A stretch of 64,000 nucleotides of DNA from assembly GCF_019890615.1 (NCBI RefSeq), contig NZ_JAINVZ010000022.1, positions 62,001-126,000 on the forward strand, in the 5' to 3' direction. Origin of the DNA: Streptantibioticus parmotrematis (GTDB lineage Bacteria; Actinomycetota; Actinomycetes; Streptomycetales; Streptomycetaceae). Of this stretch, positions 1 through 64,000 are shown in pieces; position 1 is the first letter of the stretch, and each line of letters starts with the position of its first letter. Under the pieces are notes generated by a model that was not told where the DNA came from, made no database searches, and was given only the letters and a program-made list of their open reading frames with translations. The translations under genes and the position numbers were made by a program.

Positions 1-719
1 CGCAGTTCCCACGGGCCGGTGTTGACGTCGAAGTCCTTGCCGAATCCGACCCACTTGCCCGCCATCCGGCGCCCGGTGGGCTCGACGAGCAACTGGACGG
101 CGCCGTGGTACGTGGCGCCCTGGTAGTAGCCGTCGCGCGCGGTCCGTTCCGTCCACGTCCCGGTGACCACGCTGCGGTCGATCGTCAGGTCGAGGGCGAG
201 CGGGGACGCCGGGTTGGACGACGCCTCCGGCAGTGACCGCGCCGTCAGCCGGGTGCCGTGCTGGACCAGCACCACGTGGTGCCTGCCTTCGAACGTGGCG
301 TCGCGGCCCGACGAGTAGAACTCGTACCGCGACAGCCAGACACCGCCGTACGTCTCGCTGGCGGAACGCGGTACCGCGCGCGGCGCGGGCGAGGCGGCGG
401 CCACGCCGTCCGGCGCCGGGGACAGGTCGTGGCCCCCCGATCCGTCGTCGCGCACCCTGGCCATCGGCACCTGCGGGACGAAGCCCAGGGCTTCGAGCGG
501 GACGCCGGTGACGCGTTCCAGCGCGCGGGCGTAGACCGGTCGCGGAGAACGGCTGGTCCCGGCCTCCCAGCGCTGCACGAGCCGCTTGCTCGCCTCGTTC
601 GGCTCCCCCAGCTCCACACCCGCCCGCCGCAGCGCCCTGGCGAGGTCGTCCTGGCTCATCCGCAGCCCGATCCGTACGGCCCGCAGCACGTCGTTCGGCG
701 CGTCCCCGATGGTCGTCAT
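1..719 (-). CDS. XRE-family helix-turn-helix regulator, 3' part outside the window
   Basis: The frame opens with ATG at 719 and is still open at the window edge, so about 239 residues are visible. An N-terminal helix-turn-helix of the Cro/C1 type occupies roughly residues 10-65, including MSQDDLARALRRAG and a recognition helix ending KRLVQRWEAG. A proline/alanine linker follows, then a beta-rich segment (SRYEFYSSGRDATFEGRHHV) that I cannot assign to a family. It is therefore likely a one-component transcription factor whose C-terminal part senses a ligand or partner, but the target is unknown. It is divergent from the deaminase-like gene, and the roughly 210-bp gap could hold a shared control region. 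Confidence 0.8.
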   Translation of the reverse strand, partial: MTTIGDAPNDVLRAVRIGLRMSQDDLARALRRAGVELGEPNEASKRLVQRWEAGTSRSPRPVYARALERVTGVPLEALGFVPQVPMARVRDDGSGGHDLSPAPDGVAAASPAPRAVPRSASETYGGVWLSRYEFYSSGRDATFEGRHHVVLVQHGTRLTARSLPEASSNPASPLALDLTIDRSVVTGTWTERTARDGYYQGATYHGAVQLLVEPTGRRMAGKWVGFGKDFDVNTGPWEL

Positions 720-933
720 GGCGTCACGCTAGCGCCAATTCCCTTCCTATGACACCCATTTGACGTCCCCGACCGGCACCCGGCCGACGCTGTCCCCGCC
801 GTCACGACAGCACTGTCTCCGCCGTCGCGACGGCACACGGTCACCTCGGCCTGGCCGCCCTGTCGCTGTCCGCGCTGCGCGTTACGCAGCGGCCCGCAGG
901 ACGTCCACACGGCGAGGCGGTCAGAATGGACGG

Positions 934-1836
934 GTGAGACCGACCGCCGACCTCCTCGCCGCCCTCGAGGAGAGACCGCCCTCCCCCCTCCAGGGCGTCC
1001 ATGACGACGCGCTCACCCGGCGTGGGGTTCGGCTGCTGCTCAAGCGGGACGATCTCGTTCATCCCGATCTGCCGGGTAACAAATGGCGCAAGCTGCGGCT
1101 CAACCTTGCCGCTGTCCTGGAGTCCGGCGGCGGCGCTCTGCTGACGTTCGGCGGGGCCTACTCCAATCACCTTCGGGCGACCGCGGCCGCCGGGCGGATG
1201 CTGGGGCTGGACACGATCGGGGTCGTGCGGGGGGACGAGCTGGCCTCGCGGCCGCTCAACGCCTCGCTCGCGCGGGCCGCCGACGACGGCATGCGCCTGC
1301 ACTTCGTCACCCGGGCCGACTACCGCCGCAAGACCGACCCCGCCTTCCTGGCCGGCCTGGAGAAACGGTTCGGCGACTTCCATCTCGTGCCCGAGGGCGG
1401 CAGCAACGCCCTCGCCGTCCTCGGCTGCGTCGACCTCGGGCGGGAGCTGCGCGGCCACGCCGACGTGGTCGCCGTCGCCTGCGGCACCGGCGGCACCCTG
1501 GCCGGGCTGGCGGCGGGGCTCGACCCGGCCGACCAGCGCGTCATCGGCTTCCCCGTGCTCAAGGGCGGCGGCTTCCTCGCCGACGACATCGCGCGCCTCC
1601 AGACCGAGGCGTTCGGCGGCCCACGCGGCGACTGGAGCCTGGACACCCGCTTCCACTGCGGCGGCTACGCCCGCGTCCCGCCCCGACTGCGGTCGTTCGC
1701 CGAGGAGTTCGGGCAGCAGCACGGCCTCACGCCCGACCTCACGTACGTGGCGAAGATGCTGCTGGGGGTGCGCACGCTGGCCGAGGAGGGCGCGTTCGCA
1801 CCGGGTACGCGCGTCGCCGCCGTGATCACCGGCTGA
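934..1836 (+). CDS. PLP-dependent ACC deaminase / D-cysteine desulfhydrase family enzyme
   Basis: This is a 300-residue fold-type II PLP enzyme. The cofactor lysine is visible in PGNKWRKL (about Lys50), the substrate-gripping Ser-Asn in GGAYSNH (about 77-79), and a glycine-rich phosphate loop in ACGTGGTLAG. Family members deaminate 1-aminocyclopropane-1-carboxylate to 2-oxobutanoate or release sulfide from D-cysteine, and the sequence alone does not separate the two activities. The frame stays open further upstream, but the GTG at 934 puts the conserved N-terminus at the normal length. The gene ends 15 bp before the convergent antiporter gene. It is probably monocistronic. Confidence 0.85.
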   Translation: MRPTADLLAALEERPPSPLQGVHDDALTRRGVRLLLKRDDLVHPDLPGNKWRKLRLNLAAVLESGGGALLTFGGAYSNHLRATAAAGRMLGLDTIGVVRGDELASRPLNASLARAADDGMRLHFVTRADYRRKTDPAFLAGLEKRFGDFHLVPEGGSNALAVLGCVDLGRELRGHADVVAVACGTGGTLAGLAAGLDPADQRVIGFPVLKGGGFLADDIARLQTEAFGGPRGDWSLDTRFHCGGYARVPPRLRSFAEEFGQQHGLTPDLTYVAKMLLGVRTLAEEGAFAPGTRVAAVITG

Positions 1837-1851
1837 CGGCACCGCCCCCCC

Positions 1852-3468
1852 TCAGTCCTCCAGCCGTTCCACCGCCGCCTCCTCCAGGTCCAGCCTGCGC
1901 AGCAGCGTTCGCAGCATCTCGTCGTCGATGCGGCGCGCGTCCCGCAGGCCCACGAAGACGTCGCGTTCGGCGGCGATCATCTCGCGGCTCAGTCTGCGGT
2001 ACGTCGCGTCGGCCGACTCGCCGGTGACCTCGTTGACCTGGCCCAGCCGTTCCCAGACCGCGTTGCGGCGACGTTCCAGGACGCGCCGCAGACGTTCCTC
2101 CAGCGGCGCGGGCAACGCGTTCTCCGGCCGGGCCAGCAGCCGCCCCAGGCGGTCCTCGGCGGCCGTGGACGCCTCGCTCTGCGCCTGCGCCTCGATCAGC
2201 GTGATCCGCTGCGTGTCGGGCCCCGGCAGCCGCAGCGCCCGCACCACCGCGGGCAGCGTGAAGCCCTGCACCACCAGCGTCCCGATCACGCACCCGAAGG
2301 CCAGGAAGAGCAGCAGGTCGCGGGAGGGGAACGGCGATCCGTCGTGCGTGGTCAACGGGATCGAGAAGGCCACCGCGAGCGAGACCACCCCGCGCATCCC
2401 GGCCCACGAGATCACCAGCGGCGTCGACCACGGCGGCGCCGGATCCCGCCGCCCGATCGACGGAATCAGCCTGCGCGGCAGATACGTCGCGGGAAACACC
2501 CACACGAAGCGTGCCGCGATCAGCACGACGAGCAGCACGGCCGCGTACCCGATCGCCTGCCGGACACCGTGCGGGCCCAGACCGCGCACCACGAGCCGCA
2601 GTTGCAGCCCGATCAGCGCGAAGACCGCCGACTCCAGCAGGAAGGCGGCCATCTTCCACACCGCCGCCTCCTGGAGCCGGGTGGCGAAGTCCACCTCGTA
2701 CGAACGGTGGCCCAGGTGCAGCGCGACGACCACCACGGCGAGCACCCCGGAGGCGTCCACCCGTTCGGCGGCGGCGTAGGCGACGAACGGGATCAGCAGC
2801 GACAGCGTGTTCTGCAGCAGCGGCTCGGTCAGCCGGGTGCGCAGCCAGTGCAGCGGGACCATCAGGACCAGGCCCACGCCGACGCCGCCGATCGCGGCGA
2901 GCAGGAAGTCGCCGATGCCGCGCGGCCAGCTGATGCCCTCCCCCACCGCGGCGGCCAGGGCGACCCGGTAGGCGGTGATGGCGGTCGCGTCGTTGAACAG
3001 CGACTCGCCCTCCAGGATCGTCACCATCCGCGGCGGCAGACCCACCCTGCGGGCGATGGACGTGGCCGCGACCGCGTCCGGCGGCGCGACCACCGCGCCC
3101 AGCACGAGCGCGGCGGCCAGCGGCAGACCGGGCACGAGGGCGTGCGCCACGACGCCGATCACCGCGGTCGCGAAGAGCACGTGGCCCACCGACAGCAGCG
3201 CGACCGGGCGCAGGTTGGCGCGCAGCCCCAGGTAGGAGCTCTCCAGCGCGGCGGTGTGCAGCAGCGGCGGCAGGACGAACGGCAGCACCAGGTGCGGGTC
3301 CAGGGTGTACGCGGGCACCCCCGGCACGTAGGAGGCGGCGAGGCCGATGACGACCAGCAGCAGCGGCGCCGACATCGCGACCCTGCGGGCCACGCCCGCC
3401 ACCGCGGCGCTCCCGGCCACCAGGACCAGCAGCCCGGCCCCGCCCGACGCTCCCGCCATGCCCGCCAC
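1852..3468 (-). CDS. Na+/H+ antiporter, CPA1 family
   Basis: The product is a 538-residue integral membrane protein with about 12 hydrophobic segments over the first 400 residues and a charged cytoplasmic tail rich in Arg and Glu. CPA1 signatures are present: VVAPPDAVAATSIARR and EGESLFNDATAI, where the acidic residues carry ion exchange. It should exchange cytoplasmic Na+ (or K+) for H+ at the plasma membrane in pH and salt homeostasis. The start is GTG at 3468 with an in-frame ATG nine bases inside at 3459. It is divergent from the UBP zinc-finger gene across about 100 bp, a pairing I recall from other Streptomyces, which suggests linked function or shared control. Confidence 0.9.
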   Translation of the reverse strand: MAGMAGASGGAGLLVLVAGSAAVAGVARRVAMSAPLLLVVIGLAASYVPGVPAYTLDPHLVLPFVLPPLLHTAALESSYLGLRANLRPVALLSVGHVLFATAVIGVVAHALVPGLPLAAALVLGAVVAPPDAVAATSIARRVGLPPRMVTILEGESLFNDATAITAYRVALAAAVGEGISWPRGIGDFLLAAIGGVGVGLVLMVPLHWLRTRLTEPLLQNTLSLLIPFVAYAAAERVDASGVLAVVVVALHLGHRSYEVDFATRLQEAAVWKMAAFLLESAVFALIGLQLRLVVRGLGPHGVRQAIGYAAVLLVVLIAARFVWVFPATYLPRRLIPSIGRRDPAPPWSTPLVISWAGMRGVVSLAVAFSIPLTTHDGSPFPSRDLLLFLAFGCVIGTLVVQGFTLPAVVRALRLPGPDTQRITLIEAQAQSEASTAAEDRLGRLLARPENALPAPLEERLRRVLERRRNAVWERLGQVNEVTGESADATYRRLSREMIAAERDVFVGLRDARRIDDEMLRTLLRRLDLEEAAVERLED

Positions 3469-3569
3469 GGCCGCACCGCCCTCGTCGCCTCGTCGCCTCG
3501 TCGTGCTCTTCCGCGTCCGGTCGCCGTCCCGGCCGACAGTCGGGCGCCGGACTGCCTAACCTGGAAATC

Positions 3570-3830
3570 ATGAAGCCGTGCGAGCACGTTTCCGCGCTGC
3601 CGCGCCCCGAACCACCGCCCGGGTCGGACACCTGCCTGGAGTGCGTGGCGGCCGGCACCCATCCCGTACAGCTGCGGCTGTGCCTGGAGTGCGGCCATGT
3701 GGCCTGCTGCGACTCCTCGCCGCTGCGGCACGCCACCCAGCACTACGAGGAGACCGGCCACCCGGTGATGCGCACCTTCGAGCCGGGCGAGGACTGGCGC
3801 TGGTGCTACGAGGACCAGCAGCTGACCTGA
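3570..3830 (+). CDS. UBP-type zinc finger domain protein
   Basis: An 86-residue protein made almost entirely of one ZnF-UBP domain. Metal ligands are visible as CEH near the N-terminus, CLEC (about 22-25), CLECGHVACC (about 38-46), and histidines in HATQHYEETGHPV. In eukaryotes this fold binds the free C-terminus of ubiquitin. Bacterial stand-alone versions are widespread in actinobacteria, and their ligand is not established. The last residues (WRWCYEDQQL) match the conserved end of such small proteins. It sits divergent to the CPA1 antiporter, so a regulatory role on that transporter is possible, but this is inference only. Confidence 0.85.
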   Translation: MKPCEHVSALPRPEPPPGSDTCLECVAAGTHPVQLRLCLECGHVACCDSSPLRHATQHYEETGHPVMRTFEPGEDWRWCYEDQQLT

Positions 3831-3941
3831 GCGGTCGCGGCGCGGGCCGCCGGAGCCGGGGCCGCTGTGGTCGCCGGGGCCGCGCGGACGGCCGGGGCGC
3901 TGGACCGCCGGGCCGCCAGGGCCGCTGTGGTCGCCGGGCCG

Positions 3942-3986
3942 CCGCCGCGCGGACCACCGCCGCGCGGACCACCGCCGCGCGGACCA
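3942..3986. repeat. 15-bp direct repeat, three perfect copies
   Basis: Three head-to-tail copies of CCGCCGCGCGGACCA lie in the 280-bp gap between the zinc-finger and GNAT genes. The same gap contains a longer duplicated segment around GCCGCTGTGGTCGCCGGG (near 3861 and 3919). Nothing else was seen in the gap. A slippage origin is the simplest reading. Confidence 0.85.
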
Positions 3987-4109
3987 CCGGGGGCGCCGGG
4001 GGCGCCGACAGCCGCGTTCCCGTGCGCGCGCACGCGCCTTCCCGTACGCGCGCACACGCGTTCCGTTCCGGCCCTCGGCGTTGTCGGTGCGCGCGGTTAG
4101 CCTGGGGAC

Positions 4110-4676
4110 ATGATTCGACCCGCAACGCCCGCCGACGTTCCGGCGATCCACGCCATGATCCGCGAACTCGCGGAGTACGAGCGGGCGCTCGACGCCGCGC
4201 GGGCCACGCCCGCGCAGCTGCGCGAGGCGCTGTTCGGCGCCGACGCCGCGGTCTTCGCGCTGATCGCGCAGGACGACTCGGTCGGCGAGCCGGTGGGCTT
4301 CGCCCTGTGGTTCCGCAACTTCTCCACCTGGACCGGGACGCACGGGATATATCTCGAAGACCTGTACGTGCGGCCCGAGGCGCGGGGCGCGGGCCACGGC
4401 AGGGCGCTGCTGGCCGAGCTCGCCCGGATCTGCGTGGAGCGCGGCTACCAGCGCTTCGAGTGGGCGGTCCTGGACTGGAACGAGCCGTCCATCGGCTTCT
4501 ACAAGTCGCTCGGCGCGGTTCCGATGGACGAGTGGACGGTGCACCGGCTGACCGGCGAGCCGTTGCGTACCCTGGCGGAACGGGCCCGTCCGGCGGACGG
4601 CGGCGCCGAGAAGGCGGGCGGCGGCGCCCACGGGAGCGGCGCCGACGCGGGCGCGGGAACCAGCGAGGCGGGCTGA
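4110..4676 (+). CDS. GNAT family N-acetyltransferase (SSAT/thialysine-type)
   Basis: A 188-residue acetyltransferase. The GNAT core runs from MIRPATPADVPAI to about residue 150. The acetyl-CoA pyrophosphate loop is LYVRPEARGAGHGRALL (motif A, R-x-x-G-x-G/A), followed by the WNEPSIGFYKSLGA motif. The YERALDAA...FALWFRNFSTWTGTHGIYLEDL pattern is typical of the spermidine/thialysine acetyltransferase subgroup, so a small diamine or amino-acid-like substrate is likely, though not proven. The C-terminal 30 residues are a low-complexity Gly/Ala tail. ATG at 4110 begins the conserved domain directly. The gene lies upstream of the ushX-sigH block on the same strand but 311 bp away. Confidence 0.85.
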   Translation: MIRPATPADVPAIHAMIRELAEYERALDAARATPAQLREALFGADAAVFALIAQDDSVGEPVGFALWFRNFSTWTGTHGIYLEDLYVRPEARGAGHGRALLAELARICVERGYQRFEWAVLDWNEPSIGFYKSLGAVPMDEWTVHRLTGEPLRTLAERARPADGGAEKAGGGAHGSGADAGAGTSEAG

Positions 4677-4987
4677 AGCGTCAACGGGGCGTCATCGCTG
4701 TCGAATTGAGACCCCCGAACCCCTAGCCACTGTGCGTACTCATAGGCTTACAATTAGTGACAACAACGGGGTGCCGATACCGGCTCCTCCGTGGGGGCAG
4801 CCGTGCTCGGTCCGGGCGACACCGGGGCTCGGATCGCGATACCGTCCCTGGACGACGCGGGTCGGGCGCGGTTCACCCGGAGCGCGTCGCGTGCACATCA
4901 ATAGTGCACCGGGGCCGGGACCGCCGTCACCCACGGTGAACCGGCCGTCATCCAGCTCAACCACTGTGCGCCACCTTGGAGGTGTGG
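4677..4987 (+). promoter_or_regulatory. ushX-sigH upstream control region
   Basis: No gene is seen in these 311 bp. They are noticeably less GC-rich around 4715-4765 than the flanks and contain the BldD-like palindrome annotated separately. The direct repeat CCACTGTGCG occurs near 4730 and near 4961. In S. coelicolor several stress and development promoters lie in front of the homologous operon. I cannot place individual start sites here. Confidence 0.5.
4748..4760 (+). promoter_or_regulatory. BldD-like operator
   Basis: TTACAATTAGTGA fits both outer half-sites of the BldD consensus (TNAC...GTNA, recalled) at the right spacing, but the central C-W-G is only partly matched. BldD is known to repress sigH in S. 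coelicolor, so the position 240 bp upstream of the anti-sigma gene is meaningful. Assignment is by pattern only. Confidence 0.5.
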
Positions 4988-5401
4988 GTGTCCCAGATCG
5001 CAGGCGAGCCCGGGTCGAAGGACTTCGTGGAGGTCCGGCTGCCCGCGGCGGGTGCCTACCTCTCGGTCCTGCGGACGGCGACCGCCGGGCTCGCAGCCCG
5101 CTTGGACTTCACCCTCGACGAGATCGAAGACCTACGCATCGCCGTGGACGAGGCATGCGCCATCCTGCTTCAGCAGGCCGTCCCCGGCAGCGTCCTGTCA
5201 TGCGTCTTCCGCCTGGTCGAAGACGCCCTGTGGGTGACCGTCTCGGCACCCACCACCGACGGCCGCGCCCCGGAGCGCGACACCTTCGCCTGGACGGTGC
5301 TGTCCGCGCTGGCCGGCGAGGTCGACTCCACCGTGGCCGAGGACAACACGGTCAGCATCAGCCTGCACAAGAAGCGCGGCGCCGGCCCTGGACAGTCGTG
5401 A
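4988..5401 (+). CDS. ushX: Anti-sigma factor of SigH (RsbW-like)
   Basis: A 137-residue protein of the RsbW/SpoIIAB anti-sigma class, also called RshA or PrsH in the literature. It binds and silences the sigma factor encoded immediately downstream. The GTG at 4988 is chosen because GGAGGT at 4978-4983 is correctly spaced in front of it; TTG 4976 and GTG 4982 overlap that ribosome binding site. The conserved core DEIEDLRIAVDEACAILLQQ corresponds to the N-box helix, but the usual Asn four residues after the Glu is Ile, so ATP binding or kinase activity may be degenerate. It is followed after 226 bp by sigH on the same strand, as in the S. coelicolor operon. Confidence 0.88.
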   Translation: MSQIAGEPGSKDFVEVRLPAAGAYLSVLRTATAGLAARLDFTLDEIEDLRIAVDEACAILLQQAVPGSVLSCVFRLVEDALWVTVSAPTTDGRAPERDTFAWTVLSALAGEVDSTVAEDNTVSISLHKKRGAGPGQS

Positions 5402-5627
5402 GGTCCCCAGATGCCCGAAATCCTGAGGTTCCGCAAGGGCCGGAGGTGCCCGGAGTGCGCGGTGCGAGCCGCATACCCGGCGCGTCCGGCGCGGGACGGT
5501 AGCGGCACACGCGACACGTACGGCACTCACGGCGCGCGCCCCGGCGCGCGCGGCACCCGACTCACGCACCGCACGCATCCCACGCACGGCACGCACCGCA
5601 CCACCGGGTACGGAAGGGGGGAGCACC

Positions 5628-6701
5628 GTGAGCACTGAGACTCCCCGGGAGCTGGTCCCGGAGCGCCCCGCCGCCACGGCGGCGGAGGGCGTCGGCCGGA
5701 CCGCCGGTCCCGGGCGGCGCGGCGGCTTGCCCGCCGTGCCGCCGCAGCCCGCCCCGGCCCGGCGCAACCAGGCGCGGCACCACCCCGTGCCGCGCGACGA
5801 AGGATCGGACGCGGCGGAGCAGACGGAGCCCATGGACCAGGACGAGCGGCACGACCCCGGCACCGGGCACGGCGCGCCCGCCTCGCACCCGGAGCGCCCG
5901 GGGCACGAGGCGCACGACGCGCACGACCTGCGGGAACTGCCCGATCCGCAGGACCGCGCGGGGGCCCGCGCCCTCTTCGTGGAGCTGAGCAGGCTCCCGG
6001 ACGGTTCCCCGGAGCGCGCCGTGCTGCGCAACCAGCTGGTGCAGATGCACCTGCCGCTGGTCGAGCACCTGGCCCGGCGGTTCCGCAACCGCGGCGAGCC
6101 GCTGGACGACCTGACCCAGGTCGCCACGATCGGCCTGATCAAGTCGGTGAACCGTTTCGACCCGGAGCGCGGCGTGGAGTTCTCCACGTACGCCACGCCC
6201 ACGGTCGTCGGTGAGATCAAGCGGCACTTCCGCGACAAGGGCTGGGCGGTGCGCGTACCGCGCCGTCTCCAGGAGCTGCGGCTGGCGCTGACCACGGCCA
6301 CCGGCGAGCTGTCCCAGCGGCACGGCCGGGCGCCCACGGTGCACGAGCTGGCGGAGCACCTGAAGATCTCCGAGGAGGAGGTGCTGGAGGGCCTGGAATC
6401 GGCCAACGCCTACAGCACGCTCTCCCTGGACGTGCCCGACACCGACGACGAGTCCCCGGCCGTCGCCGACACCCTCGGCGCGGAGGACGACGCGCTGGAG
6501 GGCGTGGAGTACCGCGAGTCGCTCAAGCCGCTGCTGGAGCAACTGCCGCCGAGGGAGAAGAAGATCCTGCTGCTGCGGTTCTTCGGCAACATGACGCAGT
6601 CGCAGATCGCGCAGGAGGTCGGCATCTCGCAGATGCACGTCTCCCGCCTGCTGGCCCGCACGCTGGCGCAGCTGCGCGACCGGCTGCTGGTCGAGGAGTA
6701 A
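5628..6701 (+). CDS. sigH: RNA polymerase sigma factor SigH (SigB/F/G subfamily)
   Basis: A 357-residue stress and development sigma factor. The first ~105 residues are a Pro/Ala and acidic extension absent from most SigB-type factors. Region 2 covers about 137-207 (DDLTQVATIGLIKSVNRFDPERG), region 3 about 210-290, and region 4 about 295-350 with the helix-turn-helix TQSQIAQEVGISQMHVSRLL. GTG at 5628 follows GGAAGGGGGG. An internal ATG at 5832 (residue 69) has its own GGAG eight bases upstream and could give a shorter isoform; SigH of S. coelicolor is known in several size forms. It should respond to osmotic stress and differentiation, restrained by the upstream anti-sigma factor. Confidence 0.92.
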   Translation: MSTETPRELVPERPAATAAEGVGRTAGPGRRGGLPAVPPQPAPARRNQARHHPVPRDEGSDAAEQTEPMDQDERHDPGTGHGAPASHPERPGHEAHDAHDLRELPDPQDRAGARALFVELSRLPDGSPERAVLRNQLVQMHLPLVEHLARRFRNRGEPLDDLTQVATIGLIKSVNRFDPERGVEFSTYATPTVVGEIKRHFRDKGWAVRVPRRLQELRLALTTATGELSQRHGRAPTVHELAEHLKISEEEVLEGLESANAYSTLSLDVPDTDDESPAVADTLGAEDDALEGVEYRESLKPLLEQLPPREKKILLLRFFGNMTQSQIAQEVGISQMHVSRLLARTLAQLRDRLLVEE

Positions 6702-6766
6702 CCGGCCGCGAGGCCGGACAGCCGCGCGGCGGATCGTTCCTACGCCGCCGTGCGGCGGACGGGTCT

Positions 6767-7195
6767 CTACGCCGCCGTGCGGCGGATGCCCAGGGCCTCG
6801 GTGGCCGCCGGGTGCACCAGCAGCGCCAGTTCCGCGAGGGCCACCGCGCCCAGCACCACGCCGCCGGCCAGCAGGGCGGTGCCGTAGTGCGCCATGGTCC
6901 AGGCGCACGGCAGCGCCATCAACTGGATGATCAGGGCGGGCCCGCGGCTCCAGCGCCGGGCGCGCAGCAGTCCGTACGCGGCGCTCAGCGGCAGCGCGGC
7001 CAGCGCGAGCACGGTGGCGCCGCCCATCAGCGCCTCCTGGACGCTGGCCGGGTGGCCGAAGAGCACGAGCCCGATCATGTACAGGCCCGCGGCGGCGATC
7101 GCCAGCCCCTCGACGGCGGCCAGTACCGCCGCCGCGGTCAGCCGGACCGAACGGGCGGCGGGAGTGGACGGGGTGGGGTTCTCGGTGACGCTCAC
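6767..7195 (-). CDS. Conserved four-helix membrane protein
   Basis: A 142-residue hydrophobic protein with about four transmembrane segments (roughly 20-45, 55-78, 84-105 and 108-130) and short charged loops such as LLRARRWSRGPAL. No enzymatic motif is visible. The pattern resembles small integral membrane proteins of unknown role common in Streptomyces. It is convergent to sigH and divergent from the lipid kinase gene, whose promoter must lie in the 199-bp gap at 7196-7394. That gap contains a 24-bp direct duplication built on GCCGCGCCCCGGTCCGGTCAA around 7276-7321. The function is unknown. Confidence 0.7.
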   Translation of the reverse strand: MSVTENPTPSTPAARSVRLTAAAVLAAVEGLAIAAAGLYMIGLVLFGHPASVQEALMGGATVLALAALPLSAAYGLLRARRWSRGPALIIQLMALPCAWTMAHYGTALLAGGVVLGAVALAELALLVHPAATEALGIRRTAA

Positions 7196-7394
7196 CCCAG
7201 CAGCGTAGCCCCGCCGCCGAGGGACCCCGCCGCACCCCGCACCCGAACGCCGTCGCCCCGCCGCCCGGCGACCCGCCGCGCCCCGGTCCGGTCAACCGCC
7301 GCGCCCCGGTCCGGTCAACCGCCGCGCGCCGTCCCGGGCGCGGGGCCGCGCCTCCCGCGCGGGCCGCTACCGGGCCGTAGGTACCCTTCCTCTC

Positions 7395-8360
7395 ATGCGC
7401 GCGCTTCTCGTGGTCAACCCGAAGGCCACCACCACCGGTGCGCGGACCCGTGACGTCCTGATCCACGCCCTGGCGAGCGACCTCAAGCTGGAGGTCGTCA
7501 ACACCGAGTACCGCGGCCACGCGCGGGACGCGGCACGGCGCGCGGCGGACGGCGGCGAGGTCGAGCTGGTGGTGGCGCTGGGCGGCGACGGCACCGTCAA
7601 CGAGGTGGTCAACGGACTGCTGCACGACGGTCCCGCGGACGGCCTGCCCAGACTCGCGGTCGTGCCCGGCGGCAGCACCAACGTCTTCGCCAGAGCCCTG
7701 GGCCTGCCCAACGACGCGGTGGAGGCGACCGGCGTACTGCTGGACGCGCTGCGCGAGAGCCGCGAGCGCACCGTGGGCCTCGGTCTGGTCAGCGGGACGC
7801 CGGGCACCGAGGACGAGGGGGTGCCGGCGCGCTGGTTCACCTTCTGCGCGGGGCTTGGTTTCGACGCGGGCGTGGTCGGCCGGGTCGAACAGCAGCGGGT
7901 GCGCGGCAAGCGCTCGACGCACGCGCTGTACGTCCGGCAGATGATGCGGCAGTTCATGGGGGAACAGAACCGGCGGCACGGCACGATCACGCTGAGCGAA
8001 CCGGGCGGCGAACCGATGAGCGACCTGGTGCTCGCCATAGTCTGCAACACCTCACCCTGGACGTTCTTCGGCAACAGGCCGGTCTACGCCTCCCCCGAGG
8101 CGTCCTTCGACACGGCCCTCGACCTGCTCGCCCTCTCCCGGCTCTCGCCCGCCGCGGTGGCCCGGCACGCGACCCAGTTGCTGCGCTCCACACCCGAACG
8201 CGGACCGCGCGGCAAGCACGTGACCGCGTTGCACGACCTGACGGACTTCACCTTGCAATCCCAGGCGCCGCTGCCGTTTCAGGTGGACGGCGACCATCTG
8301 GGGCTGCGTACGAGCGCGACCTTCACAGGCGTACGCCGTGCACTGCGTGTGATTGTGTGA
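7395..8360 (+). CDS. Diacylglycerol kinase-family lipid kinase
   Basis: A 321-residue DAGK_cat protein. The nucleotide-binding signature GGDGTVNEVVNG is at 63-74, followed by VVPGGSTNVFAR (about 89-100), in which the usual GT(A)N is GSTN. The C-terminal half has the two-layer beta fold of bacterial DgkB/YegS proteins, ending FQVDGDHLGLRTSATF. The family phosphorylates diacylglycerol, sphingosine-like or related lipids at the cytoplasmic membrane face; the substrate here is not known. It lies 322 bp upstream of wblE on the same strand, and the same neighbourhood occurs in S. coelicolor. ATG 7395 starts the first beta strand directly. Confidence 0.88.
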   Translation: MRALLVVNPKATTTGARTRDVLIHALASDLKLEVVNTEYRGHARDAARRAADGGEVELVVALGGDGTVNEVVNGLLHDGPADGLPRLAVVPGGSTNVFARALGLPNDAVEATGVLLDALRESRERTVGLGLVSGTPGTEDEGVPARWFTFCAGLGFDAGVVGRVEQQRVRGKRSTHALYVRQMMRQFMGEQNRRHGTITLSEPGGEPMSDLVLAIVCNTSPWTFFGNRPVYASPEASFDTALDLLALSRLSPAAVARHATQLLRSTPERGPRGKHVTALHDLTDFTLQSQAPLPFQVDGDHLGLRTSATFTGVRRALRVIV

Positions 8361-8682
8361 GTGGCAGGGGCAAAACTCCTTCCACTCGAACGTTTACCCT
8401 GGCTTGCACCCCATGGAAGTACGGCTGTGACCGAGGCGACACCGAGGAATCAAAAAAAACTTTCCGGAAGGGGTTGTATCGGCGGCCCAGGTTTGCGAGG
8501 CTCTTCTTGGCGATCGGGACGGCCCTTCAATTCGGGCCCCCTTGAGAGCCGGAATCTCCTTCCTCACCCAATGTGGTCCGCGCCAGAGAACCTGGCTGCC
8601 GACCTGTTGCCACGGGGGGATTCGTGAAAGCGTTCACATTCACAAGCAACGTGCCAGCAACACACCAGGAGTTGGAGCAGAC
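8361..8682 (+). promoter_or_regulatory. wblE upstream region
   Basis: These 322 bp hold no gene and probably carry the wblE promoter and leader. An eight-A run at 8452-8459 and TTCCGGAA at 8462-8469 stand out in GC-rich DNA. I could not identify convincing -10/-35 hexamers of a defined sigma class. Confidence 0.45.
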
Positions 8683-8940
8683 ATGGACTGGCGTCATCGC
8701 GCCATTTGCCGCGAAGAGGACCCCGAGCTCTTCTTCCCGATCGGCAACACCGGTCCTGCCCTGCTGCAGATCGAGGAAGCCAAGGCCGTCTGCCGTCGCT
8801 GCCCCGTCATGGAGCAGTGCCTGCAGTGGGCGCTGGAGTCCGGTCAGGACGCCGGCGTCTGGGGTGGCCTCAGCGAGGACGAGCGCCGCGCGATGAAGCG
8901 CCGCGCCGCTCGCAACCGGGCGCGCAACGTCAGCGCCTGA
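8683..8940 (+). CDS. wblE: WhiB-family iron-sulfur transcription regulator WblE
   Basis: An 85-residue WhiB-like protein, the length expected for WblE (WhiB1 in mycobacteria). The four [4Fe-4S] cysteines are Cys9, Cys37, Cys40 and Cys46 (C-x27-C-x2-C-x5-C), followed by the turn GVWGG and the basic DNA-contacting tail RRAMKRRAARNRARN. The cluster reacts with NO or O2, and WhiB1-type proteins bind the primary sigma factor region 4. ATG 8683 follows GGAG at 8673-8676. A terminator stands 135 bp downstream. The neighbouring PdtaS-like kinase repeats the whiB1-pdtaS association seen in mycobacteria. Confidence 0.95.
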   Translation: MDWRHRAICREEDPELFFPIGNTGPALLQIEEAKAVCRRCPVMEQCLQWALESGQDAGVWGGLSEDERRAMKRRAARNRARNVSA

Positions 8941-9596
8941 CGCCCACCGCCCCGACGTGCTCGGGTGACGCGCCGCCGCGCAGCACACGCGCGGAACGCG
9001 TCCCCGCTCTCGATCCGCAGCGCGCAGCACACCGAACGCGCAGCAGACAGACGTAGCACAAGGCAGTAGGCAACAGCCCCGGTCGATCACGTATCGACCG
9101 GGGCTCGATGCTGTCCGGGGCCCCTCGCGGGGCCCAACTCACGGCCGGGCCAGGGGTGTAGGGGCGGCGCGGTGCCCTGCGGCCGGGCGGGCCTGCGCGC
9201 CGCACGTGGCCGGCCGAGAACACCCGTATGGACACCGGGCCTTGACATCCCGCACACATCGGGACAGCGACGGCCCGCACACCGGGGCAGGAGGTCACAC
9301 CGGCCCGCAGCCCCCACGCCGCGCAGAGCCGCACCAGCCCGCAGCCCGCGCGAGGAGCCGCGCCTGGCTCAGGACCCGCACACCAAGCACGACGCCGCCC
9401 CAGCTCCGGGGCCCGCACACCGCACGAAGTGCCCGGCCAGGACAGCCCGTTCGCCGCAATCCGCCGACCGCACGCGCGATGAACGCCCTCCGCCGCCCGC
9501 GCCGCAGGCCCGCCTCCCCGCGCGCCCGCTCGCGCCGCCCGCCCGCCGGTCCGCCCGTCCGCCCCTCCGTCCGGAGCGCGCCCCCCGAGGGGGCGG
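8941..9596. other. 656-bp gap between convergent wblE and kinase genes
   Basis: Apart from the terminator at 9075-9105, this stretch has no convincing gene. It is low-complexity C-rich DNA with many CCGCAC/CACACC words between 9230 and 9560. Open frames across it have no recognisable start or domain. Confidence 0.6.
9075..9105 (+). terminator. Hairpin terminator downstream of wblE
   Basis: A perfect 13-bp stem (arms 9075-9087 and 9093-9105, AGCCCCGGTCGAT and its complement) with a 5-nt loop. There is no T-run, which is usual for Streptomyces terminators. Confidence 0.75.
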
Positions 9597-11057
9597 CTAC
9601 TGCTTCGCGGGCGGCGGCACCGGGATGTCCAGCAGGACTCGGGTCCCGGTCTCGTCGCCGTCGCGCATGTCGAACGTGCCGCCCAACTCGCCGACCACCA
9701 GGGTGCGCACGATCTGGAGGCCGAGGTTGCCCGCGCGCTGCGGGTCGAAGCCCTCGGGCAGTCCGCGCCCGTCGTCCTCGACGGTGACCAGCAACCGGTC
9801 CCCCACGCGTTCCGCGGTGACCGCGAGTTCGCCGCGCTGGCCGGGGCCGAAGCCGTGTTCCAGCGCGTTCTGCACGAGTTCGGTCAGCACCATCGACAGC
9901 GGGGTCGCGGTCTCGGCCGTCAGGATGCCGAACCGGCCCCGGCGCGCGGCGGCCACCCGTCCGGGTGACAGTTCGGCGACCATGGCGATCACCCGGTCCG
10001 CGATGTCGTCGAACTGGACGCGTTCGTCGAGGTTCTGCGACAGCGTCTCGTGCACGATGGCGATGGAACCGACCCGGCGCACCGCCTCCTCCAGCGCGCC
10101 GCGCGCCTTGTCGGAGTCCATGCGGCGGGCCTGGAGGCGCAACAGCGCGGCCACCGTCTGGAGGTTGTTCTTGACCCGGTGGTGGATCTCCCGGATCGTC
10201 GCGTCCTTGGTGATCAACTCGCGCTCGCGGCGCCGCAGTTCCGTCACGTCGCGCAGCAGCACCAGCGAACCGATGCGGGTGCCCTTGGGCTTGAGCGGGA
10301 TCGCTCGCAACTGGATGACGCCGTCGCCGCCCTCCACCTCGGTCTCCCGGGGCGCCCATCCGCTGGCGAGCTTGACCAGCGCCTCGTCCACCGGGCCGCG
10401 CGACGGCGCGAGGTCGGCGGTGGTCTGGCCGAGGTGCAGCCCGACCAGGTCGGTGGCGAGGCCCAGGCGGTGGTACGCGGACAGCGCGTTGGGGCTCGCG
10501 TACTGCACGATGCCGTCGGCGTCGAGCCGGATCAGCCCGTCGCCCGCGCGCGGCGAGGCGTCCATGTCGACCTGTTCGGCCGGGAACGGGAACGATCCGG
10601 CGGCGATCATCTGCGCCAGGTCCGAGGCGCTCTGCAGATAGGTCAGCTCCAGCCGGCTCGGGGTGCGCACGGTGAGCAGGTTGGTGTTGCGGGCGATCAC
10701 CCCGAGCACCCGGCCCTCGCGCCGCACCGGGATCGACTCGACGCGGACCGGGACCTCCTCGCGCCACTCCGGGTCGCCCTCGCGCACGATGCGGCCCTCG
10801 TCCAGCGCGGCGTCCAGCATCGGGCGCCGTCCGCGCGGCACGAGGTGGCCGACCATGTCGTCCTGGTAGGAGGTCGGCCCGGTGTTGGGCCGCATCTGCG
10901 CGACCGACACGTACCGGGCGCCGTCCCTGGTCGGCACCCACAGCACCAGGTCGGCGAAGGAGAGGTCGGACAGCAGTTGCCACTCGGAGACCAGCAGGTG
11001 GAGCCACTCGAGGTCGGAGGGGCCGAGGTCGGTGTGCTGGCGTACGAGGTCGTTCAT
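9597..11057 (-). CDS. PdtaS-like sensor histidine kinase (GAF-PAS-HisKA_2)
   Basis: A 486-residue soluble kinase. An N-terminal GAF-like domain (about 1-155) and a PAS domain (about 172-275) precede a HisKA_2 dimerisation helix with IREIHHRVKNNLQTVAALLRLQ. The phospho-acceptor is about His292. The ATPase domain shows the N-box ELVQNALEHGFG, the G1 box VEDDGRGLP and the G2 box GNLGLQIVRTL. Mycobacterial PdtaS of this architecture phosphorylates the ANTAR-type RNA-binding regulator PdtaR; no such partner is encoded nearby. There are no membrane segments, so the signal is cytosolic. ATG 11057 was preferred over an in-frame start nine bases upstream. A DasR-like site lies about 100 bp upstream. 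Confidence 0.9.
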   Translation of the reverse strand: MNDLVRQHTDLGPSDLEWLHLLVSEWQLLSDLSFADLVLWVPTRDGARYVSVAQMRPNTGPTSYQDDMVGHLVPRGRRPMLDAALDEGRIVREGDPEWREEVPVRVESIPVRREGRVLGVIARNTNLLTVRTPSRLELTYLQSASDLAQMIAAGSFPFPAEQVDMDASPRAGDGLIRLDADGIVQYASPNALSAYHRLGLATDLVGLHLGQTTADLAPSRGPVDEALVKLASGWAPRETEVEGGDGVIQLRAIPLKPKGTRIGSLVLLRDVTELRRRERELITKDATIREIHHRVKNNLQTVAALLRLQARRMDSDKARGALEEAVRRVGSIAIVHETLSQNLDERVQFDDIADRVIAMVAELSPGRVAAARRGRFGILTAETATPLSMVLTELVQNALEHGFGPGQRGELAVTAERVGDRLLVTVEDDGRGLPEGFDPQRAGNLGLQIVRTLVVGELGGTFDMRDGDETGTRVLLDIPVPPPAKQ

Positions 11058-11491
11058 GGAGGGCACGGGGGGAGCGTACCCTTGCGGGCGGCGGCATCCG
11101 TGGCCAGATGTTCATCGGAGCGTCGCCGGAACGTCCCGCCTGACGTATGGACAGACGCTAATGGTCTAGTCCACAATTGACATCGGCAAGCCTCCGCCTT
11201 CCCCGCACAGGAAGGCGGACCGAGGCCACCGGCGCTCTCTGCCCTGACTGCGTCGCGGCCTCCCACCCGGTCGGCATCCCGGCCGCGGGGACCGCACACC
11301 CCGCGACACCGGCGCCGACGGCAGCTGAGGGCTGCGGTGCCGCGAGGGCTGAGGGTCCCTTGCCGGCGCCGCGGCCCGCGGCGTTTTCCGGCCCTTCCGA
11401 CGGGCCCCCGCTCCAACGAGCCTTCCCCCGCGGCGTCCCGGCTCCCCGAAGCCTCTTTCACGCGGCGATCCCCCTGCGGCAGACTGGGCCG
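11058..11491. promoter_or_regulatory. Divergent control region between the PdtaS-like kinase and CoA-transferase genes
   Basis: This 434-bp non-coding region holds the dre-like site at 11160-11175, a TTGACA hexamer at 11177-11182, and a 9-bp stem-loop (CCGCCTTCC at 11194-11202 paired with 11210-11218). Open frames over it do not begin with plausible starts. Confidence 0.5.
11160..11175 (+). promoter_or_regulatory. DasR-responsive element (dre) candidate
   Basis: AATGGTCTAGTCCACA matches the dre consensus ACTGGTCTAGACCACT at 13 of 16 positions, including the central GGTCTAG core. It lies about 100 bp upstream of the PdtaS-like kinase start and about 315 bp upstream of the CoA transferase. DasR itself is encoded 8 kb away. 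Confidence 0.65.
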
Positions 11492-12919
11492 ATGATCGGA
11501 CGGATGATCTTCCGGGACGACCCCGCGACCGTGCGGGCCTGGACCGCGCTGGGCGGGGACGCCGACACGGCCCGTGCGGTGGCCCACGAGTCGGCAGACG
11601 GCTGCCTGCCGGCCCGGCTTCCGGTGCGGGAGCTGGCCAGGGCGACCGTGGCCGCCTGCTCGCTGGCCGCCGCGGAACTGCTCGCGCTGCGCGGCGGCGG
11701 GAGCCCGCCCGCCGTCACCGTGCGGGAGGCGGCGGTGGCCACCGCGTTCACCAGCGAACGGCACCTGCGGATCGACGGCCGGGCCGGGCGGACCTTCGCC
11801 CCGCTCTCCGGCTTCTGGCGCGCCGCCGACGGCTGGGTGCGCACCCACGCCAACTACCCGCACCACCGCGCCCGCCTGCTGTCCGCGCTGGACATCCCCG
11901 ACACCGGCGACGACGAGGCGCTGACCGGCGCTCTCGCCCGGGAACTGGCGGACCGCCCCGCGTACGCGATCCAGGAGGCGGTCTACGCGGCCGGGGGCCT
12001 CGCCGTCGAGGTCGCGCCCGCGCCGCACGGAAGTCCTCAGCCGCCCGTCCCGCAAACGGCATCCGCCCGGGCTCCGCGCATCGACGGCCTGCCGCTGGTC
12101 GAGACCCCGCTCGTGGGCCGGGCCGGAGCCGTGCGGGAGCTGGGGCCCGCCGCGCTGCCCGCCGAAGGGGTGCGGGTGCTGGACCTGACGCGGGTCATCG
12201 CCGGGCCGGTCGCCACCCGCACCCTCGCCCTGCTCGGCGCCGACGTGCTGCGGATCGACTCGCCGCGGCTGCCGGAGGACGAGGACGCGCACGCCGACAC
12301 CGGCCAGGGCAAGCGCTCGGCCCTGCTGGACCTGACCGACCCCGGCGACCGCGCGGTCTTCGAGGAGCTGCTGGCCTCGGCGGACGTCGTGGTCAACGGC
12401 TACCGCCCCGGCGCGCTCGACGCGTTCGGCCTCGAACCGGCGGATCTGCTCGCCCGGTATCCGGGGCTGGTCGTGGCCGGGGTCGACGCGTGGGGCTGGG
12501 CGGGGCCGTGGGCGGCGCGGCGCGGTTTCGACAGCCTGGTGCAGGCGGCCACCGGCATCGCCGCCGTGGAGGCCGACGCGGACGGCCACCCGGGGGCGCT
12601 GCCCGCGCAGGCGCTGGACCACGGCACCGGATACCTGCTGGCGGCGGCCGTGCTGCGCGCGTTGACGCTGCGCCGGGAGACCGGGGCCGGGCGCCACGTG
12701 CGGCTGTCGCTGGCCGGGACGGCGGGCTGGCTCGTGCACGGGATCCGGCCGGGACAACGCGGCGGGCAGGCGTACGAACCGGGGGCCTGGCTCACCGAGG
12801 CCCCTTCCCCCTGTGGGGTCCTGCGGTACGCCCTGCCCCCGGTCGGCTACGACGGCGCGCCGCGCGACTGGGCGCGGCCGCCGGGGCGGTGGGGCCGGGA
12901 CCTGCCGCGCTGGACGTGA
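11492..12919 (+). CDS. Family III (CaiB/BaiF-type) CoA transferase with swapped domain order
   Basis: This 475-residue protein belongs to the L-carnitine dehydratase/CoA transferase family. The canonical family N-terminus (VRVLDLTRVIAGPVATRTLA, then LGADVLRIDSP, GQGKRSALLDL and the GFDSLVQAATGIA region) begins only near residue 225. The first ~200 residues instead look like the family's C-terminal portion (PLSGFWRAADGWVRTHANYPHHR). The catalytic Asp candidate is in ALDHGTGY. Family members move CoA between carboxylic acids; the substrate is unknown. ATG 11492 is chosen, with a second in-frame ATG at 11504. The gene is convergent with the SIS-domain gene. Confidence 0.8.
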   Translation: MIGRMIFRDDPATVRAWTALGGDADTARAVAHESADGCLPARLPVRELARATVAACSLAAAELLALRGGGSPPAVTVREAAVATAFTSERHLRIDGRAGRTFAPLSGFWRAADGWVRTHANYPHHRARLLSALDIPDTGDDEALTGALARELADRPAYAIQEAVYAAGGLAVEVAPAPHGSPQPPVPQTASARAPRIDGLPLVETPLVGRAGAVRELGPAALPAEGVRVLDLTRVIAGPVATRTLALLGADVLRIDSPRLPEDEDAHADTGQGKRSALLDLTDPGDRAVFEELLASADVVVNGYRPGALDAFGLEPADLLARYPGLVVAGVDAWGWAGPWAARRGFDSLVQAATGIAAVEADADGHPGALPAQALDHGTGYLLAAAVLRALTLRRETGAGRHVRLSLAGTAGWLVHGIRPGQRGGQAYEPGAWLTEAPSPCGVLRYALPPVGYDGAPRDWARPPGRWGRDLPRWT

Positions 12920-12930
12920 CGCGCGGCCCC

Positions 12931-12962
12931 GGCCCGGTCGGGCCGGTCCGGCCGACCGGGCC
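12931..12962. terminator. Bidirectional hairpin terminator
   Basis: An 11-bp perfect stem (GGCCCGGTCGG at 12931-12941 and its complement at 12952-12962) lies in the 55-bp gap between two convergent genes, so it can serve both. Confidence 0.7.
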
Positions 12963-12974
12963 GGGCGGCGCCGG

Positions 12975-14045
12975 TCAGCGGGTCTCGGTGACCTTCGCCA
13001 GCGCGCGCGGCGCGTCCGGGTCCTGGCCGCGGGCGATGGTGACCTCGTAGGCCAGCATCTGGAGCGGGATGATCTCCAGGATCGGCTGGACCTCCTCGGC
13101 GACGCCGGAGGTCGGCAGCACGAAGCCCGCGGATGCCTGGGCGACCTGCTTCTCGCTGCCGATGACGACGAGGTCGGCACCGCGACCGCGCAGCCGGTCG
13201 AGCACCGGCTGGAGCGCCTGGCCGCCCTTGCCCTCGGTGACGATGGCGATCACCGGCGATACGTTGTCGACCATGGCCAGCGGGCCGTGCAGCAGGTCGG
13301 CGCCGGAGAAGGACAGCGCCGGGATGTAGCTGGTCTCCATCAGCTTCAGCGCGGCTTCCTTGGCGGTCGGGTAGCCGTAGCCGCGCGAGGTGAGCACCAG
13401 CCGCTCGGCGAAGCGGTAGCGCGAGGCCAGCTCCTTGACCTCCGCCTGCCGGGCGAGGATGCGCTCGGCCAGCTCCGGCAGCACCTGGGCCGCCGAGCCG
13501 TCGCCACCGCGCAGGCCCTCCACGAACAGGTAGAGCGCGAGGAGTTCCGCGGTGTACGTCTTGGTCGCGGGCAGCGCCTTCTCCGGCCCGGCCAGTACGT
13601 CGATGTGGAACTCGGAGACGTCGGCGAGCGGGGAGTCGGCGTTGTTGGTGACCGCCAGCGTGATCGCGCCGGCCTCGCGCGCCGCCTCGGTGGAGGCCAC
13701 CAGGTCGGGCGAGCCGCCGGACTGGCTGACGGTGATGACCAGGGTGTCACGCAGGTCGGGCTTGGCGCCGTAGGCGGTCGTGGTGGACATGGAGGTCAGA
13801 CCGGCCGGCTTGCCGAGCAACACCTCGATCAGGTACTTCGCGTACAGCGCCGCGTTGTCGGAGGTGCCGCGCGCGGTGAGCAGGACGAAGCGCGGGTTGC
13901 GCGCGGCGACCTGCTCGGCGATGGCCCGGATGCGCGGCGCGCCCTCGTCGAGGATGCGGCGCAGCACCTCGGGCTGCTGGGCCATTTCGCCGGACATGAT
14001 CCGGCCCGGCTGGTTGTCGAGCTGGGTCGGATTCAGGGCGGTCAT
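12975..14045 (-). CDS. SIS-domain sugar isomerase/deaminase, NagB-II/AgaS-like
   Basis: A 356-residue protein of two tandem SIS domains without the glutaminase half of GlmS. The first domain carries TARGTSDNAALYAKY and ITVSQSGGSPD, and LAGPEKALPATKTYTAE sits at the interdomain active site. The second has LTSRGYGYPTAKEAALKLMET and SGADLLHGPLAMVD. The pattern matches SIS-type glucosamine-6-phosphate deaminases (NagB-II) and AgaS. Given its place beside the hexosaminidase and dasABC, it should convert GlcN-6-P, or a related amino-sugar phosphate, to fructose-6-P. It is transcribed in the same direction as the das genes, 39 bp from the hexosaminidase. The deaminase role is inference. Confidence 0.85.
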   Translation of the reverse strand: MTALNPTQLDNQPGRIMSGEMAQQPEVLRRILDEGAPRIRAIAEQVAARNPRFVLLTARGTSDNAALYAKYLIEVLLGKPAGLTSMSTTTAYGAKPDLRDTLVITVSQSGGSPDLVASTEAAREAGAITLAVTNNADSPLADVSEFHIDVLAGPEKALPATKTYTAELLALYLFVEGLRGGDGSAAQVLPELAERILARQAEVKELASRYRFAERLVLTSRGYGYPTAKEAALKLMETSYIPALSFSGADLLHGPLAMVDNVSPVIAIVTEGKGGQALQPVLDRLRGRGADLVVIGSEKQVAQASAGFVLPTSGVAEEVQPILEIIPLQMLAYEVTIARGQDPDAPRALAKVTETR

Positions 14046-14084
14046 GCGTGGAGCCTCCAGCTGTGTCGTTCTCGTCCGCGTCGC

Positions 14085-15632
14085 TCAGCGCCCGGCGTCG
14101 TTGCCGGCGATGACCTCCGCGGCTGCCCGCCCGCAGACGCGGGCCGCGCCATGGGTCGCGATGTGCGGCGCGCCGCACGGCGGGGCCTGCGGCACGCCCA
14201 TCTCGACGACGATCGCGTCCGGCCGGGCGGCGAGCAGGGCGTGCAGGGCGTCGGCCATCCACGCGTGGCGGTGGACGTCGCGAACCACGATGACGATCCT
14301 ACGGTCCGACGCACTGCCCAGCACATGTGCGACCAACGGGGTCAGACCACGCTCGGTCACCTCGGCCTCGCGGTACGTGCCGGTAGTGGTGCCGGGCAGC
14401 AGCCGCGCCAGTTCGGCGCCGATCCCCCACGGGGTCTCGTCGCCGACCGCGATGTTGGCGACCGGCGTGAACGCGGCGACGTACACCGGTCCGGTCGGCG
14501 GGGTGTACGGGCGCTCGCCGGTGACGCGCAGCGCCCTGCGGGCCGCCCGCAGCCCGATGTCGCCCGGCGCGACCGGCCCGGACGCGGCCCCCTCCGCCGC
14601 GTCCGGGCCGTGGTCGCGGGCCCAGGCGCCGAGCGCGCGGACCCGGCCCGCCGCCTCGGCGAGCCGTTCCTCGGCGAGGTCTCCGGCGCGTACCGCGTCG
14701 ACCAGCGCGTCGCGCAGCCGCAGCACGGTCTCCTCGTCGGCCAGGCCGCCGCCCACGCAGATCGCGTCGGCGCCCGCGGCGAGCGCCAGCACGGTGCCGC
14801 GGGCGATGCCGTACGTCGCGGAGATGGCGCGCATCTCGACGCCGTCGGTGACGACCAGCCCGTCGTAGCCGAGGCCGCCCTCGCGTTCCGGCGCCCGCAG
14901 CAGTCCGGTCAGCGCGGCGGGGCTGAGGGTGGCCGGGAGCGTGGCGTCCAGCGCGGGCAGCAGGATGTGGGCGCTCATCACGGCCCGCGTCCCGGCGGCC
15001 AGCGCGGCGCGGAACGGCACGAGTTCGCGGGCGTGGAGCGTGGCGAGGTCGGCGTCGACGCGCGGCAGGGCGTGGTGGGAGTCGACCGCGGTGTCGCCGT
15101 GACCGGGGAAGTGCTTGACGCAGGCGGCGACCCCGGCGGACTGGAGGCCCTCGACGTAGGCGGCGGTGTGCCGGGCGACCAGGGCGGGATCGGCGCCGAA
15201 GGAGCGCACGCCGATGACCGGGTTGCCGGGGTCGGAGTTGACGTCGGCGGACGGCGCCCAGTCGAGCGTGACGCCGCAGGAGCGCAGCACGCGGCCGAGG
15301 TCCCGGGCGACCTCGCGGGTCAGTTCGGGGTCGTCGACGGCGCCGAGCGCGTGGTTGCCGGGGAAGGAGGAGCCGGTGCGGGCCTCCAGTCGCGTGACGT
15401 CGCCGCCCTCCTCGTCGGCGGCGACCACCACGTCGGGTGACTCGGCGCGCAGCCGAGCGGTGAGGGCGGCGACCTGCTCGGGGGTGGCGACGTTGCGGGC
15501 GAACAGCGCGACCGAGCCGAGCCCTTCGCCGAGCCTGCGCAGCACCCAGTCGGGCGCGGTGGTCCCGGTGAAGCCGGGTTGCAGGACGGCGAGCGCGTCC
15601 CGGGTGAGCGTGTCGGTGGCCGCCACCGTCAT
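14085..15632 (-). CDS. dasD: Glycoside hydrolase family 3 beta-N-acetylhexosaminidase
   Basis: A 515-residue GH3 enzyme. The diagnostic hexosaminidase loop KHFPGHGDTAVDSH is at 173-186, whose Asp-His pair acts as general acid/base in NagZ-type enzymes, and the nucleophile is Asp263 in VVTDGVEM. No signal peptide is visible, so it should act in the cytoplasm on imported chitobiose or GlcNAc oligomers. Its ATG at 15632 overlaps the stop of the permease gene (ATGA), implying translational coupling to the transporter. In S. coelicolor the corresponding gene next to dasABC is dasD. The C-terminal ~150 residues form the less conserved second GH3 domain. Confidence 0.88.
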   Translation of the reverse strand: MTVAATDTLTRDALAVLQPGFTGTTAPDWVLRRLGEGLGSVALFARNVATPEQVAALTARLRAESPDVVVAADEEGGDVTRLEARTGSSFPGNHALGAVDDPELTREVARDLGRVLRSCGVTLDWAPSADVNSDPGNPVIGVRSFGADPALVARHTAAYVEGLQSAGVAACVKHFPGHGDTAVDSHHALPRVDADLATLHARELVPFRAALAAGTRAVMSAHILLPALDATLPATLSPAALTGLLRAPEREGGLGYDGLVVTDGVEMRAISATYGIARGTVLALAAGADAICVGGGLADEETVLRLRDALVDAVRAGDLAEERLAEAAGRVRALGAWARDHGPDAAEGAASGPVAPGDIGLRAARRALRVTGERPYTPPTGPVYVAAFTPVANIAVGDETPWGIGAELARLLPGTTTGTYREAEVTERGLTPLVAHVLGSASDRRIVIVVRDVHRHAWMADALHALLAARPDAIVVEMGVPQAPPCGAPHIATHGAARVCGRAAAEVIAGNDAGR

Positions 15633-16456
15633 CCCTTCACCGCCCCCGCGGTGAGCCCGCCGACGGCCCGGCGCTGGAGGAAGAGGAAGACGATGATCAC
15701 CGGGAGGGTGAACAGGGTGGAGGCGGCCATGGTGGCGCCCCAGTCGTCGCCGAAGTTGGTCTGGAACTGCGTCAGCCACAGCGGCAGCGTCTGGGCGCTG
15801 TTCTTGTTGAGGATCAGCACGAGCGGGAACTCGTTCCACGCGGTGATGAAGCCGAACAGCGAGGTCGCCATCAACCCGGGCGCCAGCAGCGGGAAGACGA
15901 TCCGCACGAACGCCTGGAAGCGGGTGCAGCCGTCGACGAGCGCCGACTCCTCCAGTTCCTTGGGCACCGCGGCGACGAAGCCGCGCAGCGTCCAGACGGT
16001 GAAGGGCAGCACCATCATCATGTAGAAGAGGGTCAGCGGCAGCAGGCTGTCCAGCTGGTTCTGGTCGCGGACGATCATGTACACGGAGATCGTCATGACC
16101 TCCCAGGGCGCCATCTGCGCCATCATGATCACCAGGATGAACACCTTGCGCCCGCGAAAGCGCATCCGGGCCACCGCGAACGCCGCGAGCAGCGCGACCA
16201 CCAGCGACAGCAGCACGGCCGAGACGGTCACGGTGAAGCTGTTGCGCACCAGCGTCCAGAAGCCCGCCGCGTGGACGGCCGCGCGGAAGTGGGCGAACGT
16301 GCCGTGGACCGGTATGAACACCGGGGTCTTGCTGATGATGTCGAGGTCCGGCTTGAAGGCCGTCGTCACCATCCAGTAGACGGGGAAGACGAAGAAGACG
16401 AACAGGACGACGGCGGTGGCGTTGGGCCAGACGCGTCCGAACAGCGAGCGCCTCAC
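15629..16456 (-). CDS. dasC: Chitobiose ABC transporter permease DasC
   Basis: A 275-residue MalG-type inner-membrane permease with six predicted helices. The EAA loop that docks the ATPase is readable as EESALVDGCTRFQAFVRIVFPL. It pairs with DasB to import N,N'-diacetylchitobiose bound by DasA. There is no ATPase gene in the cluster; Streptomyces uses the shared MsiK ATPase encoded elsewhere, a fact from the family rather than from this window. GTG 16456 overlaps the dasB stop (GTGA), and its own stop overlaps the hexosaminidase start, so dasB-dasC-dasD form a tightly coupled unit. Confidence 0.92.
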   Translation of the reverse strand: MRRSLFGRVWPNATAVVLFVFFVFPVYWMVTTAFKPDLDIISKTPVFIPVHGTFAHFRAAVHAAGFWTLVRNSFTVTVSAVLLSLVVALLAAFAVARMRFRGRKVFILVIMMAQMAPWEVMTISVYMIVRDQNQLDSLLPLTLFYMMMVLPFTVWTLRGFVAAVPKELEESALVDGCTRFQAFVRIVFPLLAPGLMATSLFGFITAWNEFPLVLILNKNSAQTLPLWLTQFQTNFGDDWGATMAASTLFTLPVIIVFLFLQRRAVGGLTAGAVKG

Positions 16457-17436
16457 AGGTCGTCCTCCTGCTTGAGCATGATGCGGAAGTAGTACGACAT
16501 CAGCGCCAGCAGGATCACGATGGTGAGCGTGGAGATCGCCGCGCCCATCCCGTAGTGCTGGTTGCCGACGCCCTCAATGAACGCGTACACCGGAAGCGTC
16601 TCGGTGGACCCCTCGGGGCCGCCCGCGTTGAGCGCGTAGACCTGGGTGAACGCCTTGAAGACCCAGATGACTTCGAGGAACGTGGTGCCCAGGAAGAAGG
16701 GCTTGAGGATCGGGAAGGTCACCGAGCCGAAGGTGCGCCAGGCGCCGGCGCCGTCCATCCGGGCCGCCTCGAACAACTCGGCGGAGATCGTGGTCAGTCC
16801 CGCGTAGAGGTTGAGCGCCACGAACGGCACCGACTGCCAGACGATCATCAAGGTGATGACGGAGAACGTCGAGAACTGGTGGCCGAACCAGTTGTACCCG
16901 GCCATCGAGTGCCAGTCGAGCTTGGCCAGGAACCAGTTGACGACGCCGTACTGCGAGTCGAACAGCCACTGGTAGACGGTGGTGCCCGCGACCACCGGCA
17001 TCGCCCAGGCCAGCACCAGGCCGAGCTGGAGCACCAGCCGCATCCGCTTGCCGAGCCGGTTGAGCAGCAGGCCCACCGCGGTGCCCGCGGCCATGATCAG
17101 CGCCACGTTGGCCAGCGTGAACAGCACCGAGCGCAGCACGGTGTGCCAGAACGTGGAACTGCTCAGCTGGTCGGTGTAGTTGCTGAAGCCGGTCCACTGG
17201 GTGGTGTGCTGGATCAGCTGGAAGGCGTTGAGATCCTGGAAGGAGATGATGACGTTGCGCACCAGCGGATAGCCGAGCAGCGCGATCGTCGCCACGCACG
17301 CCGGCAGGATCAGCAGGTAGGGCGCGCTGCGGGCACCGAGACCTCTCCCGCCGCGCCGCGCGTGGTCCGCCGGTGGCGCGTCGGGCGCCCTGCCTCGCCC
17401 GGGACGCGTCCGGGCGCCTGTGGTTTGCGCCGCCAT
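16453..17436 (-). CDS. dasB: Chitobiose ABC transporter permease DasB
   Basis: A 327-residue MalF-type permease with six main transmembrane segments after a positively charged N-terminal stretch of about 35 residues. The EAA-type loop is ELFEAARMDGAGAWRTFGSVTFPILKP. With DasC it forms the membrane channel of the chitobiose importer. It follows dasA after 61 bp, and its 3' end overlaps dasC by four bases. Expression should be controlled by DasR through the sites upstream of dasA, because no other strong promoter signal is apparent in the short gap. Confidence 0.92.
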   Translation of the reverse strand: MAAQTTGARTRPGRGRAPDAPPADHARRGGRGLGARSAPYLLILPACVATIALLGYPLVRNVIISFQDLNAFQLIQHTTQWTGFSNYTDQLSSSTFWHTVLRSVLFTLANVALIMAAGTAVGLLLNRLGKRMRLVLQLGLVLAWAMPVVAGTTVYQWLFDSQYGVVNWFLAKLDWHSMAGYNWFGHQFSTFSVITLMIVWQSVPFVALNLYAGLTTISAELFEAARMDGAGAWRTFGSVTFPILKPFFLGTTFLEVIWVFKAFTQVYALNAGGPEGSTETLPVYAFIEGVGNQHYGMGAAISTLTIVILLALMSYYFRIMLKQEDDL

Positions 17437-17497
17437 TGCGTTGTCTTCCTCCCACCGAATCCCGCGAACCGCTGGTCACCGCAGCGTGCCGTGCGGC

Positions 17498-18796
17498 CTA
17501 CTGCTTCTGGTTGAGCCTGTTGTCGACCTCCGCGTCGGCCTTCTTGGCCGCCGCCGCGGGGTCCTGGCCCTGGAGCACGGGGGTCATGAACAAGGTGGTG
17601 ATCGGGTTGGGCGCGTTCTCCACGTTGCCCCAGGTGGGGATCAGCGGAGTGGTGCCGCCGTTGGTGGCCGCCGTCGCCGAGACCGTGCCGTAGTCGTTGC
17701 CCGCGAGGTTGGAGTCGAGCGAGGTCTTGTTCGGGATGACGCCGCCCTCCTTGGCCAGCTCGCCCTCGAACTGGTCGGACAGCGCCAGCTTCAGGAAGTC
17801 CTCGGCCATCTGCGGGTTCTTGCTGTTCTGCGAGATGGCGAGGTTGGAGCCGCCGATGAAGACCTTGGCGGGGGTGGTGGCGCTCGTCCCCGGCATCGGG
17901 AAGTAGCCGACCTCGTTCTTCAGCGCCGGGTTCTTGGCGATGGCGCCCGCCGCCTCCCAGCCCAGGCCCAGGAACGCGCCGACGTCACCCTTGGCGAAGA
18001 CGTCGGACTGCTGCGGGGTGGCCTCGTCCTTGTCCTTGGGCGCGGTGCCGTAGGAGTTGAGCTTCTTGTACAGGTTGATGGCGTTGGCCGCCTGCGGGCT
18101 GTCGAGGTCCGCGGTGTACTTGCCGCCGCCGTTGTCCTTGACCAGGTCGGCGCCCGCGTCCAGCAGGAAGCCGTCGAAGGCGTACCAGTCCTGCCCGGGC
18201 AGGTAGAACGCGTCCTGGGTGCCCTTGGCCTTGATCGCGGCCAGGTCCTTGAACAGGTCGTCCTGGGTCTTCGGGGTGCTGGTGATACCGGCGTTGGCCC
18301 AGATCTTCTTGTTGTAGACCACGACGCGGGTGGCGAAGTACCAGGGGGCGGCGTACTGCTTGCCCTGGTAGACCGCCGAGGCGTTCATCGACGGGGCCCA
18401 GGCGTCGCCGCCGAGCGAGGACTTGTCGCCGGACAGGTCCTTCAGGCCGCCGGTGGCGGCGTAGTACGGGGTCTGGGTGTTGCCGACCTCGAAGACGTCC
18501 GGCGGGCTGCTCTCCGACAGGGCGGTCGTCAGCTTCTGCTGGATGCCGTCCCACTGCTGGACCTTGATGTCGACCTTGGCCCCGGTGTACTGCTTCTCGA
18601 AGGCGGCCGTGATGTCCTTCGTCCACCCGGGCGGGTTGGAACCGCTCATCACCCACACGGTCAGCGTCTTGCCCTTGAACGCGTCAGGGCCGGATGCCTT
18701 GTCGCTGCTGCCCCCGCCGCCGGATCCGCATGCCGCCACGGACACGGCCATCACCGCGGCCCCCAACACGGCGATAGCCGCTCTGCGCTTGCCCAT
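17498..18796 (-). CDS. dasA: Chitobiose-binding lipoprotein DasA
   Basis: A 432-residue family 1 solute-binding protein. A basic n-region (MGKRR), a hydrophobic core and the lipobox VAAC with lipidation at Cys23 direct it to the outer face of the membrane. The mature part begins with a Gly/Ser linker and the typical LTVWVMSGSNPPGW strand. It captures chitobiose for DasBC. ATG 18796 is chosen with GGAGGG seven bases upstream; a GTG directly in front (18799) is possible. Two dre sites 44-84 bp upstream place it under DasR repression, relieved by GlcN-6-P and related ligands in S. coelicolor. Confidence 0.93.
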   Translation of the reverse strand: MGKRRAAIAVLGAAVMAVSVAACGSGGGGSSDKASGPDAFKGKTLTVWVMSGSNPPGWTKDITAAFEKQYTGAKVDIKVQQWDGIQQKLTTALSESSPPDVFEVGNTQTPYYAATGGLKDLSGDKSSLGGDAWAPSMNASAVYQGKQYAAPWYFATRVVVYNKKIWANAGITSTPKTQDDLFKDLAAIKAKGTQDAFYLPGQDWYAFDGFLLDAGADLVKDNGGGKYTADLDSPQAANAINLYKKLNSYGTAPKDKDEATPQQSDVFAKGDVGAFLGLGWEAAGAIAKNPALKNEVGYFPMPGTSATTPAKVFIGGSNLAISQNSKNPQMAEDFLKLALSDQFEGELAKEGGVIPNKTSLDSNLAGNDYGTVSATAATNGGTTPLIPTWGNVENAPNPITTLFMTPVLQGQDPAAAAKKADAEVDNRLNQKQ

Positions 18797-18839
18797 CACG
18801 TCACCCTCCGAGAGTGCCCGGGAAACCCCCCTGGTCTTT

Positions 18840-18855
18840 AATGGTTTAGACCAGT
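18840..18855 (-). promoter_or_regulatory. dre site 1 (DasR operator) upstream of dasA
   Basis: On the minus strand the site reads ACTGGTCTAAACCATT, 14 of 16 matches to the dre consensus. A further half-site CTGGTCT at 18831-18837 forms an inverted repeat with AGACCAG at 18848-18854. Confidence 0.85.
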
Positions 18856-18864
18856 ACCGGGGAG

Positions 18865-18880
18865 CTTGGCCTAGACCTTT
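18865..18880 (-). promoter_or_regulatory. dre site 2 (DasR operator)
   Basis: The minus-strand sequence AAAGGTCTAGGCCAAG keeps the GGTCTAG core but matches only 11 of 16 consensus positions. Two sites in the dasR-dasA gap are also known in S. coelicolor. Confidence 0.65.
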
Positions 18881-19015
18881 AGGGGTGTCAAGGGTGTATA
18901 AGAGCGGCTGTGGAGTCCGTTACCGGACCGACACCTGGCCAGCGGTGGTGCGGGCCGCCCGCCGGGGCGGAACCGGCCGTGCCACCATGTGAGCCGCGAT
19001 TGGACGGAGGAGCCG

Positions 19016-19849
19016 GTGACGGCAGCCGAGAAGGAGTCGGGAGCACAGTCCATGGAGACCGAGGGGGGCGCCGGAGCGCCGGCGGCCGCGGCGACGGACG
19101 CGCCGGAGGGCGGCACAAACGCCACCGGCACCCGCACCGCGCGCGTGCCCAAGTACTACCGGCTCAAGCGGCATCTGCTGGAGATCACCCAGACCATGCC
19201 GCCCGGCACCCCGGTGCCTCCCGAACGCACGCTGGCCGCCGAGTTCGACACCTCGCGCACCACCGTACGCCAGGCCCTCCAGGAGCTGGTGGTCGAAGGC
19301 AGGCTGGAGCGGGTGCAGGGCAAGGGCACCTTCGTGGCCAAGCCCAAGGTCGCCCAGGCGCTCCAACTGACCTCGTACACCGAGGACATGCGCGCCCAGG
19401 GACTGGAACCGGCGTCCCAGCTGCTGGACATCGGCTACGTCACCGCCGACGACCGGCTCGCCGGGCTGCTGGACATCAAGGCGGGCGGCCGGGTGCTGCG
19501 CATCGAGCGGCTGCGGCTGGCGAACGGCGAGCCGATGGCCATCGAGACCACGCACCTGTCCGCCAAGCGCTTCCCGGCCCTGCGCCGCAACCTCGCCAAG
19601 CACACCTCGCTGTACACCGCGCTCGCCGAGGTCTACGGCGTCCACCTCGCGGAGGCCGAGGAGACCATCGAGACGTCGCTGGCCACACCCCGTGAGGCGG
19701 GTCTGCTGGGCACCGACACCGGGCTGCCGATGCTGCTGCTGTCGCGCCACTCGATCGACACGACGGGCGAACCGGTGGAGTGGGTGCGGTCGGTGTACCG
19801 CGGTGACAGGTACAAGTTCGTCGCCCGACTCCAGCGGCCCGTTCCGTAG
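19016..19849 (+). CDS. dasR: GntR/HutC-family global regulator DasR
   Basis: A 277-residue regulator. The winged helix-turn-helix spans roughly residues 40-115, including [22 protein letters not shown] and [16 protein letters not shown]. The UTRA effector domain follows ([15 protein letters not shown] to the end), including the family signature [13 protein letters not shown]. DasR represses chitin and GlcNAc uptake genes and links amino-sugar supply to antibiotic production. It is released by GlcN-6-P or GlcNAc-6-P. GTG 19016 is preferred because GGAGG at 19006-19010 precedes it by five bases. The Ala/Gly/Thr N-terminal leader is about 20 residues longer than in S. coelicolor. It is divergent to dasA. 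Confidence 0.95.
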
Positions 19850-20105
19850 GGCGGAGCGGGCGTCGTTCCTCACGGAACGTGACCGTCTACCCGACGTCCG
19901 GCGGCTCCTCGCGGCCGACTCCTCGCCGCACCTTGCGGCTTCCCGTGGCTTCCTGCCGGTGCGGTGTCAACCCGCCTGTCCCGCATGCCCGTTCGGCGGA
20001 TTCAGATCAACTTTCCGTACCGATACGCGGACGGGTGGTGACCCGGCAGCGGACACTGGCCTAGATTTCCTGCGCATCGCCGCCGACACCACGGGGAGCC
20101 GTCGC

Positions 20106-20441
20106 ATGTCCGTGTCCGATCCGCCGTCCGCCGCCGGGCGCCGGGTGATCACCCCCAGCCGGGTGGTCGCCGGGGTCTGCCTGGCGATCCCCGTCGTCGC
20201 CACGTTGTGGGTGAGTTCGTACGCGCGGGCCACGCCCGCGTTCATCGGCATCCCGTTCTTCTACTGGTACCAGATGGCCTGGGTGATCGTCTCCGCCGTC
20301 TTCACCGCCGCCGCGTACGTGCTCGTCCGCCGCGAGGAGCGGGCCCGCAGGCGGCCGGTGTCCACGGTCGGGCCGACGAACGCCGAAGGCGACGGCGCGG
20401 GCGGCGCGGACGGCCTCAACGGGCAAGGGGGCGGCGCCTGA
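20106..20441 (+). CDS. DUF3311 small membrane protein, partner of MctP
   Basis: A 111-residue protein with two hydrophobic helices (about 19-38 and 45-72) around the family motif FIGIPFFYWYQMAWVIVS. A charged Gly/Ala-rich cytoplasmic tail follows. DUF3311 proteins are regularly encoded just before sodium:solute-type permeases and are thought to be a small accessory subunit. Its stop overlaps the permease start by one base (TGATG), so the two are co-translated. A possible -10 (TAGATT) lies about 40 bp upstream in the 256-bp gap after dasR. Confidence 0.85.
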   Translation: MSVSDPPSAAGRRVITPSRVVAGVCLAIPVVATLWVSSYARATPAFIGIPFFYWYQMAWVIVSAVFTAAAYVLVRREERARRRPVSTVGPTNAEGDGAGGADGLNGQGGGA

Positions 20442-22084
20442 TGCACACCGATGTCAACCACGTGAACGGTGTCACCCTCGCCGTCTTCCTGGTCTTCTTC
20501 CTCCTGGTGACCGTCCTCGGCTTCCTCGCCGCCCGCTGGCGGCGCGCCGCGAACGCGCAGCACCTGGACGAATGGGGCCTGGGCGGCCGCAGTTTCGGGA
20601 CCTGGGTGACCTGGTTCCTGCTCGGCGGCGACCTGTACACCGCGTACACCTTCGTCGCCGTTCCCGCGGCGGTCTACGCGGCCGGTGCCTCCGGCTTCTT
20701 CGCCGTGCCGTACACCGTGCTGGTCTATCCACTCATCTTCTGCTTCCTGCCCCGGCTGTGGTCGGTCTCGCACCGCCACGGGTACGTCACGCCGTCGGAC
20801 TTCGTGCGCGGGCGGTACGGCTCCAAGGGGCTGTCGCTGGCCGTCGCGGTCACCGGCATCCTCGCCACGATGCCGTACATCGCGCTGCAACTGGTGGGCA
20901 TCCAGGCCGTGCTGGACGTGATGGGCATCGGGGGCGGCGCGCACGCCAACTGGCTGGTGCGCGACCTGCCGCTGCTGATCGCGTTCGCGGTGCTCGCCGC
21001 GTACACCTACTCGTCGGGGCTGCGGGCGCCCGCGCTGATCGCGTTCGTCAAGGACACGCTGATCTACCTGGTGATCGCGGTCGCCATCATCTACATCCCC
21101 ATCAAGCTGGGCGGGTTCGGGCACGTCTTCGCGCAGGCGGGACACGCGTACGCGACCGTCAACCCGGCGACCCACAAGCCGCGCGGCGAGCTGATCAGCA
21201 GCGCCAAGAACCAGTTCGCCTACGGGACGCTGGCGCTGGGCTCCGGTCTCGCGCTGTTCATGTACCCGCACTCGGTCACCGCGACGCTCTCCAGCCGCAG
21301 CCGTGACGTGGTGCGCCGCAACACCGCCATCCTGCCGCTGTACTCGCTGATGCTGGGGCTGCTGGCGATGCTCGGGTTCATGGCGATCGCCGAGGGCGTC
21401 GGCAAGGGCGTCAAGGGCTACAACAGCCAGCTGGCGATCCCACAGTTGTTCCGCGACGTCTTCCCGTCCTGGTTCACCGGCGTCGCCTTCGCCGCGATCG
21501 GCATCGGCGCGCTGGTCCCGGCGGCGATCATGTCCATCGCGGCGGCGAACCTGTTCACCCGCAACGTCTACAAGGACCTGCTCAAGCCGGACGCCACGCC
21601 GGAGCAGGAGACGCGGATCTCGAAGCTGGTGTCGCTGGTGGTGAAGGTCGGCGCGCTGGTCTTCGTGCTCAGCATGGACAAGACGGTCGCCATCAACCTC
21701 CAGCTGCTGGGCGGCATCTGGATCCTCCAGACCTTCCCGGCGATCGTCGCGGGCCTGTTCACCCGCTGGTTCCACCGCTGGGCGCTGCTCGCCGGCTGGC
21801 TGGTCGGCATGGTGTACGGCACGTGGGCGGCGTGGACGGTCGCCAGCCCGACGCAGGCGCACTTCGGCGGCAGTTCGAAACTGGTCCCCGGCATCGGCCG
21901 CCTGGGCTACATCGGCGTCACCGCCTTCGCCCTGAACGTCGCCGTGGCCGTGGTCCTCACCCTGGTCCTGAGGGCGCTGAAGGCCCCCGAGGGCAAGGAC
22001 GAGACCACGCGGGCCGACTACACGGCCGACGCCGACACCCCCCGCCTCCACAAGCCCGACCTGACCCTGGCAGCGGAATCGTAG
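20441..22084 (+). CDS. mctP: Monocarboxylate permease of the sodium:solute symporter family (MctP-like)
   Basis: A 547-residue integral membrane protein with about 13 helices of the LeuT-fold SSS family. Conserved pieces include EWGLGGRSFGTWVTWFLLGGDLYTAYTF near the N-terminus, GLSLAVAVTGILATMPYIALQL, and the long helix pair around GIGALVPAAIMSIAAANLFTRNVYK. MctP of Rhizobium carries lactate, pyruvate, alanine and other short monocarboxylates; a similar role is likely here. It is translated in tandem with the DUF3311 partner. A hairpin terminator follows 25 bp after the stop. The symbol is by family resemblance. Confidence 0.82.
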   Translation: MHTDVNHVNGVTLAVFLVFFLLVTVLGFLAARWRRAANAQHLDEWGLGGRSFGTWVTWFLLGGDLYTAYTFVAVPAAVYAAGASGFFAVPYTVLVYPLIFCFLPRLWSVSHRHGYVTPSDFVRGRYGSKGLSLAVAVTGILATMPYIALQLVGIQAVLDVMGIGGGAHANWLVRDLPLLIAFAVLAAYTYSSGLRAPALIAFVKDTLIYLVIAVAIIYIPIKLGGFGHVFAQAGHAYATVNPATHKPRGELISSAKNQFAYGTLALGSGLALFMYPHSVTATLSSRSRDVVRRNTAILPLYSLMLGLLAMLGFMAIAEGVGKGVKGYNSQLAIPQLFRDVFPSWFTGVAFAAIGIGALVPAAIMSIAAANLFTRNVYKDLLKPDATPEQETRISKLVSLVVKVGALVFVLSMDKTVAINLQLLGGIWILQTFPAIVAGLFTRWFHRWALLAGWLVGMVYGTWAAWTVASPTQAHFGGSSKLVPGIGRLGYIGVTAFALNVAVAVVLTLVLRALKAPEGKDETTRADYTADADTPRLHKPDLTLAAES

Positions 22085-22108
22085 ACCACGCCCCAGCCGC
22101 GCGCCGCG

Positions 22109-22138
22109 CCGCCGTTCCCCGCCCCCGGGGGACGGCGG
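22109..22138 (+). terminator. Hairpin terminator after mctP
   Basis: CCGCCGT at 22109-22115 pairs with 22132-22138, and an inner CCCC/GGGG extension lengthens the stem. It separates mctP from the nrd control region. Confidence 0.65.
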
Positions 22139-22208
22139 TTCCGCGTCCACGGGCCGCTTCCCGACCGTGACTTCCCCGCTCTCCCAAGGCCCACCGACTC
22201 GCGACACG

Positions 22209-22224
22209 ACACAACATCTAGGGG
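22209..22224 (+). promoter_or_regulatory. NrdR box 1
   Basis: The sequence ACACAACATCTAGGGG fits the NrdR box pattern (acaCwAtATaTwGtgt), including C-w-A-x-A-T-x-T-w-G. NrdR is the zinc-finger/ATP-cone repressor of ribonucleotide reductase genes. Confidence 0.75.
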
Positions 22225-22239
22225 TGCTCTACCTCCAAG

Positions 22240-22255
22240 CCACAAGATGTATGCT
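22240..22255 (+). promoter_or_regulatory. NrdR box 2
   Basis: CCACAAGATGTATGCT is a second, weaker match, starting exactly 31 bp after box 1, about three helical turns as expected for paired NrdR boxes. Its right half (TATGCT) could also be the -10 element, so NrdR binding would block transcription initiation. Confidence 0.65.
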
Positions 22256-22261
22256 CGACGT

Positions 22262-22364
22262 GCTGTCGCCGCAGGGGAACTCCGGTGGGAATCCGGGACT
22301 GCCCCGCAACGGTGTGCGAGCGTACCTGGCCGTACGTCCGTGAGTCCGAGGACCTGCCGACAGC
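22262..22364 (+). ncRNA. Cobalamin (AdoCbl) riboswitch controlling nrdAB
   Basis: The closing helix pairs GCTGTCG (22262-22268) with CGACAGC (22358-22364). Inside are the conserved GGTGGGAATCCGGGACTG segment, CCCCGCAACGGT, and the B12 box GAGTCCGAGGACCTGCC. These are the hallmark blocks of the cobalamin riboswitch. A compact hairpin follows (CTCCGGCC at 22370-22377 paired with 22383-22390) and may act as expression platform. In S. coelicolor a B12 riboswitch turns off the class Ia reductase operon when the B12-dependent class II enzyme can work. Confidence 0.93.
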
Positions 22365-22501
22365 GCATCCTCCGGCCGGTCGGGCCGGAGTGGTGCCGAG
22401 ATGTCCGGGCCTCGCGGGTTGGGCCGGTGGACGCGCCGCGGCATGCCCGTGCGCGGCCTGCCCCCTCGCGTCGCCACCGCCTACGAGGGAGACAGATCGC
22501 C

Positions 22502-24877
22502 GTGACCATCGCGCCCGCAGACCCCGCCTCAGCACTCGCCCCCGACGTGCCCGAAGGGCCCGGTACCGCGCTGCTGCGCACCCTGACGGAGCTGACCGCC
22601 GATCTGCCCGCCACCGACCCGGGACGGGTCGCCGCCGCCGCGCTGCGCGGCCGGCACGCCGGGTCCGACGACGCCGAACTGCGGTCGCTGGCCACCGAGG
22701 CCGCGGCCGGCCTGATCGCCGAGGACCCGCAGTACAGCCGTCTCGCCGCCCGCCTGCTGGCCCGCGCGATCGCCGAGGAGGCCGCGGGGCAGGGCGTGGT
22801 CACGTTCTCCGACTCCATCGCGACCGGCCACCGCGAGGGCCTGATCGCGGACCGCACCGCCGACTTCACCGCCGCGCACGCCGCCCGCCTGGACGCCGCG
22901 ATCGACCCCGAGGGCGACGACCGCTTCGGCTACTTCGGCCTGCGCACCCTGCACAGCCGCTACCTCCTGCGTCACCCGTTGACCCGTCAGGTCGTCGAGA
23001 CGCCGCAGCAGTTCATGCTGCGGGTGGCCTGCGGCCTGGCCGAGGACGACTCGCGCCGGGCGCTGGACGACGTGCTGTCGCTGTACACGCTGATGAGCCG
23101 CCTGGACTACCTGCCCAGCTCCCCGACGCTGTTCAACTCCGGCACCCGCCACCCGCAGATGTCCTCCTGCTACCTGCTGGACTCCCCCCTCGACCAGCTC
23201 GACTCGATCTACCAGCGCTACCACCAGGTGGCGCGGCTGTCGAAGCACGCGGGCGGCATCGGCCTGCCGTACTCCCGCATCCGTTCGCGCGGTTCGCTGA
23301 TCCGCGGCACCAACGGGCACTCCAACGGCATCGTGCCGTTCCTGCGCACCCTCGACTCCTCCGTCGCCGCCGTCAACCAGGGCGGCCGCCGCAAGGGCGC
23401 GGCCTGCGTCTACCTGGAGACCTGGCACGCGGACATCGAGGAGTTCCTGGAACTGCGCGACAACACCGGCGAGGAGGCCCGGCGCACCCACAACCTCAAC
23501 CTCGCGCACTGGATCCCCGACGAGTTCATGCGCCGCGTGGAGTCCGACGGGCCGTGGTCGCTGTTCTCCCCCGCCGACGTCCCGCACCTGGTCGACCTGT
23601 GGGGCGACGAGTTCGACGCCGCGTACCGCGTGGCGGAGGCGGAGGGCCTGGCGGTGCGGACCGTTCCCGCGCGGCAGTTGTACGCCCGCATGATGCGCAC
23701 CCTCGCGCAGACCGGCAACGGCTGGATGACCTTCAAGGACGCCTCCAACCGCACCGCCAACCAGACCGCCGAGCCGGGCCGGGTCGTGCACTCGTCCAAC
23801 CTGTGCACGGAGATCCTGGAGGTCACCGACGACGGCGAGACCGCGGTGTGCAACCTCGGCTCGGTCAACCTCGCCGCGCACCTCGGCGTGGACGGCGAGA
23901 TGGACTGGGAGCGGCTGGACGCCACCGTGCGCACCGCCGTGACCTTCCTGGACCGCGTGGTCGACATCAACTTCTACCCGACCGACGAGGCCGCCACCTC
24001 CAACTCCCGCTGGCGGCCGGTGGGTCTGGGCGTGATGGGCCTGCAGGACGTCTTCTTCCGGCTGCGGCTGCCGTTCGACTCGGACGCGGCCCGGGCGCTG
24101 TCCACCCGCATCGCCGAGCGCATCATGCTCGCCGCCTACGAGGCCTCCGCCGACCTGGCGGAACGTCACGGCCCGCTGCCGGCCTGGAGCGAGACCCGGG
24201 CGGCGCGCGGCGTGCTGCACCCCGACCACTACCCGGACGTGGCCCGCACCTGGCCGGAGCGCTGGGACGCGCTGCGCGAGCGGATCGCCGCGACCGGCAT
24301 GCGCAACTCGCTGCTGCTGGCGATCGCCCCGACCGCCACCATCGCCTCGATCGCGGGCGTCTACGAGTGCATCGAGCCGCAGGTCTCCAACCTCTTCAAG
24401 CGCGAGACGCTCAGCGGTGAGTTCCTCCAGGTCAACGCGTACCTGGTGGAGGAGCTGAAGACGCTGGGCGTGTGGGACGGGCAGACCCGCGAGGCGCTGC
24501 GCGAGTCCAACGGCTCGGTGCAGGACCTGAACTGGATCCCGAAGGACGTGCGCGAGCTGTACCGCACGGCGTGGGAGCTGCCGCAGCGCGGGCTGATCGA
24601 CATGGCCGCCGAGCGCACCGCGTACCTCGACCAGAGCCAGTCGCTCAACCTCTTCATGGCGTCGCCCACCATCGGCAAGCTCAGCTCGATGTACGCCTAC
24701 GCCTGGAAGAAGGGCCTGAAGACCACGTACTACCTGCGGTCGCGCCCGGCGACCCGGATCGCCCGCGCCGCGAGCGGTGCGACGGCCACCGCCGCCGTCC
24801 CCGCCCAGCAGACCACCGAGGCCGACGCCGTGGCCTGCTCCCTTGAGAACCCCGAGTCCTGCGAGGCCTGCCAGTAA
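22502..24877 (+). CDS. nrdA: Class Ia ribonucleotide reductase, alpha (catalytic) subunit
   Basis: A 791-residue large subunit that reduces ribonucleoside diphosphates to deoxyribonucleotides. The active site is visible as SSCYLLD (first redox Cys), SNLCTEI (Asn, thiyl-radical Cys and Glu) and AVCNLGSVNL (second redox Cys). The C-terminal shuttle cysteines are in ESCEACQ. The N-terminus is short before the alpha-helical domain and shows no obvious ATP-cone, so activity control by dATP may be missing or different. GTG 22502 follows GAGGGAG. The 250-base leader carries NrdR boxes and a cobalamin riboswitch. The stop overlaps nrdB. Confidence 0.95.
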   Translation: MTIAPADPASALAPDVPEGPGTALLRTLTELTADLPATDPGRVAAAALRGRHAGSDDAELRSLATEAAAGLIAEDPQYSRLAARLLARAIAEEAAGQGVVTFSDSIATGHREGLIADRTADFTAAHAARLDAAIDPEGDDRFGYFGLRTLHSRYLLRHPLTRQVVETPQQFMLRVACGLAEDDSRRALDDVLSLYTLMSRLDYLPSSPTLFNSGTRHPQMSSCYLLDSPLDQLDSIYQRYHQVARLSKHAGGIGLPYSRIRSRGSLIRGTNGHSNGIVPFLRTLDSSVAAVNQGGRRKGAACVYLETWHADIEEFLELRDNTGEEARRTHNLNLAHWIPDEFMRRVESDGPWSLFSPADVPHLVDLWGDEFDAAYRVAEAEGLAVRTVPARQLYARMMRTLAQTGNGWMTFKDASNRTANQTAEPGRVVHSSNLCTEILEVTDDGETAVCNLGSVNLAAHLGVDGEMDWERLDATVRTAVTFLDRVVDINFYPTDEAATSNSRWRPVGLGVMGLQDVFFRLRLPFDSDAARALSTRIAERIMLAAYEASADLAERHGPLPAWSETRAARGVLHPDHYPDVARTWPERWDALRERIAATGMRNSLLLAIAPTATIASIAGVYECIEPQVSNLFKRETLSGEFLQVNAYLVEELKTLGVWDGQTREALRESNGSVQDLNWIPKDVRELYRTAWELPQRGLIDMAAERTAYLDQSQSLNLFMASPTIGKLSSMYAYAWKKGLKTTYYLRSRPATRIARAASGATATAAVPAQQTTEADAVACSLENPESCEACQ

Positions 24878-25953
24878 TGTCCACCCCGACCACGCCGACC
24901 ACGCCGACCACGACCCCGGACGCGAGCGAGAACGCGAACGCGGCCAGGACCACGAAGAACCTGCTGGACCCGGGCTTCGAGCTGACGCTGCGGCCGATGC
25001 GCTACCCGGACTTCTACGAGCACTACCGCAACGCGATCAAGAACACCTGGACGGTGGAGGAGGTCGACCTCCACTCCGACGTCGCCGACCTGGCCAAGCT
25101 CTCCCCCGGCGAGCAGCACCTGATCGGCCGGCTGGTCGCGTTCTTCGCCACCGGTGACTCGATCGTGTCGAACAACCTGGTGCTCACCCTCTACAAGCAC
25201 ATCAACTCCCCCGAGGCGCGGCTGTACTTGTCGCGGCAGCTGTTCGAGGAGGCCGTGCACGTCCAGTTCTACCTGACGCTGCTCGACACCTACCTGCCCG
25301 ACCACGACGACCGGGCGGCGGCGTTCGCGGCGGTGGAGAACATCCCGTCGATCCGCGAGAAGGCGCAGTTCTGCTTCAAGTGGATGGACTCGGTGGAGAA
25401 GCTGGACCGCCTGGAGACCAGGGCGGACCGGCGGCGCTTCCTGCTGAACCTGATCTGCTTCGCGGCGTGCATCGAGGGCCTGTTCTTCTACGGCGCGTTC
25501 GCCTACGTCTACTGGTTCCGCTCGCGCGGTCTGCTGCACGGCCTGGCGACCGGCACCAACTGGGTGTTCCGCGACGAGTCGATGCACATGGACTTCGCCT
25601 TCCAGGTGGTCGACACCGTGCGCCAGGAGGAGCCGGACCTGTTCGACGAGGAGATGGGCCGGCAGGTCACCGCGATGCTGGAGGAGGCCGTCGAGGCCGA
25701 GCTGCAGTTCGCCCGCGACCTGTGCGGTGACGGCCTGGCGGGCATGAACACCGACTCGATGCGCGAGTACCTGGAGGCGGTCGCCGACCAGCGCCTGGCC
25801 CGGCTCGGCCTGCCGGTGCGCTACGGCTCGACCAACCCGTTCTCGTTCATGGAGCTGCAGAACGTCCAGGAGCTGACCAACTTCTTCGAGCGCCGTGCCT
25901 CCGCCTACCAGGTGGCGGTCGAGGGCTCGGTCTCCTTCGACGACGACTTCTAG
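24877..25953 (+). CDS. nrdB: Class Ia ribonucleotide reductase, beta (radical) subunit
   Basis: A 358-residue ferritin-like protein that generates the tyrosyl radical for NrdA. Di-iron ligand motifs are seen in QLFEEAVHVQFY (E-x-x-H followed by the radical-Tyr region), CIEGLFFYGAF and WVFRDESMHMDF (E-x-x-H). The C-terminal tail VSFDDDF is the peptide that docks into the large subunit. The N-terminal 25 residues are a Thr/Pro-rich extension. The ATG shares one base with the nrdA stop (TAATG). A strong terminator follows, and the nrdS regulator gene that follows nrdB in S. coelicolor is not present here. Confidence 0.95.
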   Translation: MSTPTTPTTPTTTPDASENANAARTTKNLLDPGFELTLRPMRYPDFYEHYRNAIKNTWTVEEVDLHSDVADLAKLSPGEQHLIGRLVAFFATGDSIVSNNLVLTLYKHINSPEARLYLSRQLFEEAVHVQFYLTLLDTYLPDHDDRAAAFAAVENIPSIREKAQFCFKWMDSVEKLDRLETRADRRRFLLNLICFAACIEGLFFYGAFAYVYWFRSRGLLHGLATGTNWVFRDESMHMDFAFQVVDTVRQEEPDLFDEEMGRQVTAMLEEAVEAELQFARDLCGDGLAGMNTDSMREYLEAVADQRLARLGLPVRYGSTNPFSFMELQNVQELTNFFERRASAYQVAVEGSVSFDDDF

Positions 25954-25989
25954 GAACGCCGGTTCCAGGAGCCGCCGAACGCCCGGCTG

Positions 25990-26037
25990 AACGCCGAAGT
26001 GCCCCGGAAGGACAGCCTTCCGGGGCACTTCGGCGTT
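25990..26037. terminator. Strong terminator after nrdB (also faces def)
   Basis: A perfect 22-bp inverted repeat (25990-26011 and 26016-26037) with loop ACAG, followed by T residues at 26036-26039. It lies between the convergent nrdB and def genes and can stop transcription from either side. Confidence 0.92.
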
Positions 26038-26053
26038 TTCGCGCGGCGCGGCG

Positions 26054-26683
26054 TCAGTCGTTGGGGACCGTCTCGTAGCGCGGGGTCTTCTCGGCCATCT
26101 GCTGGAGCGCGTCCTTGCGTTCGCGCTTGGAGAGGCGGTCGAGGTAGAGGTGACCGTTCAGGTGGTCGGTCTCGTGCTGGAGGCAGCGGGCGAAGTAGCC
26201 GCGGCCGTGGACGGCGATCGGCTCGCCGTGCAGGTCCTGGCCGCGCACGATCGCGTAGTCCGGGCGGGCCAGTTCCATGTAGGGGCCGGGCACCGACAGG
26301 CAGCCCTCGTTGGCGACGTCCAGCACCCGCTGGTCGGCGGGGAGTTCGTCGAGCACCGGGTTGACGACGTGGCCGACGTGCCGCACGCCCTCCTCCTCGT
26401 CGGGGCAGTCGTAGACGAAGACCCGGGCGTCCACACCGATCTGGTTGGCGGCCAGGCCGACGCCGCTGGCGGCGCGCTGGCTGGCGAACATGTCGTCGAC
26501 GAGGGCGGCGAGCTTGTCGTCGAACTCGGTGACCGTGGCGCACGGCTTGTGCAGCACGGGGTTGCCGACGACGGTGATCGGGCGCACCGTGCCGCGCTCC
26601 CGGTGCGCCGCCTCCCGCTGCTCGGCGTCCACCGTGTCGTCGGTGAACTCCGACACCTGAGCGGTCTGCTCCTGCTGGGTCAT
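26054..26683 (-). CDS. def: Peptide deformylase
   Basis: A 209-residue metallo-enzyme removing the formyl group from nascent proteins. All three family motifs are intact: [18 protein letters not shown] (metal-binding Cys) and HETDHLNG (two metal His and the catalytic Glu region). The N-terminus has about 45 extra residues, acidic and Gln-rich, before the catalytic core, longer than the E. coli enzyme. ATG 26683 (MTQQEQT) is taken as start; an ATG nine codons upstream (26710) is possible, and neither has a strong ribosome binding site. Streptomyces usually encode several deformylases, so this may not be the only copy. Confidence 0.9.
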
Positions 26684-26770
26684 GGTCTGCCGTACGCCTT
26701 CCCTGAACATCGTGGTGATCGAGGCCGATCCGTGGATCCGCCTGCCAAGGGTACGGCCTCGGACCAGGGG

Positions 26771-27808
26771 CTAGCAGACCTCTTCGAGATCACGCCAGTC
26801 CCGGCTGTCCGGGCTGTCGGCGACCCAGCCGTCCAGCAGCCCGCGCACCAGACCGGCCGGGGCGGCGATCCCGCACTCGCGCTCCGGCACCCACAGGGCG
26901 CCCTCGCTGCGGTGCGACAGGTGGGAGAGGTGGCCGGGGTGACCGGGTTCACCGTGGTCATGCGGGTCGCGGGTGGCGGCCGAGCCGTCGTCGGTGGGCA
27001 TCCGGGACTCCGAACAGGTACGGCACAGCAGCCGCACGGACGACGACCAGTCCTCCGCCGCGTACCCGGCGTCGGCCGCGAGGCGCTCCAGCGCGTCCCG
27101 GTCGGCCTCGGTGGCCGCCTCCAGCAGCACCAGCCAGGTCGGCACCGGCGAGGGCGCCCACAGCTCGATCTCGTCGAAGACCGGGAAGGTGCCGCCGTCC
27201 GGCGCGACGCGCTCGCCGTGCGGAACGCCGTCGTGCAGCACCACCTCGCCCCAGCGGCGCCCCGAGGACGGCAGCGGGATGCTCAGGACCTCCAGGCGGG
27301 CCGGGTCCAGCCTGCGGCCCCAGACCACCTCGGCCTCGCCCTCCGGCGACAGCCGCACCGCCGCGCTGCCCAGCGCCATGGTCACCGGGGCGTCCGGGGG
27401 CGCCCCGGCCTCGCCGGCCGGCATCCGCAGCCCGTACGCCTGCCAGGCACGGCGGGCCAGCGGCCAGTCCTGCAGGGCGGTGGCGGCGATGCCGATGTTC
27501 CACCAGTCGGGGGCGCCGGAGTCGCGGTCCAGCAGGGCGACGGCGCGCAGCCCGGCGGAGCGGGCCTGCTCCCAGTCGTGCCGGAACTTGTGCAGCAGGG
27601 CCAGGTTGTACCAGGACTCGGGCAGCCAGGGCTCCAGGTCGGCGGCGCGGGTGAGCAGCGCGCCGGCGTCCTCGTAACGCCCGTCGTCGATCAGCGTGAA
27701 GGCACGGTCGGTGGCCTGCCGCCACGTGGTGGAGGGCCGGTGCCGCACTCTGCCGAAGATCCTCACGATTCCCGCCTGCTGCCGGTTGCTGGTCTGGGTC
27801 TGTTGCAC
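26771..27808 (-). CDS. Tetratricopeptide-repeat protein
   Basis: A 345-residue protein. Residues ~25-130 contain two to three TPR-like helical pairs (AFTLIDDGRYEDAGALLTRAADLEPWLPESWYNLALLHKF and the following segment). The remaining ~210 residues form a mixed alpha/beta part with a PTWLVLLEAATEADRDALERLA stretch and a single LCRTCSESRMP cysteine pair. A His/Gly-rich low-complexity insert (DPHDHGEPGHPGHLSHLSH) precedes the C-terminus. Actinobacterial homologues are unnamed. The role is unknown and is probably protein-protein interaction. It lies on the same strand as def, 60 bp upstream of the longer def frame, so the two may be co-transcribed. GTG 27766 is an alternative start. Confidence 0.75.
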   Translation of the reverse strand: MQQTQTSNRQQAGIVRIFGRVRHRPSTTWRQATDRAFTLIDDGRYEDAGALLTRAADLEPWLPESWYNLALLHKFRHDWEQARSAGLRAVALLDRDSGAPDWWNIGIAATALQDWPLARRAWQAYGLRMPAGEAGAPPDAPVTMALGSAAVRLSPEGEAEVVWGRRLDPARLEVLSIPLPSSGRRWGEVVLHDGVPHGERVAPDGGTFPVFDEIELWAPSPVPTWLVLLEAATEADRDALERLAADAGYAAEDWSSSVRLLCRTCSESRMPTDDGSAATRDPHDHGEPGHPGHLSHLSHRSEGALWVPERECGIAAPAGLVRGLLDGWVADSPDSRDWRDLEEVC

Positions 27809-27864
27809 GCCTGGTGCGCGGGGCCCCGAGCCTGGTGGTCTCGGCCGGCCCGGGCCCGGCGGGC

Positions 27865-28080
27865 TCAGCCGATGACGGCCAGGACGTCGCCTTCCTGCAC
27901 CACGTCGCCCTCCGCCACCTTGAGTTCCGCGACGACGCCCGTCGACTCGGCGAGCACCGGGATCTCCATCTTCATCGACTCCAGAATCACCAAGGTGTCG
28001 CCTTCCGTCAGGGCATCGCCCTCATGAGCGACAACCTTCCATACATTGGCCACCATTTCCGCCTGGATTTCGGTGCTCAC
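27865..28080 (-). CDS. Free-standing 71-aa biotinyl/lipoyl carrier protein
   Basis: The entire 71-residue product is a biotinyl-domain beta barrel. Its modification site is ESMKMEIP, where the Lys in MKM is the expected biotin (or lipoyl) acceptor, and it ends EGDVVQEGDVLAVIG. GTG 28080 is chosen because AGGAGG ends four bases upstream; a longer frame to 28161 has no support. No carboxylase or transferase gene is adjacent, so its partner enzyme must be encoded elsewhere. Related 70-residue proteins in mycobacteria and Streptomyces are biotinylated and of uncertain use. It precedes the TPR gene on the same strand. Confidence 0.88.
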   Translation of the reverse strand: MSTEIQAEMVANVWKVVAHEGDALTEGDTLVILESMKMEIPVLAESTGVVAELKVAEGDVVQEGDVLAVIG

Positions 28081-28413
28081 CACTCCTCCTTGCCAGCCGG
28101 CGGGGGCGTCAACCCCTCCCCTGGTGCGCATCCAACCACGACGGCACGGAACCTCGCTCATTACCGACCGGTTCGCCCCTTACGGGGAGTTTTCTCGCCC
28201 GTTCAGGTACGTCTACGGGCGTGGCACGCCACCGAACGCGTATGCGGCGTCGTATGGCGGGCCACGCCCGTCGGAAAGGGTGATCGTGTGACCGGCGTCG
28301 CCGGTGTGATGAGCGGTGCCCATGTGAGGGAGGCTGCCCACGTGAGGGGCGGTGTGCGTGGGGTGTGCGTGCGGCGCTCACGGTGTGCGTGCGTGGGGCG
28401 CTCACCGGACGCC
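28081..28413 (-). promoter_or_regulatory. Upstream region of the biotinyl carrier gene
   Basis: This 333-bp gap after rsrA has no gene. It includes repeated GTGAGG/GTGTGCGTG words between 28290 and 28405 and presumably the promoter of the carrier protein near 28110-28200. No defined promoter was recognised. Confidence 0.4.
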
Positions 28414-28811
28414 TCAGGCCGGTTCGCTCCCGGCCTTCGAGGCCTTCGCGGGCTCCGAGCCCTTCGCCGCCTTCGCCGCGGGCTCCGAGGGCTTCGCGGG
28501 GCCCCCGGACGCCTCGTCCCGGTCCCGGTCCCGGGACGCCTCGGCCTCCGGCCGGATCTCCCCGGCGCGGATCATCTCGATCCGGCCCAGCACCTTCGAG
28601 CGCAGGTCGCCGGGCACGTCGTCATGCCCGCAGCAGCGCTTGACCAGCTTCTTCACGGCCTGCTCCAGGCCGTACTTCTCCAGGCACGGGTTGCACTCGC
28701 CGAAGTGCTCCTCGAACTTGGTGGTCTCACCCTCGGACATCTCGTGGTCGAGGTACTCGTAGAGGTGGTCGAGGACCTCGGAGCAGTCCGTCTCGTGCGG
28801 ATCGCCGCAGC

Positions 28812-28815
<4 letters not shown>
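28414..28815 (-). CDS. rsrA: Zinc anti-sigma factor RsrA (mycothiol-responsive)
   Basis: A 133-residue ZAS-family thiol sensor that holds SigR inactive until disulfide stress oxidises it and expels zinc. All known residues are present: Cys3, Cys11, His37, Cys41 and Cys44 (HFGECNPC), and the Cys61-Cys62 pair (KRCCG). The first ~80 residues follow S. coelicolor RsrA closely. A 45-residue Ala/Lys/Glu/Pro tail makes this protein about 28 residues longer than the 105-residue S. coelicolor protein. ATG 28815 overlaps the sigR stop (ATGA), consistent with stoichiometric coupled synthesis of the pair. Confidence 0.95.
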
Positions 28816-29498
<683 letters not shown>

Positions 29499-29729
29499 CT
29501 CCTCCACCACCGTGGCGAGGCCGCCTCGTGCGACGACGCCCGATTGGGAGAATATCCCGGACGACTCGGCGCTGCCGGACGTGCCCGAAGTGGTCCCCCA
29601 CTGCGGCCACGACAGGTAGGGGGCCTGGGAGCGGGCCTGGCACGCGAGTGAACCCATGCGCTGCCTTCCTCGAACGAGCGGGTACCTACGCGGTCCGGCG
29701 CACCGCCGCCGCGTACTGTCGCCTCGCAC

Positions 29730-29756
29730 AACACGACGGCCCGCCCAGTCATTCCC
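29730..29756 (-). promoter_or_regulatory. SigR-dependent autoregulatory promoter
   Basis: On the minus strand GGGAAT (29756-29751) and GTT (29732-29730) are separated by exactly 18 bp, the SigR consensus. Transcription would begin near 29722 and read through sigR-rsrA, forming the positive feedback loop known for this operon. Confidence 0.9.
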
Positions 29757-29789
29757 GCGCCGGCGCGCGCCCCCCGTACGCGTAAGCCG

Positions 29790-30539
29790 CTACCCCTTGA
29801 GCGTGGCCGCCAGCCAGTCCCCGACCGTGTCCGTCAGCAGCGTCAGGGCCGCCTCCTGGGTGAGCGGGGCCCGCTTGGGCACCGCGAAGCCGTGGTCGCC
29901 GTACGGCACCTCGACGGGGGCCACCCCGGGCGGGAACTCCTCGGGACGTCCGAACGGGTCACGTCCGCCCTGCACCACCAGCGTCGGCACCCCGGCACCC
30001 AGCAGCTCGTCGGCCCGGGACTTCTCCGGCTTGCCAACAGGGGAGGCGGCGCGCAGCGCCTCGGTTGAGGGTGGTGGCGGGCGACGGGCGGGCGGATGCA
30101 GCGGGAAGGACAACGCGACCACGGCCGCCGCGCCCAGGTCCTTCGCGGTGCGGCAGGCGACCCTGGCCCCGGCGCTGCGGCCCGAGGCGGCCACCGGGAG
30201 CCCCTCGCGGGCCAGCGCGGGCCACAACGCGGTCCATGCCGCGTCCAGCGTCCTCGGCGCCGGCGCGAGCTTCTTGCCTGCGACCCGCCACGGCTGCTCG
30301 ACCAGGGCCACGGTGATCCCCAGCGGCGGCAGCGCGGCGGCCAGCGCCACCAGGTCGCGCGCCTCGATCCCGCCCCCGGCACCGTGCCCGGCTGCCAGCA
30401 CCGCGTACGGTGCGGCCGCCCGGTGCCAGGTGATCCGGGCCTCGCCCGGCGGTGTGACGACCGTCTCGCGCCCGGTCGGCGAAGGAGCGTGCTCGCGCTC
30501 GCCCGGGACGGCGTCCTCGCGGTCCTCGCCCTCGGTCAA
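29790..30539 (-). CDS. Alpha/beta hydrolase, KANL3/Tex30-type
   Basis: A 249-residue alpha/beta-hydrolase fold protein. The nucleophile elbow is GRSAGA (Ser), the acid is in QGGRDPFG, and the base His is in YGDHGF. An oxyanion stretch AAGHGAGGGIEARD follows the second strand. It matches the family of small hydrolases related to KANL3/TEX30 and dienelactone hydrolases; the substrate is unknown. The start is a TTG (30539) overlapping the stop of the upstream SRAP gene by four bases (TTGA), so expression depends on that gene. It stands about 30 bp upstream of the sigR promoter, on the same strand. Confidence 0.8.
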   Translation of the reverse strand: MTEGEDREDAVPGEREHAPSPTGRETVVTPPGEARITWHRAAAPYAVLAAGHGAGGGIEARDLVALAAALPPLGITVALVEQPWRVAGKKLAPAPRTLDAAWTALWPALAREGLPVAASGRSAGARVACRTAKDLGAAAVVALSFPLHPPARRPPPPSTEALRAASPVGKPEKSRADELLGAGVPTLVVQGGRDPFGRPEEFPPGVAPVEVPYGDHGFAVPKRAPLTQEAALTLLTDTVGDWLAATLKG

Positions 30540-31354
30540 AACAGCGTCGCCTCCTCGGGCGCGGGCAGCGGCTGGAGCAGTTCGGGGCCGTTGTTGCGCA
30601 CGTCACTGACCCCGGTGGTCACAGGGTAGGCGCGCACGGTCCCGGCGGGCGGCGGGACGAGCAGGGCGCGCGTCTCCTCCTCGCCGGTGCGGGAGGGGTC
30701 GAGCCAGGCGTCCCAGCGGTCGGGGGTGACGATCAGCGGCATGCGGGGGTGTATGTCGGCGAGCGCCGCCGGGCCGCCCTCGTGGGTCTGGCCGGCGAGC
30801 GGTTCGGTGTCCGCCTCGGTGGTGATCACCGCGCACGTCACCCGCCAGGCGTCCGGGTGGTCCGGCGGGAGCGCGGGGTCGCGCCAGAACTCGTAGAGCC
30901 CGGCGAACGCCATGACCCCGCCGTCGGCCGGGGTGACGAAGTAGGGCTGCTTGCGCGGGCGTTTGCGCCTGCCCTGCTCCTCCAGCTGCCGTTCCTCGGC
31001 GCCGGTCATCCACTCGTAGTAGCCGTCGGCGGGCAGCAGGCAGCGGCGGGCGGCGAACGCCCGCCGGTAGGACGGCTTCTCGTGGACGGTCTCGGCCCGC
31101 GCGTTGATCATGCGGGCGGCGCCCTCGGGCGAGGTGGCGAACGGCGGCACGAGCCCCCAGCGCAGCACCCTCAACTGCCGTACCGGACGCGGCGACCCGG
31201 AGCCCTTCTCGGGGCGGTCCAGGACCGCGTACACGCGTTTGGTCGGCGCGACGTTCCAGTCCGGCGCCAACTCCTCGGCGGGATCGAGGTGTTCCACCCC
31301 GAACCGCTCGGCCAGTTCCCCCGGTTCTCGGCTCGCCGCGTATCGCCCGCACAT
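30536..31354 (-). CDS. SRAP/HMCES-family abasic-site shield protein (YedK-like)
   Basis: A 272-residue SOS response-associated peptidase (SRAP) domain protein. Cys2 in MCGRYAAS is the residue that forms a thiazolidine crosslink with abasic sites in single-stranded DNA. Supporting active-site motifs are WNVAPT, MINARAET, PADGYYEWM (Glu) and DIHPRMP (His). The protein protects abasic sites at stalled replication forks. ATG 31354 places Cys directly at position 2 after Met removal, which settles the start. The alpha/beta hydrolase is translationally coupled behind it. The M50-like gene is divergent, 87 bp away. Confidence 0.92.
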   Translation of the reverse strand: MCGRYAASREPGELAERFGVEHLDPAEELAPDWNVAPTKRVYAVLDRPEKGSGSPRPVRQLRVLRWGLVPPFATSPEGAARMINARAETVHEKPSYRRAFAARRCLLPADGYYEWMTGAEERQLEEQGRRKRPRKQPYFVTPADGGVMAFAGLYEFWRDPALPPDHPDAWRVTCAVITTEADTEPLAGQTHEGGPAALADIHPRMPLIVTPDRWDAWLDPSRTGEEETRALLVPPPAGTVRAYPVTTGVSDVRNNGPELLQPLPAPEEATLF

Positions 31355-31441
31355 GGGTGCAACACTGCCACGGCGTTGCGGGCGGCGGCACCATGCCCCG
31401 GCTCCACACGTTGCAAGGGCGTCGTTCTTCTCAGGGGAGCC

Positions 31442-32155
31442 ATGGACATCAAGAACATCAGCGACGTGTGGGACCGGGTCGTGGGAACGCAGCCGCACCC
31501 GGCGGCCTGGCTGGTCGGGGTGACCGGTGTGGTCGCGCTCGCCGCCGTGCTGCCGCGCGGCGTCTGGCACGTCACCCGCAACGCGGTCACCATCGCGCAC
31601 GAGGGCGGCCACGGGCTGGTGGCGCTGCTGAGCGGGCGCAGCCTGGAGGGCATCCGGCTGCACTCCGACACCTCGGGGCTGACCGTCTCGCGGGGCAAGC
31701 CGCACGGCATCGGCATGGTGCTGACCGCCGCCGCGGGCTACACCGCGCCGTCCCTGATAGGCCTGCTCGGCGCCTGGCTGCTGGCCGCGGGGCACATCAC
31801 CGCGCTGCTGTGGGGGGCGGTGGCGCTGCTGGCCGCGATGCTGGTGATGATCCGCAACGCCTACGGGGTGCTGACGGTGGTGGTCGCGGGCGGCGCGTTC
31901 TTCCTGGTCTCCTGGCTGACGGGGGCGACGACGCAGGCCGCGTTCGGGTATCTGGCGGTGTGGTTCCTGCTGCTGGGCGGGGTGCGGCCGGTGGTCGAGC
32001 TCCAGGGCAAGCGGCGTTACGGGCAGGCGCCGGACTCCGATGCCGACCAGCTCGCCCGGCTGACCAACGTGCCGGCGGCGATGTGGCTGGTGCTGTTCTA
32101 CGCGGTCGCGCTGTGCGCGCTGCTGGGCGGCGGCCGGTGGCTGCTGGGGGTGTGA
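31442..32155 (+). CDS. M50B-like integral membrane metallopeptidase
   Basis: A 237-residue membrane protein with about six hydrophobic segments. The zinc motif HEGGH is at 53-57 inside helix ITRNAVTIAHEGGHGLVALLSG-like context, typical of site-2-protease relatives of the M50B family. A second metal ligand such as an NPDG motif is not evident, and GVRPVVELQGKRRYGQAPDSDADQLARLTNVPAAMW near the C-terminus contributes only D-A-D-Q. Proteolytic activity is therefore likely but not certain. ATG 31442 follows GGGGAGC. A 211-bp gap separates it from aroA on the same strand. Confidence 0.8.
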   Translation: MDIKNISDVWDRVVGTQPHPAAWLVGVTGVVALAAVLPRGVWHVTRNAVTIAHEGGHGLVALLSGRSLEGIRLHSDTSGLTVSRGKPHGIGMVLTAAAGYTAPSLIGLLGAWLLAAGHITALLWGAVALLAAMLVMIRNAYGVLTVVVAGGAFFLVSWLTGATTQAAFGYLAVWFLLLGGVRPVVELQGKRRYGQAPDSDADQLARLTNVPAAMWLVLFYAVALCALLGGGRWLLGV

Positions 32156-32366
32156 ACCGGTGGGCGGGGCGCGCTGCCGGAGCGTGCACGCGGCGTGACC
32201 GCCGGGGCGCAACCACTGCATGGCCGCCGGGGCGTGAACGCGGGCGCGTTCGGAGCCGCGTACGCGGACGGGTGACCGTAGGCTCATACCAAGTCGTTGT
32301 TTCCGGCGGATTTCGACCGATCCGGTCACGATTCGCCGCCACGCGAAGCCACTAGAGTTGCTTCCC

Positions 32367-33731
32367 ATGACCGAGAACCCCGCGCACACCGACCTTTGGC
32401 CCGCACCGACCGCATCCGGCGCTGTCGACGCGGTCGTCACCGTGCCCGGGTCCAAGTCGGTCACCAACCGGGGCCTGGTGCTCGCCGCCCTGGCCTCCGA
32501 GCCGGGCTGGCTGCGCCGCCCGCTGCGCAGCCGCGACACCCTGCTGATGGCGGACGCGCTGCGCGCCATGGGCGTCGGCATCGAGGCGCTGCCCAACAGT
32601 GCCTCCGGCGCGGCCGCGAGCACCGGCGGCGAGGCCTGGCGGGTCATCCCGGCCGGGCTGTACGGGCCCGCCCGGGTCGACGTGGGCAACGCGGGCACCG
32701 TGATGCGCTTCCTGCCCCCGGTGGCGGCGCTGGCGGACGGGCCGGTGCGCTTCGACGGCGACCCGCGCAGCCACGAACGCCCGCTGCACGGCGTCATCGA
32801 CGCGCTGCGCGCGCTGGGCGCCCGGATCGACGACGAGGGCCGCGGCGCGCTGCCGCTGACGGTGCACGGCGGCGGTTCGCTCACCGGTGGCCGGGTGGAG
32901 GTGGACGCCTCCTCCTCGTCGCAGTTCGTCAGCGCGCTGCTGCTGTCCTCGCCGCGCTTCAACCAGGGCGTGGAGCTGCGGCACACCGGCGCCACCCTGC
33001 CGTCGCTGCCGCACATCCGGATGACGGTGGACATGCTGCGGATGGCCGGGGCCAAGGTGGACTCCCCCGAGGGCGGCGGCGAGCCGAACGTGTGGCGGGT
33101 GGCGCCCAGCGCGCTGCTCGGCCGCGACCTGACCGTGGAGCCGGACCTGTCCAACGCGGCGCCGTTCCTGGCCGCCGCGCTGGTCACCGGCGGCCGGGTC
33201 ACCGTTCCCGACTGGCCGGAGCGCACCACGCAGCCGGGCGACGCGCTGCGCGAGATCTTCACCCGGATGGGTGGCACGTACGCGTTGGACGAACGCGGAC
33301 TGACCTTCACCGGCACCGGCCGCGTCCACGGCATCGACGCCGACCTGCACGAGGTGGGCGAGCTGACCCCGGTGATCGCGGCGGTCGCGGCGCTGGCCGA
33401 CTCGGAGTCCGAACTGCGCGGCATCGCGCACCTGCGGCTGCACGAGACCGACCGGCTCGCGGCGCTGGCCAAGGAACTGGGCGAGCTGGGCGGCGACGTC
33501 ACCGAGACCGCCGACGGCCTGCGCATCCGCCCCCGCCCGCTGCACGGCGGCGTCTTCCACACCTACGAGGACCACCGGCTGGCGACCGCCGCCGCGGTGC
33601 TGGGCCTGATCGTGGACGGCGTCGAGGTGGAGAACGTGGCGACCACCGCCAAGACGCTGCCGGACTTCCCCGAGCTGTGGACCGGGATGCTCGCGGCGCG
33701 CGGTGACGCGCTCGCCGGCCGGGAAGCCTGA
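32367..33731 (+). CDS. aroA: 3-Phosphoshikimate 1-carboxyvinyltransferase (EPSP synthase)
   Basis: A 454-residue enzyme of the shikimate pathway that joins PEP to shikimate-3-phosphate. Visible signatures are [19 protein letters not shown] near the N-terminus, [38 protein letters not shown] and the C-terminal [16 protein letters not shown] with [23 protein letters not shown] has Val in place of the usual Ala/Gly next to the PEP site. ATG 32367 is used, although a TTG nine bases upstream keeps the frame. rsgA starts 9 bp after the stop, so the two are co-transcribed. Confidence 0.95.
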
Positions 33732-33740
33732 CCCCCCGCC

Positions 33741-34745
33741 ATGCGGCGCTACGGCAAGGACGCCGACGAGGACGACGTGCGGGTGCGCCCGGGCCGCAAG
33801 GGCACCCGCCCGCGCACCCGTATCCGCCCCAAGCACGAGGACGCCGCCGAGGGCCTCGTGCTCACCGTGGACCGGGGCCGGATCACCTGCCTGGTCGAGG
33901 ACCGCCACATCACCGCGATGAAGGCCCGCGAGCTGGGCCGCAAGGGCATCGCGGTCGGCGACCGGGTGGACATCGTCGGCGACCTGTCGGGCGACAAGGA
34001 CACGCTGGCGCGGATCGTGCGGGTCAAGGAGCGCAGTTCGGTGCTGCGCCGCACCGCCGACGACGACGATCCGTACGAGCGGGTGGTGGTGGCCAACGCC
34101 GACCAGCTGGCGATCGTGACCGCGCTGGCCGATCCGGAGCCGCGCCCGCGCCTGATCGACCGCTGCCTGGTGGCCGCCTACGACGCCGGGCTGGAGCCGC
34201 TGCTGGTGCTGACGAAGGCCGATCTGGCGCCCGCGGAACCGCTGTTGGAGACGTACGCGCCGCTGGGCGTGCCGTATGTCGTCACCAGTCGTGAGGAGCT
34301 GACCGGGGACGCGCTGGCCGCGGTCCGCGAGCGGCTGGCAGGCCGGGTGACCGCCTGCGTCGGCCACAGCGGCGTGGGCAAGACGACCCTGGTCAACGCG
34401 CTGGTCCCGGAGCACGCGCGGGCCACCGGGCACGTCAACGCGGTCACCGGACGCGGCCGGCACACCACGACGTCGGCGCTCGCGCTGCCGCTGCCGGACG
34501 GCGAGGGCTGGGTCATCGACACCCCGGGCGTGCGCTCGTTCGGCCTGCACCACGTCGATCCGTCCCGCGTCATCCACGCCTTCCCCGACCTGGAGCCGGG
34601 CACCGCCGAGTGCCCGAGGGCGTGCAGCCACGACGAGCCGGACTGCGCGCTGGACGCCTGGGTCGAGGCGGGGCACGCCGAGCCCGCCCGGCTGTACTCG
34701 CTGCGGCGGCTGCTGGCGACCCGGGAGCGCCGCGAGGGCGACTGA
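33741..34745 (+). CDS. rsgA: Ribosome small-subunit-dependent GTPase A
   Basis: A 334-residue circularly permuted GTPase that assists 30S maturation. An N-terminal OB fold (about 35-105) is followed by G4 (VLTKADL), G1 (GHSGVGKTTLVN) and G3 (DTPGVRSFGL) in the permuted order. A C-terminal zinc finger with CPRACSHDEPDC completes it. The first ~35 residues are Arg/Lys-rich, suited to rRNA contact. ATG 33741 starts 9 bp after aroA, and the pairing aroA-rsgA is usual in Streptomyces. No terminator is obvious before the SMR gene, 132 bp away. Confidence 0.94.
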   Translation: MRRYGKDADEDDVRVRPGRKGTRPRTRIRPKHEDAAEGLVLTVDRGRITCLVEDRHITAMKARELGRKGIAVGDRVDIVGDLSGDKDTLARIVRVKERSSVLRRTADDDDPYERVVVANADQLAIVTALADPEPRPRLIDRCLVAAYDAGLEPLLVLTKADLAPAEPLLETYAPLGVPYVVTSREELTGDALAAVRERLAGRVTACVGHSGVGKTTLVNALVPEHARATGHVNAVTGRGRHTTTSALALPLPDGEGWVIDTPGVRSFGLHHVDPSRVIHAFPDLEPGTAECPRACSHDEPDCALDAWVEAGHAEPARLYSLRRLLATRERREGD

Positions 34746-34877
34746 GGCGGGGCGCCGGGCGTGCGCGCGGGGTGTGCGCGGGGCGCTCGGGGCGCCGGTC
34801 GGCGCGGTTGCCGCTCACCTGGGTGGCGTCTGTGTGATGATCTACCGGTCCGGTGGACGGGGATCGGAGGCGCGCTC

Positions 34878-35201
34878 ATGGCATGGCTGCTGGTCGTGGT
34901 GGCCGGACTGCTGGAGACCGGGTTCGCGGTCTGCCTCAAGCTCTCCCACGGCTTCACCCGGCTGTGGCCGACCATCGCCTTCGCGTGCTTCGCGCTCGGC
35001 AGCTTCGGGCTGCTGACGCTGTCGCTGCGCAAGCTGGACGTGGGCCCGGCGTACGCGGTGTGGACGGGCATCGGCGCGAGTGGCACGGCGATCTACGGGA
35101 TGATCTTCCTGGGCGACACCGTCAACGTGCTGAAGATCGTCTCGATCACGCTGGTCATCGCGGGCATCATCGGCCTGCCGCTGTCGGGCGCCACCCACTA
35201 G
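34878..35201 (+). CDS. SMR-family small multidrug/guanidinium exporter
   Basis: A 107-residue protein with four transmembrane helices of the small multidrug resistance family. The essential Glu is in helix 1 (VAGLLETGFAVCLKLS, about Glu13), and the KLDVGPAYAVWTGIGASGTAIYGM signature is present. The sequence is closer to SugE/Gdx than to EmrE, so guanidinium or quaternary-ammonium export coupled to protons is the likely function. ATG 34878 follows GGAGG at 34866-34870. Gdx exporters are often preceded by guanidine riboswitches; I saw no convincing one in the 132-bp leader. The gene is convergent with the TetR gene. Confidence 0.85.
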   Translation: MAWLLVVVAGLLETGFAVCLKLSHGFTRLWPTIAFACFALGSFGLLTLSLRKLDVGPAYAVWTGIGASGTAIYGMIFLGDTVNVLKIVSITLVIAGIIGLPLSGATH

Positions 35202-35245
35202 GGCGTACGCGGGAGGGCGCGCCGTGAAGGCTGATTCGCCGGGGG

Positions 35246-35863
35246 CTACGACGTCGGCCGCAGGGCCTCGCGGGTCAGGGCGGTCGCGGCGCGCACGACG
35301 CCGGCCACCGCCTCCTGCGCGTCGAGCCGGAGCAGATCGGTCAGGGTGAAGACGGCTTCGGCGCTGATGACCACCGACAGGCTCCGCTTCAGCTGCTCCA
35401 GCGCGGCGGCGTCGAGGGTGTCCGCGACCGGCGCGAGCGCGTGGTCGATCAGGCCGAGGCGCAGGGCGGGGCGGGCCGGGACGTCCTCGGGCCGGGTGAC
35501 GGTGGCGGCGATCATGGCGCGGGCGGCGCCCTGGTTGACCAGCACCGTGCGGGCCAGGTGCTCGGCCGCGGCGGCGACGCGTTCGACCGGGTCGGTGACG
35601 TCGGCGACGCGGGCCAGCGCCTCGGCCGGGGTCGGCCACTGCCCCGCCATCGCTTCCCGCAACAGGCTGGCCAGGTTGGGGAAGTAGCGGTAGGCCGTGG
35701 CCTCGGAGACCAGGGCGGCCCTGGCGACCTCGGGCATCGTGACGTCCCGCCCGTCGCGCATCAGCTCGGAGGCGGCCCGCAGGATCGCGGTGCGCGTCCG
35801 CAGTCTCTGGTTGGCGCGGCCGCCCGTACCCGGCTGCGACGCCTGGTCGCTTCGTTGCTGCAT
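35246..35863 (-). CDS. TetR-family transcriptional regulator
   Basis: A 205-residue repressor. The helix-turn-helix is residues 41-62 (VTMPEVARAALVSEATAYRYFP), followed by an all-alpha ligand domain of ordinary length. The N-terminal 20 residues are Gln/Arg-rich. It is divergent from a cupin and alpha/beta hydrolase pair. The 107-bp gap contains a perfect palindrome at 35930-35957 likely to be its operator, so it probably controls those genes and perhaps itself. The inducer is unknown. Confidence 0.88.
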   Translation of the reverse strand: MQQRSDQASQPGTGGRANQRLRTRTAILRAASELMRDGRDVTMPEVARAALVSEATAYRYFPNLASLLREAMAGQWPTPAEALARVADVTDPVERVAAAAEHLARTVLVNQGAARAMIAATVTRPEDVPARPALRLGLIDHALAPVADTLDAAALEQLKRSLSVVISAEAVFTLTDLLRLDAQEAVAGVVRAATALTREALRPTS

Positions 35864-35929
35864 GCCCTCACTCTAGCAAGTCGACCCCAGTAATGAGAGA
35901 GCACTTGCATGAACGCGTCCGGATGCCTA

Positions 35930-35957
35930 CATTCGTGAGAGTCAGCTCTCACGAATG
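35930..35957. promoter_or_regulatory. Palindromic operator, probably for the adjacent TetR
   Basis: CATTCGTGAGAG (35930-35941), spacer TCAG, then its exact complement (35946-35957): 12-bp perfect arms. The palindrome ends 13 bp before the cupin start, so binding would block the leader or ribosome binding site. Confidence 0.8.
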
Positions 35958-35970
35958 GCAGGAGCAGGGC

Positions 35971-36462
35971 ATGGACGCCGACGCACCCCTCGCCTCCCCC
36001 GACACGGAGGTCTCTCTCGTGACCCGGGACGGCGGCGAGGTCATCGACCTGGGAACGGCCCGCATCAGGGTCCTGGAGGACGGCGCCACCACCGCGCACC
36101 GCCTCGGCATCGCCGAGATCACCGTCCCCCCGCACACCGAGGGACCGCCGCAGCACCGCCACGCCCAGCACGACGAGGGCTTCTACGTGGTCTCCGGCGC
36201 CGCCGTCTTCACCGTCGGCGACACCGTGCACGAGGCGCCCGCCGGAACGCTGGTCATGGTCCCGCCCGGCGCCCCGCACACCTTCGCCAACCCGGGCGAC
36301 CAGCCGCTGGTGATGATCAACACCTTCACACCGGACCTGTACGTCCAGTACTTCCGCGACCTGCGCGCCATGATCGCCGGCGGCGGCGCGATGACCCCGC
36401 GGGCGGTCACCGAGGTGATGAGCCGCTACGCCACCACTTCCGCGGGCGGGGAGGCCGGATGA
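35971..36462 (+). CDS. Cupin-domain protein
   Basis: A 163-residue single-cupin protein. Metal-binding motif 1 is GPPQHRHAQHDEGFYVVSG (H-x-H...E), and motif 2 is PPGAPHTFANPGDQPLVMIN with one His. A C-terminal helical stretch (YVQYFRDLRAMIAGGG) resembles quercetinase-like or mannose-isomerase-like cupins of secondary metabolism. The enzymatic role is unknown. ATG 35971 is chosen because AGGAG lies seven bases upstream and because an earlier start (35893) would run through the operator. The stop overlaps the hydrolase start (ATGA). It is probably TetR-controlled. Confidence 0.82.
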   Translation: MDADAPLASPDTEVSLVTRDGGEVIDLGTARIRVLEDGATTAHRLGIAEITVPPHTEGPPQHRHAQHDEGFYVVSGAAVFTVGDTVHEAPAGTLVMVPPGAPHTFANPGDQPLVMINTFTPDLYVQYFRDLRAMIAGGGAMTPRAVTEVMSRYATTSAGGEAG

Positions 36463-37337
36463 CGCGAGAGCGGCAATCCCCTTCCCGTACGCACGACGAC
36501 AAGGAACGCCCCGCCATGACGACTTCGGCCCCCGCCTCCACCACCCGCGTGATCGACCTGCGCGACGGCCTGAGCATCACCCTCCAGGACCTCGGCGACC
36601 CCGCTGCCACCACCGGCGTGCTGATGCTGCACGGCGGCGCCGGGCCGCGTTCGATGGGCGGCTTCGCCGCGGCGGTCTCCCGGCACGCCCGCGTCGTCGT
36701 CCCCACCCACCCCGGGTTCGACGGCACGCCCCGGCCGGAGTGGGCCGACTCCGTCGCCGATCTCGCCGTCGCCTACCTCGACCTGCTCGACGAACTCGGC
36801 CTGCGCGACGTGCTGGTGGCCGGCAGCTCGGTCGGCGGGTGGATCGCGGCGGAGATGGCACTGCGCGACACCGGCCGCCGGATCGGCCGCCTGGTGCTGC
36901 TGGGTGCGACGGGCATCGCGCCCGAGCCCCCGCTGGAGTTCGCCGACCCGGCCGCGATCGGACCGGTCAGGACCGGTGAACTCGCCTTCCACGACCCCGC
37001 GTTCCGCCCCGACCCGGCCACGCTCGGCGAGGACCAGAAGGCCGTGATGGCCGCCAACCAGCGCGCCCTGGCGGTCTACGCGGGCGACCCGTTCTGCCAC
37101 GACCCGAAGCTGCGCGGCAGGCTGCACCGGGGCACCGTGCCCGTGCTGGTGCTCGCGGGCGAGCAGGACGGCATCGCACCGTTCGCCTACCAGCGCACGC
37201 TGGCCTCCGCGTTCCCACGGGCGACGTTCCGGCCGGTGGCCGAGGCCGGGCACTTCCCGCACATCGAGCAGCCGGAGGTGGTCCTGGAGGCGATCGGCGC
37301 CTTCGCGGACGCGGAACGCGAGTCCCCGGCGCACTGA
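36459..37337 (+). CDS. Alpha/beta hydrolase coupled to the cupin
   Basis: A 292-residue alpha/beta-hydrolase. The oxyanion loop is MLHGGAGPRS, the nucleophile elbow is AGSSVGGW (Ser), the acid is in LAGEQDGIAP, and the base His is in AEAGHFPHIEQP. ATG 36459 overlaps the cupin stop, but an internal ATG at 36516 with AAGGA ten bases upstream begins closer to the conserved fold and is equally possible. The overlap with the cupin and the divergent TetR gene suggest a small inducible catabolic or detoxification unit acting on an ester or lactone. The substrate is not known. Confidence 0.82.
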   Translation: MTRERQSPSRTHDDKERPAMTTSAPASTTRVIDLRDGLSITLQDLGDPAATTGVLMLHGGAGPRSMGGFAAAVSRHARVVVPTHPGFDGTPRPEWADSVADLAVAYLDLLDELGLRDVLVAGSSVGGWIAAEMALRDTGRRIGRLVLLGATGIAPEPPLEFADPAAIGPVRTGELAFHDPAFRPDPATLGEDQKAVMAANQRALAVYAGDPFCHDPKLRGRLHRGTVPVLVLAGEQDGIAPFAYQRTLASAFPRATFRPVAEAGHFPHIEQPEVVLEAIGAFADAERESPAH

Positions 37338-37383
37338 CGGCTGTCGCGGCGGACGTGGCGCGGGCGGGCGCGAAGATGATGGG

Positions 37384-37848
37384 ATGCGCCGCATGGACGA
37401 GATCACCATCCGGCGCGCGACCGCCGACGACGTCACCGCCATCGTGGCGCTGCTGGCCGACGACACGCTCGGCGCGAGCCGCGAGACCCCGGACGACCCC
37501 GCCCCGTACCTGACCGCGTTCACCGCGCTGGACGCGGACCCGGCGCAGACGCTGCTGGTGGCCGAGCGCGACGGCGACGTGATCGGCACCGCGCAACTGA
37601 CCTACATCCCCGGCCTGTCGCGGCGCGGCGCCACCCGGGCGCAGATCGAGGCGGTGCGGATCGGCGAGGCGGCGCGCGGCACCGGACTGGGCTCGCGGCT
37701 CATCGAGTGGTGCGTGGCGCGCTCGCGCGAACACGGCTGCACGCTGGTGCAGTTGACGTCCGACGTGACCCGCCTCGACGCCCACCGCTTCTACGAGAAG
37801 CTGGGGTTCGAGGCGACCCACATCGGGTTCAAGCTCACGCTGCGCTGA
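37384..37848 (+). CDS. GNAT family N-acetyltransferase
   Basis: A 154-residue compact GNAT enzyme. The acetyl-CoA loop is EAVRIGEAARGTGLGSRLIEWC (R-G-T-G-L-G), and the C-terminal HRFYEKLGFEATHIGFKL motif closes the fold. The small size and the LTYIPGLSRRGATRAQIE segment resemble PhnO/AAC-like acetyltransferases of unknown substrate. Start is ATG 37384, with ATG 37393 as an alternative. It lies 46 bp after the hydrolase on the same strand, so it may be read with the cupin-hydrolase unit, and is convergent to the dipeptide ABC genes. Confidence 0.85.
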   Translation: MRRMDEITIRRATADDVTAIVALLADDTLGASRETPDDPAPYLTAFTALDADPAQTLLVAERDGDVIGTAQLTYIPGLSRRGATRAQIEAVRIGEAARGTGLGSRLIEWCVARSREHGCTLVQLTSDVTRLDAHRFYEKLGFEATHIGFKLTLR

Positions 37849-37860
37849 GGCACCACGCCG

Positions 37861-40137
37861 TCAGGCGGGGGCGGCGATGACCTCGCGTTCCCGGGGGAAG
37901 TGGCAGGCCGTCACGTGGTCGGCGGCCTGCGGGAGCGCCGCCGGGACCTCGTCCTGGCAGCGGGCCCGGTCGGCCTCGGGCAGGGCGGCGTACACCGGGC
38001 AGCGGGAACGGAAGCGGCAGCCGGTCTGCCGCGTGGTCGGCGACGGGGGGTCACCGGCCAGCAGGACGCGGGCCCTGCGGCGTTCCGCGACCGGGTCGGG
38101 CAGCGGCACGGCGGACAGCAGCGCCTGGGTGTACGGGTGCCGGGCGTGGCCGAAGACCCGCTCGACGTCGCCGGCCTCGACGGTGCGGCCGAGGTAGACG
38201 ACGCTGACCCGGTCGGCGATGTTGCGCACGACGGACAGGTCGTGGGAGACGAAGAGGTAGGACAGGCCGAGTTCGGCCTTGAGGCGGTGCAGCAGGTTGA
38301 GCACGCCCGCCTGCACCGAGACGTCCAGCGCGGAGACCGGTTCGTCCAGCACGAGCAGGTCGGGCTTGACGGACAGGGCGCGCGCGATGCCGACGCGCTG
38401 GCGCTGCCCGCCGGAGAACTCGTGCGGGAAGCGCTCGGCGTGTGCCGCATCGAGGCCGACCTGGCGCAGCAACTCCGGTACGGCGAGGGCGGCTTCGGCC
38501 CGGGAGGCGCCTTGCGCGCGCAGCGGTTCGGTGACGATGTCGCCGACCGTCATGCGCGGGTCGAGGCTGGCCATCGGGTCCTGGAAGACGATCTGCACCC
38601 GGGAACGCAACGCGGCGACCTGACGCTTCGTCAATTGATCGACGGGGCTGCCGAGCAGTTCCACGGTGCCGCTCTCGGGGGCGGTCATGCCGAGGATCTC
38701 GAACAGCGTGGTGGACTTCCCCGAGCCGGACTCGCCGACCAGCGCGAGGGTCTCACCGCGCCGGATGTCGAGGTCCACGCCGTCGACCGCGTAGACGCTG
38801 CCGACCCTGCGCTTGAACGCGACGCCCTTGAGCAGCGGGAAGGTCTTGGTCAGCCCCTCGACGCGCAGCACCTGATCGCGTTCGGCACGCTCGACGCGGG
38901 CGGGCTCGGGCAGTTCGGGCACCGGGAAGACATCGGCGGGCGCGGCGCCGACGAGGGCGTCGGAGCGCAGGCAGGCGGCGAGGTGGTCGCCGTCCCCGGC
39001 CGGGGCGAGCGCGGGCTCGGCCTGACGGCAGGCGTCCTCGGCGAGCGGGCACCGGGGCGCGAAGGCGCACCCGGAGGGCAACGCGCCCGGGCTGGGCGGA
39101 GCGCCGGGGATCGGCACGAGCGCCCGGCGGGTCGTGCGCGCCACGGGAACGAGGGCGTCACCGTCCTCGGACGCGGGCCCGTCGTCAGAGGGCCCCGCCT
39201 CCACGATGGCCTCCGTTCCCACGACGGCCTCCGTCTCAGCGACAGCCCGCGTCTCCGCGACAGCCTCGGTCGCCGTCTCCGCGAGGGCTTCCGCCTCCTC
39301 CCCGGTCACCACCTCCAGCCCGTCGAGCCGGGGCACGGCGCCGATCAGCGCCAGCGTGTACGGCATCCTCGGGGTGGCGAACAGCGCCTGGACCGGCGCG
39401 GTCTCCACCACCCGCCCCGCGTACATCACCGCGACCCGGTCGGCCTGCCCGGCGATGACCCCCAGGTCGTGGCTGACCAGGAGCATCGCCGCGCCCGTCT
39501 CGCGTTGCGCGGTGCGCAGCACGTCCAGCACCTGGGCCTGGATCGTCACGTCCAGCGCGGTGGTCGGCTCGTCGGCGAGGATGACGTCGGGGTCGTTGGC
39601 GACCGCCATCGCGATCATCGCGCGTTGCCGCATGCCGCCGGAGAACTCGTGGGGGAACGCGTCGGCGCGCGCCTTCGGCTCCGGGATGCCCACCAAGTCC
39701 AGTAGTTCCACGGCCTGTTCACGGGCCGCGGCCCGGGTGACGTCGCGGTGCGCGCGGATCGCCTCCGCGATCTGGTCGCCGATGCGGTAGACCGGGGTGA
39801 ACGCGGACAGCGGGTCCTGGAAGACCATGGCGATGCGGCTGCCCCGCAGGCGGGACAGGGTGGCGTCGCCCGCGCCGACGAGCTGTTCGCCGTCGAGCCG
39901 CACGGAGCCGGTCGCGGTCGCGGTGGGCGGGAGCAGGCCGAGGATCGCCAGCGCGACCGTGGACTTGCCCGAGCCGGACTCGCCGACCAGGCCGAGCACC
40001 TCGCCGCGGCGCAGCGTCAGGTCGACGCCGCGTACCGCCTCGACGCCGTCGAACGCGACGCGCAGGCCGCTCACGTCCAGCACGGGCGCGGCCGACTCGT
40101 CCCGCGCCGCGATCCGGTGGTGGTCCAGCGCGGTCAT
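37861..40137 (-). CDS. Fused double-ATPase subunit of a dipeptide/oligopeptide ABC importer (DppD-DppF fusion)
   Basis: A 758-residue protein with two complete ABC ATPase domains. Domain 1 (about 20-260) has Walker A GESGSGKSTVA, signature FSGGMRQRAM and Walker B VILADEPTTALD. Domain 2 (about 470-715) has GESGSGKSTTL, FSGGQRQRV and LLVLDEPVSALD. Each is followed by the Cys-rich oligopeptide-ABC C-terminal segment (CAFAPRCPLAEDAC; CRFRSRCPVYAAL). The linker at about 285-330 is a degenerate AETEAV-type repeat rich in Ala, Glu and Thr. ATG 40137 overlaps the stop of the permease gene. The protein powers import through the two permeases upstream. Confidence 0.93.
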   Translation of the reverse strand: MTALDHHRIAARDESAAPVLDVSGLRVAFDGVEAVRGVDLTLRRGEVLGLVGESGSGKSTVALAILGLLPPTATATGSVRLDGEQLVGAGDATLSRLRGSRIAMVFQDPLSAFTPVYRIGDQIAEAIRAHRDVTRAAAREQAVELLDLVGIPEPKARADAFPHEFSGGMRQRAMIAMAVANDPDVILADEPTTALDVTIQAQVLDVLRTAQRETGAAMLLVSHDLGVIAGQADRVAVMYAGRVVETAPVQALFATPRMPYTLALIGAVPRLDGLEVVTGEEAEALAETATEAVAETRAVAETEAVVGTEAIVEAGPSDDGPASEDGDALVPVARTTRRALVPIPGAPPSPGALPSGCAFAPRCPLAEDACRQAEPALAPAGDGDHLAACLRSDALVGAAPADVFPVPELPEPARVERAERDQVLRVEGLTKTFPLLKGVAFKRRVGSVYAVDGVDLDIRRGETLALVGESGSGKSTTLFEILGMTAPESGTVELLGSPVDQLTKRQVAALRSRVQIVFQDPMASLDPRMTVGDIVTEPLRAQGASRAEAALAVPELLRQVGLDAAHAERFPHEFSGGQRQRVGIARALSVKPDLLVLDEPVSALDVSVQAGVLNLLHRLKAELGLSYLFVSHDLSVVRNIADRVSVVYLGRTVEAGDVERVFGHARHPYTQALLSAVPLPDPVAERRRARVLLAGDPPSPTTRQTGCRFRSRCPVYAALPEADRARCQDEVPAALPQAADHVTACHFPREREVIAAPA

Positions 40138-41066
40138 CGCCGCCCTCCCTTGCGCCCGCGGCCGCCACCGGCCGTGGGGTCGATCGCGTCGCGCAGTCCG
40201 TCGCCGACGAGGTTGACCGCCAGCACGAACAGCACCAGCAGTCCGGCGGCGAAGAAGAACATCCACGGGTAGGTCACGGCCGAGGGCGTGCCGTCCGCGA
40301 TGAGGGTGCCCAGTGAGACGTCCGGCGGCTGCACGCCGAAGCCGAAGTACGACAGCGCGGTCTCGCTCATCACCGCGCCGCCCACCGCGATGGTCGCGTC
40401 GATGATGAGGAAGGACGCCACGTTGGGCAGGACGTGCCGCAGGATGACGCGGAACGGCCCGACGCCCATGTAGCGCGCGGCCCGTACGAACTCCCGCTCG
40501 CGCAGTGAGATGGTCATCGATCGCACCACCCGGGCGGTGATCATCCAGCCGAAGACGGCGAGCAGTCCGACGAACGCCAGCCATCCGCCGCTGCGCAGCC
40601 GGGGCGAGATGATGGCGATGATCAGGAAGCTGGGGAAGACCAGCAGCAGGTCGACGGCGAACATCAGCAGCCGGTCGGTCCAGCCGCCGAAGTACCCGGC
40701 GCAGGCGCCCACCAGGGAGGCCAGCACGGTGGAGAACAACGCGACCAGCAGCCCGATCAGCAGCGACTTCTGGAGCCCGCGCACGGTCTGGGCGAAGACG
40801 TCCTGTCCGATCCCGTTGGTGCCGAACCAGTGGCGTGCGGACGGTGGTTGGCGCAGCGCGGTGTAGTCGATGGCGTCGTACGACCAGTGGGTGACGTACG
40901 GTCCGGCGAACGCCATCAGGAAGAGCGCCACCAGGACGACGGCTCCGGTCAGCGCGCCCTTGTTGCGGACGAAGCGCCGGGCGACGACGCGGGCGCGCGA
41001 GGCGGCGGGCCGCTCGGCGACGGCCTCGGCGTCGACGAGGACGGCGGGGGTGGTGGTCGTGGTCAT
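40134..41066 (-). CDS. Dipeptide/oligopeptide ABC permease, DppC type
   Basis: A 310-residue inner-membrane permease with the OppC N-terminal domain (RRFVRNKGALTGAVVLVAL) and about six helices. The EAA loop is EREFVRAARYMGVGPFRVILRHVLPN. It partners with the DppB-type permease encoded 17 bp upstream and with the fused ATPase overlapping its 3' end. The start ATG 41066 gives a Thr-rich leader MTTTTTPAVLV. A much longer frame continues upstream through the other permease gene and is a GC artefact. Confidence 0.92.
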   Translation of the reverse strand: MTTTTTPAVLVDAEAVAERPAASRARVVARRFVRNKGALTGAVVLVALFLMAFAGPYVTHWSYDAIDYTALRQPPSARHWFGTNGIGQDVFAQTVRGLQKSLLIGLLVALFSTVLASLVGACAGYFGGWTDRLLMFAVDLLLVFPSFLIIAIISPRLRSGGWLAFVGLLAVFGWMITARVVRSMTISLREREFVRAARYMGVGPFRVILRHVLPNVASFLIIDATIAVGGAVMSETALSYFGFGVQPPDVSLGTLIADGTPSAVTYPWMFFFAAGLLVLFVLAVNLVGDGLRDAIDPTAGGGRGRKGGRR

Positions 41067-41083
41067 GGGGGTGTCTGGACTCC

Positions 41084-42067
41084 TCAGGCGTGCCGGACGC
41101 GCGGGTCGAGCGCGGCGTGCAGCAGGTCGGCGAGGAAGCCGGACAGCAGCACCACGACGGCGGCGAAGACGTTGACGGCGACGACGGAGTTGACGTCGTT
41201 GTCGTTGATGGAGCTGATGAACCACTCCCCCATGCCGTGCCAGCCGAAGATGGTCTCGGTGAAGGTGGCACCGGTGAACAGGGCGAGGAAGCCGTAGGAG
41301 AAGAAGGTGGACATCGGGATGAGCGCGGTGCGCAGCCCGTGCCGCAGCAGCGCGGTGCGCCGGCGCAGTCCCTTGGCGCGGGCGGTGCGCAGGTAGTCGG
41401 AGCCGAGCACGTCGAGCATGGTGCTGCGCTGGTAGCGGCTGTAGGAGGCGATGGCGAACAGCGCCACGGAGATGGTCGGCAGCAGCAGGTGCACCGAGCG
41501 GTCCTTCAGCACCGTCCAGAACCCGCCGCCGAGTCCCGGGGTGGACTCGCCGGTGAACTGGATGACGTGCGTGCCGGTGGTGTTGTTGAACCAGATCGCC
41601 CCGGTCTTCAGCAGCACCGCCAGCAGGAAGACCGGCGTGGACAGCAGCGCGAACGAGGCCAGCGTCACCACGCGGTCCGACAGCCGGTACTGCCGTACCG
41701 CCGTCCAGGCGCCGACCAGCACGCCGAGCACGGTGCCGATGATCGTCCCCGCGAGCAGCAGCCTCAGGCTCACCCCGAGCCGCCGTCCGAACTCGGCGTT
41801 GACGGAGGTGCCGTCGATGGTCTTGCCGAGGTCGCCGTGCAGGGCGCGCACGGCCCAGTGGCCGAAGCGGTCCATCAGCGGCGTGTGGTCGTTGACACCG
41901 ATCGCGGTGAGGTGGGCGTCGACGGCGGCCGGCGAGATGGGCGGCTGGCGGCCCGCGTAGTAGGCGCGCGGGTCGAGCGCGACGGACGCCAGCAGGTACG
42001 ACAGGCAGATGGCGACCACCAGCAACACGACGTAGTAGCCGAGCCGCTTGGCCAGATAGACCCCCAA
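41084..42067 (-). CDS. Dipeptide/oligopeptide ABC permease, DppB type
   Basis: A 327-residue permease. It begins with the typical MGVYLAKRLGYYVVLLVVAI helix and has a large external loop, then five further helices. The EAA motif is DYLRTARAKGLRRRTALLRHGLRTALIP, with HGMGEWFISSI near the end. It is first in the transporter operon (permease, permease, ATPase) and divergent from the substrate-binding lipoprotein gene across 239 bp. Uptake of peptides or peptide-like compounds is the family role; the ligand depends on the binding protein. Confidence 0.92.
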   Translation of the reverse strand: MGVYLAKRLGYYVVLLVVAICLSYLLASVALDPRAYYAGRQPPISPAAVDAHLTAIGVNDHTPLMDRFGHWAVRALHGDLGKTIDGTSVNAEFGRRLGVSLRLLLAGTIIGTVLGVLVGAWTAVRQYRLSDRVVTLASFALLSTPVFLLAVLLKTGAIWFNNTTGTHVIQFTGESTPGLGGGFWTVLKDRSVHLLLPTISVALFAIASYSRYQRSTMLDVLGSDYLRTARAKGLRRRTALLRHGLRTALIPMSTFFSYGFLALFTGATFTETIFGWHGMGEWFISSINDNDVNSVVAVNVFAAVVVLLSGFLADLLHAALDPRVRHA

Positions 42068-42185
42068 CGGTGGCCGCCTTCCTGTGCGTTGGGGCCTCGG
42101 CCCCGATGTGTCGCGTCCGGTGCGCGGTGCGCGGTGTCCGTGCTGCGGGCACGCGTGGCGCGCCGTTCAGCATGATCGCTCCCTA

Positions 42186-42214
42186 TTGCGACAGTGTGAA
42201 GAGCCCATGACAAT
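42186..42214 (+). promoter_or_regulatory. Candidate sigma-70-type promoter for the binding-protein gene
   Basis: TTGCGA (42186-42191) and GACAAT (42209-42214) with a 17-bp spacer point toward the lipoprotein gene, about 85 bp before its start. This is a pattern match only. Confidence 0.4.
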
Positions 42215-42306
42215 GTTCCGCGGTACCTGCCTCAGCGGCGGAGCGCGTTCTACGGTCTGCCGAGCCATGCCCACCGGCCCACGAACCGACGAAGGACGCA
42301 CCCGTC

Positions 42307-43986
42307 ATGCGCAGATCCACCATCCTCGCCCTCGCGGCCACCGCGACCGCCTCCCTCGTGCTGTCGGGGTGCGGTGGGTCCTCGGGCGGCTCGTCGGACG
42401 GCAAGCAGCAGGTGGCCGTGGCCGACGTCAACTCCCGTCCGCTCAGCGACATCAAGCAGGGCGGCACGCTGCGGATCGCCATCGAGCAGTGGATCGAGCA
42501 GTACAACTCCAACACCGCCGACGGCGCGCAGGGCGACGCCTCCGAGATCACGGCGGACGTCGAGCCGGTGCTGTTCCGCACCGACGAGCACGGCGTGCCG
42601 CAACTCGATCCCGACTACCTGGTGTCCGCCCAGGTGACCTCGACCTCGCCGCAGGTCGTCACGTACCAGCTGAACCCCAAGGCCCGCTGGTCCGACGGCA
42701 CGCAGCTGAGCTGGCGCGACTTCCAGGCCCAGTGGAAGGCGCTCAACGGCAGCAACTCCGCCTACCAGGCCGCCGACACCTCCGGCTACGACCAGATCTC
42801 CGGCGTGGCGCAGGGCGCGAACGCCCAGCAGGTCAAGGTCACTTTCAGCTCCCCCTACGCGGACTGGCAGCGGCTGTTCACCCCGCTCTTCCCGGCCGCC
42901 GCGTACTCCACACCGCAGGAGTTCAACAACGGCTGGACGCAGAAGATCCCGATCACCGCGGGCGCGTTCCGCATCTCGCAGTACGACAAGACCGACCAGA
43001 CGCTGACGCTCACCCCCGACCCGAAGTGGTGGGGGACCAAGCCCAAGCTCAACTCCCTCGTGTACCGGGCGATGGCGCAGACCGCGATCACCGACGCGTT
43101 CCTCAACGGGGAGATCGACGAGGCGCAGGCCGAGGACCCGGACGACTACCGGCGGCTGGTGAAGGACAAGGACGCGCAGATCGACACCGGTTCGCGCTGG
43201 GACGAGGTGCACGTCACGATCAACGGCGCGCACGGGCCGCTCAAGGACGTGCGGGTGCGCCAGGCGATCGGCGAGGCGATCAACCGGCAGGCCACCGCGG
43301 ACGCCTTCGGCTCCGGACTGCCGTACAAGGTCAACCTGTTGGGCAACCACTTCTTCATGCCCAACCAGCAGGGCTACCAGGACAACGCGGGCGTCTACGG
43401 CAAGTTCGACCCGACGGCGGCGGGCAAGCTGCTGGACGAGGCGGGCTGGAAGGACAACGGCGCGGGCAAGCCGCGGACCAAGGGCGGCCAGAAGCTGGAG
43501 GTGGGCTACCTGCTGAGCGCGGGCTCACCGCAGACCACGGTGGACACCGCGCAGTTGATCCAGCAGATGCTCGGCCAGGTCGGCATCAAGGTGGACATCC
43601 AGAAGGTGCCGGACAACGACTTCTTCGACAAGTACGTCAACCTCGGCAACTTCGACCTGGTGAGCTTCCGCAACACCGACTCGATGTACCCCTCGACGCT
43701 GGTGTCCACCTACCAGCAGCCGCAGGGCAAGAACCTCTTCCAGAACTTCGGCTCGGTCGGCTCCCCGCAGATCGACGCGCTGCTGAAGCAGGCCGCGGGT
43801 ACGACGGACAAGACGAAGGCGGAAGCGCTCTACAACCAGGCGGACAAGCTGATCTGGCAGGCCGGCAACTCGGTCGAGCTGTTCCAGCGCCCGCAGGTCG
43901 ACGCGGTCCGCAAGGGCCTGGCCAACTACGGCGCGTCCGGTCTGGTCAACTTCACCGACTACGCGAAGGTCGGCTGGGTGAAGTAG
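42307..43986 (+). CDS. Family 5 substrate-binding lipoprotein (peptide ABC importer)
   Basis: A 559-residue extracellular binding protein. The signal sequence [21 protein letters not shown] ends with lipobox LSGC, lipidation at Cys22, then a Gly/Ser linker. SBP_bac_5 landmarks include [33 protein letters not shown] and ALNGSNSAY. The [15 protein letters not shown] helix and [16 protein letters not shown] lie near the C-terminus. It should deliver peptides or similar ligands to the divergently encoded DppBC-type permeases. Its separate promoter allows expression independent of the membrane components. Confidence 0.93.
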
Positions 43987-44059
43987 CCGCGGCGTCCGGG
44001 GCCCGCCCGGCGGCGGCGCGCGTAGCCGCGGGGCGGGCCGGATCGCTACTGTTCACCGC

Positions 44060-44878
44060 ATGCCGGACTTCTACGACGACCTGCGCCTCGCCCACATCCT
44101 GGCCGACGCCGCCGACTCCGTGACGATGGCGCGGTTCAAGGCGCTGGACCTGAAGGTCGAGACCAAACCGGACATGACGCCGGTCAGCGAGGCGGACAAG
44201 GCCGCCGAGGAGCTGATCCGCAGCCAGTTGCAGCGTGCCCGGCCCCGGGACGCGGTGCTGGGCGAGGAGTTCGGCACCGAGGGCGGCGGCGCGCGCCGCT
44301 GGATCGTCGACCCGATCGACGGCACCAAGAACTACGTGCGCGGCGTGCCGGTGTGGGCGACGCTGATCGCGCTGTCGGTACGCGGCGAGGGCGGCCCGGA
44401 GGGCGACGACGGGGTGGTCGGGCTGGTCTCGGCGCCCGCGCTGGGCCGCCGCTGGTGGGCGTCGAAGGGCGGCGGCGCGTACACCGGCCGCAGCCTGTCG
44501 TCGGCGACCCGGCTGAAGGTGTCCGGGGTGGACCGGCTGGCGGACGCGTCGTTCTCGTACTCGTCGCTGACCGGCTGGGAGGAACGCGGCCGCCTCGACG
44601 CGTTCCTCGGCCTGACCCGGGCCTGCTGGCGCACCCGGGCGTACGGCGACTTCTGGTCGTACATGATGGTCGCCGAGGGCGCGGTGGACCTGTGCGCCGA
44701 GCCGGAACTGAGCGTCTGGGACATGGCCGCGCCGTCGGTCGTGGTCCGCGAGGCGGGCGGCCGCTTCACGTCGCTGGACGGCGTCCCCGGCCCGTACGGG
44801 GAGAACGCGGCGGCGTCGAACGGCCTGCTCCACGAGGACCTGCTGGCCCGCCTGAGCAGGGGGCCCGCGGCGCGCTGA
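44060..44878 (+). CDS. hisN: Histidinol-phosphatase (inositol monophosphatase fold)
   Basis: A 272-residue Mg2+-dependent phosphatase. Metal-binding motifs are GEEFGTE (Glu), [15 protein letters not shown] (the D-P-I-D-G-T core) and [18 protein letters not shown] (second D). Actinobacterial HisN of this family dephosphorylates histidinol-phosphate in histidine synthesis; the early [33 protein letters not shown] segment matches that subgroup rather than general IMPases. The gene stands alone after the binding-protein gene (73 bp), and its position matches hisN in the S. coelicolor map as I recall it. Confidence 0.9.
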
Positions 44879-45012
44879 GGAAGGTCGTGGCGGACCCGGG
44901 GCGATCGCGCTCCCGAGCGCCCCTTGCCGCACCCCTTGTGCCCATGTGAAAATGAAAGCCGAGCGGCTTGTGAACATGTGAAGCCGTGACGGCTCTTCCT
45001 CAGGGGTAGCCC

Positions 45013-45423
45013 ATGCTGGTCCGCGACGCGATGACCACGGTAGTCCTCACCATCGGCCCCACCCACACGCTGCGTCAGGCGGCGGCCCTGATGTCGGCCC
45101 GCCGGGTCGGCGCGGCGGTCGTGCTCGACCCCGACACCTGCGGCCTGGGCATACTGACCGAACGCGACATCCTCAACGCGATCGGCCTGGGCCTAGACCC
45201 CGACCGCGAACCGGCGCACGCCCACACCACGACGTCGGTGGTCTTCGCGGCCCCGGGCTGGACCCTGGAGGAGGCGGCGACCGCCATGGTCCGAGGCGGC
45301 TTCCGCCACCTGATCGTGGTCAAGGACGAGTCCCCGGTGGGCATGGTCTCGGTCCGCGACATCATCCGCTGCTGGACCAAGGCCAGGCACACGGCGACCC
45401 CGGAGCAGGCGGCGTTGGTGTAA
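45013..45423 (+). CDS. Two-CBS-domain protein
   Basis: A 136-residue protein consisting of a Bateman pair: CBS1 about 5-60 (VRDAMTTVVLTIGPTHTLRQAAALM...GILTERDIL) and CBS2 about 72-125 (LEEAATAMVRGGFRHLIVV...GMVSVRDII). Such stand-alone pairs bind adenosine nucleotides and modulate partner proteins; no effector domain is present. The ATG at 45013 has a GGGG-rich leader (CAGGGGTAGCCC). It is followed by a tandem-repeat array and no other gene on this strand. Confidence 0.85.
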   Translation: MLVRDAMTTVVLTIGPTHTLRQAAALMSARRVGAAVVLDPDTCGLGILTERDILNAIGLGLDPDREPAHAHTTTSVVFAAPGWTLEEAATAMVRGGFRHLIVVKDESPVGMVSVRDIIRCWTKARHTATPEQAALV

Positions 45424-45457
45424 CGAGGGCGGGGCCCCAGGGGCCACAATCCCCGAG

Positions 45458-45628
45458 CAGGGGCCCAGGGGGCGCAGCCCCTGGGCAGGCGACTCCCATG
45501 CACGCGCCGCGTCGCAGGGGCCCAGGGGGCGCAGCCCCCGGCCCGGCCACCCCCGCGCACGCGCCGCGTCGCAGGGGTCCAGGGGGCGCAGCCCCCGGGC
45601 AGGGGCGTGGGGGCGCAGCCCCCACGAA
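45458..45628. repeat. 57-bp tandem repeat, three copies (third diverging)
   Basis: Units begin CAGGGG(C/T)CCAGGGGGCGCAG at 45458, 45515 and 45572, exactly 57 bp apart. Copies 1 and 2 also share CACGCGCCGCGTCG at their ends. Copy 3 keeps the first ~34 bp, then changes to another GGGGGCGCAGCCCCC palindrome. Each unit can fold on itself. It lies between the convergent CBS and katA genes. Confidence 0.9.
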
Positions 45629-45658
45629 CACCGTCCCCCACCCGAAAGCGCACACCTC

Positions 45659-45693
45659 TGAGGGGACCGGAGCCGCGGGCTCCGGTCCCCTCA
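45659..45693. terminator. Terminator between CBS gene and katA
   Basis: A perfect 16-bp stem (45659-45674 and 45678-45693) with a 3-nt loop, 15 bp past the katA stop on the minus strand. It can terminate both convergent genes. Confidence 0.85.
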
Positions 45694-45707
45694 TACGGCA
45701 AACGACG

Positions 45708-47168
45708 TCAGCCGCGGAGGGCCTGGACCGCCGCCTCCAGTCGCTTGCCGTAGTCCTCGTCCGCCTCGCGGAAGTTGTCGATCGCGCGCCGCGCGATGTC
45801 CTCGCGCGAGACCTTGGCGATGAACTGCGCGAGGTTGTCGACCAGGCGCCCCTTCTCGTCCTCCGACATCAGCCGGTACAGGGTGCCCGCCTGGCCGAAG
45901 TCGTCGTCCTCGGCGTGCGAGGGCGCCTCGGTGTCGCCCGTGACGCCGGTGACCGCGACCGGCTCCCACAGCGCGCGGCCGGTCTCGGCCGGACCGCCGA
46001 AGCTGTTGGGCTCGTAGTTCTTCTCCCCGCCGTGCCGTCCGTCGTACAGGAAGCCGTCGCGCGCGTGGGTGCGGGCCCGCGTCGCGTGCGGCTGGTTGAC
46101 CGGCAGGTGGTCGGCGTTAATCCCGACGCGGTAGCGGTGCGCGTCGCCGTAGGCGAACAGCCGCCCCTGGAGCATCTTGTCGGGCGACGGGCCGATGCCG
46201 GGCACGAAGTGCGCCGGGGAGAAGACCGACTGCTCGACCTCGGCGAAGACGTTGCGCGGGTTGCGGTTGAGCTCCAGCCGGCCGATCTCGATCGGCGGGT
46301 AGTCCTCGTGCGGCCAGACCTTCGTCAGGTCGAACGGGTTGAAGCGGTAGCCGGGCGCGTCCGCGACGGGCATGATCTGCACCTGCACGGTCCAGCTCGG
46401 GAACGCGCCGCGTTCGATGGCCTCGCGCAGGTCGCGCTGGTGGCTGTCGGGGTCGAGCCCGGAGGTCTCGGCCGCCTCGGAGGTGGTGAGGTTCCGGACG
46501 CCCTGGTCGGTCTTGAAGTGGTACTTGACCCAGAAGGCCTCGCCCGCCTCGTTGCTCCACTGGTAGGTGTGCGAGCCGTAGCCGTTCATGTGGCGGTAGG
46601 ACGCCGGGATGCCGCGGTCGCCGAAGAGCCAGGTGACCTGGTGGGTGGATTCCGGGCTCAGCCCCCAGAAGTCCCAGACGTTGTCCGCCTCCTGGGAGCC
46701 GGTGTACGGGTCGCGCTTCTGGGTGTGGATGAAGTCGGGGAACTTGATGGCGTCCTTGACGAAGAACACCGGCGTGTTGTTGCCGACGAGGTCGTAGTTG
46801 CCGTCCTCGGTGTAGAACTTCAGCGCGAAGCCGCGCGGGTCGCGCACCGCGTCGGCCGAGCCGAGGTTGCCGGCCACCGTCGAGAAGCGCGCGAAGACCT
46901 CGGTCTCCTTGCCGACCTCGGACAGGAAGCGCGCCCGCGTCCACCGGCTCACGTCACGGGTGACGGTGAACGTGCCGTACGCGCCCGCGCCCCGGGCGTG
47001 CACGACGCGCTCGGGGATGCGCTCGCGGTTGAAGTGCGCCAGCTTCTCCAGCAGTGACTGGTCCTGGACCAGCACCGGACCGCCGGGACCGGCCGTCTGG
47101 CTGTTCTGGTTGTCCGCGACCGGGGCTCCCGCCTCGGTGGTCAGCGGACCGTCCTGGTGAACCGTCAC
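45708..47168 (-). CDS. katA: Monofunctional heme catalase
   Basis: A 486-residue small-subunit catalase. The distal His is about His57 in [15 protein letters not shown], the distal Asn is in the VGNNTPVFF segment, and the proximal heme Tyr is in [14 protein letters not shown]. The length is normal for clade 3 enzymes. GTG 47168 is supported by AGGGAG seven bases upstream. It should destroy H2O2 in the cytoplasm. The divergent Fur-family gene is the expected repressor, and a good sigma-70 promoter (TTGACT-N16-TAGGAT) sits at 47245-47218. The gene ends at a strong terminator. Confidence 0.95.
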
Positions 47169-47217
47169 GTGAAGTCTCCCTGCTGTGCGTCCTGTCCCTC
47201 GGCTGTCGCCAGAACCG

Positions 47218-47245
47218 ATCCTACGATAGACAGAGTCCAAGTCAA
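47218..47245 (-). promoter_or_regulatory. katA promoter
   Basis: On the minus strand TTGACT (47245-47240) and TAGGAT (47223-47218) are separated by 16 bp, 50 bp upstream of the katA GTG. It is among the best vegetative promoter matches seen in the window. Confidence 0.7.
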
Positions 47246-47301
47246 GATGAGACCCATCTCCGGACTGGATCGCGACTCGTACCAAATCGCGTCCCATACG
47301 G

Positions 47302-47316
47302 ATTCGGAGTCCGGAT
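47302..47316 (+). promoter_or_regulatory. Fur/PerR-type 7-1-7 operator upstream of catR
   Basis: ATTCGGA-G-TCCGGAT is an inverted repeat with 6 of 7 pairs, in the 7-1-7 geometry used by Fur/PerR repressors. It lies 23 bp before the catR start, suggesting autorepression. Inference from geometry only. Confidence 0.5.
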
Positions 47317-47339
47317 ATCGCACTGTTAGGCTGGTGTCC

Positions 47340-47756
47340 ATGAGTGACCTGCTGGAACGACTTCGCGGACGCGGCTGGCGGCTGACCGCACAGCGCCGGG
47401 TGGTCGCCGAGGTGCTCGACGGGGACCACGTCCACCTGACCGCGGACGAGGTGCACGCGCGAGCCGCCTCGCGCCTTCCCGAGATCTCCCGGGCGACGGT
47501 GTACAACACGCTGGGCGAGCTGGTGACCATCGGCGAGGTCATCGAGGTCGCGACCGACGGGCGGGCCAAGCGCTACGACCCGAACGCGCACCGCCCGCAC
47601 CAGCACCTGGTCTGTTCGCGCTGCGGCGCCATCCGCGACGTGCATCCCGCGGGCGACCCGCTGGCCGACCTGCCCTCCAGCGAACGCTTCGGCTTCACGG
47701 TCTCCGACGTCGAGGTCACCTACCGCGGCCTGTGCCCGGACTGCGTCACGGCCTGA
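47340..47756 (+). CDS. catR: Fur-family peroxide-responsive repressor (CatR/PerR-like)
   Basis: A 138-residue Fur-family metalloregulator. The DNA-binding part runs to about residue 75 ([18 protein letters not shown]... [19 protein letters not shown]). The structural zinc cysteines are in [13 protein letters not shown] and GLCPDCV. The regulatory metal site includes HRPHQHLVC. Its divergent position to katA matches the S. coelicolor catalase-CatR arrangement, so derepression of catalase by peroxide is the expected role. No ribosome binding site precedes ATG 47340, and TGTTAGGCT lies 18 bp upstream, so the transcript may be leaderless. Confidence 0.88.
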
Positions 47757-47801
47757 CGACCGTCAAAGCCTGACGCCCCGGGCACCCCCGCGCCCGGCAG
47801 C

Positions 47802-49568
47802 TCATCGCCGCCCGCGCAGCGCCCGCGTGACCGCGTCGCGGTCGGCCTGGGCGAGCGGCGCCCGCCGCAGCAGCCGTTCCACCTCTCGCGTCCGTACGTG
47901 TGCCGTCCGTACGCGCTCCTGCGGCGGCGCGTCGTCCCCGTTCGGCTCGCGCAGCCAGGTGTGGACGCGTGCCCTGGCGCTTGTCGCGACCTGCGGCCGG
48001 GCGTCGCACGCCGCCCGCAGCAGCAGCTCCAGCCGGTCGAGGCGGTCCAGTGCCTCCGTCGCGCGCAGCGCCGCCCGCCACACCGGCGACTCGGGCCGCT
48101 CCAGCGCCGTCCGCAGCGTCGCGGGGTCGGCCGTCCCGGTGGCGGCCAGCGCGTCCAGTGCCTCACGTGCCACGCCCGCCGCCGGATCACCGGCCGCCGC
48201 CCGCAGCACCCCGGCCACGTCGGGGCCCGGGCCCTGCCCGCGCGCGTCGGGCGCCTCGCGCGGCCGCCGGGGGCGCGGCGGGGGCCCGGCGGCCAGCCTG
48301 CCGAGGGCGCGGACCGCCGCGCGGCGGATCACCGGCGCCCACGAGGGGTCCTCGGCGAGCACGGCCAGCATGGGCAGGTCGGCCGCGTCCCCGCACTCCC
48401 CCAGGCCCGCGGCGAGTCCGGCGACCAGCCGGGGGTGCGTGGTGCGGCCGCAGCGGCGCAACTGCCTGCGGTAGACCTCGACCGGGGGCTCGCCGCGCCG
48501 GTAGAGCTTCCAGCGGGCCTGGGCGCGCACCGTGCGGGAGCGGTCGGCGAGCGGCGCCACCAGCCGGGCGGCGGGCACGTCGTCGGGCAGCGCGGCCACC
48601 GCCAGCTCCCGCACCCCCGCCGACCGCGCCCACATCAGCCGTCCGGCCTGGTCCGGGTCGAGGTCGAGCAGTGCCTGCGCGCACAGCTCGCGGCAGACCT
48701 GGTCGTGGTCGTGCAGCGCGGCGCGGGCCAGGTCGCCGCGGACGTACTCGCCGAGTTCGAGCGCGAGCGCCATGCCGAACCGCCGGGCGTACGGGTCGGG
48801 TTCCGCGGCCAGGCGGCGCACGGTGCGGCGGCGTTCGGGCTCCGCGAGCACCGCCCGGTAGGCGGCCAGCGCCTCGCCCGCCCGGCCGCGCCGCTCCAGC
48901 CGGGCCAGCACCCGTACCGCGGCGGCCGCCTCGTCGGGCGCCACGTGGGCCAGCAGCGCGGCCACCGCGCGGTCGCGTACCGCGGGCACCCAGTCGTCGG
49001 CGCGCAGGGCCAGCGCCACCGCGGCGATCGGGCCGCCCGCCCGGGCCAGGCGTTCGACGGCGTCCTGCCGGCGGCGGCCGTCGCGGTCGAAGGAGTCCAG
49101 GAGCAGCCGCAGCGGTTCTCCGTCGCGGGCGGTCGGCGACGGATGACCGCGGGCACCCGCGCGGGGCGTGACGAGGGTGGCGGCGGGACCGGCCGGGCCC
49201 GGGCCGGGGCGGGTTGACGGGTCGCGGGCCGCGCGGTCGAGATCGAGCCACAGTTCCGGGGGCGCGTGCAGCAGTTCGGCCAGCGCGGCGGCGCGGTCCT
49301 CGTCACCGCCGGTGGCCGCACTCGCGCGCAGGGCGGTCAGCAGGGTGGCGACGGACGCAGGACGGCCGGTCGCCGCCGATCCGCGCAGCGCCCGCCAGCG
49401 GCCGCTGTCCGCCGCGCCGGGTCCGGAGGCCCGGCGGCGCAGCGCCGTTCGCGCCTGCCCTCTGCGCAGCACTTCCGCCTCCGCCGCTCCCACGCCGCTC
49501 CCGGAGTTCCAGAATCGCCCAGCTCGGGCCGCCTTCCAAGGGAGTTTGCTCGCCTTTGCCCAGGCCAT
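47802..49568 (-). CDS. HEAT-repeat-like alpha-solenoid protein
   Basis: A 588-residue Arg/Ala-rich protein. From about residue 165 onward it is built of repeated helix pairs of HEAT type, for example VPAVRDRAVAALLAHVAPDEAAAAVRVLARL, VRELAVAALPDDVPAARLVAPLADRS and WAPVIRRAAVRALGRLA. No catalytic motif is seen. A Pro/Arg-rich insert interrupts the solenoid near residues 440-460. The first ~60 residues are variable and the exact start (ATG 49568) is uncertain. It is convergent to catR and divergent from the protease gene. A scaffold or binding role is inferred. Confidence 0.72.
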   Translation of the reverse strand: MAWAKASKLPWKAARAGRFWNSGSGVGAAEAEVLRRGQARTALRRRASGPGAADSGRWRALRGSAATGRPASVATLLTALRASAATGGDEDRAAALAELLHAPPELWLDLDRAARDPSTRPGPGPAGPAATLVTPRAGARGHPSPTARDGEPLRLLLDSFDRDGRRRQDAVERLARAGGPIAAVALALRADDWVPAVRDRAVAALLAHVAPDEAAAAVRVLARLERRGRAGEALAAYRAVLAEPERRRTVRRLAAEPDPYARRFGMALALELGEYVRGDLARAALHDHDQVCRELCAQALLDLDPDQAGRLMWARSAGVRELAVAALPDDVPAARLVAPLADRSRTVRAQARWKLYRRGEPPVEVYRRQLRRCGRTTHPRLVAGLAAGLGECGDAADLPMLAVLAEDPSWAPVIRRAAVRALGRLAAGPPPRPRRPREAPDARGQGPGPDVAGVLRAAAGDPAAGVAREALDALAATGTADPATLRTALERPESPVWRAALRATEALDRLDRLELLLRAACDARPQVATSARARVHTWLREPNGDDAPPQERVRTAHVRTREVERLLRRAPLAQADRDAVTRALRGRR

Positions 49569-49670
49569 ACCGGTCCTCTACCGAAGACTGGTTCGAGTCG
49601 GCGGGGTGCGCCGTATTCTGGACGGCGTTGTCCCCACAGCGACAGCACAGCGAGCTGAGGGAGGTGCGGG

Positions 49671-50549
49671 GTGGGCCGGCGCAGGCGGACGCGGATCGCG
49701 TTCCTGACGGCGGCGGCTGTCCTCGCCGTCGCCGCCGGACTCGTGGAGTACGCCCCGCACGTGGTGGCGCTGGCCCAGCAGCCCAAGCACCGCGCCGCCC
49801 CGGCGACGGCCGACCCCACGCCGCCGGACGACTGGAACCGCAAGGGGACGTACCTGGGCGCCGGGCAGGCGTATCCGTCGGTGGTGCGGCTGCTGGCCAG
49901 TGACTCCACCCCGACGTGCAGCGGCACCGTGGTGCACAGCCCCGGCGGCGACATCGTGATCACCGCGGCCCACTGCGTGTTCGCCGACGGCTCGTACAAC
50001 ACCGGTCTGTCGGTGGCGCCGGGCACGACCGGCGGCAGCAACCCGCACGGCACCTGGCAGGTCGACCGGATCTGGGTGGACCCGCATTACACCGACAACC
50101 ACGACGAGGACTACGACTACGCGTTCCTGCGCGTGACGCGGTCCGACGGGGCCCGCATAGAGGACGCGGTCGGCGCCAACACGCTGGTGACGAACCTGCC
50201 GTACCACCTGACGTCGGTGACCACGACCGGCTACCCGGACGACGACAACCCGGGCGACGCGCAGCTGACCTGCGCCATGGACGTCTACCGCTCCCCGGCG
50301 CAGCCGAACTACCGCGAGATGCACTGCGACGGCTACACCACCGGCGTCTCCGGCGGCCCGTGGGTGCTGCTGAAGCCGGGGGCCAGGACCGGTGAGCTGG
50401 TGGGCATCGTCGGCGGCTTCAACGGCGGCGGGCCCTCCGACGACGACCCGCACACGAACGCGATCTCCTACAGCCCCTACTTCACGGCGGCGACGAAGTC
50501 GCTGCTGGCGGAGGCGGTCGCGGGCCAGGGCGGCCAGGCGGGCCACTGA
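49671..50549 (+). CDS. Secreted or membrane-anchored trypsin-like serine protease
   Basis: A 292-residue S1-type protease. A positively charged start (GRRRRTR) and a hydrophobic helix at about 8-30 act as signal or anchor; no clear signal-peptidase site was settled. The catalytic triad is His101 (ITAAHC), Asp149 (DYDYAFLRV) and Ser227 (TTGVSGGPW). Two cysteine pairs (PTC...AHC; TCAM...MHC) would form disulfides outside the cell. GTG 49671 follows GGGAGG. Similar Streptomyces proteins are of unknown target. A terminator for the downstream tRNA gene begins 49 bp past its stop. Confidence 0.88.
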   Translation: MGRRRRTRIAFLTAAAVLAVAAGLVEYAPHVVALAQQPKHRAAPATADPTPPDDWNRKGTYLGAGQAYPSVVRLLASDSTPTCSGTVVHSPGGDIVITAAHCVFADGSYNTGLSVAPGTTGGSNPHGTWQVDRIWVDPHYTDNHDEDYDYAFLRVTRSDGARIEDAVGANTLVTNLPYHLTSVTTTGYPDDDNPGDAQLTCAMDVYRSPAQPNYREMHCDGYTTGVSGGPWVLLKPGARTGELVGIVGGFNGGGPSDDDPHTNAISYSPYFTAATKSLLAEAVAGQGGQAGH

Positions 50550-50597
50550 CAGCGCTGACAGCGCTGACAGCGGCGGCGATACCCGTGGAACGAAAAG

Positions 50598-50635
50598 CGG
50601 TGAGGCCCGGAACCTTGCGGTTCCGGGCCTCACCG
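50598..50635 (-). terminator. Terminator of the first initiator tRNA gene
   Basis: A perfect 17-bp stem (50598-50614 and 50619-50635), loop of four, followed on the minus strand by CTTTT. It lies 5 bp past the tRNA 3' end. Confidence 0.88.
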
Positions 50636-50640
50636 TTCAG

Positions 50641-50714
50641 TAGCGGGGACAGGATTTGAACCTGCGACCTCTGGGTTATGAGCCCAGCGAGCTACCGAGC
50701 TGCTCCACCCCGCG
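50641..50714 (-). tRNA. Initiator tRNA-fMet (CAU), copy 1
   Basis: A 74-nt cloverleaf with anticodon CAT. Initiator hallmarks are the three consecutive G:C pairs of the anticodon stem (GGG...CCC around CTCATAA), A11:U24, and an unpaired 1:72 position (C1 opposite U72). The TTCAAAT T-loop and GGTA D-loop are normal. The CCA end is not encoded. Identical in sequence to the copy at 52817-52890. Confidence 0.96.
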
Positions 50715-50795
50715 TCGTTGTGGCTCCACTGTAGACGACGCGTTCTGAGCAGTGCAAATCCGTTGTCCAGGTCAGACCGTCCGGCCGACAGGCGG

Positions 50796-52565
50796 TCAGG
50801 CGGTCAGCTCCTGGCGCAGGGCGTCCGCCAGCCGGGCCGCGCGTTCGGCGACCTCGGCGGGGCCGCACTCGACGGCCCGCGCGCACCACGTCCTGGCGTC
50901 GTCCAGCGCGCCGCGCCGGGCGGCCAGCAGGGCCAGGCGCAGCGCGGCCCGGCCGTGACCGCGTTCGGCGGCGCGCCGCCACCACAGCGCGGCCTCCGGC
51001 TCGCTGCCCTCGCGGGCCAGCAGCAGCCCGAGGTTGAACGCGCCGTCCCGGCTGCCCGCCTCGGCGGCCAGCCGGTACCAGCGGGCGGCGTCCACGGTGT
51101 CGCCGCGGCGGGCGGAGCGCATGCCCAGCCGCACCTGCGCCCTGCGGTGGCCGTGCCGTGCGGCTCGCTCGTACCACTCCTCGCACTCCTCGCCGTCCTG
51201 GTCCAGGACGGTGCCGAGGCGGAACGCGGCCTCCGCGCTGCCGCCGCCGGCCGCCCGGCGCAGGTGCTGCTCGGCGGCCGGCGCGTCGCCGTCGCGTTGC
51301 AGGGCGATGCCGACCTGGAGTGCGGCCTCGGTGTGGCCCTCGGCGGCGGCCCGCCGGTACCAGCCGAGCGCCGCCTCGTGCTCGTCGCGGCCCGCGCACA
51401 GGATGCCGAGGTTGAACGCGGCGTCCACGCTGCCGGCCTCGGCGGCCTTGGAGAACCACGGCTCGGCGCCCGCCGCGTCGCCCTGCTGGAGCAGCTGGAC
51501 GGCGAGCGCGTTGGCGGCCTCGCGGTGACCGGCGTAGGCGGCGCGGCGGTACCACTGCTCGGCCTGGGCGGTGCGGCCGCGGGCGGCGCACAGCAGGCCG
51601 AGGTTGTAGGCACCGTTGTCATCGCCCGCTTCGAGCGCGACGCGGTACCAGCGCTCGGCGGTCTGCGTCTCGCCCTCCTGGGCGTGCAGCGCGCCCAGCG
51701 CGTTGGCGGCCCGGCCGTCGCCGTCGAGGGCGGCGCGCCGCCACCACTCGGCGGCGCCGTCCACGTCGCCCTCGTCGCGCAGCAGGAAGCCCAGCGCGCA
51801 GGCGGCCTGCGGCTCGCCGTCCCTGGCGGCCGTCAGGTACCAGCGGGCGGCCTCCTTCAGCTCGCCGCGTTCCTCCAGCATGGTGCCCAGGCGCAGGGCG
51901 GCGACGCGGTGGCCGCGGGCGGCGGCCTGCCGGTACCACTGCTCGGCCTCGGCGCTCTCGCCGCGCTCGGCGCAGTACCGGGCGACGCGGTGGATCGCCT
52001 CGCGGTGGCCCTGTTCCGCGGCGGCCCGGTACCAGCGCTCGGCGCCGACGTCGCGGCGGTGCTCCAGCAGCTGGGCGAGGGCGTACGCGCCGAGGGCGTG
52101 GCCGGACTCGGCGGCCTGGCGCAGCCAGTACTCGGCGCCGGGTTCGTCGCCGCGCTCGCGGTGGTGGCGGCCGAGCGCGTGGGCGGCGGCGGCGCTGCCC
52201 GCGACGGCGGCGACCCGCCACCAGCCGGCGGCCTCGTCGGCCAGACCGCGCTGGTGCAGCAGCACGCCCAGGTTGTTGGCGGCGGCCCGGTCGCCCGCGG
52301 CCCCGGCGGCGCGCAGGTAGGGCTCGGCCGCGTCCACGTCGCCGCGACGCAGCAGCAGCGTGCCGAGCAGGCTGCCGGCACCCGCGTCCCCCGCGTCCGC
52401 GGCGCGCCGATGGCGGGCCTCCAGCTCGGCTTCCTCACGGGCCGTCAGCATGTCGTCGTCGAGGACGACGGTCTCAACCGGCTGGTCGGACACGGTTGTT
52501 ACGCTCGCGCCGCGGTTCGGCGGACGAGCTTGCAGAACTTTCGCACCATCCCCCATGGGATCCAT
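50796..52565 (-). CDS. Sel1/TPR-repeat protein
   Basis: A 589-residue protein in which residues ~45-570 are about 14 consecutive Sel1-like repeats of roughly 36 residues. Each repeat follows the pattern A(E)xWYRxAAExGHxxAAxxLGxLLxxRG, for example AERWYRAAAEQGHREAIHRVA. It forms an alpha-solenoid scaffold; no enzymatic or membrane segment is visible. The N-terminal ~40 residues (SDQPVETVVLDDDMLTAREEAELEARH) are a conserved lead-in seen in Streptomyces homologues. The exact start among ATG 52565, ATG 52556 and GTG 52502 is unsure. The gene is enclosed by two identical initiator tRNA genes in the same orientation. Confidence 0.82.
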   Translation of the reverse strand: MDPMGDGAKVLQARPPNRGASVTTVSDQPVETVVLDDDMLTAREEAELEARHRRAADAGDAGAGSLLGTLLLRRGDVDAAEPYLRAAGAAGDRAAANNLGVLLHQRGLADEAAGWWRVAAVAGSAAAAHALGRHHRERGDEPGAEYWLRQAAESGHALGAYALAQLLEHRRDVGAERWYRAAAEQGHREAIHRVARYCAERGESAEAEQWYRQAAARGHRVAALRLGTMLEERGELKEAARWYLTAARDGEPQAACALGFLLRDEGDVDGAAEWWRRAALDGDGRAANALGALHAQEGETQTAERWYRVALEAGDDNGAYNLGLLCAARGRTAQAEQWYRRAAYAGHREAANALAVQLLQQGDAAGAEPWFSKAAEAGSVDAAFNLGILCAGRDEHEAALGWYRRAAAEGHTEAALQVGIALQRDGDAPAAEQHLRRAAGGGSAEAAFRLGTVLDQDGEECEEWYERAARHGHRRAQVRLGMRSARRGDTVDAARWYRLAAEAGSRDGAFNLGLLLAREGSEPEAALWWRRAAERGHGRAALRLALLAARRGALDDARTWCARAVECGPAEVAERAARLADALRQELTA

Positions 52566-52770
52566 CGTCGCACCACCCGCAACCGGCGTACACCTGGTAT
52601 ACCGCAGCCTGTGAGGTCTCTACAGCGTTTTGTCGACTTCCCGACACAACGACATGGCAAACAACGGCGGTTGGGGTCTTTCTCGTCCGCATCCCCGTTC
52701 GAACACGCTCCGGGGCCCGCGCCCGGTTCCGCACCAGCCCCCGCACCAGTCCGCACCCGTTCCGCACATG

Positions 52771-52809
52771 GGGAAGGCCCGGAGTCCCTGGGGACTTCCG
52801 GGCCTTCCC
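52771..52809 (-). terminator. Hairpin downstream of the second initiator tRNA
   Basis: A 13-bp perfect outer stem (GGGAAGGCCCGGA at 52771-52783 and 52797-52809) with an imperfect inner part. It is placed 8 bp after the tRNA 3' end, without a T-run. Confidence 0.72.
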
Positions 52810-52816
52810 TCTCCAG

Positions 52817-52890
52817 TAGCGGGGACAGGATTTGAACCTGCGACCTCTGGGTTATGAGCCCAGCGAGCTACCGAGCTGCTCCACCCCGCG
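52817..52890 (-). tRNA. Initiator tRNA-fMet (CAU), copy 2
   Basis: All 74 bases are identical to copy 1. The flanks are also shared on both sides for a few bases (AG before and TCGTTGTG after on the plus strand). It has its own hairpin downstream, different in sequence from that of copy 1, so the two genes are independent units rather than a very recent large duplication. Confidence 0.96.
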
Positions 52891-52953
52891 TCGTTGTGCG
52901 GCAACCGTACCACGACGCGGGAGTTGTCCCCCACTTCGGCCGTATGCGGCGTT

Positions 52954-55797
52954 CTACGACGTCGGGGCGGGTGTGCCGGTGTCCGACGCGGCGCCGCTGG
53001 CCCGGCGGAGCGCCTCGCCGAGCTGCCGCTGCGCGGTGCCGTACGCCGTCCAGTCGCCGGCCTTGAGCGCCTTCTGCCCGGCGTCGTACGCCCGTTGGGC
53101 GTCGGCGAGTGCCTGCCGCACGGCTTGGGAGGCGCCGGTGGCGGCGGGCGGCGGGGTGCCGGAGGTGGTGGTGCCGAACAGGTCGTCGAGCGACCGGCCG
53201 AGGGTGTCGTCGAGCGCGGTGCGGTTCCCGTAGGCCACCAGCACCTTCTTCAGCAGCGCGGCGTCGGCGCCCGCGCCGCGCACGTAGACCGGCTCGGCGT
53301 ACAGCATCCCGCCGTCCAGCGGCACGGCCACCTGCTCGCCGTACTCGACGTCGGAGCCGCCGCGGCGCAGGGCACCGATCTGCGCGGCGACCCCGGTGTC
53401 GGTGGTCAGGCGGTCGTGCACCTGCGCGGGTCCTGGCCCGGCGCCGCCCGCGGGCGTCCGCAGCAGGGTGAGGGTGCCGTAGCCGGGGCTGGTCGCGTCG
53501 GAGTCGACGGCGAGGTAGCCGCCGAGGGTGGTGCGGCCCGCGGGGGTCAGGGGGCTGGTGAGGCTGTAGCGCTGGGTGGTGCTGCCGGGCAGGCGCACGT
53601 CGAGGTAGGTCGGCTGGATCCCGCCGGAGCCCTTTTTCGCCGGGTCGTCGGGGACCCGCAGCTCCTGGTCGCCGCTGAAGAAGTCGGCGGCGTCGGTGAC
53701 GTGGTAGCGGGTCAGCATCTGCCGCTGCACGGTGAACAGGTCCGTCGGGTAGCGCAGGTGGGACACGAGGTCGGCGGGTATCGCCGACTTGGGCCGCACG
53801 GTGCCGGGGTAGGCGCGCATCCACGTCTTGAGGACCGGGTCGGTGGTGTCCCACTGGTAGAGCCGGACCTGCCCGGTGTACGCGTCGACGGTCGCCTTGA
53901 CCGCGTCGCGGACGTAGTCGACCTGACCGCCGGAGGCGGCGGTCGTGCCGTCGGAGTCGTCCCCGTCGGCGGCCGGGTCGCCCAGGGTGGTGCGGGAGGA
54001 GTACGGGTAGTCGTCGCTGGTGGTGTAGCCGTCGACGATCCATTCGAGGTGGCCGCCGACCACCGCCGGGTACGGGTCGCCGTCGACGGTCAGCCAGGGG
54101 GCGACCGCCCGCACCCGCTGCTGGGGAGTGCGGTCGTACAGGATGCGCGAGTTCTTGTCGACGTCGGAGTACAGCAGTCGCGGCTGGCCGAGCTGGATGG
54201 CGTACGCGGCGCGGGTGAGCGGGTCGGCCAGGCTCACGCCGCTGCCGCCGGTGTAGTGGTAGCCCTTGCCGCCGGGCCCCGCCGTCTCGTCCAGCTCTGG
54301 GGTGGGGCCGCCCACGATGGCGTACTGGGTGGTCTGCTCGCCGTAGTAGACGCGTGGCTGCGCGAGGGTGTCCGCGCCGGTGCCGCCCGTGGTGAAGACG
54401 GGGGCGCCGGTGTCGGTGGTCGTGTCGGCGTCGGCGGTGACGAGCCCGTAGCCGTGGGTGTAGCGCAGGTGGTCGTCGACCCAGTCGTCGCGCGGCACCG
54501 CGTCGGGGTTCAGCTCGCGCACGCCGACGACCGTCTCGCGTTCCGTGCCGCCGGAGGCCGGCGTGCGGCCGACGGACAGCGGCGAGTCGAACGCGTAGGA
54601 GCCGCTGCCGGCCTGCGCCTGCTGGAAGGCGGGGGCGGTCAGGTCCGGGTCGAGCAGCGGCACGTCGGCGGCGCCCGCGGCGTCCGCGCGCAGTTTCGTC
54701 GCGGAAACCGACGACGCGGCGGTGCCGGGGTAGGCGGTCTCCTTGGTGGTGGCGATGCCGTAGGCGGCGCGGGTGGCGTCGATGTTCTTCTGCAGGTACG
54801 GCGCTTCCTTGGCGGCCTCGTCGGGCTGCACCTGGAACTTCTGCACGATCGCCGGGTACAGCCCGCCGATGAGGATCGCGGAGAGCGCCATCAGGCCCAG
54901 GCCCAGCACCGGCAGGCTCCAGGTGCGCCGCCACAGGGTCGCGAAGAACAGCAGCGCGCAGATGATCGCGATGCAGCACAGGATGGTCTTGGCGGGCAGG
55001 TAGGCGTCCGCGTCGACGTACCGCAGCCCGCTCCAGCCGGGCACCGCCGCGAAGCCGCCGCCCTTCACGGCGAGCCCGTAGCGGTCCAGCCAGTACGCGA
55101 CCGCCTTGAGCGACAGGAACAGCCCCATCAGCACCGACAGGTGGCCGGTGGCGGCGGCGGTGGCGCGGGCACCGCCGGGGGTGGTCAGCCGCAGCCCGCC
55201 GTACAGGTAGTGGGTGAGGGCCGACACCATCAGGCACAGCAGCACGGCGGCGAACCCGAAGCCGAGCAGGAAGCGGTACCAGGGCAGGTCGAAGGTGTAG
55301 AACGACACGTCCAGGCCGAAGCGCGGGTCCTTGGTGCCGAACGGCACCGCGTGCTCGTACAGCAGCCAGGTGCGCCACTGCCCGGCGGCCGACGCCCCGG
55401 CGATCAGCCCGACCACCGCGCACACGGCCACCAGCAGCCAGGTGCGGAACGGGGCGATGCCCAGCCGGTAGCGGTCCAGGCTCTCCTGTTCCGCGGACAT
55501 CGCGCCCAGCGGCGGGCGCAGCCGGTGCGCCAGGTGCACGTTCAGCCCGACGGCGACGGCCATGACCAGGCCGAAGACGGTGAACAGCCCGAGCCTGGCC
55601 CGGCAGGTGACGGTGAAGACCGAGGTGAAGCGCACCGACCGGTACCACAGCCAGTCGGTCCAGAAGCCGGAGAACATCACGAACGCCATGCCCAGCACGG
55701 CGAGGGCGCCGAGGGTCACGAACAGCGCCCGCACCCGCCGTGACGTTCCGCCCACGGCCGACGCGGGCCCCGTCGGGCCCTCCTCGCGATCGGGCAT
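52954..55797 (-). CDS. UPF0182 family membrane protein
   Basis: A 947-residue protein. Seven hydrophobic segments occupy about the first 330 residues (for example RALFVTLGALAVLGMAFVMFSGFWTDWLWY and LGLFTVFGLVMAVAVGLNVHLA). A large, probably extracytoplasmic domain follows, with the family stretch VGVRELNPDAVPRDDWVDDHLRYTHGYG. The C-terminus is an Ala/Gln helix and a Gly/Thr tail. UPF0182 is conserved in actinobacteria and some other lineages, with no established function. ATG 55797 (MPDREEG) is used; the reading frame upstream of it looks non-conserved. The gene is divergent from the PPA1309-like gene. Confidence 0.9.
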   Translation of the reverse strand: MPDREEGPTGPASAVGGTSRRVRALFVTLGALAVLGMAFVMFSGFWTDWLWYRSVRFTSVFTVTCRARLGLFTVFGLVMAVAVGLNVHLAHRLRPPLGAMSAEQESLDRYRLGIAPFRTWLLVAVCAVVGLIAGASAAGQWRTWLLYEHAVPFGTKDPRFGLDVSFYTFDLPWYRFLLGFGFAAVLLCLMVSALTHYLYGGLRLTTPGGARATAAATGHLSVLMGLFLSLKAVAYWLDRYGLAVKGGGFAAVPGWSGLRYVDADAYLPAKTILCCIAIICALLFFATLWRRTWSLPVLGLGLMALSAILIGGLYPAIVQKFQVQPDEAAKEAPYLQKNIDATRAAYGIATTKETAYPGTAASSVSATKLRADAAGAADVPLLDPDLTAPAFQQAQAGSGSYAFDSPLSVGRTPASGGTERETVVGVRELNPDAVPRDDWVDDHLRYTHGYGLVTADADTTTDTGAPVFTTGGTGADTLAQPRVYYGEQTTQYAIVGGPTPELDETAGPGGKGYHYTGGSGVSLADPLTRAAYAIQLGQPRLLYSDVDKNSRILYDRTPQQRVRAVAPWLTVDGDPYPAVVGGHLEWIVDGYTTSDDYPYSSRTTLGDPAADGDDSDGTTAASGGQVDYVRDAVKATVDAYTGQVRLYQWDTTDPVLKTWMRAYPGTVRPKSAIPADLVSHLRYPTDLFTVQRQMLTRYHVTDAADFFSGDQELRVPDDPAKKGSGGIQPTYLDVRLPGSTTQRYSLTSPLTPAGRTTLGGYLAVDSDATSPGYGTLTLLRTPAGGAGPGPAQVHDRLTTDTGVAAQIGALRRGGSDVEYGEQVAVPLDGGMLYAEPVYVRGAGADAALLKKVLVAYGNRTALDDTLGRSLDDLFGTTTSGTPPPAATGASQAVRQALADAQRAYDAGQKALKAGDWTAYGTAQRQLGEALRRASGAASDTGTPAPTS

Positions 55798-55951
55798 GTG
55801 GAAAGCCAAGGCGCGCACCTCGAAACGTCGGCGAACAGGCGTGCCGCACGGCCTCCCGTACGGCGTCCGGGTGCGGACACCCACCCATGCCAACTTACTC
55901 AGGGCTGACGCGGTTCCCGTTCCGGGTGACCGGGAGGGCAGGATGGTCCCC

Positions 55952-56518
55952 ATGTCCAACACTCCCGCTGCCCCCGGCGACGGCACCCCGATCGCCGCCA
56001 CCCCCCTGACCCGCGCCGTTCTGGAGATCGACGACTACGCCTCGGGCCTCGGCTGGGACCAGCCCGCGCGGCTGTTCGCCCTGGTCGACACCGAGCGGCT
56101 GCGCTCCCAGGAGCCCGCGCTGAGCGAGCAGCTCGGTCTGGAGGACGGCTCCGAGACCGGTGCGCTCACCCCGGTCGAGCAGGACGAGATCCCCGCGGGG
56201 GCGCCGCTGGACGAGTTCCTGGCGACGATCGCCTGGCCGGACGTGGTGGCGGGCTGCGCGCTGGCGGTGGAGCGGCTGATGCTGCCGCCGAGCGCGGAGG
56301 CGTCGATGCCGCGGGACCTGGACGACGAGGCGCTGGCCGCGTGGGTCGCGCAGCACCCCGAACGCCAGGAGGTGCGGCTGACGGTGGGCGTGCTGCGCGA
56401 CGGCACCCGGGAGTCGGCGATCCGGCTGCGCGAGAAGGACTCGGCGCGCGAGGTCCTGACCGGCTCGGAACTGGTGCCGGGGCTGGCGGAGGCGCTGCGG
56501 GCGACCTTCGAGGAGTAG
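55952..56518 (+). CDS. PPA1309-family conserved protein
   Basis: A 188-residue soluble acidic protein typical of the actinobacterial PPA1309 family: TPLTRAVLEIDDYASGLGWDQPARLFALVDT at the N-terminus, then IAWPDVVAGCALAVERLMLPP and DLDDEALAAWVAQHPERQEVRLTVGVLRDG. No function is known. ATG 55952 is preferred by homology. ATG 55943, three codons earlier, has a better-placed GGGAGGG (55932-55938) and may be the real start. The divergent arrangement with UPF0182 and the convergent PDZ-protease gene behind it recurs in Streptomyces. Confidence 0.85.
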   Translation: MSNTPAAPGDGTPIAATPLTRAVLEIDDYASGLGWDQPARLFALVDTERLRSQEPALSEQLGLEDGSETGALTPVEQDEIPAGAPLDEFLATIAWPDVVAGCALAVERLMLPPSAEASMPRDLDDEALAAWVAQHPERQEVRLTVGVLRDGTRESAIRLREKDSAREVLTGSELVPGLAEALRATFEE

Positions 56519-56540
56519 GCCCGGCTGTCTTCGGTACGCG

Positions 56541-56577
56541 GTGAGGGCCCGCGCGGATCGTCCGCGCGGGCCCTCAC
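56541..56577. terminator. Bidirectional terminator
   Basis: A perfect 17-bp stem (56541-56557 and 56561-56577) with loop TCG lies between convergent genes. Confidence 0.85.
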
Positions 56578-56617
56578 CCGTACCGTGAGCGTGCCGCCGT
56601 CAGCCCCTGGCGCGGCG

Positions 56618-57688
56618 TCAGCCCTTGGTGCAGCTCGGCAGGGCGGACAGCTTGCCCTCGCGGATGTCGGTCAGGGCGTTGAGCGAGTCGTTGAGCGTGG
56701 CGACCTCGACCAGGCGGATGCCGGAGGGCGGGTTCTGGGACGCCTCCGCGCAGTTGTCCTTGGGCGTCAGGAAGTACTTGGCGCCCGCGTCGTGCGCCGC
56801 GATGATCTTCAGCGGGATGCCGCCGATGGGGCCGACGGTGCCGTTGTCGTCGATGGTGCCGGTGCCCGCGACGAACTTCCCGCCGGTCAGGTCGGTCGGC
56901 GTGAGCTTGTCGACGATGCCGAGGGAGAACATCATGCCCGCGCTCGGCCCGCCGACGTTGGCGAGCTGGATGTTGATCGGGAACGGGTAGGTGTGCGCCG
57001 TCTGCGCCTGGATGCCGACGATCGCGCGGCTGTTGTCGGACGCCTTGGCGGTGCGCACGGTGACCTGCTGGGTGGCGGCGCCCGAGGTGCCCGCGTTCTT
57101 CGCCGGGATGACGGTGAACACCACGTCCTGGCCCGGCTTGTGCTTGGTGACCAGCTTCGCGACGTCGCCGGGCTGGGTGACGGCCGTGCCGTCGACGGCC
57201 TTGATGACGTCGCCCGCGTGCAGCTTGCCCTCGGCCGGGTCGCCCTTGACGACGGCGCCGACGACGACCTGCGAGCCGACCGGGAGGTGCAGGGCCTTCA
57301 ACGCGGCGACCTTCGCGCTGTCCTGGGACTGGCTGAACTCCTCCGCGTCCTCCTGGTTGGCCTGCTGCGCGGTCTGGTTGTCCGGGTAGAGCGTGGAGTG
57401 CGGCACGACCACGTCGTCGTCGGACAGCCAGCCGGCGACCGCCTCGACCAGGTTCATGGTGTAGTCGGAGCCGGTCACCCGGACCGTCGTCATGTTGAGG
57501 TTGCCGGACGTCGGGTACGTCTTGCGGCCCGAGATCTGCAACACCGGCTGCCCGTCGTTGTCGCCGAGGGTGTTGACGGTGGGTCCCGGGGACATCTCGG
57601 AGTACGGCACGGGGATCAGCACCCCGACGCACAGCAGCGCTATCAGCAGCAGCGTCGAGGTCAGCAGGGTCGCGGTCCGGCGTGGCAT
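56618..57688 (-). CDS. PDZ and Lon-type (S16) membrane-anchored protease
   Basis: A 356-residue protein of the YlbL type. One N-terminal transmembrane helix (about 8-28) is followed by a PDZ domain (about 140-195, GKLHAGDVIKAVDGTAV) and a Lon-like proteolytic domain. The Ser-Lys dyad is visible as Ser249 in NVGGPSAGMMFSLG and Lys294 in GPIGGIPLKIIAA. It should face the outside of the membrane and cleave membrane or secreted proteins; the substrate is not known. The ATG at 57688 begins MPRRTATLLTST. It lies 79 bp downstream of the 61-aa protein gene on the same strand. Confidence 0.9.
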   Translation of the reverse strand: MPRRTATLLTSTLLLIALLCVGVLIPVPYSEMSPGPTVNTLGDNDGQPVLQISGRKTYPTSGNLNMTTVRVTGSDYTMNLVEAVAGWLSDDDVVVPHSTLYPDNQTAQQANQEDAEEFSQSQDSAKVAALKALHLPVGSQVVVGAVVKGDPAEGKLHAGDVIKAVDGTAVTQPGDVAKLVTKHKPGQDVVFTVIPAKNAGTSGAATQQVTVRTAKASDNSRAIVGIQAQTAHTYPFPINIQLANVGGPSAGMMFSLGIVDKLTPTDLTGGKFVAGTGTIDDNGTVGPIGGIPLKIIAAHDAGAKYFLTPKDNCAEASQNPPSGIRLVEVATLNDSLNALTDIREGKLSALPSCTKG

Positions 57689-57767
57689 GGCACGACAGTA
57701 CGGGACCTGCCTGTCAACGCGCCCGCGGGGTGAGCCCGTCAGGGTTGCCGGGCCCGGACCGGCTCGT

Positions 57768-57953
57768 TCAGGCCTGGTCGGGGTCGGGATCGCCGGCGGT
57801 CGACGACTTCGCCATCGCCTCGCGGAAGCGCTCGTACCCGGCGAGCGAGTCGTTGTCCCCCGCCTTCTTGCGGTTGCGCCCGGCCCAGCCCGCCCACAAG
57901 GTGGCGGTGACCACGCCGATGACCGGGATCAGCAACCACGCCAACGCCGCCAT
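57768..57953 (-). CDS. Small single-helix membrane protein (61 aa)
   Basis: A 61-residue protein: one N-terminal hydrophobic helix (ALAWLLIPVIGVVTATLWAGWAG), a basic stop-transfer (RNRKK), then a short acidic cytoplasmic tail with SLAGYERFREAMAKS. It looks like a conserved Streptomyces membrane peptide. Codon usage is normal for the neighbourhood. It lies just upstream of the PDZ-protease gene on the same strand and may be expressed with it. The role is unknown. Confidence 0.7.
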   Translation of the reverse strand: MAALAWLLIPVIGVVTATLWAGWAGRNRKKAGDNDSLAGYERFREAMAKSSTAGDPDPDQA

Positions 57954-58163
57954 ACCGGCCTCCCGACGACAACCCGCACACGTACCGAAGCAGGACCTAT
58001 GAGCACATTAATCGCTCACCGCTCCAACGCTGCTGGCGGGGCGCCGGTTACGCAACCGCACGCACCCGGAGCGGTGAGGTTCGGTACGGCAGAAGAGTGA
58101 GGGACGCTACGCGGGGGGGGCGGGAGCGGTGCGCGGGGTCGGACTTGGGGGGCCGGGTGGGGG

Positions 58164-58619
58164 CTATGCTCCCACCCATTCCTCGGCCCCGTCCTCGAAG
58201 GTCTGGTGCTTCCATATCGGGACCTCGCGCTTGAGGTCGTCGATGAGGCGGCGGCAGGCGGTGAAGGCTTCGGCCCGGTGGGGGCAGGAGACGGCGACGA
58301 CGACCGCGAGGTCGCCCACCGCGAGGTCGCCGACGCGGTGCACCGCGGCCATCGCGGCGACGGGGAAGTCCGCCGCGACCTTCTCCGCGACGCGCCGCAG
58401 TTCCGCCTCCGCGCTGGGGTGGGCGGAGTACGACAGTCCGCTGACCTGCTCGGGGCGTCCGTCGTGGTCGCGTACGGTGCCGACGAACAGCGCGGTGCCG
58501 CCCGCGACGTCGGCGCCGACCGCGCGGAAGACCTCGTCCACGGACAGGGGCGTGTCCCGGATCGCCAGGAGCCTGATCGGGTCCTGGGGTCCGCCGTCGG
58601 GGTCGTGCGTACGTGCCAT
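58164..58619 (-). CDS. moaE: Molybdopterin synthase large subunit
   Basis: A 151-residue MoaE. The protein accepts thiocarboxylated MoaD to insert the dithiolene sulfurs of molybdopterin. Signature parts are FVGTVRDHDGRPEQVSGLSYSAHPSAEAELR, AAVHRVGDLAVGDLAVVVAVSCPHRAEAF and the catalytic-lysine region LKREVPIWKHQ. ATG 58619 is used; ATG 58628 is an alternative. No MoaD or other moa gene is adjacent, so the cofactor pathway is completed elsewhere. It precedes the 61-aa protein gene by about 210 bp on the same strand. Confidence 0.93.
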   Translation of the reverse strand: MARTHDPDGGPQDPIRLLAIRDTPLSVDEVFRAVGADVAGGTALFVGTVRDHDGRPEQVSGLSYSAHPSAEAELRRVAEKVAADFPVAAMAAVHRVGDLAVGDLAVVVAVSCPHRAEAFTACRRLIDDLKREVPIWKHQTFEDGAEEWVGA

Positions 58620-58760
58620 GTCAGCCATCGTGCCGCACCCCCGGGGCAAACGAAAACGCGCTTCCTGTATGAAAATACAGCCGCGTCTCCGGTGGATCCG
58701 ACAAAGGAATCCGCCCGGAGCGATCCCCGAGGCGGCTTCCGGGCCACCCCCGCCGACCGC

Positions 58761-59876
58761 CTAGATGCCGCGTCGTTTGCGTGCCCTGCGCACCAGCGCG
58801 GCCGTGCCGACCAGCGCGACCGTGGCGCCTGCCGCGCCCAGCGACGCGGCGGCGTCCTTGCGGCCCAGGCGCCGCCCGGCGACCGTGTGGCGGCCCGCGA
58901 CCTCCTCCAGGAGTTCGGCGAGCACCTCCTCGTTGGTCCACTTCGGCCGCCAGCCCGCCTCGTGCAGCCTGCTGCCGGAGACCACCCAGGGGTGCATGGT
59001 GTACGCGAGGTCGCCGGCCGGGGAAGGCGTCAGGCCCAGCCGGTGCAGGCGGGACGCGGCGCCGAGGGCGACGGACTGCGGCAGTTCCATGCGGCGGATG
59101 CCGGACAGTTCCTCGATCTCCTCCTGTTCCAGCCAGCCGTCGCAGCCCACCGTCATCTCGCCCTCGGCCTTGCCGAGCGCCGCGTACTCCAGGGCGCTGA
59201 CCAGGTCCTCGACGTGGCAGAACTGCCAGCAGGGGCGGCTGCCCGCGACGACCAGCAGGCGCGGGGACTCGAAGTAGCGGGTCAGCGCGGTGTCGGTGCC
59301 GCCGACCAGGACGGCGGGGCGGACCACGGTGACGTTGAGTCCGGGGTGGGCGCGCGGGGCGCGGCGGCCGAGGCGTTCGATCTCCATCAGGTCGCCGACG
59401 CCGGTCGCCTCCTCGGTGGCGCGCAGCGGCGCGTCCTCGGCGAGCGGGACGTCGTTGTCGGGCAGCGCGCCGTAGACCATGGCGGAGGTGACCAGGACGA
59501 CCCGGTGCACGCCCGCGGCGGCGGCGGCCGTCAGCACGGTCTGGGTGCCGCGCACGTTGTACGCGGTGCGGGCCTTGGGGTCGGACTCCAGGTCCAGGTC
59601 GAGCGCGAGGTGGACGACGACGTCGACCGGGCGCCCGTCGACGCGCAGCCGGTCGGCGATGGCCGGATCGCGGACGTCCAGCACCCGCCACAGCACGCCG
59701 GGCGCCTCGGCGCGCCGCTCGTCGATCGCGACGACCTTCCTGACCTCGCCGGACTCCGCCAGCCGTCGCGCGAGGAGGTGGCCGACGCCGGATGCCGCGC
59801 CGGTGACAGCGACCACCGGTCCTGAGGCCGGGGCGCTGCTCCGCCCTGAGCGAACGTGCGGTTCCGGGGAACTCAC
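58761..59876 (-). CDS. Extended SDR (NAD-dependent epimerase/dehydratase-like) protein
   Basis: A 371-residue Rossmann protein. The dinucleotide loop is VVAVTGAASGVGHLLARRL, followed by LDVRDP, VDVVVHLALDLD and NVRGTQTVLTAAAAAGVHRVVLVTSAMVYG. The expected catalytic Tyr-x-x-x-Lys is not found; the equivalent segment reads GDLMEIERLGRR. The C-terminus ends in a short hydrophobic stretch (LGAAGATVALVGTAALV) and a basic tail, suggesting membrane anchoring. It may bind NAD(P) without standard epimerase chemistry. It stands in the same direction as moaE, 141 bp upstream. Confidence 0.85.
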   Translation of the reverse strand: MSSPEPHVRSGRSSAPASGPVVAVTGAASGVGHLLARRLAESGEVRKVVAIDERRAEAPGVLWRVLDVRDPAIADRLRVDGRPVDVVVHLALDLDLESDPKARTAYNVRGTQTVLTAAAAAGVHRVVLVTSAMVYGALPDNDVPLAEDAPLRATEEATGVGDLMEIERLGRRAPRAHPGLNVTVVRPAVLVGGTDTALTRYFESPRLLVVAGSRPCWQFCHVEDLVSALEYAALGKAEGEMTVGCDGWLEQEEIEELSGIRRMELPQSVALGAASRLHRLGLTPSPAGDLAYTMHPWVVSGSRLHEAGWRPKWTNEEVLAELLEEVAGRHTVAGRRLGRKDAAASLGAAGATVALVGTAALVRRARKRRGI

Positions 59877-60025
59877 CGGGTGTCTCCCACTGTTGTCCTT
59901 GGTACGACGGATACGACGAATACGAGGGGTACTACGAGGGGTACGAGGTACCGCCGCATATGACGGGGGTGCGCGCGTCCCATCCTGCCCGAGAGGTGTC
60001 TACGCTGGTGGTACAGCCTCTCGCA

Positions 60026-60134
60026 CACCCGGTCCGTAAGCGGCCGGTCCGCAAACAGACAGTCCGCAAAGAGCCAGTCCGCAGACAGACAGTCCGCCCG
60101 TGGACAGACAGTCCGCACAGGGACAGTCCGCACA
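60026..60134. repeat. 15-bp tandem repeat, seven degenerate copies
   Basis: Units built on CAGACAGTCCGCAAA start at 60026, 60041, 60056, 60071, 60086, 60105 and 60120, with a 4-bp insertion (TGGA) after copy 5. All copies share the core (A/G)GTCCG. The array ends 19 bp before the zincin start and so lies in its leader or promoter region. Confidence 0.9.
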
Positions 60135-60153
60135 CACAGAGCCGAGGAAACCC

Positions 60154-61806
60154 GTGAGCGACACCCCATTTGGTTTCGGCGTCCCTCCTGAGGAGCCCGA
60201 GGACGGGGGCGAGGGCGCGACCGGCAAGGGCCGCGGCGACGGCGGTGACGACACCGGCGGCGACAAGGGCGACAAGGGTCAGGGGCAGGGCGACGGCAAG
60301 GCCCAGGGCGGGGATCAGGGCCAGGGCGGGAGCCAGGGCGCGGGCCAGGGGCAGGGGCCGGGCGGCAACCCGTTCGGTTTCAGCGGGCTGCCCGGCGGCT
60401 TCGGTGGTTTCGGCCTGCCCGGAGGTCCGGGCGGCCCCGGCGCTCCGGGCGCTCCGGGCGCGGACAATCCGCTGGCGGCGATGTTCGGCTCGCTCAACCC
60501 CAACGACCTCGGCGCCGCCTTCCAGCAGCTCGGGCAGATGCTCTCGTACGAGGGCGGCCCGGTGAACTGGGAGATGGCCAAGGACATCGCCCGCCAGACG
60601 GTGGCGCAGGGCGCGCAGGACGGCTCGAAGGACGCCAGCGTGGGTGCGTCCGAGCGCGCCGCGGTGCAGGAGGCGCTGCGCCTGGCCGACCTGTGGCTGG
60701 ACGGCACGACGTCGCTGCCGTCGGGTTCCGGCGGCGCGGTGGCGTGGAGCCGGGCCGAGTGGGTCGAGGCGACGCTGCCGGTGTGGAAGGAGCTGGTCGA
60801 TCCGGTCGCCGAGCGGGTCGGCACGGCGATGGGCGGCGTGCTGCCCGAGGAGATGCAGGCCATGGCGGGCCCGCTGCTCGGGATGATGCGTTCGATGGGC
60901 GGCGCGATGTTCGGCACCCAGATCGGCCAGGCGCTGGGCGTGCTGGCGGGCGAGGTGGTCGGCTCGACCGACGTCGGCCTGCCGCTGGGCCCGGCGGGCA
61001 AGGCCGCGCTGCTCCCGGCGAACGTGGCCGCGTTCGGCTCGGGCCTCGGCGTCCCCGAGGACCAGGTCCGGCTGTACCTGGCGCTGCGCGAGGCCGCCCA
61101 CCAGCGGCTGTTCGCCCACGTGCCGTGGCTGCGGGCGCATCTGTTCGGTGCCGTCGAGGGCTACGCGCGCGGCATCAAGGTCGACACCGCGCGCCTGGAG
61201 GACGCGGTGGGCCAGCTGGACCCGGCGAACCCGCAGGCGTTGCAGGACGCGTTGCAGCAGGGCATGTTCCAGCCGGAGGACACCCCGGAGCAGAAGGCGG
61301 CGCTGGCCCGGCTGGAGACGGCGCTGGCGCTGGTCGAGGGCTGGGTGGACGCGGTGGTGCACGCGGCCGCCGCGCCGCATCTGCCGTCGGCGGGCGCGTT
61401 GCGCGAGACGCTGCGCAGGCGCCGTGCGACCGGTGGCCCGGCGGAGCAGACGTTCGCCACGCTGATCGGTCTCGAACTGCGTCCGCGCAGGCTGCGGGAC
61501 GCCTCTCGGCTGTGGGCGTCGCTGACCGACGCGCGCGGCGTGGACGGCCGCGACGCGCTGTGGGCGCACCCCGACATGCTGCCCACGGCCGCCGACCTCG
61601 ACGACCCGGACGGCTTCGTGCACCGGGAGGCGGAGGAGGCGTTCGACTTCGACGCGCTGGACCGGATGCTGGGTGACGCTGCGCGCGGGGAGGGCGGAGG
61701 CTCCAAGGGGTCGAAGGAGGACGGCGGGCCGTCCGATGACGGGCCCTCCGGGGACGGGCCCTCCGAAGACGGACCTTCCGGAAGCGGTCCGGCCGGTACG
61801 AAGTGA
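60154..61806 (+). CDS. Zincin-like metalloprotease family protein (DUF2342/Zincin_2)
   Basis: A 550-residue protein. The first ~105 residues are Gly/Gln/Asp low complexity (repeats of GQG-type). The conserved domain begins around NPNDLGAAFQQLGQML and includes MGGVLPEEMQAMAGPLLGMMRSMGGAMFGTQIGQALG and LALREAAHQRLFAHVPWLRAHLFGAVEGYARGI. The A-A-H-x-R-L-F segment corresponds to the proposed zinc motif of this family, although a strict HExxH is absent. The C-terminal 40 residues are a Pro/Ser/Gly/Asp tail with an acidic repeat. GTG 60154 follows GAGGAA. The stop overlaps the Nudix start. Function is unproven. Confidence 0.82.
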   Translation: MSDTPFGFGVPPEEPEDGGEGATGKGRGDGGDDTGGDKGDKGQGQGDGKAQGGDQGQGGSQGAGQGQGPGGNPFGFSGLPGGFGGFGLPGGPGGPGAPGAPGADNPLAAMFGSLNPNDLGAAFQQLGQMLSYEGGPVNWEMAKDIARQTVAQGAQDGSKDASVGASERAAVQEALRLADLWLDGTTSLPSGSGGAVAWSRAEWVEATLPVWKELVDPVAERVGTAMGGVLPEEMQAMAGPLLGMMRSMGGAMFGTQIGQALGVLAGEVVGSTDVGLPLGPAGKAALLPANVAAFGSGLGVPEDQVRLYLALREAAHQRLFAHVPWLRAHLFGAVEGYARGIKVDTARLEDAVGQLDPANPQALQDALQQGMFQPEDTPEQKAALARLETALALVEGWVDAVVHAAAAPHLPSAGALRETLRRRRATGGPAEQTFATLIGLELRPRRLRDASRLWASLTDARGVDGRDALWAHPDMLPTAADLDDPDGFVHREAEEAFDFDALDRMLGDAARGEGGGSKGSKEDGGPSDDGPSGDGPSEDGPSGSGPAGTK

Positions 61807-62405
61807 GCGTGACGGGGGCCGCCGTCGGTGGCGGCCTGCACGGGGACGCGGTGCGGGTGCTGGAGGGCTGGCGCCCGGGGGCCTGCGGCGCGCCGGAGAG
61901 GTCAGAAGCGCCGGAGCCGTCGGAGGCAGCGGAGCAGGAGCGCCTGCGCGCGGACTACCTCCGGCATCTGGCCGCGTACCCGGACGGGATGTGGAAGTCG
62001 TGCGCGGACGGGCATGTGACGGCGAGCGCGCTGGTGGTCGATCCGTCGCGTGGGCGGGTGTTGCTGACACTGCACCGGAAGTTGCGGATGTGGTTGCAGA
62101 TGGGCGGCCACTGCGAGCTGTCCGACGCGACGCTGGAGCGGGCGGCGCTGCGTGAGGCGACGGAGGAGTCGGGCATCGAGGGCCTGACCCTGCTGCCCGG
62201 CGGCCCGGTCCGTCTCGACCGTCATCCGACGCCCTGCGCCTGGCACTTGGACGTGCAGTACGCGGCGCTGGCCCCGGCGGGCGCGGTGGAGGCGATCAGC
62301 GACGAGTCGCTGGACCTGCGGTGGTTCGGCTACGACGAGGTGGCGTCGGTCGCGGACACGTCGGTGGTGCGGTTGGTCGCGCGGACGCGCGAGTCGCTGG
62401 GCTGA
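61803..62405 (+). CDS. Nudix hydrolase
   Basis: A 200-residue Nudix-fold protein. The box at about 101-125 reads GGHCELSDATLERAALREATEESGI, with the R-E...E-E-S-G core intact but one residue more than the canonical spacing before it. An N-terminal ~60-residue helical extension precedes the fold. It should cleave a nucleoside diphosphate linked to another moiety; the substrate is unknown. GTG 61803 overlaps the zincin stop (GTGA), so the two are translated together. It is convergent to the M48-like gene. Confidence 0.87.
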   Translation: MSVTGAAVGGGLHGDAVRVLEGWRPGACGAPERSEAPEPSEAAEQERLRADYLRHLAAYPDGMWKSCADGHVTASALVVDPSRGRVLLTLHRKLRMWLQMGGHCELSDATLERAALREATEESGIEGLTLLPGGPVRLDRHPTPCAWHLDVQYAALAPAGAVEAISDESLDLRWFGYDEVASVADTSVVRLVARTRESLG

Positions 62406-62424
62406 GGGCGTCGGACCCGCGGGG

Positions 62425-63060
62425 TCAGTCCTCGGCGGGCCCGGGAAGGTGGGCCGCCGAGGCGACGCCTTCCAGGTAGCCGCGGGCGCGTTCGGTACGG
62501 GGGTAGGCCTTCAGCAGCGCCCAGAAGTCGGGGCCGTGGCCGGGCACGAGCAGGTGGGTCAGCTCGTGCAGGAGAACGTAGTCGACGACGTAGTCCGGCA
62601 TGCCCTGCAAGCGGTGCGAGAGCCGGATGCTGCCCTCGGCGGGGGTGCAGGAGCCCCAGCGGGAGTTCTGGTTGGTCACCCAGCGCACGGTGTCGGGCCG
62701 GGCGCGCCCGTCGAGGTACTGCGCCGAAAGCCGCGCGGCGCGTTCGGCGAGGGCGTCGTCCCCGCGAGGCCGCCGGCGTTCCTTGGCGGCCAGCCGTTCC
62801 AGCATGACGGTCACCCACCGCTTCTCCTCGGCGGCGGACATCCGCGCCGGGATGAGCACGATGGTCCGCTCCCCTTCGCGGTAGGCGGAGACGGTACGCC
62901 TGCGGCGCGGGCTGCGGCGGACTTCGACGGTGTGGATGGGGGTTGTCGCGGGGGCGGCGGTCGGGGCTGGGGCGGTCGTGGTTGCCGGGGCGGATTCGGT
63001 GACGGGGGCGGCCGGAGCGGGGCCAGTGGGGCGGACGGGGTCGGCCGGAGTGCGGGGCAT
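62425..63060 (-). CDS. YgjP/SprT-type metallopeptidase (DUF45)
   Basis: A 211-residue protein with zinc motif HELTH at 165-169 and the third ligand His175 in LVPGHGPDFW. The core includes WVTNQNSRWGSCTPAEGSIRLSHRL, the conserved N-x-R-W-G-S-C segment of YgjP/DUF45 proteins. The first ~45 residues are Pro/Ala/Thr-rich and not conserved. Proteins of this family are intracellular putative metallopeptidases without defined substrate. ATG 63060 is used; later starts near residue 43 are possible. It is divergent from the ThiF gene across the poly-G tract. Confidence 0.85.
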   Translation of the reverse strand: MPRTPADPVRPTGPAPAAPVTESAPATTTAPAPTAAPATTPIHTVEVRRSPRRRRTVSAYREGERTIVLIPARMSAAEEKRWVTVMLERLAAKERRRPRGDDALAERAARLSAQYLDGRARPDTVRWVTNQNSRWGSCTPAEGSIRLSHRLQGMPDYVVDYVLLHELTHLLVPGHGPDFWALLKAYPRTERARGYLEGVASAAHLPGPAED

Positions 63061-63371
<311 letters not shown>

Positions 63372-64000
63372 ATGCATCCCCTGCTCAAGCCGGCCCTGCG
63401 GCGTGGCTGGCGGACGCGGGACAGTCTGCAGTTCGGCGTCGACCCCGGGCGGGCCGTGGTGCTGGAGCCGGTGGACGACGCGACGGCGCGGTTCCTGCGC
63501 ATGCTCGACGGTACGCGGGGGCCTGATCTGCTCCGGCAGGAGGCCGCCGCGCTGGGGATCGGTCCGCAGCGGGTGCGCCGGTTGCTGGCACAGCTGAGGC
63601 GGGGCGGTGTGCTGGACGACGCGGACAGCGCCGTCGAGTTGGGCGAGGTGATACGCCGCCCCGACACCCTGGAGCGGCTGCGTCCCGATCTGGCGTCGCT
63701 GTCCGTGGTACACCCCGAGCCCGGTGCGGCGGCACGGCGGATGGCGGACCGGCGGGCGATACGGGTCCAGGTACGCGGCGCGGGACGGGTGGGCGCCTCG
63801 GTCGCCGCCGTGCTGTCGGCGGCGGGCGTGGGCACGGTGGACGTGGTGGACGGCGGCACGGTCGAGCCGTGGGACGCCGCGCCCGCCGGGGTCGGCGCGG
63901 CGCAGGTGGGCGAGCGCAGGGAGTCGGCCGCCCGGGGTGCGATGCGCAGGGCCGCGCCGGATCCGCGTCCGAGGCCCAGGACCGCCCGCGCCGGACCGGA
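63372..64000 (+). CDS. ThiF/E1-family adenylyltransferase-like protein, 3' part outside the window
   Basis: The frame from ATG 63372 (MHPLLKPALRRGW) is open to the window edge, 209 residues visible. An N-terminal winged-helix-like region (FGVDPGRAVVLEPVDDATARFLRMLDGTRG and LRRGGVL) precedes a Rossmann segment RVQVRGAGRVGASVAAVLSAAGVGTVDVVDGGTVEPWD, the nucleotide-binding start of ThiF/MoeB/E1 proteins. Such Streptomyces proteins are conserved next to the YgjP gene; the ubiquitin-like or small-molecule substrate is unknown. The catalytic Cys and zinc ligands would lie beyond the edge. Confidence 0.82.
   Translation, partial: MHPLLKPALRRGWRTRDSLQFGVDPGRAVVLEPVDDATARFLRMLDGTRGPDLLRQEAAALGIGPQRVRRLLAQLRRGGVLDDADSAVELGEVIRRPDTLERLRPDLASLSVVHPEPGAAARRMADRRAIRVQVRGAGRVGASVAAVLSAAGVGTVDVVDGGTVEPWDAAPAGVGAAQVGERRESAARGAMRRAAPDPRPRPRTARAGP

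Follow-up and report, generated by a model that had tools for sequence, protein, structure and literature searches.

Is the nrdAB message of this locus controlled twice, once at its promoter by NrdR and again in its leader by cobalamin? A sequence-only reading had proposed such a double control. Here we examined this question in the window, i.e. the whole stretch of 64 kb of DNA that was analysed, and in the nrdA leaders of relatives. The features are collected in Table 1. NrdA is closest, among named relatives, to that of Streptomyces sp. ICBB 8177 (96% identity). The neighbourhood contains a GntR regulator, which we take to be DasR, an MctP-like permease, a peptide deformylase, a SigR-like sigma factor with an RsrA-type anti-sigma factor and the sRNA scr5239 (window 11191-11369, 81 bits), as in S. 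coelicolor. It corresponds to the SCO5216-SCO5240 region there. Elsewhere in the window, two copies of a 109 nt stretch (50625-50733 and 52801-52909, 90% identical) carry identical tRNA genes and flank degenerate repeats with a spacing of 96 nt.

Table 1. Control elements and genes of the nrdAB locus, in window coordinates.
Feature	Position	Strand	Remarks
NrdR box 1, ACACAACATCTAGGGG	22209-22224	+	box pair present in 80/80 Streptomycetaceae leaders
NrdR box 2, CCACAAGATGTATGCT	22240-22255	+	outer half fused with the -10; position 13 G to T
-10-like element, TATGCT	22250-22255	+	within box 2
Short cobalamin aptamer core	22262-22364	+	P1 strands 22262-22268 / 22358-22364; B12 box AGTCCGAGGACCTGCC
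L5 loop CCCCG, half of predicted kissing loop	22302-22306	+	L5 consensus UCCCG (PMC10653944)
Hairpin A, between P1 and P13	22365-22396	+	-25.6 kcal/mol, z -3.97
P13 hairpin, predicted expression-platform half of kissing loop	22404-22431	+	L13 CG(C)GGG at 22413-22418
Candidate anti-start-site stretch	22442-22468	+	possible partners: P13/L13, or the Shine-Dalgarno via CCCTCG (22463-22468)
Shine-Dalgarno of nrdA, GAGGGAG	22485-22491	+	
nrdA, class I ribonucleotide reductase alpha	22502-24877	+	GTG start; TIGR02506, 736.7 bits, cut-off 341
nrdB, class I ribonucleotide reductase beta	24877-25953	+	best NF005550, 262.5 bits, below cut-off 309

The region is orthologous to the nrdABS control region of S. 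coelicolor (SCO5226-5224). In both, class Ia nrdAB has a leader with a cobalamin riboswitch and a promoter covered by paired NrdR boxes, and nrdRJ encodes a second ribonucleotide reductase. Unlike in S. coelicolor, the AraC-like nrdS does not follow nrdB (25953-26054): no match to it was found downstream in the window. The adjacency is patchy as nrdS follows nrdB in 35 of 76 relatives. An AraC-like homologue with 58% identity is located on another contig (L135). NrdJ is also encoded in the genome, with an NrdR reading frame upstream of nrdJ (L051). Two boxes 32 bp apart are present at the nrdRJ promoter as well, and they keep all four conserved C/G positions. Between nrdR and nrdJ an Rfam nrdJ RNA was detected (RF03034; L051 4414-4490, minus strand, 43.3 bits).

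NrdR prefers or requires boxes that are separated by an integer number of helical turns (PMC12051234) and the S. coelicolor protein kinks the DNA at each box (PMC9110341). The two boxes noticed earlier start 31 bp apart with a spacer of 15 bp, i.e. three turns. The window was searched for two 16-mers 31 or 32 bp apart and held one such site which, being palindromic, was scored on both strands. This confirmed the boxes as the sole pair with a score of at least 36 in 64 kb, and 12 dinucleotide shuffles yielded none. A search of the window with the consensus of a single box was uninformative (18 matches vs 27.7 expected). The overlap of box 2 with a possible -10 element, also claimed before, was borne out as well: the motif ATGTATG[CAG]T coincides with the right half of box 2 in all 80 Streptomycetaceae leaders, i.e. 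those with enough upstream DNA, the window included. No match to a -35 element was found. Transcription would start near 22261-22263, at the first base of P1. The conserved G-C pairs at both ends of the core of an NrdR box are important (PMC9110341). Three of these four C/G positions are present in the window; position 13 of box 2 is a T instead of the conserved G, presumably because the same bases serve as -10. In the presence of dATP and ATP, S. coelicolor NrdR binds strongly to nrdRJ and more weakly to nrdAB (PMC9110341). The trade-off between -10 and box may explain this weaker binding. Across families, the consensus G of box 2 was given up in Streptomycetaceae and retained in others (GATGTAGGAT, ATATGGTGT).

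Box 1 might be the sole operator, with box 2 being a -10 that resembles a box by chance. We consider this quite improbable: across the leaders the inner half of box 2 (C4, A6 and the AT core) is retained, as is the spacing, whereas the bases that separate the two boxes vary freely, and S. coelicolor NrdR does bind the nrdAB fragment, even though the G at position 13 is lost and the outer half is invariant as a -10. The Cutibacterium (Propionibacterium) acnes nrdAB operon, which also has an nrd-box over the promoter and a cobalamin riboswitch, is reported with a single box (PMC3848588) and would be a precedent for a sole operator. The boxes in the window are paired.

Is the combination of boxes and riboswitch peculiar to the window? 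A box pair (31, 32 or 33 bp) and a riboswitch were found in each of the 80 Streptomycetaceae leaders. Box pair and aptamer were also carried by 20 of 20 leaders from further genera of this family, and a class-wide search recovered box pair and aptamer core at 30 of 30 nrdA loci (L009-L038). Most of 11 more distant loci had both; one was without a convincing box pair and two were without a match to the B12 box. The pairing is ordinary among nearly all actinobacterial relatives checked, apart from the unusually compact switch. NrdJ was present in all 41 genomes with NrdA of the same type, the source genome included, which fits a B12-independent enzyme that is shut off when B12 supports NrdJ.

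The aptamer itself was examined by a cmscan of the whole window. RF00174 was located at 22250-22375 on the plus strand with 41.5 bits (gathering threshold 31.5; E 4.5e-7 in 64 kb), and the cobalamin model thus bears out what had been read from the letters. Another credible Rfam family was not found in the leader. The closing helix GCTGTCG/CGACAGC is exact as claimed, and in 41 relatives the closing helix of 12 pairs is 99% paired. The claim that the aptamer was complete with an end at 22390 did not stand, as this omits the P13/L13 half at 22404-22431. The arm after P1 (P2 arm) is mostly missing in the window, with 3 of 23 RF00174 model positions, and so is the P6 extension (P8-P12) of class I, with 17 nt vs 59 model positions. 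A large P6 extension is the criterion for a class I cobalamin riboswitch (PMC11260477). The AdoCbl-II aptamer (RF01689) is similarly compact and without P8-P12. Its model reached 36.3 bits at the site, with a threshold of 36.5, and RF00174 scored higher; one relative (L166) passed the RF01689 threshold. Judged from its sequence, the shortened aptamer sits between these two Rfam classes. Because the peripheral parts of class I are absent, its ligand preference is a predicted one. The other cobalamin riboswitches of the genome (L001-L007, L007 being below the Rfam threshold) precede methylmalonate-semialdehyde dehydrogenase-, metE-, cobalt/nickel transporter-, cobD-, cobN- and cbtA-like genes, as judged from the translations.

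Has the shortened aptamer degenerated and lost cobalamin binding, leaving NrdR control alone? One could think so since the P2 arm and the long P6 extension, both absent here, are kept by relatives outside most Streptomycetaceae. However, core, B12 box, L5 and P13/L13 hardly differ among the 80 leaders, in which compensatory changes are seen. For the S. coelicolor version, moreover, papers citing the original work report a response to coenzyme B12. A degenerate aptamer is very improbable. Its length is about 115-160 nt in most Streptomycetaceae genera and about 190-275 nt in the Streptomycetaceae genera g92 and g95, at a divergent nrdA locus (L160) and in the other families examined. Accordingly, the shortening appears to be lineage-specific: most Streptomycetaceae have the short form and relatives keep the full class I form. 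It is a tentative idea, for which we would put the chances slightly short of even, that within Streptomycetaceae the nrdA switch was reduced in place from a full class I to a compact class II-like aptamer, retaining a translational platform and the kissing loop, in which L13 is bulged, and that box 2 became fused to the -10 meanwhile.

In cobalamin riboswitches L5, with the consensus UCCCG (PMC10653944), pairs with L13 of the expression platform (PMC10653944, PMC11260477). Here we looked for L13 in the leader alignment. A conserved stretch was found at window 22402-22433, which RNAalifold folds as a hairpin. Its loop CG(C)GGG can form five pairs, with one bulged base, with the L5 of the window, CCCCG, which differs from UCCCG in most Streptomyces. 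The L5-L13 pairs were 100% paired in 41 leaders, 9 of the 41 having an alignment gap at one position. Other families have a related hairpin with a similar loop about 40 nt past the B12 box; there the P13 stem is altered yet complementary (GGCC/GGCC, GGUC/GACC, GGCU/AGCC). The variable L5-L13 pair co-varies across about 110 leaders. When the first base of L5 was U, its partner in L13 was A in 48, G in 20 and U in 10 leaders; when it was C, the partner was G in 23, U in 1 and A in none (Fisher p 1e-8 for A vs not A, a statistic that ignores kinship). Among further Streptomycetaceae genera both loops were found in 8 leaders, with C-G in seven and C-A in one (L162). Because L5 and L13 pair, co-vary and match the published kissing-loop partners, the stretch 22262-22431 reads as one riboswitch with hairpin A as an insert. 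Hairpin A is absent from a few Streptomyces: L056, L070, L081, L091 and L122 (S. himastatinicus-like group). S. bohaiensis (L122) is additionally without the 3' strand of P1, but P13 is kept. As another candidate for a kissing-loop half, the 7-nt loop UGNGAAU was rejected; it is L4 and had no co-varying partner.

How might the riboswitch act on nrdA? When the kissing loop is not formed, folding predicts an open P13 (probability ~0.015), the 5' strand and loop of which pair with the bases that directly precede the Shine-Dalgarno. Over 79 related leaders, in figures that ignore phylogeny, this alternative pairing was stronger than in shuffles with a mean z of -1.45 (35 leaders below -1.65, none above +1.65); in the window itself it was not above composition (z +0.11). 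When P13 was forced, the mean predicted accessibility of the Shine-Dalgarno dropped from 0.215 to 0.129 in 78 leaders, again ignoring phylogeny, with a decrease in 43 and an increase in 5; in the window it dropped from 0.21 to 0.00. A U-tract (intrinsic) terminator was not found in 22100-22560. Three other candidates were discarded: a local anti-Shine-Dalgarno hairpin alone, in which pairing was not above composition (mean z -0.25), pairing between the Shine-Dalgarno and CCUCG in the loop of P13 (predicted probability 0.015), and an upstream ORF ending in the GTGA of nrdA, where the overlap is the conserved second codon and a conserved start is lacking.

Because a U-tract terminator is absent and forcing of P13 lowers the predicted accessibility of the start site in most relatives, our preferred reading is an OFF switch that acts on translation, with loss of the transcript coupled to it. 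The model is the metE riboswitch of M. tuberculosis, in which the start site, an anti-start-site stretch and the hairpin of L13 are in competition and occlusion goes along with a loss of transcript (PMC11260477). In both, the hairpin engaged in the L5-L13 kissing loop competes, in our case by prediction, with an anti-start-site stretch, and an intrinsic terminator is lacking. However, metE has a full class I aptamer and is a different gene, and the mechanism was tested there whereas it is predicted in the window. Could the riboswitch be purely transcriptional, the ligand favouring a terminator within the leader such that nrdA is not transcribed? Coenzyme B12 represses transcription of nrdABS in S. 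coelicolor, as reported by Borovok et al., 2006 (from its title and as cited in PMC4991794 and PMC3293853), and RNA-seq of P. acnes nrdAB showed that much transcription stops ahead of the first gene (PMC3848588). Yet in M. tuberculosis metE transcript loss is seen alongside translational occlusion, a U-tract is missing here and P13 forcing does alter the predicted accessibility of the start site. We rate purely transcriptional control as unlikely, though deserving attention.

The proposal of two controls on one nrdAB message was supported: both are present and are conserved together, the operon is a true nrdAB operon and the genome also has nrdR-nrdJ. We are rather confident that NrdR at the promoter and a cobalamin riboswitch with a translational step on the leader jointly explain the region. 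When dNTPs are plentiful, NrdR would be loaded with dATP and ATP. On two boxes three helical turns apart it would block the promoter, the -10 of which is in box 2. Transcripts which start at the foot of P1 would carry the cobalamin riboswitch. Adenosylcobalamin would lock the aptamer as well as the L5-L13 kissing loop, and the latter would keep P13 closed. The bases directly preceding the Shine-Dalgarno would then be available to occlude it, and nrdA would remain untranslated. The untranslated message may then be lost via Rho-type termination or decay, and the cell would depend on the B12-dependent NrdJ. In this scheme the elements, their conservation and co-variation and the gene content are from our own analysis; NrdR binding and the lowering of nrdABS transcription by coenzyme B12 are taken from published relatives. 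We infer the start site, the translational step and the involvement of Rho.

The two-layer concept is already known, having been published for S. coelicolor nrdABS and Cutibacterium acnes nrdAB. The notion of the sequence-only reading that both controls were known separately has to be corrected: in S. coelicolor both have been described on one and the same nrdAB promoter and leader, and for the P. acnes operon multi-layered control was discussed explicitly (PMC3848588). The present data confirm the published logic across many genomes: on one message, B12 and high dATP separately turn off the B12-independent enzyme. What is added is the assignment of P13/L13 and the lineage-specific shortening of the aptamer. 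The mapped kissing-loop hairpin makes the expression platform of Streptomyces nrdAB directly testable. If the switch was indeed reduced in place, the nrdA leader would constitute a natural series for how the class of a riboswitch changes within one gene.
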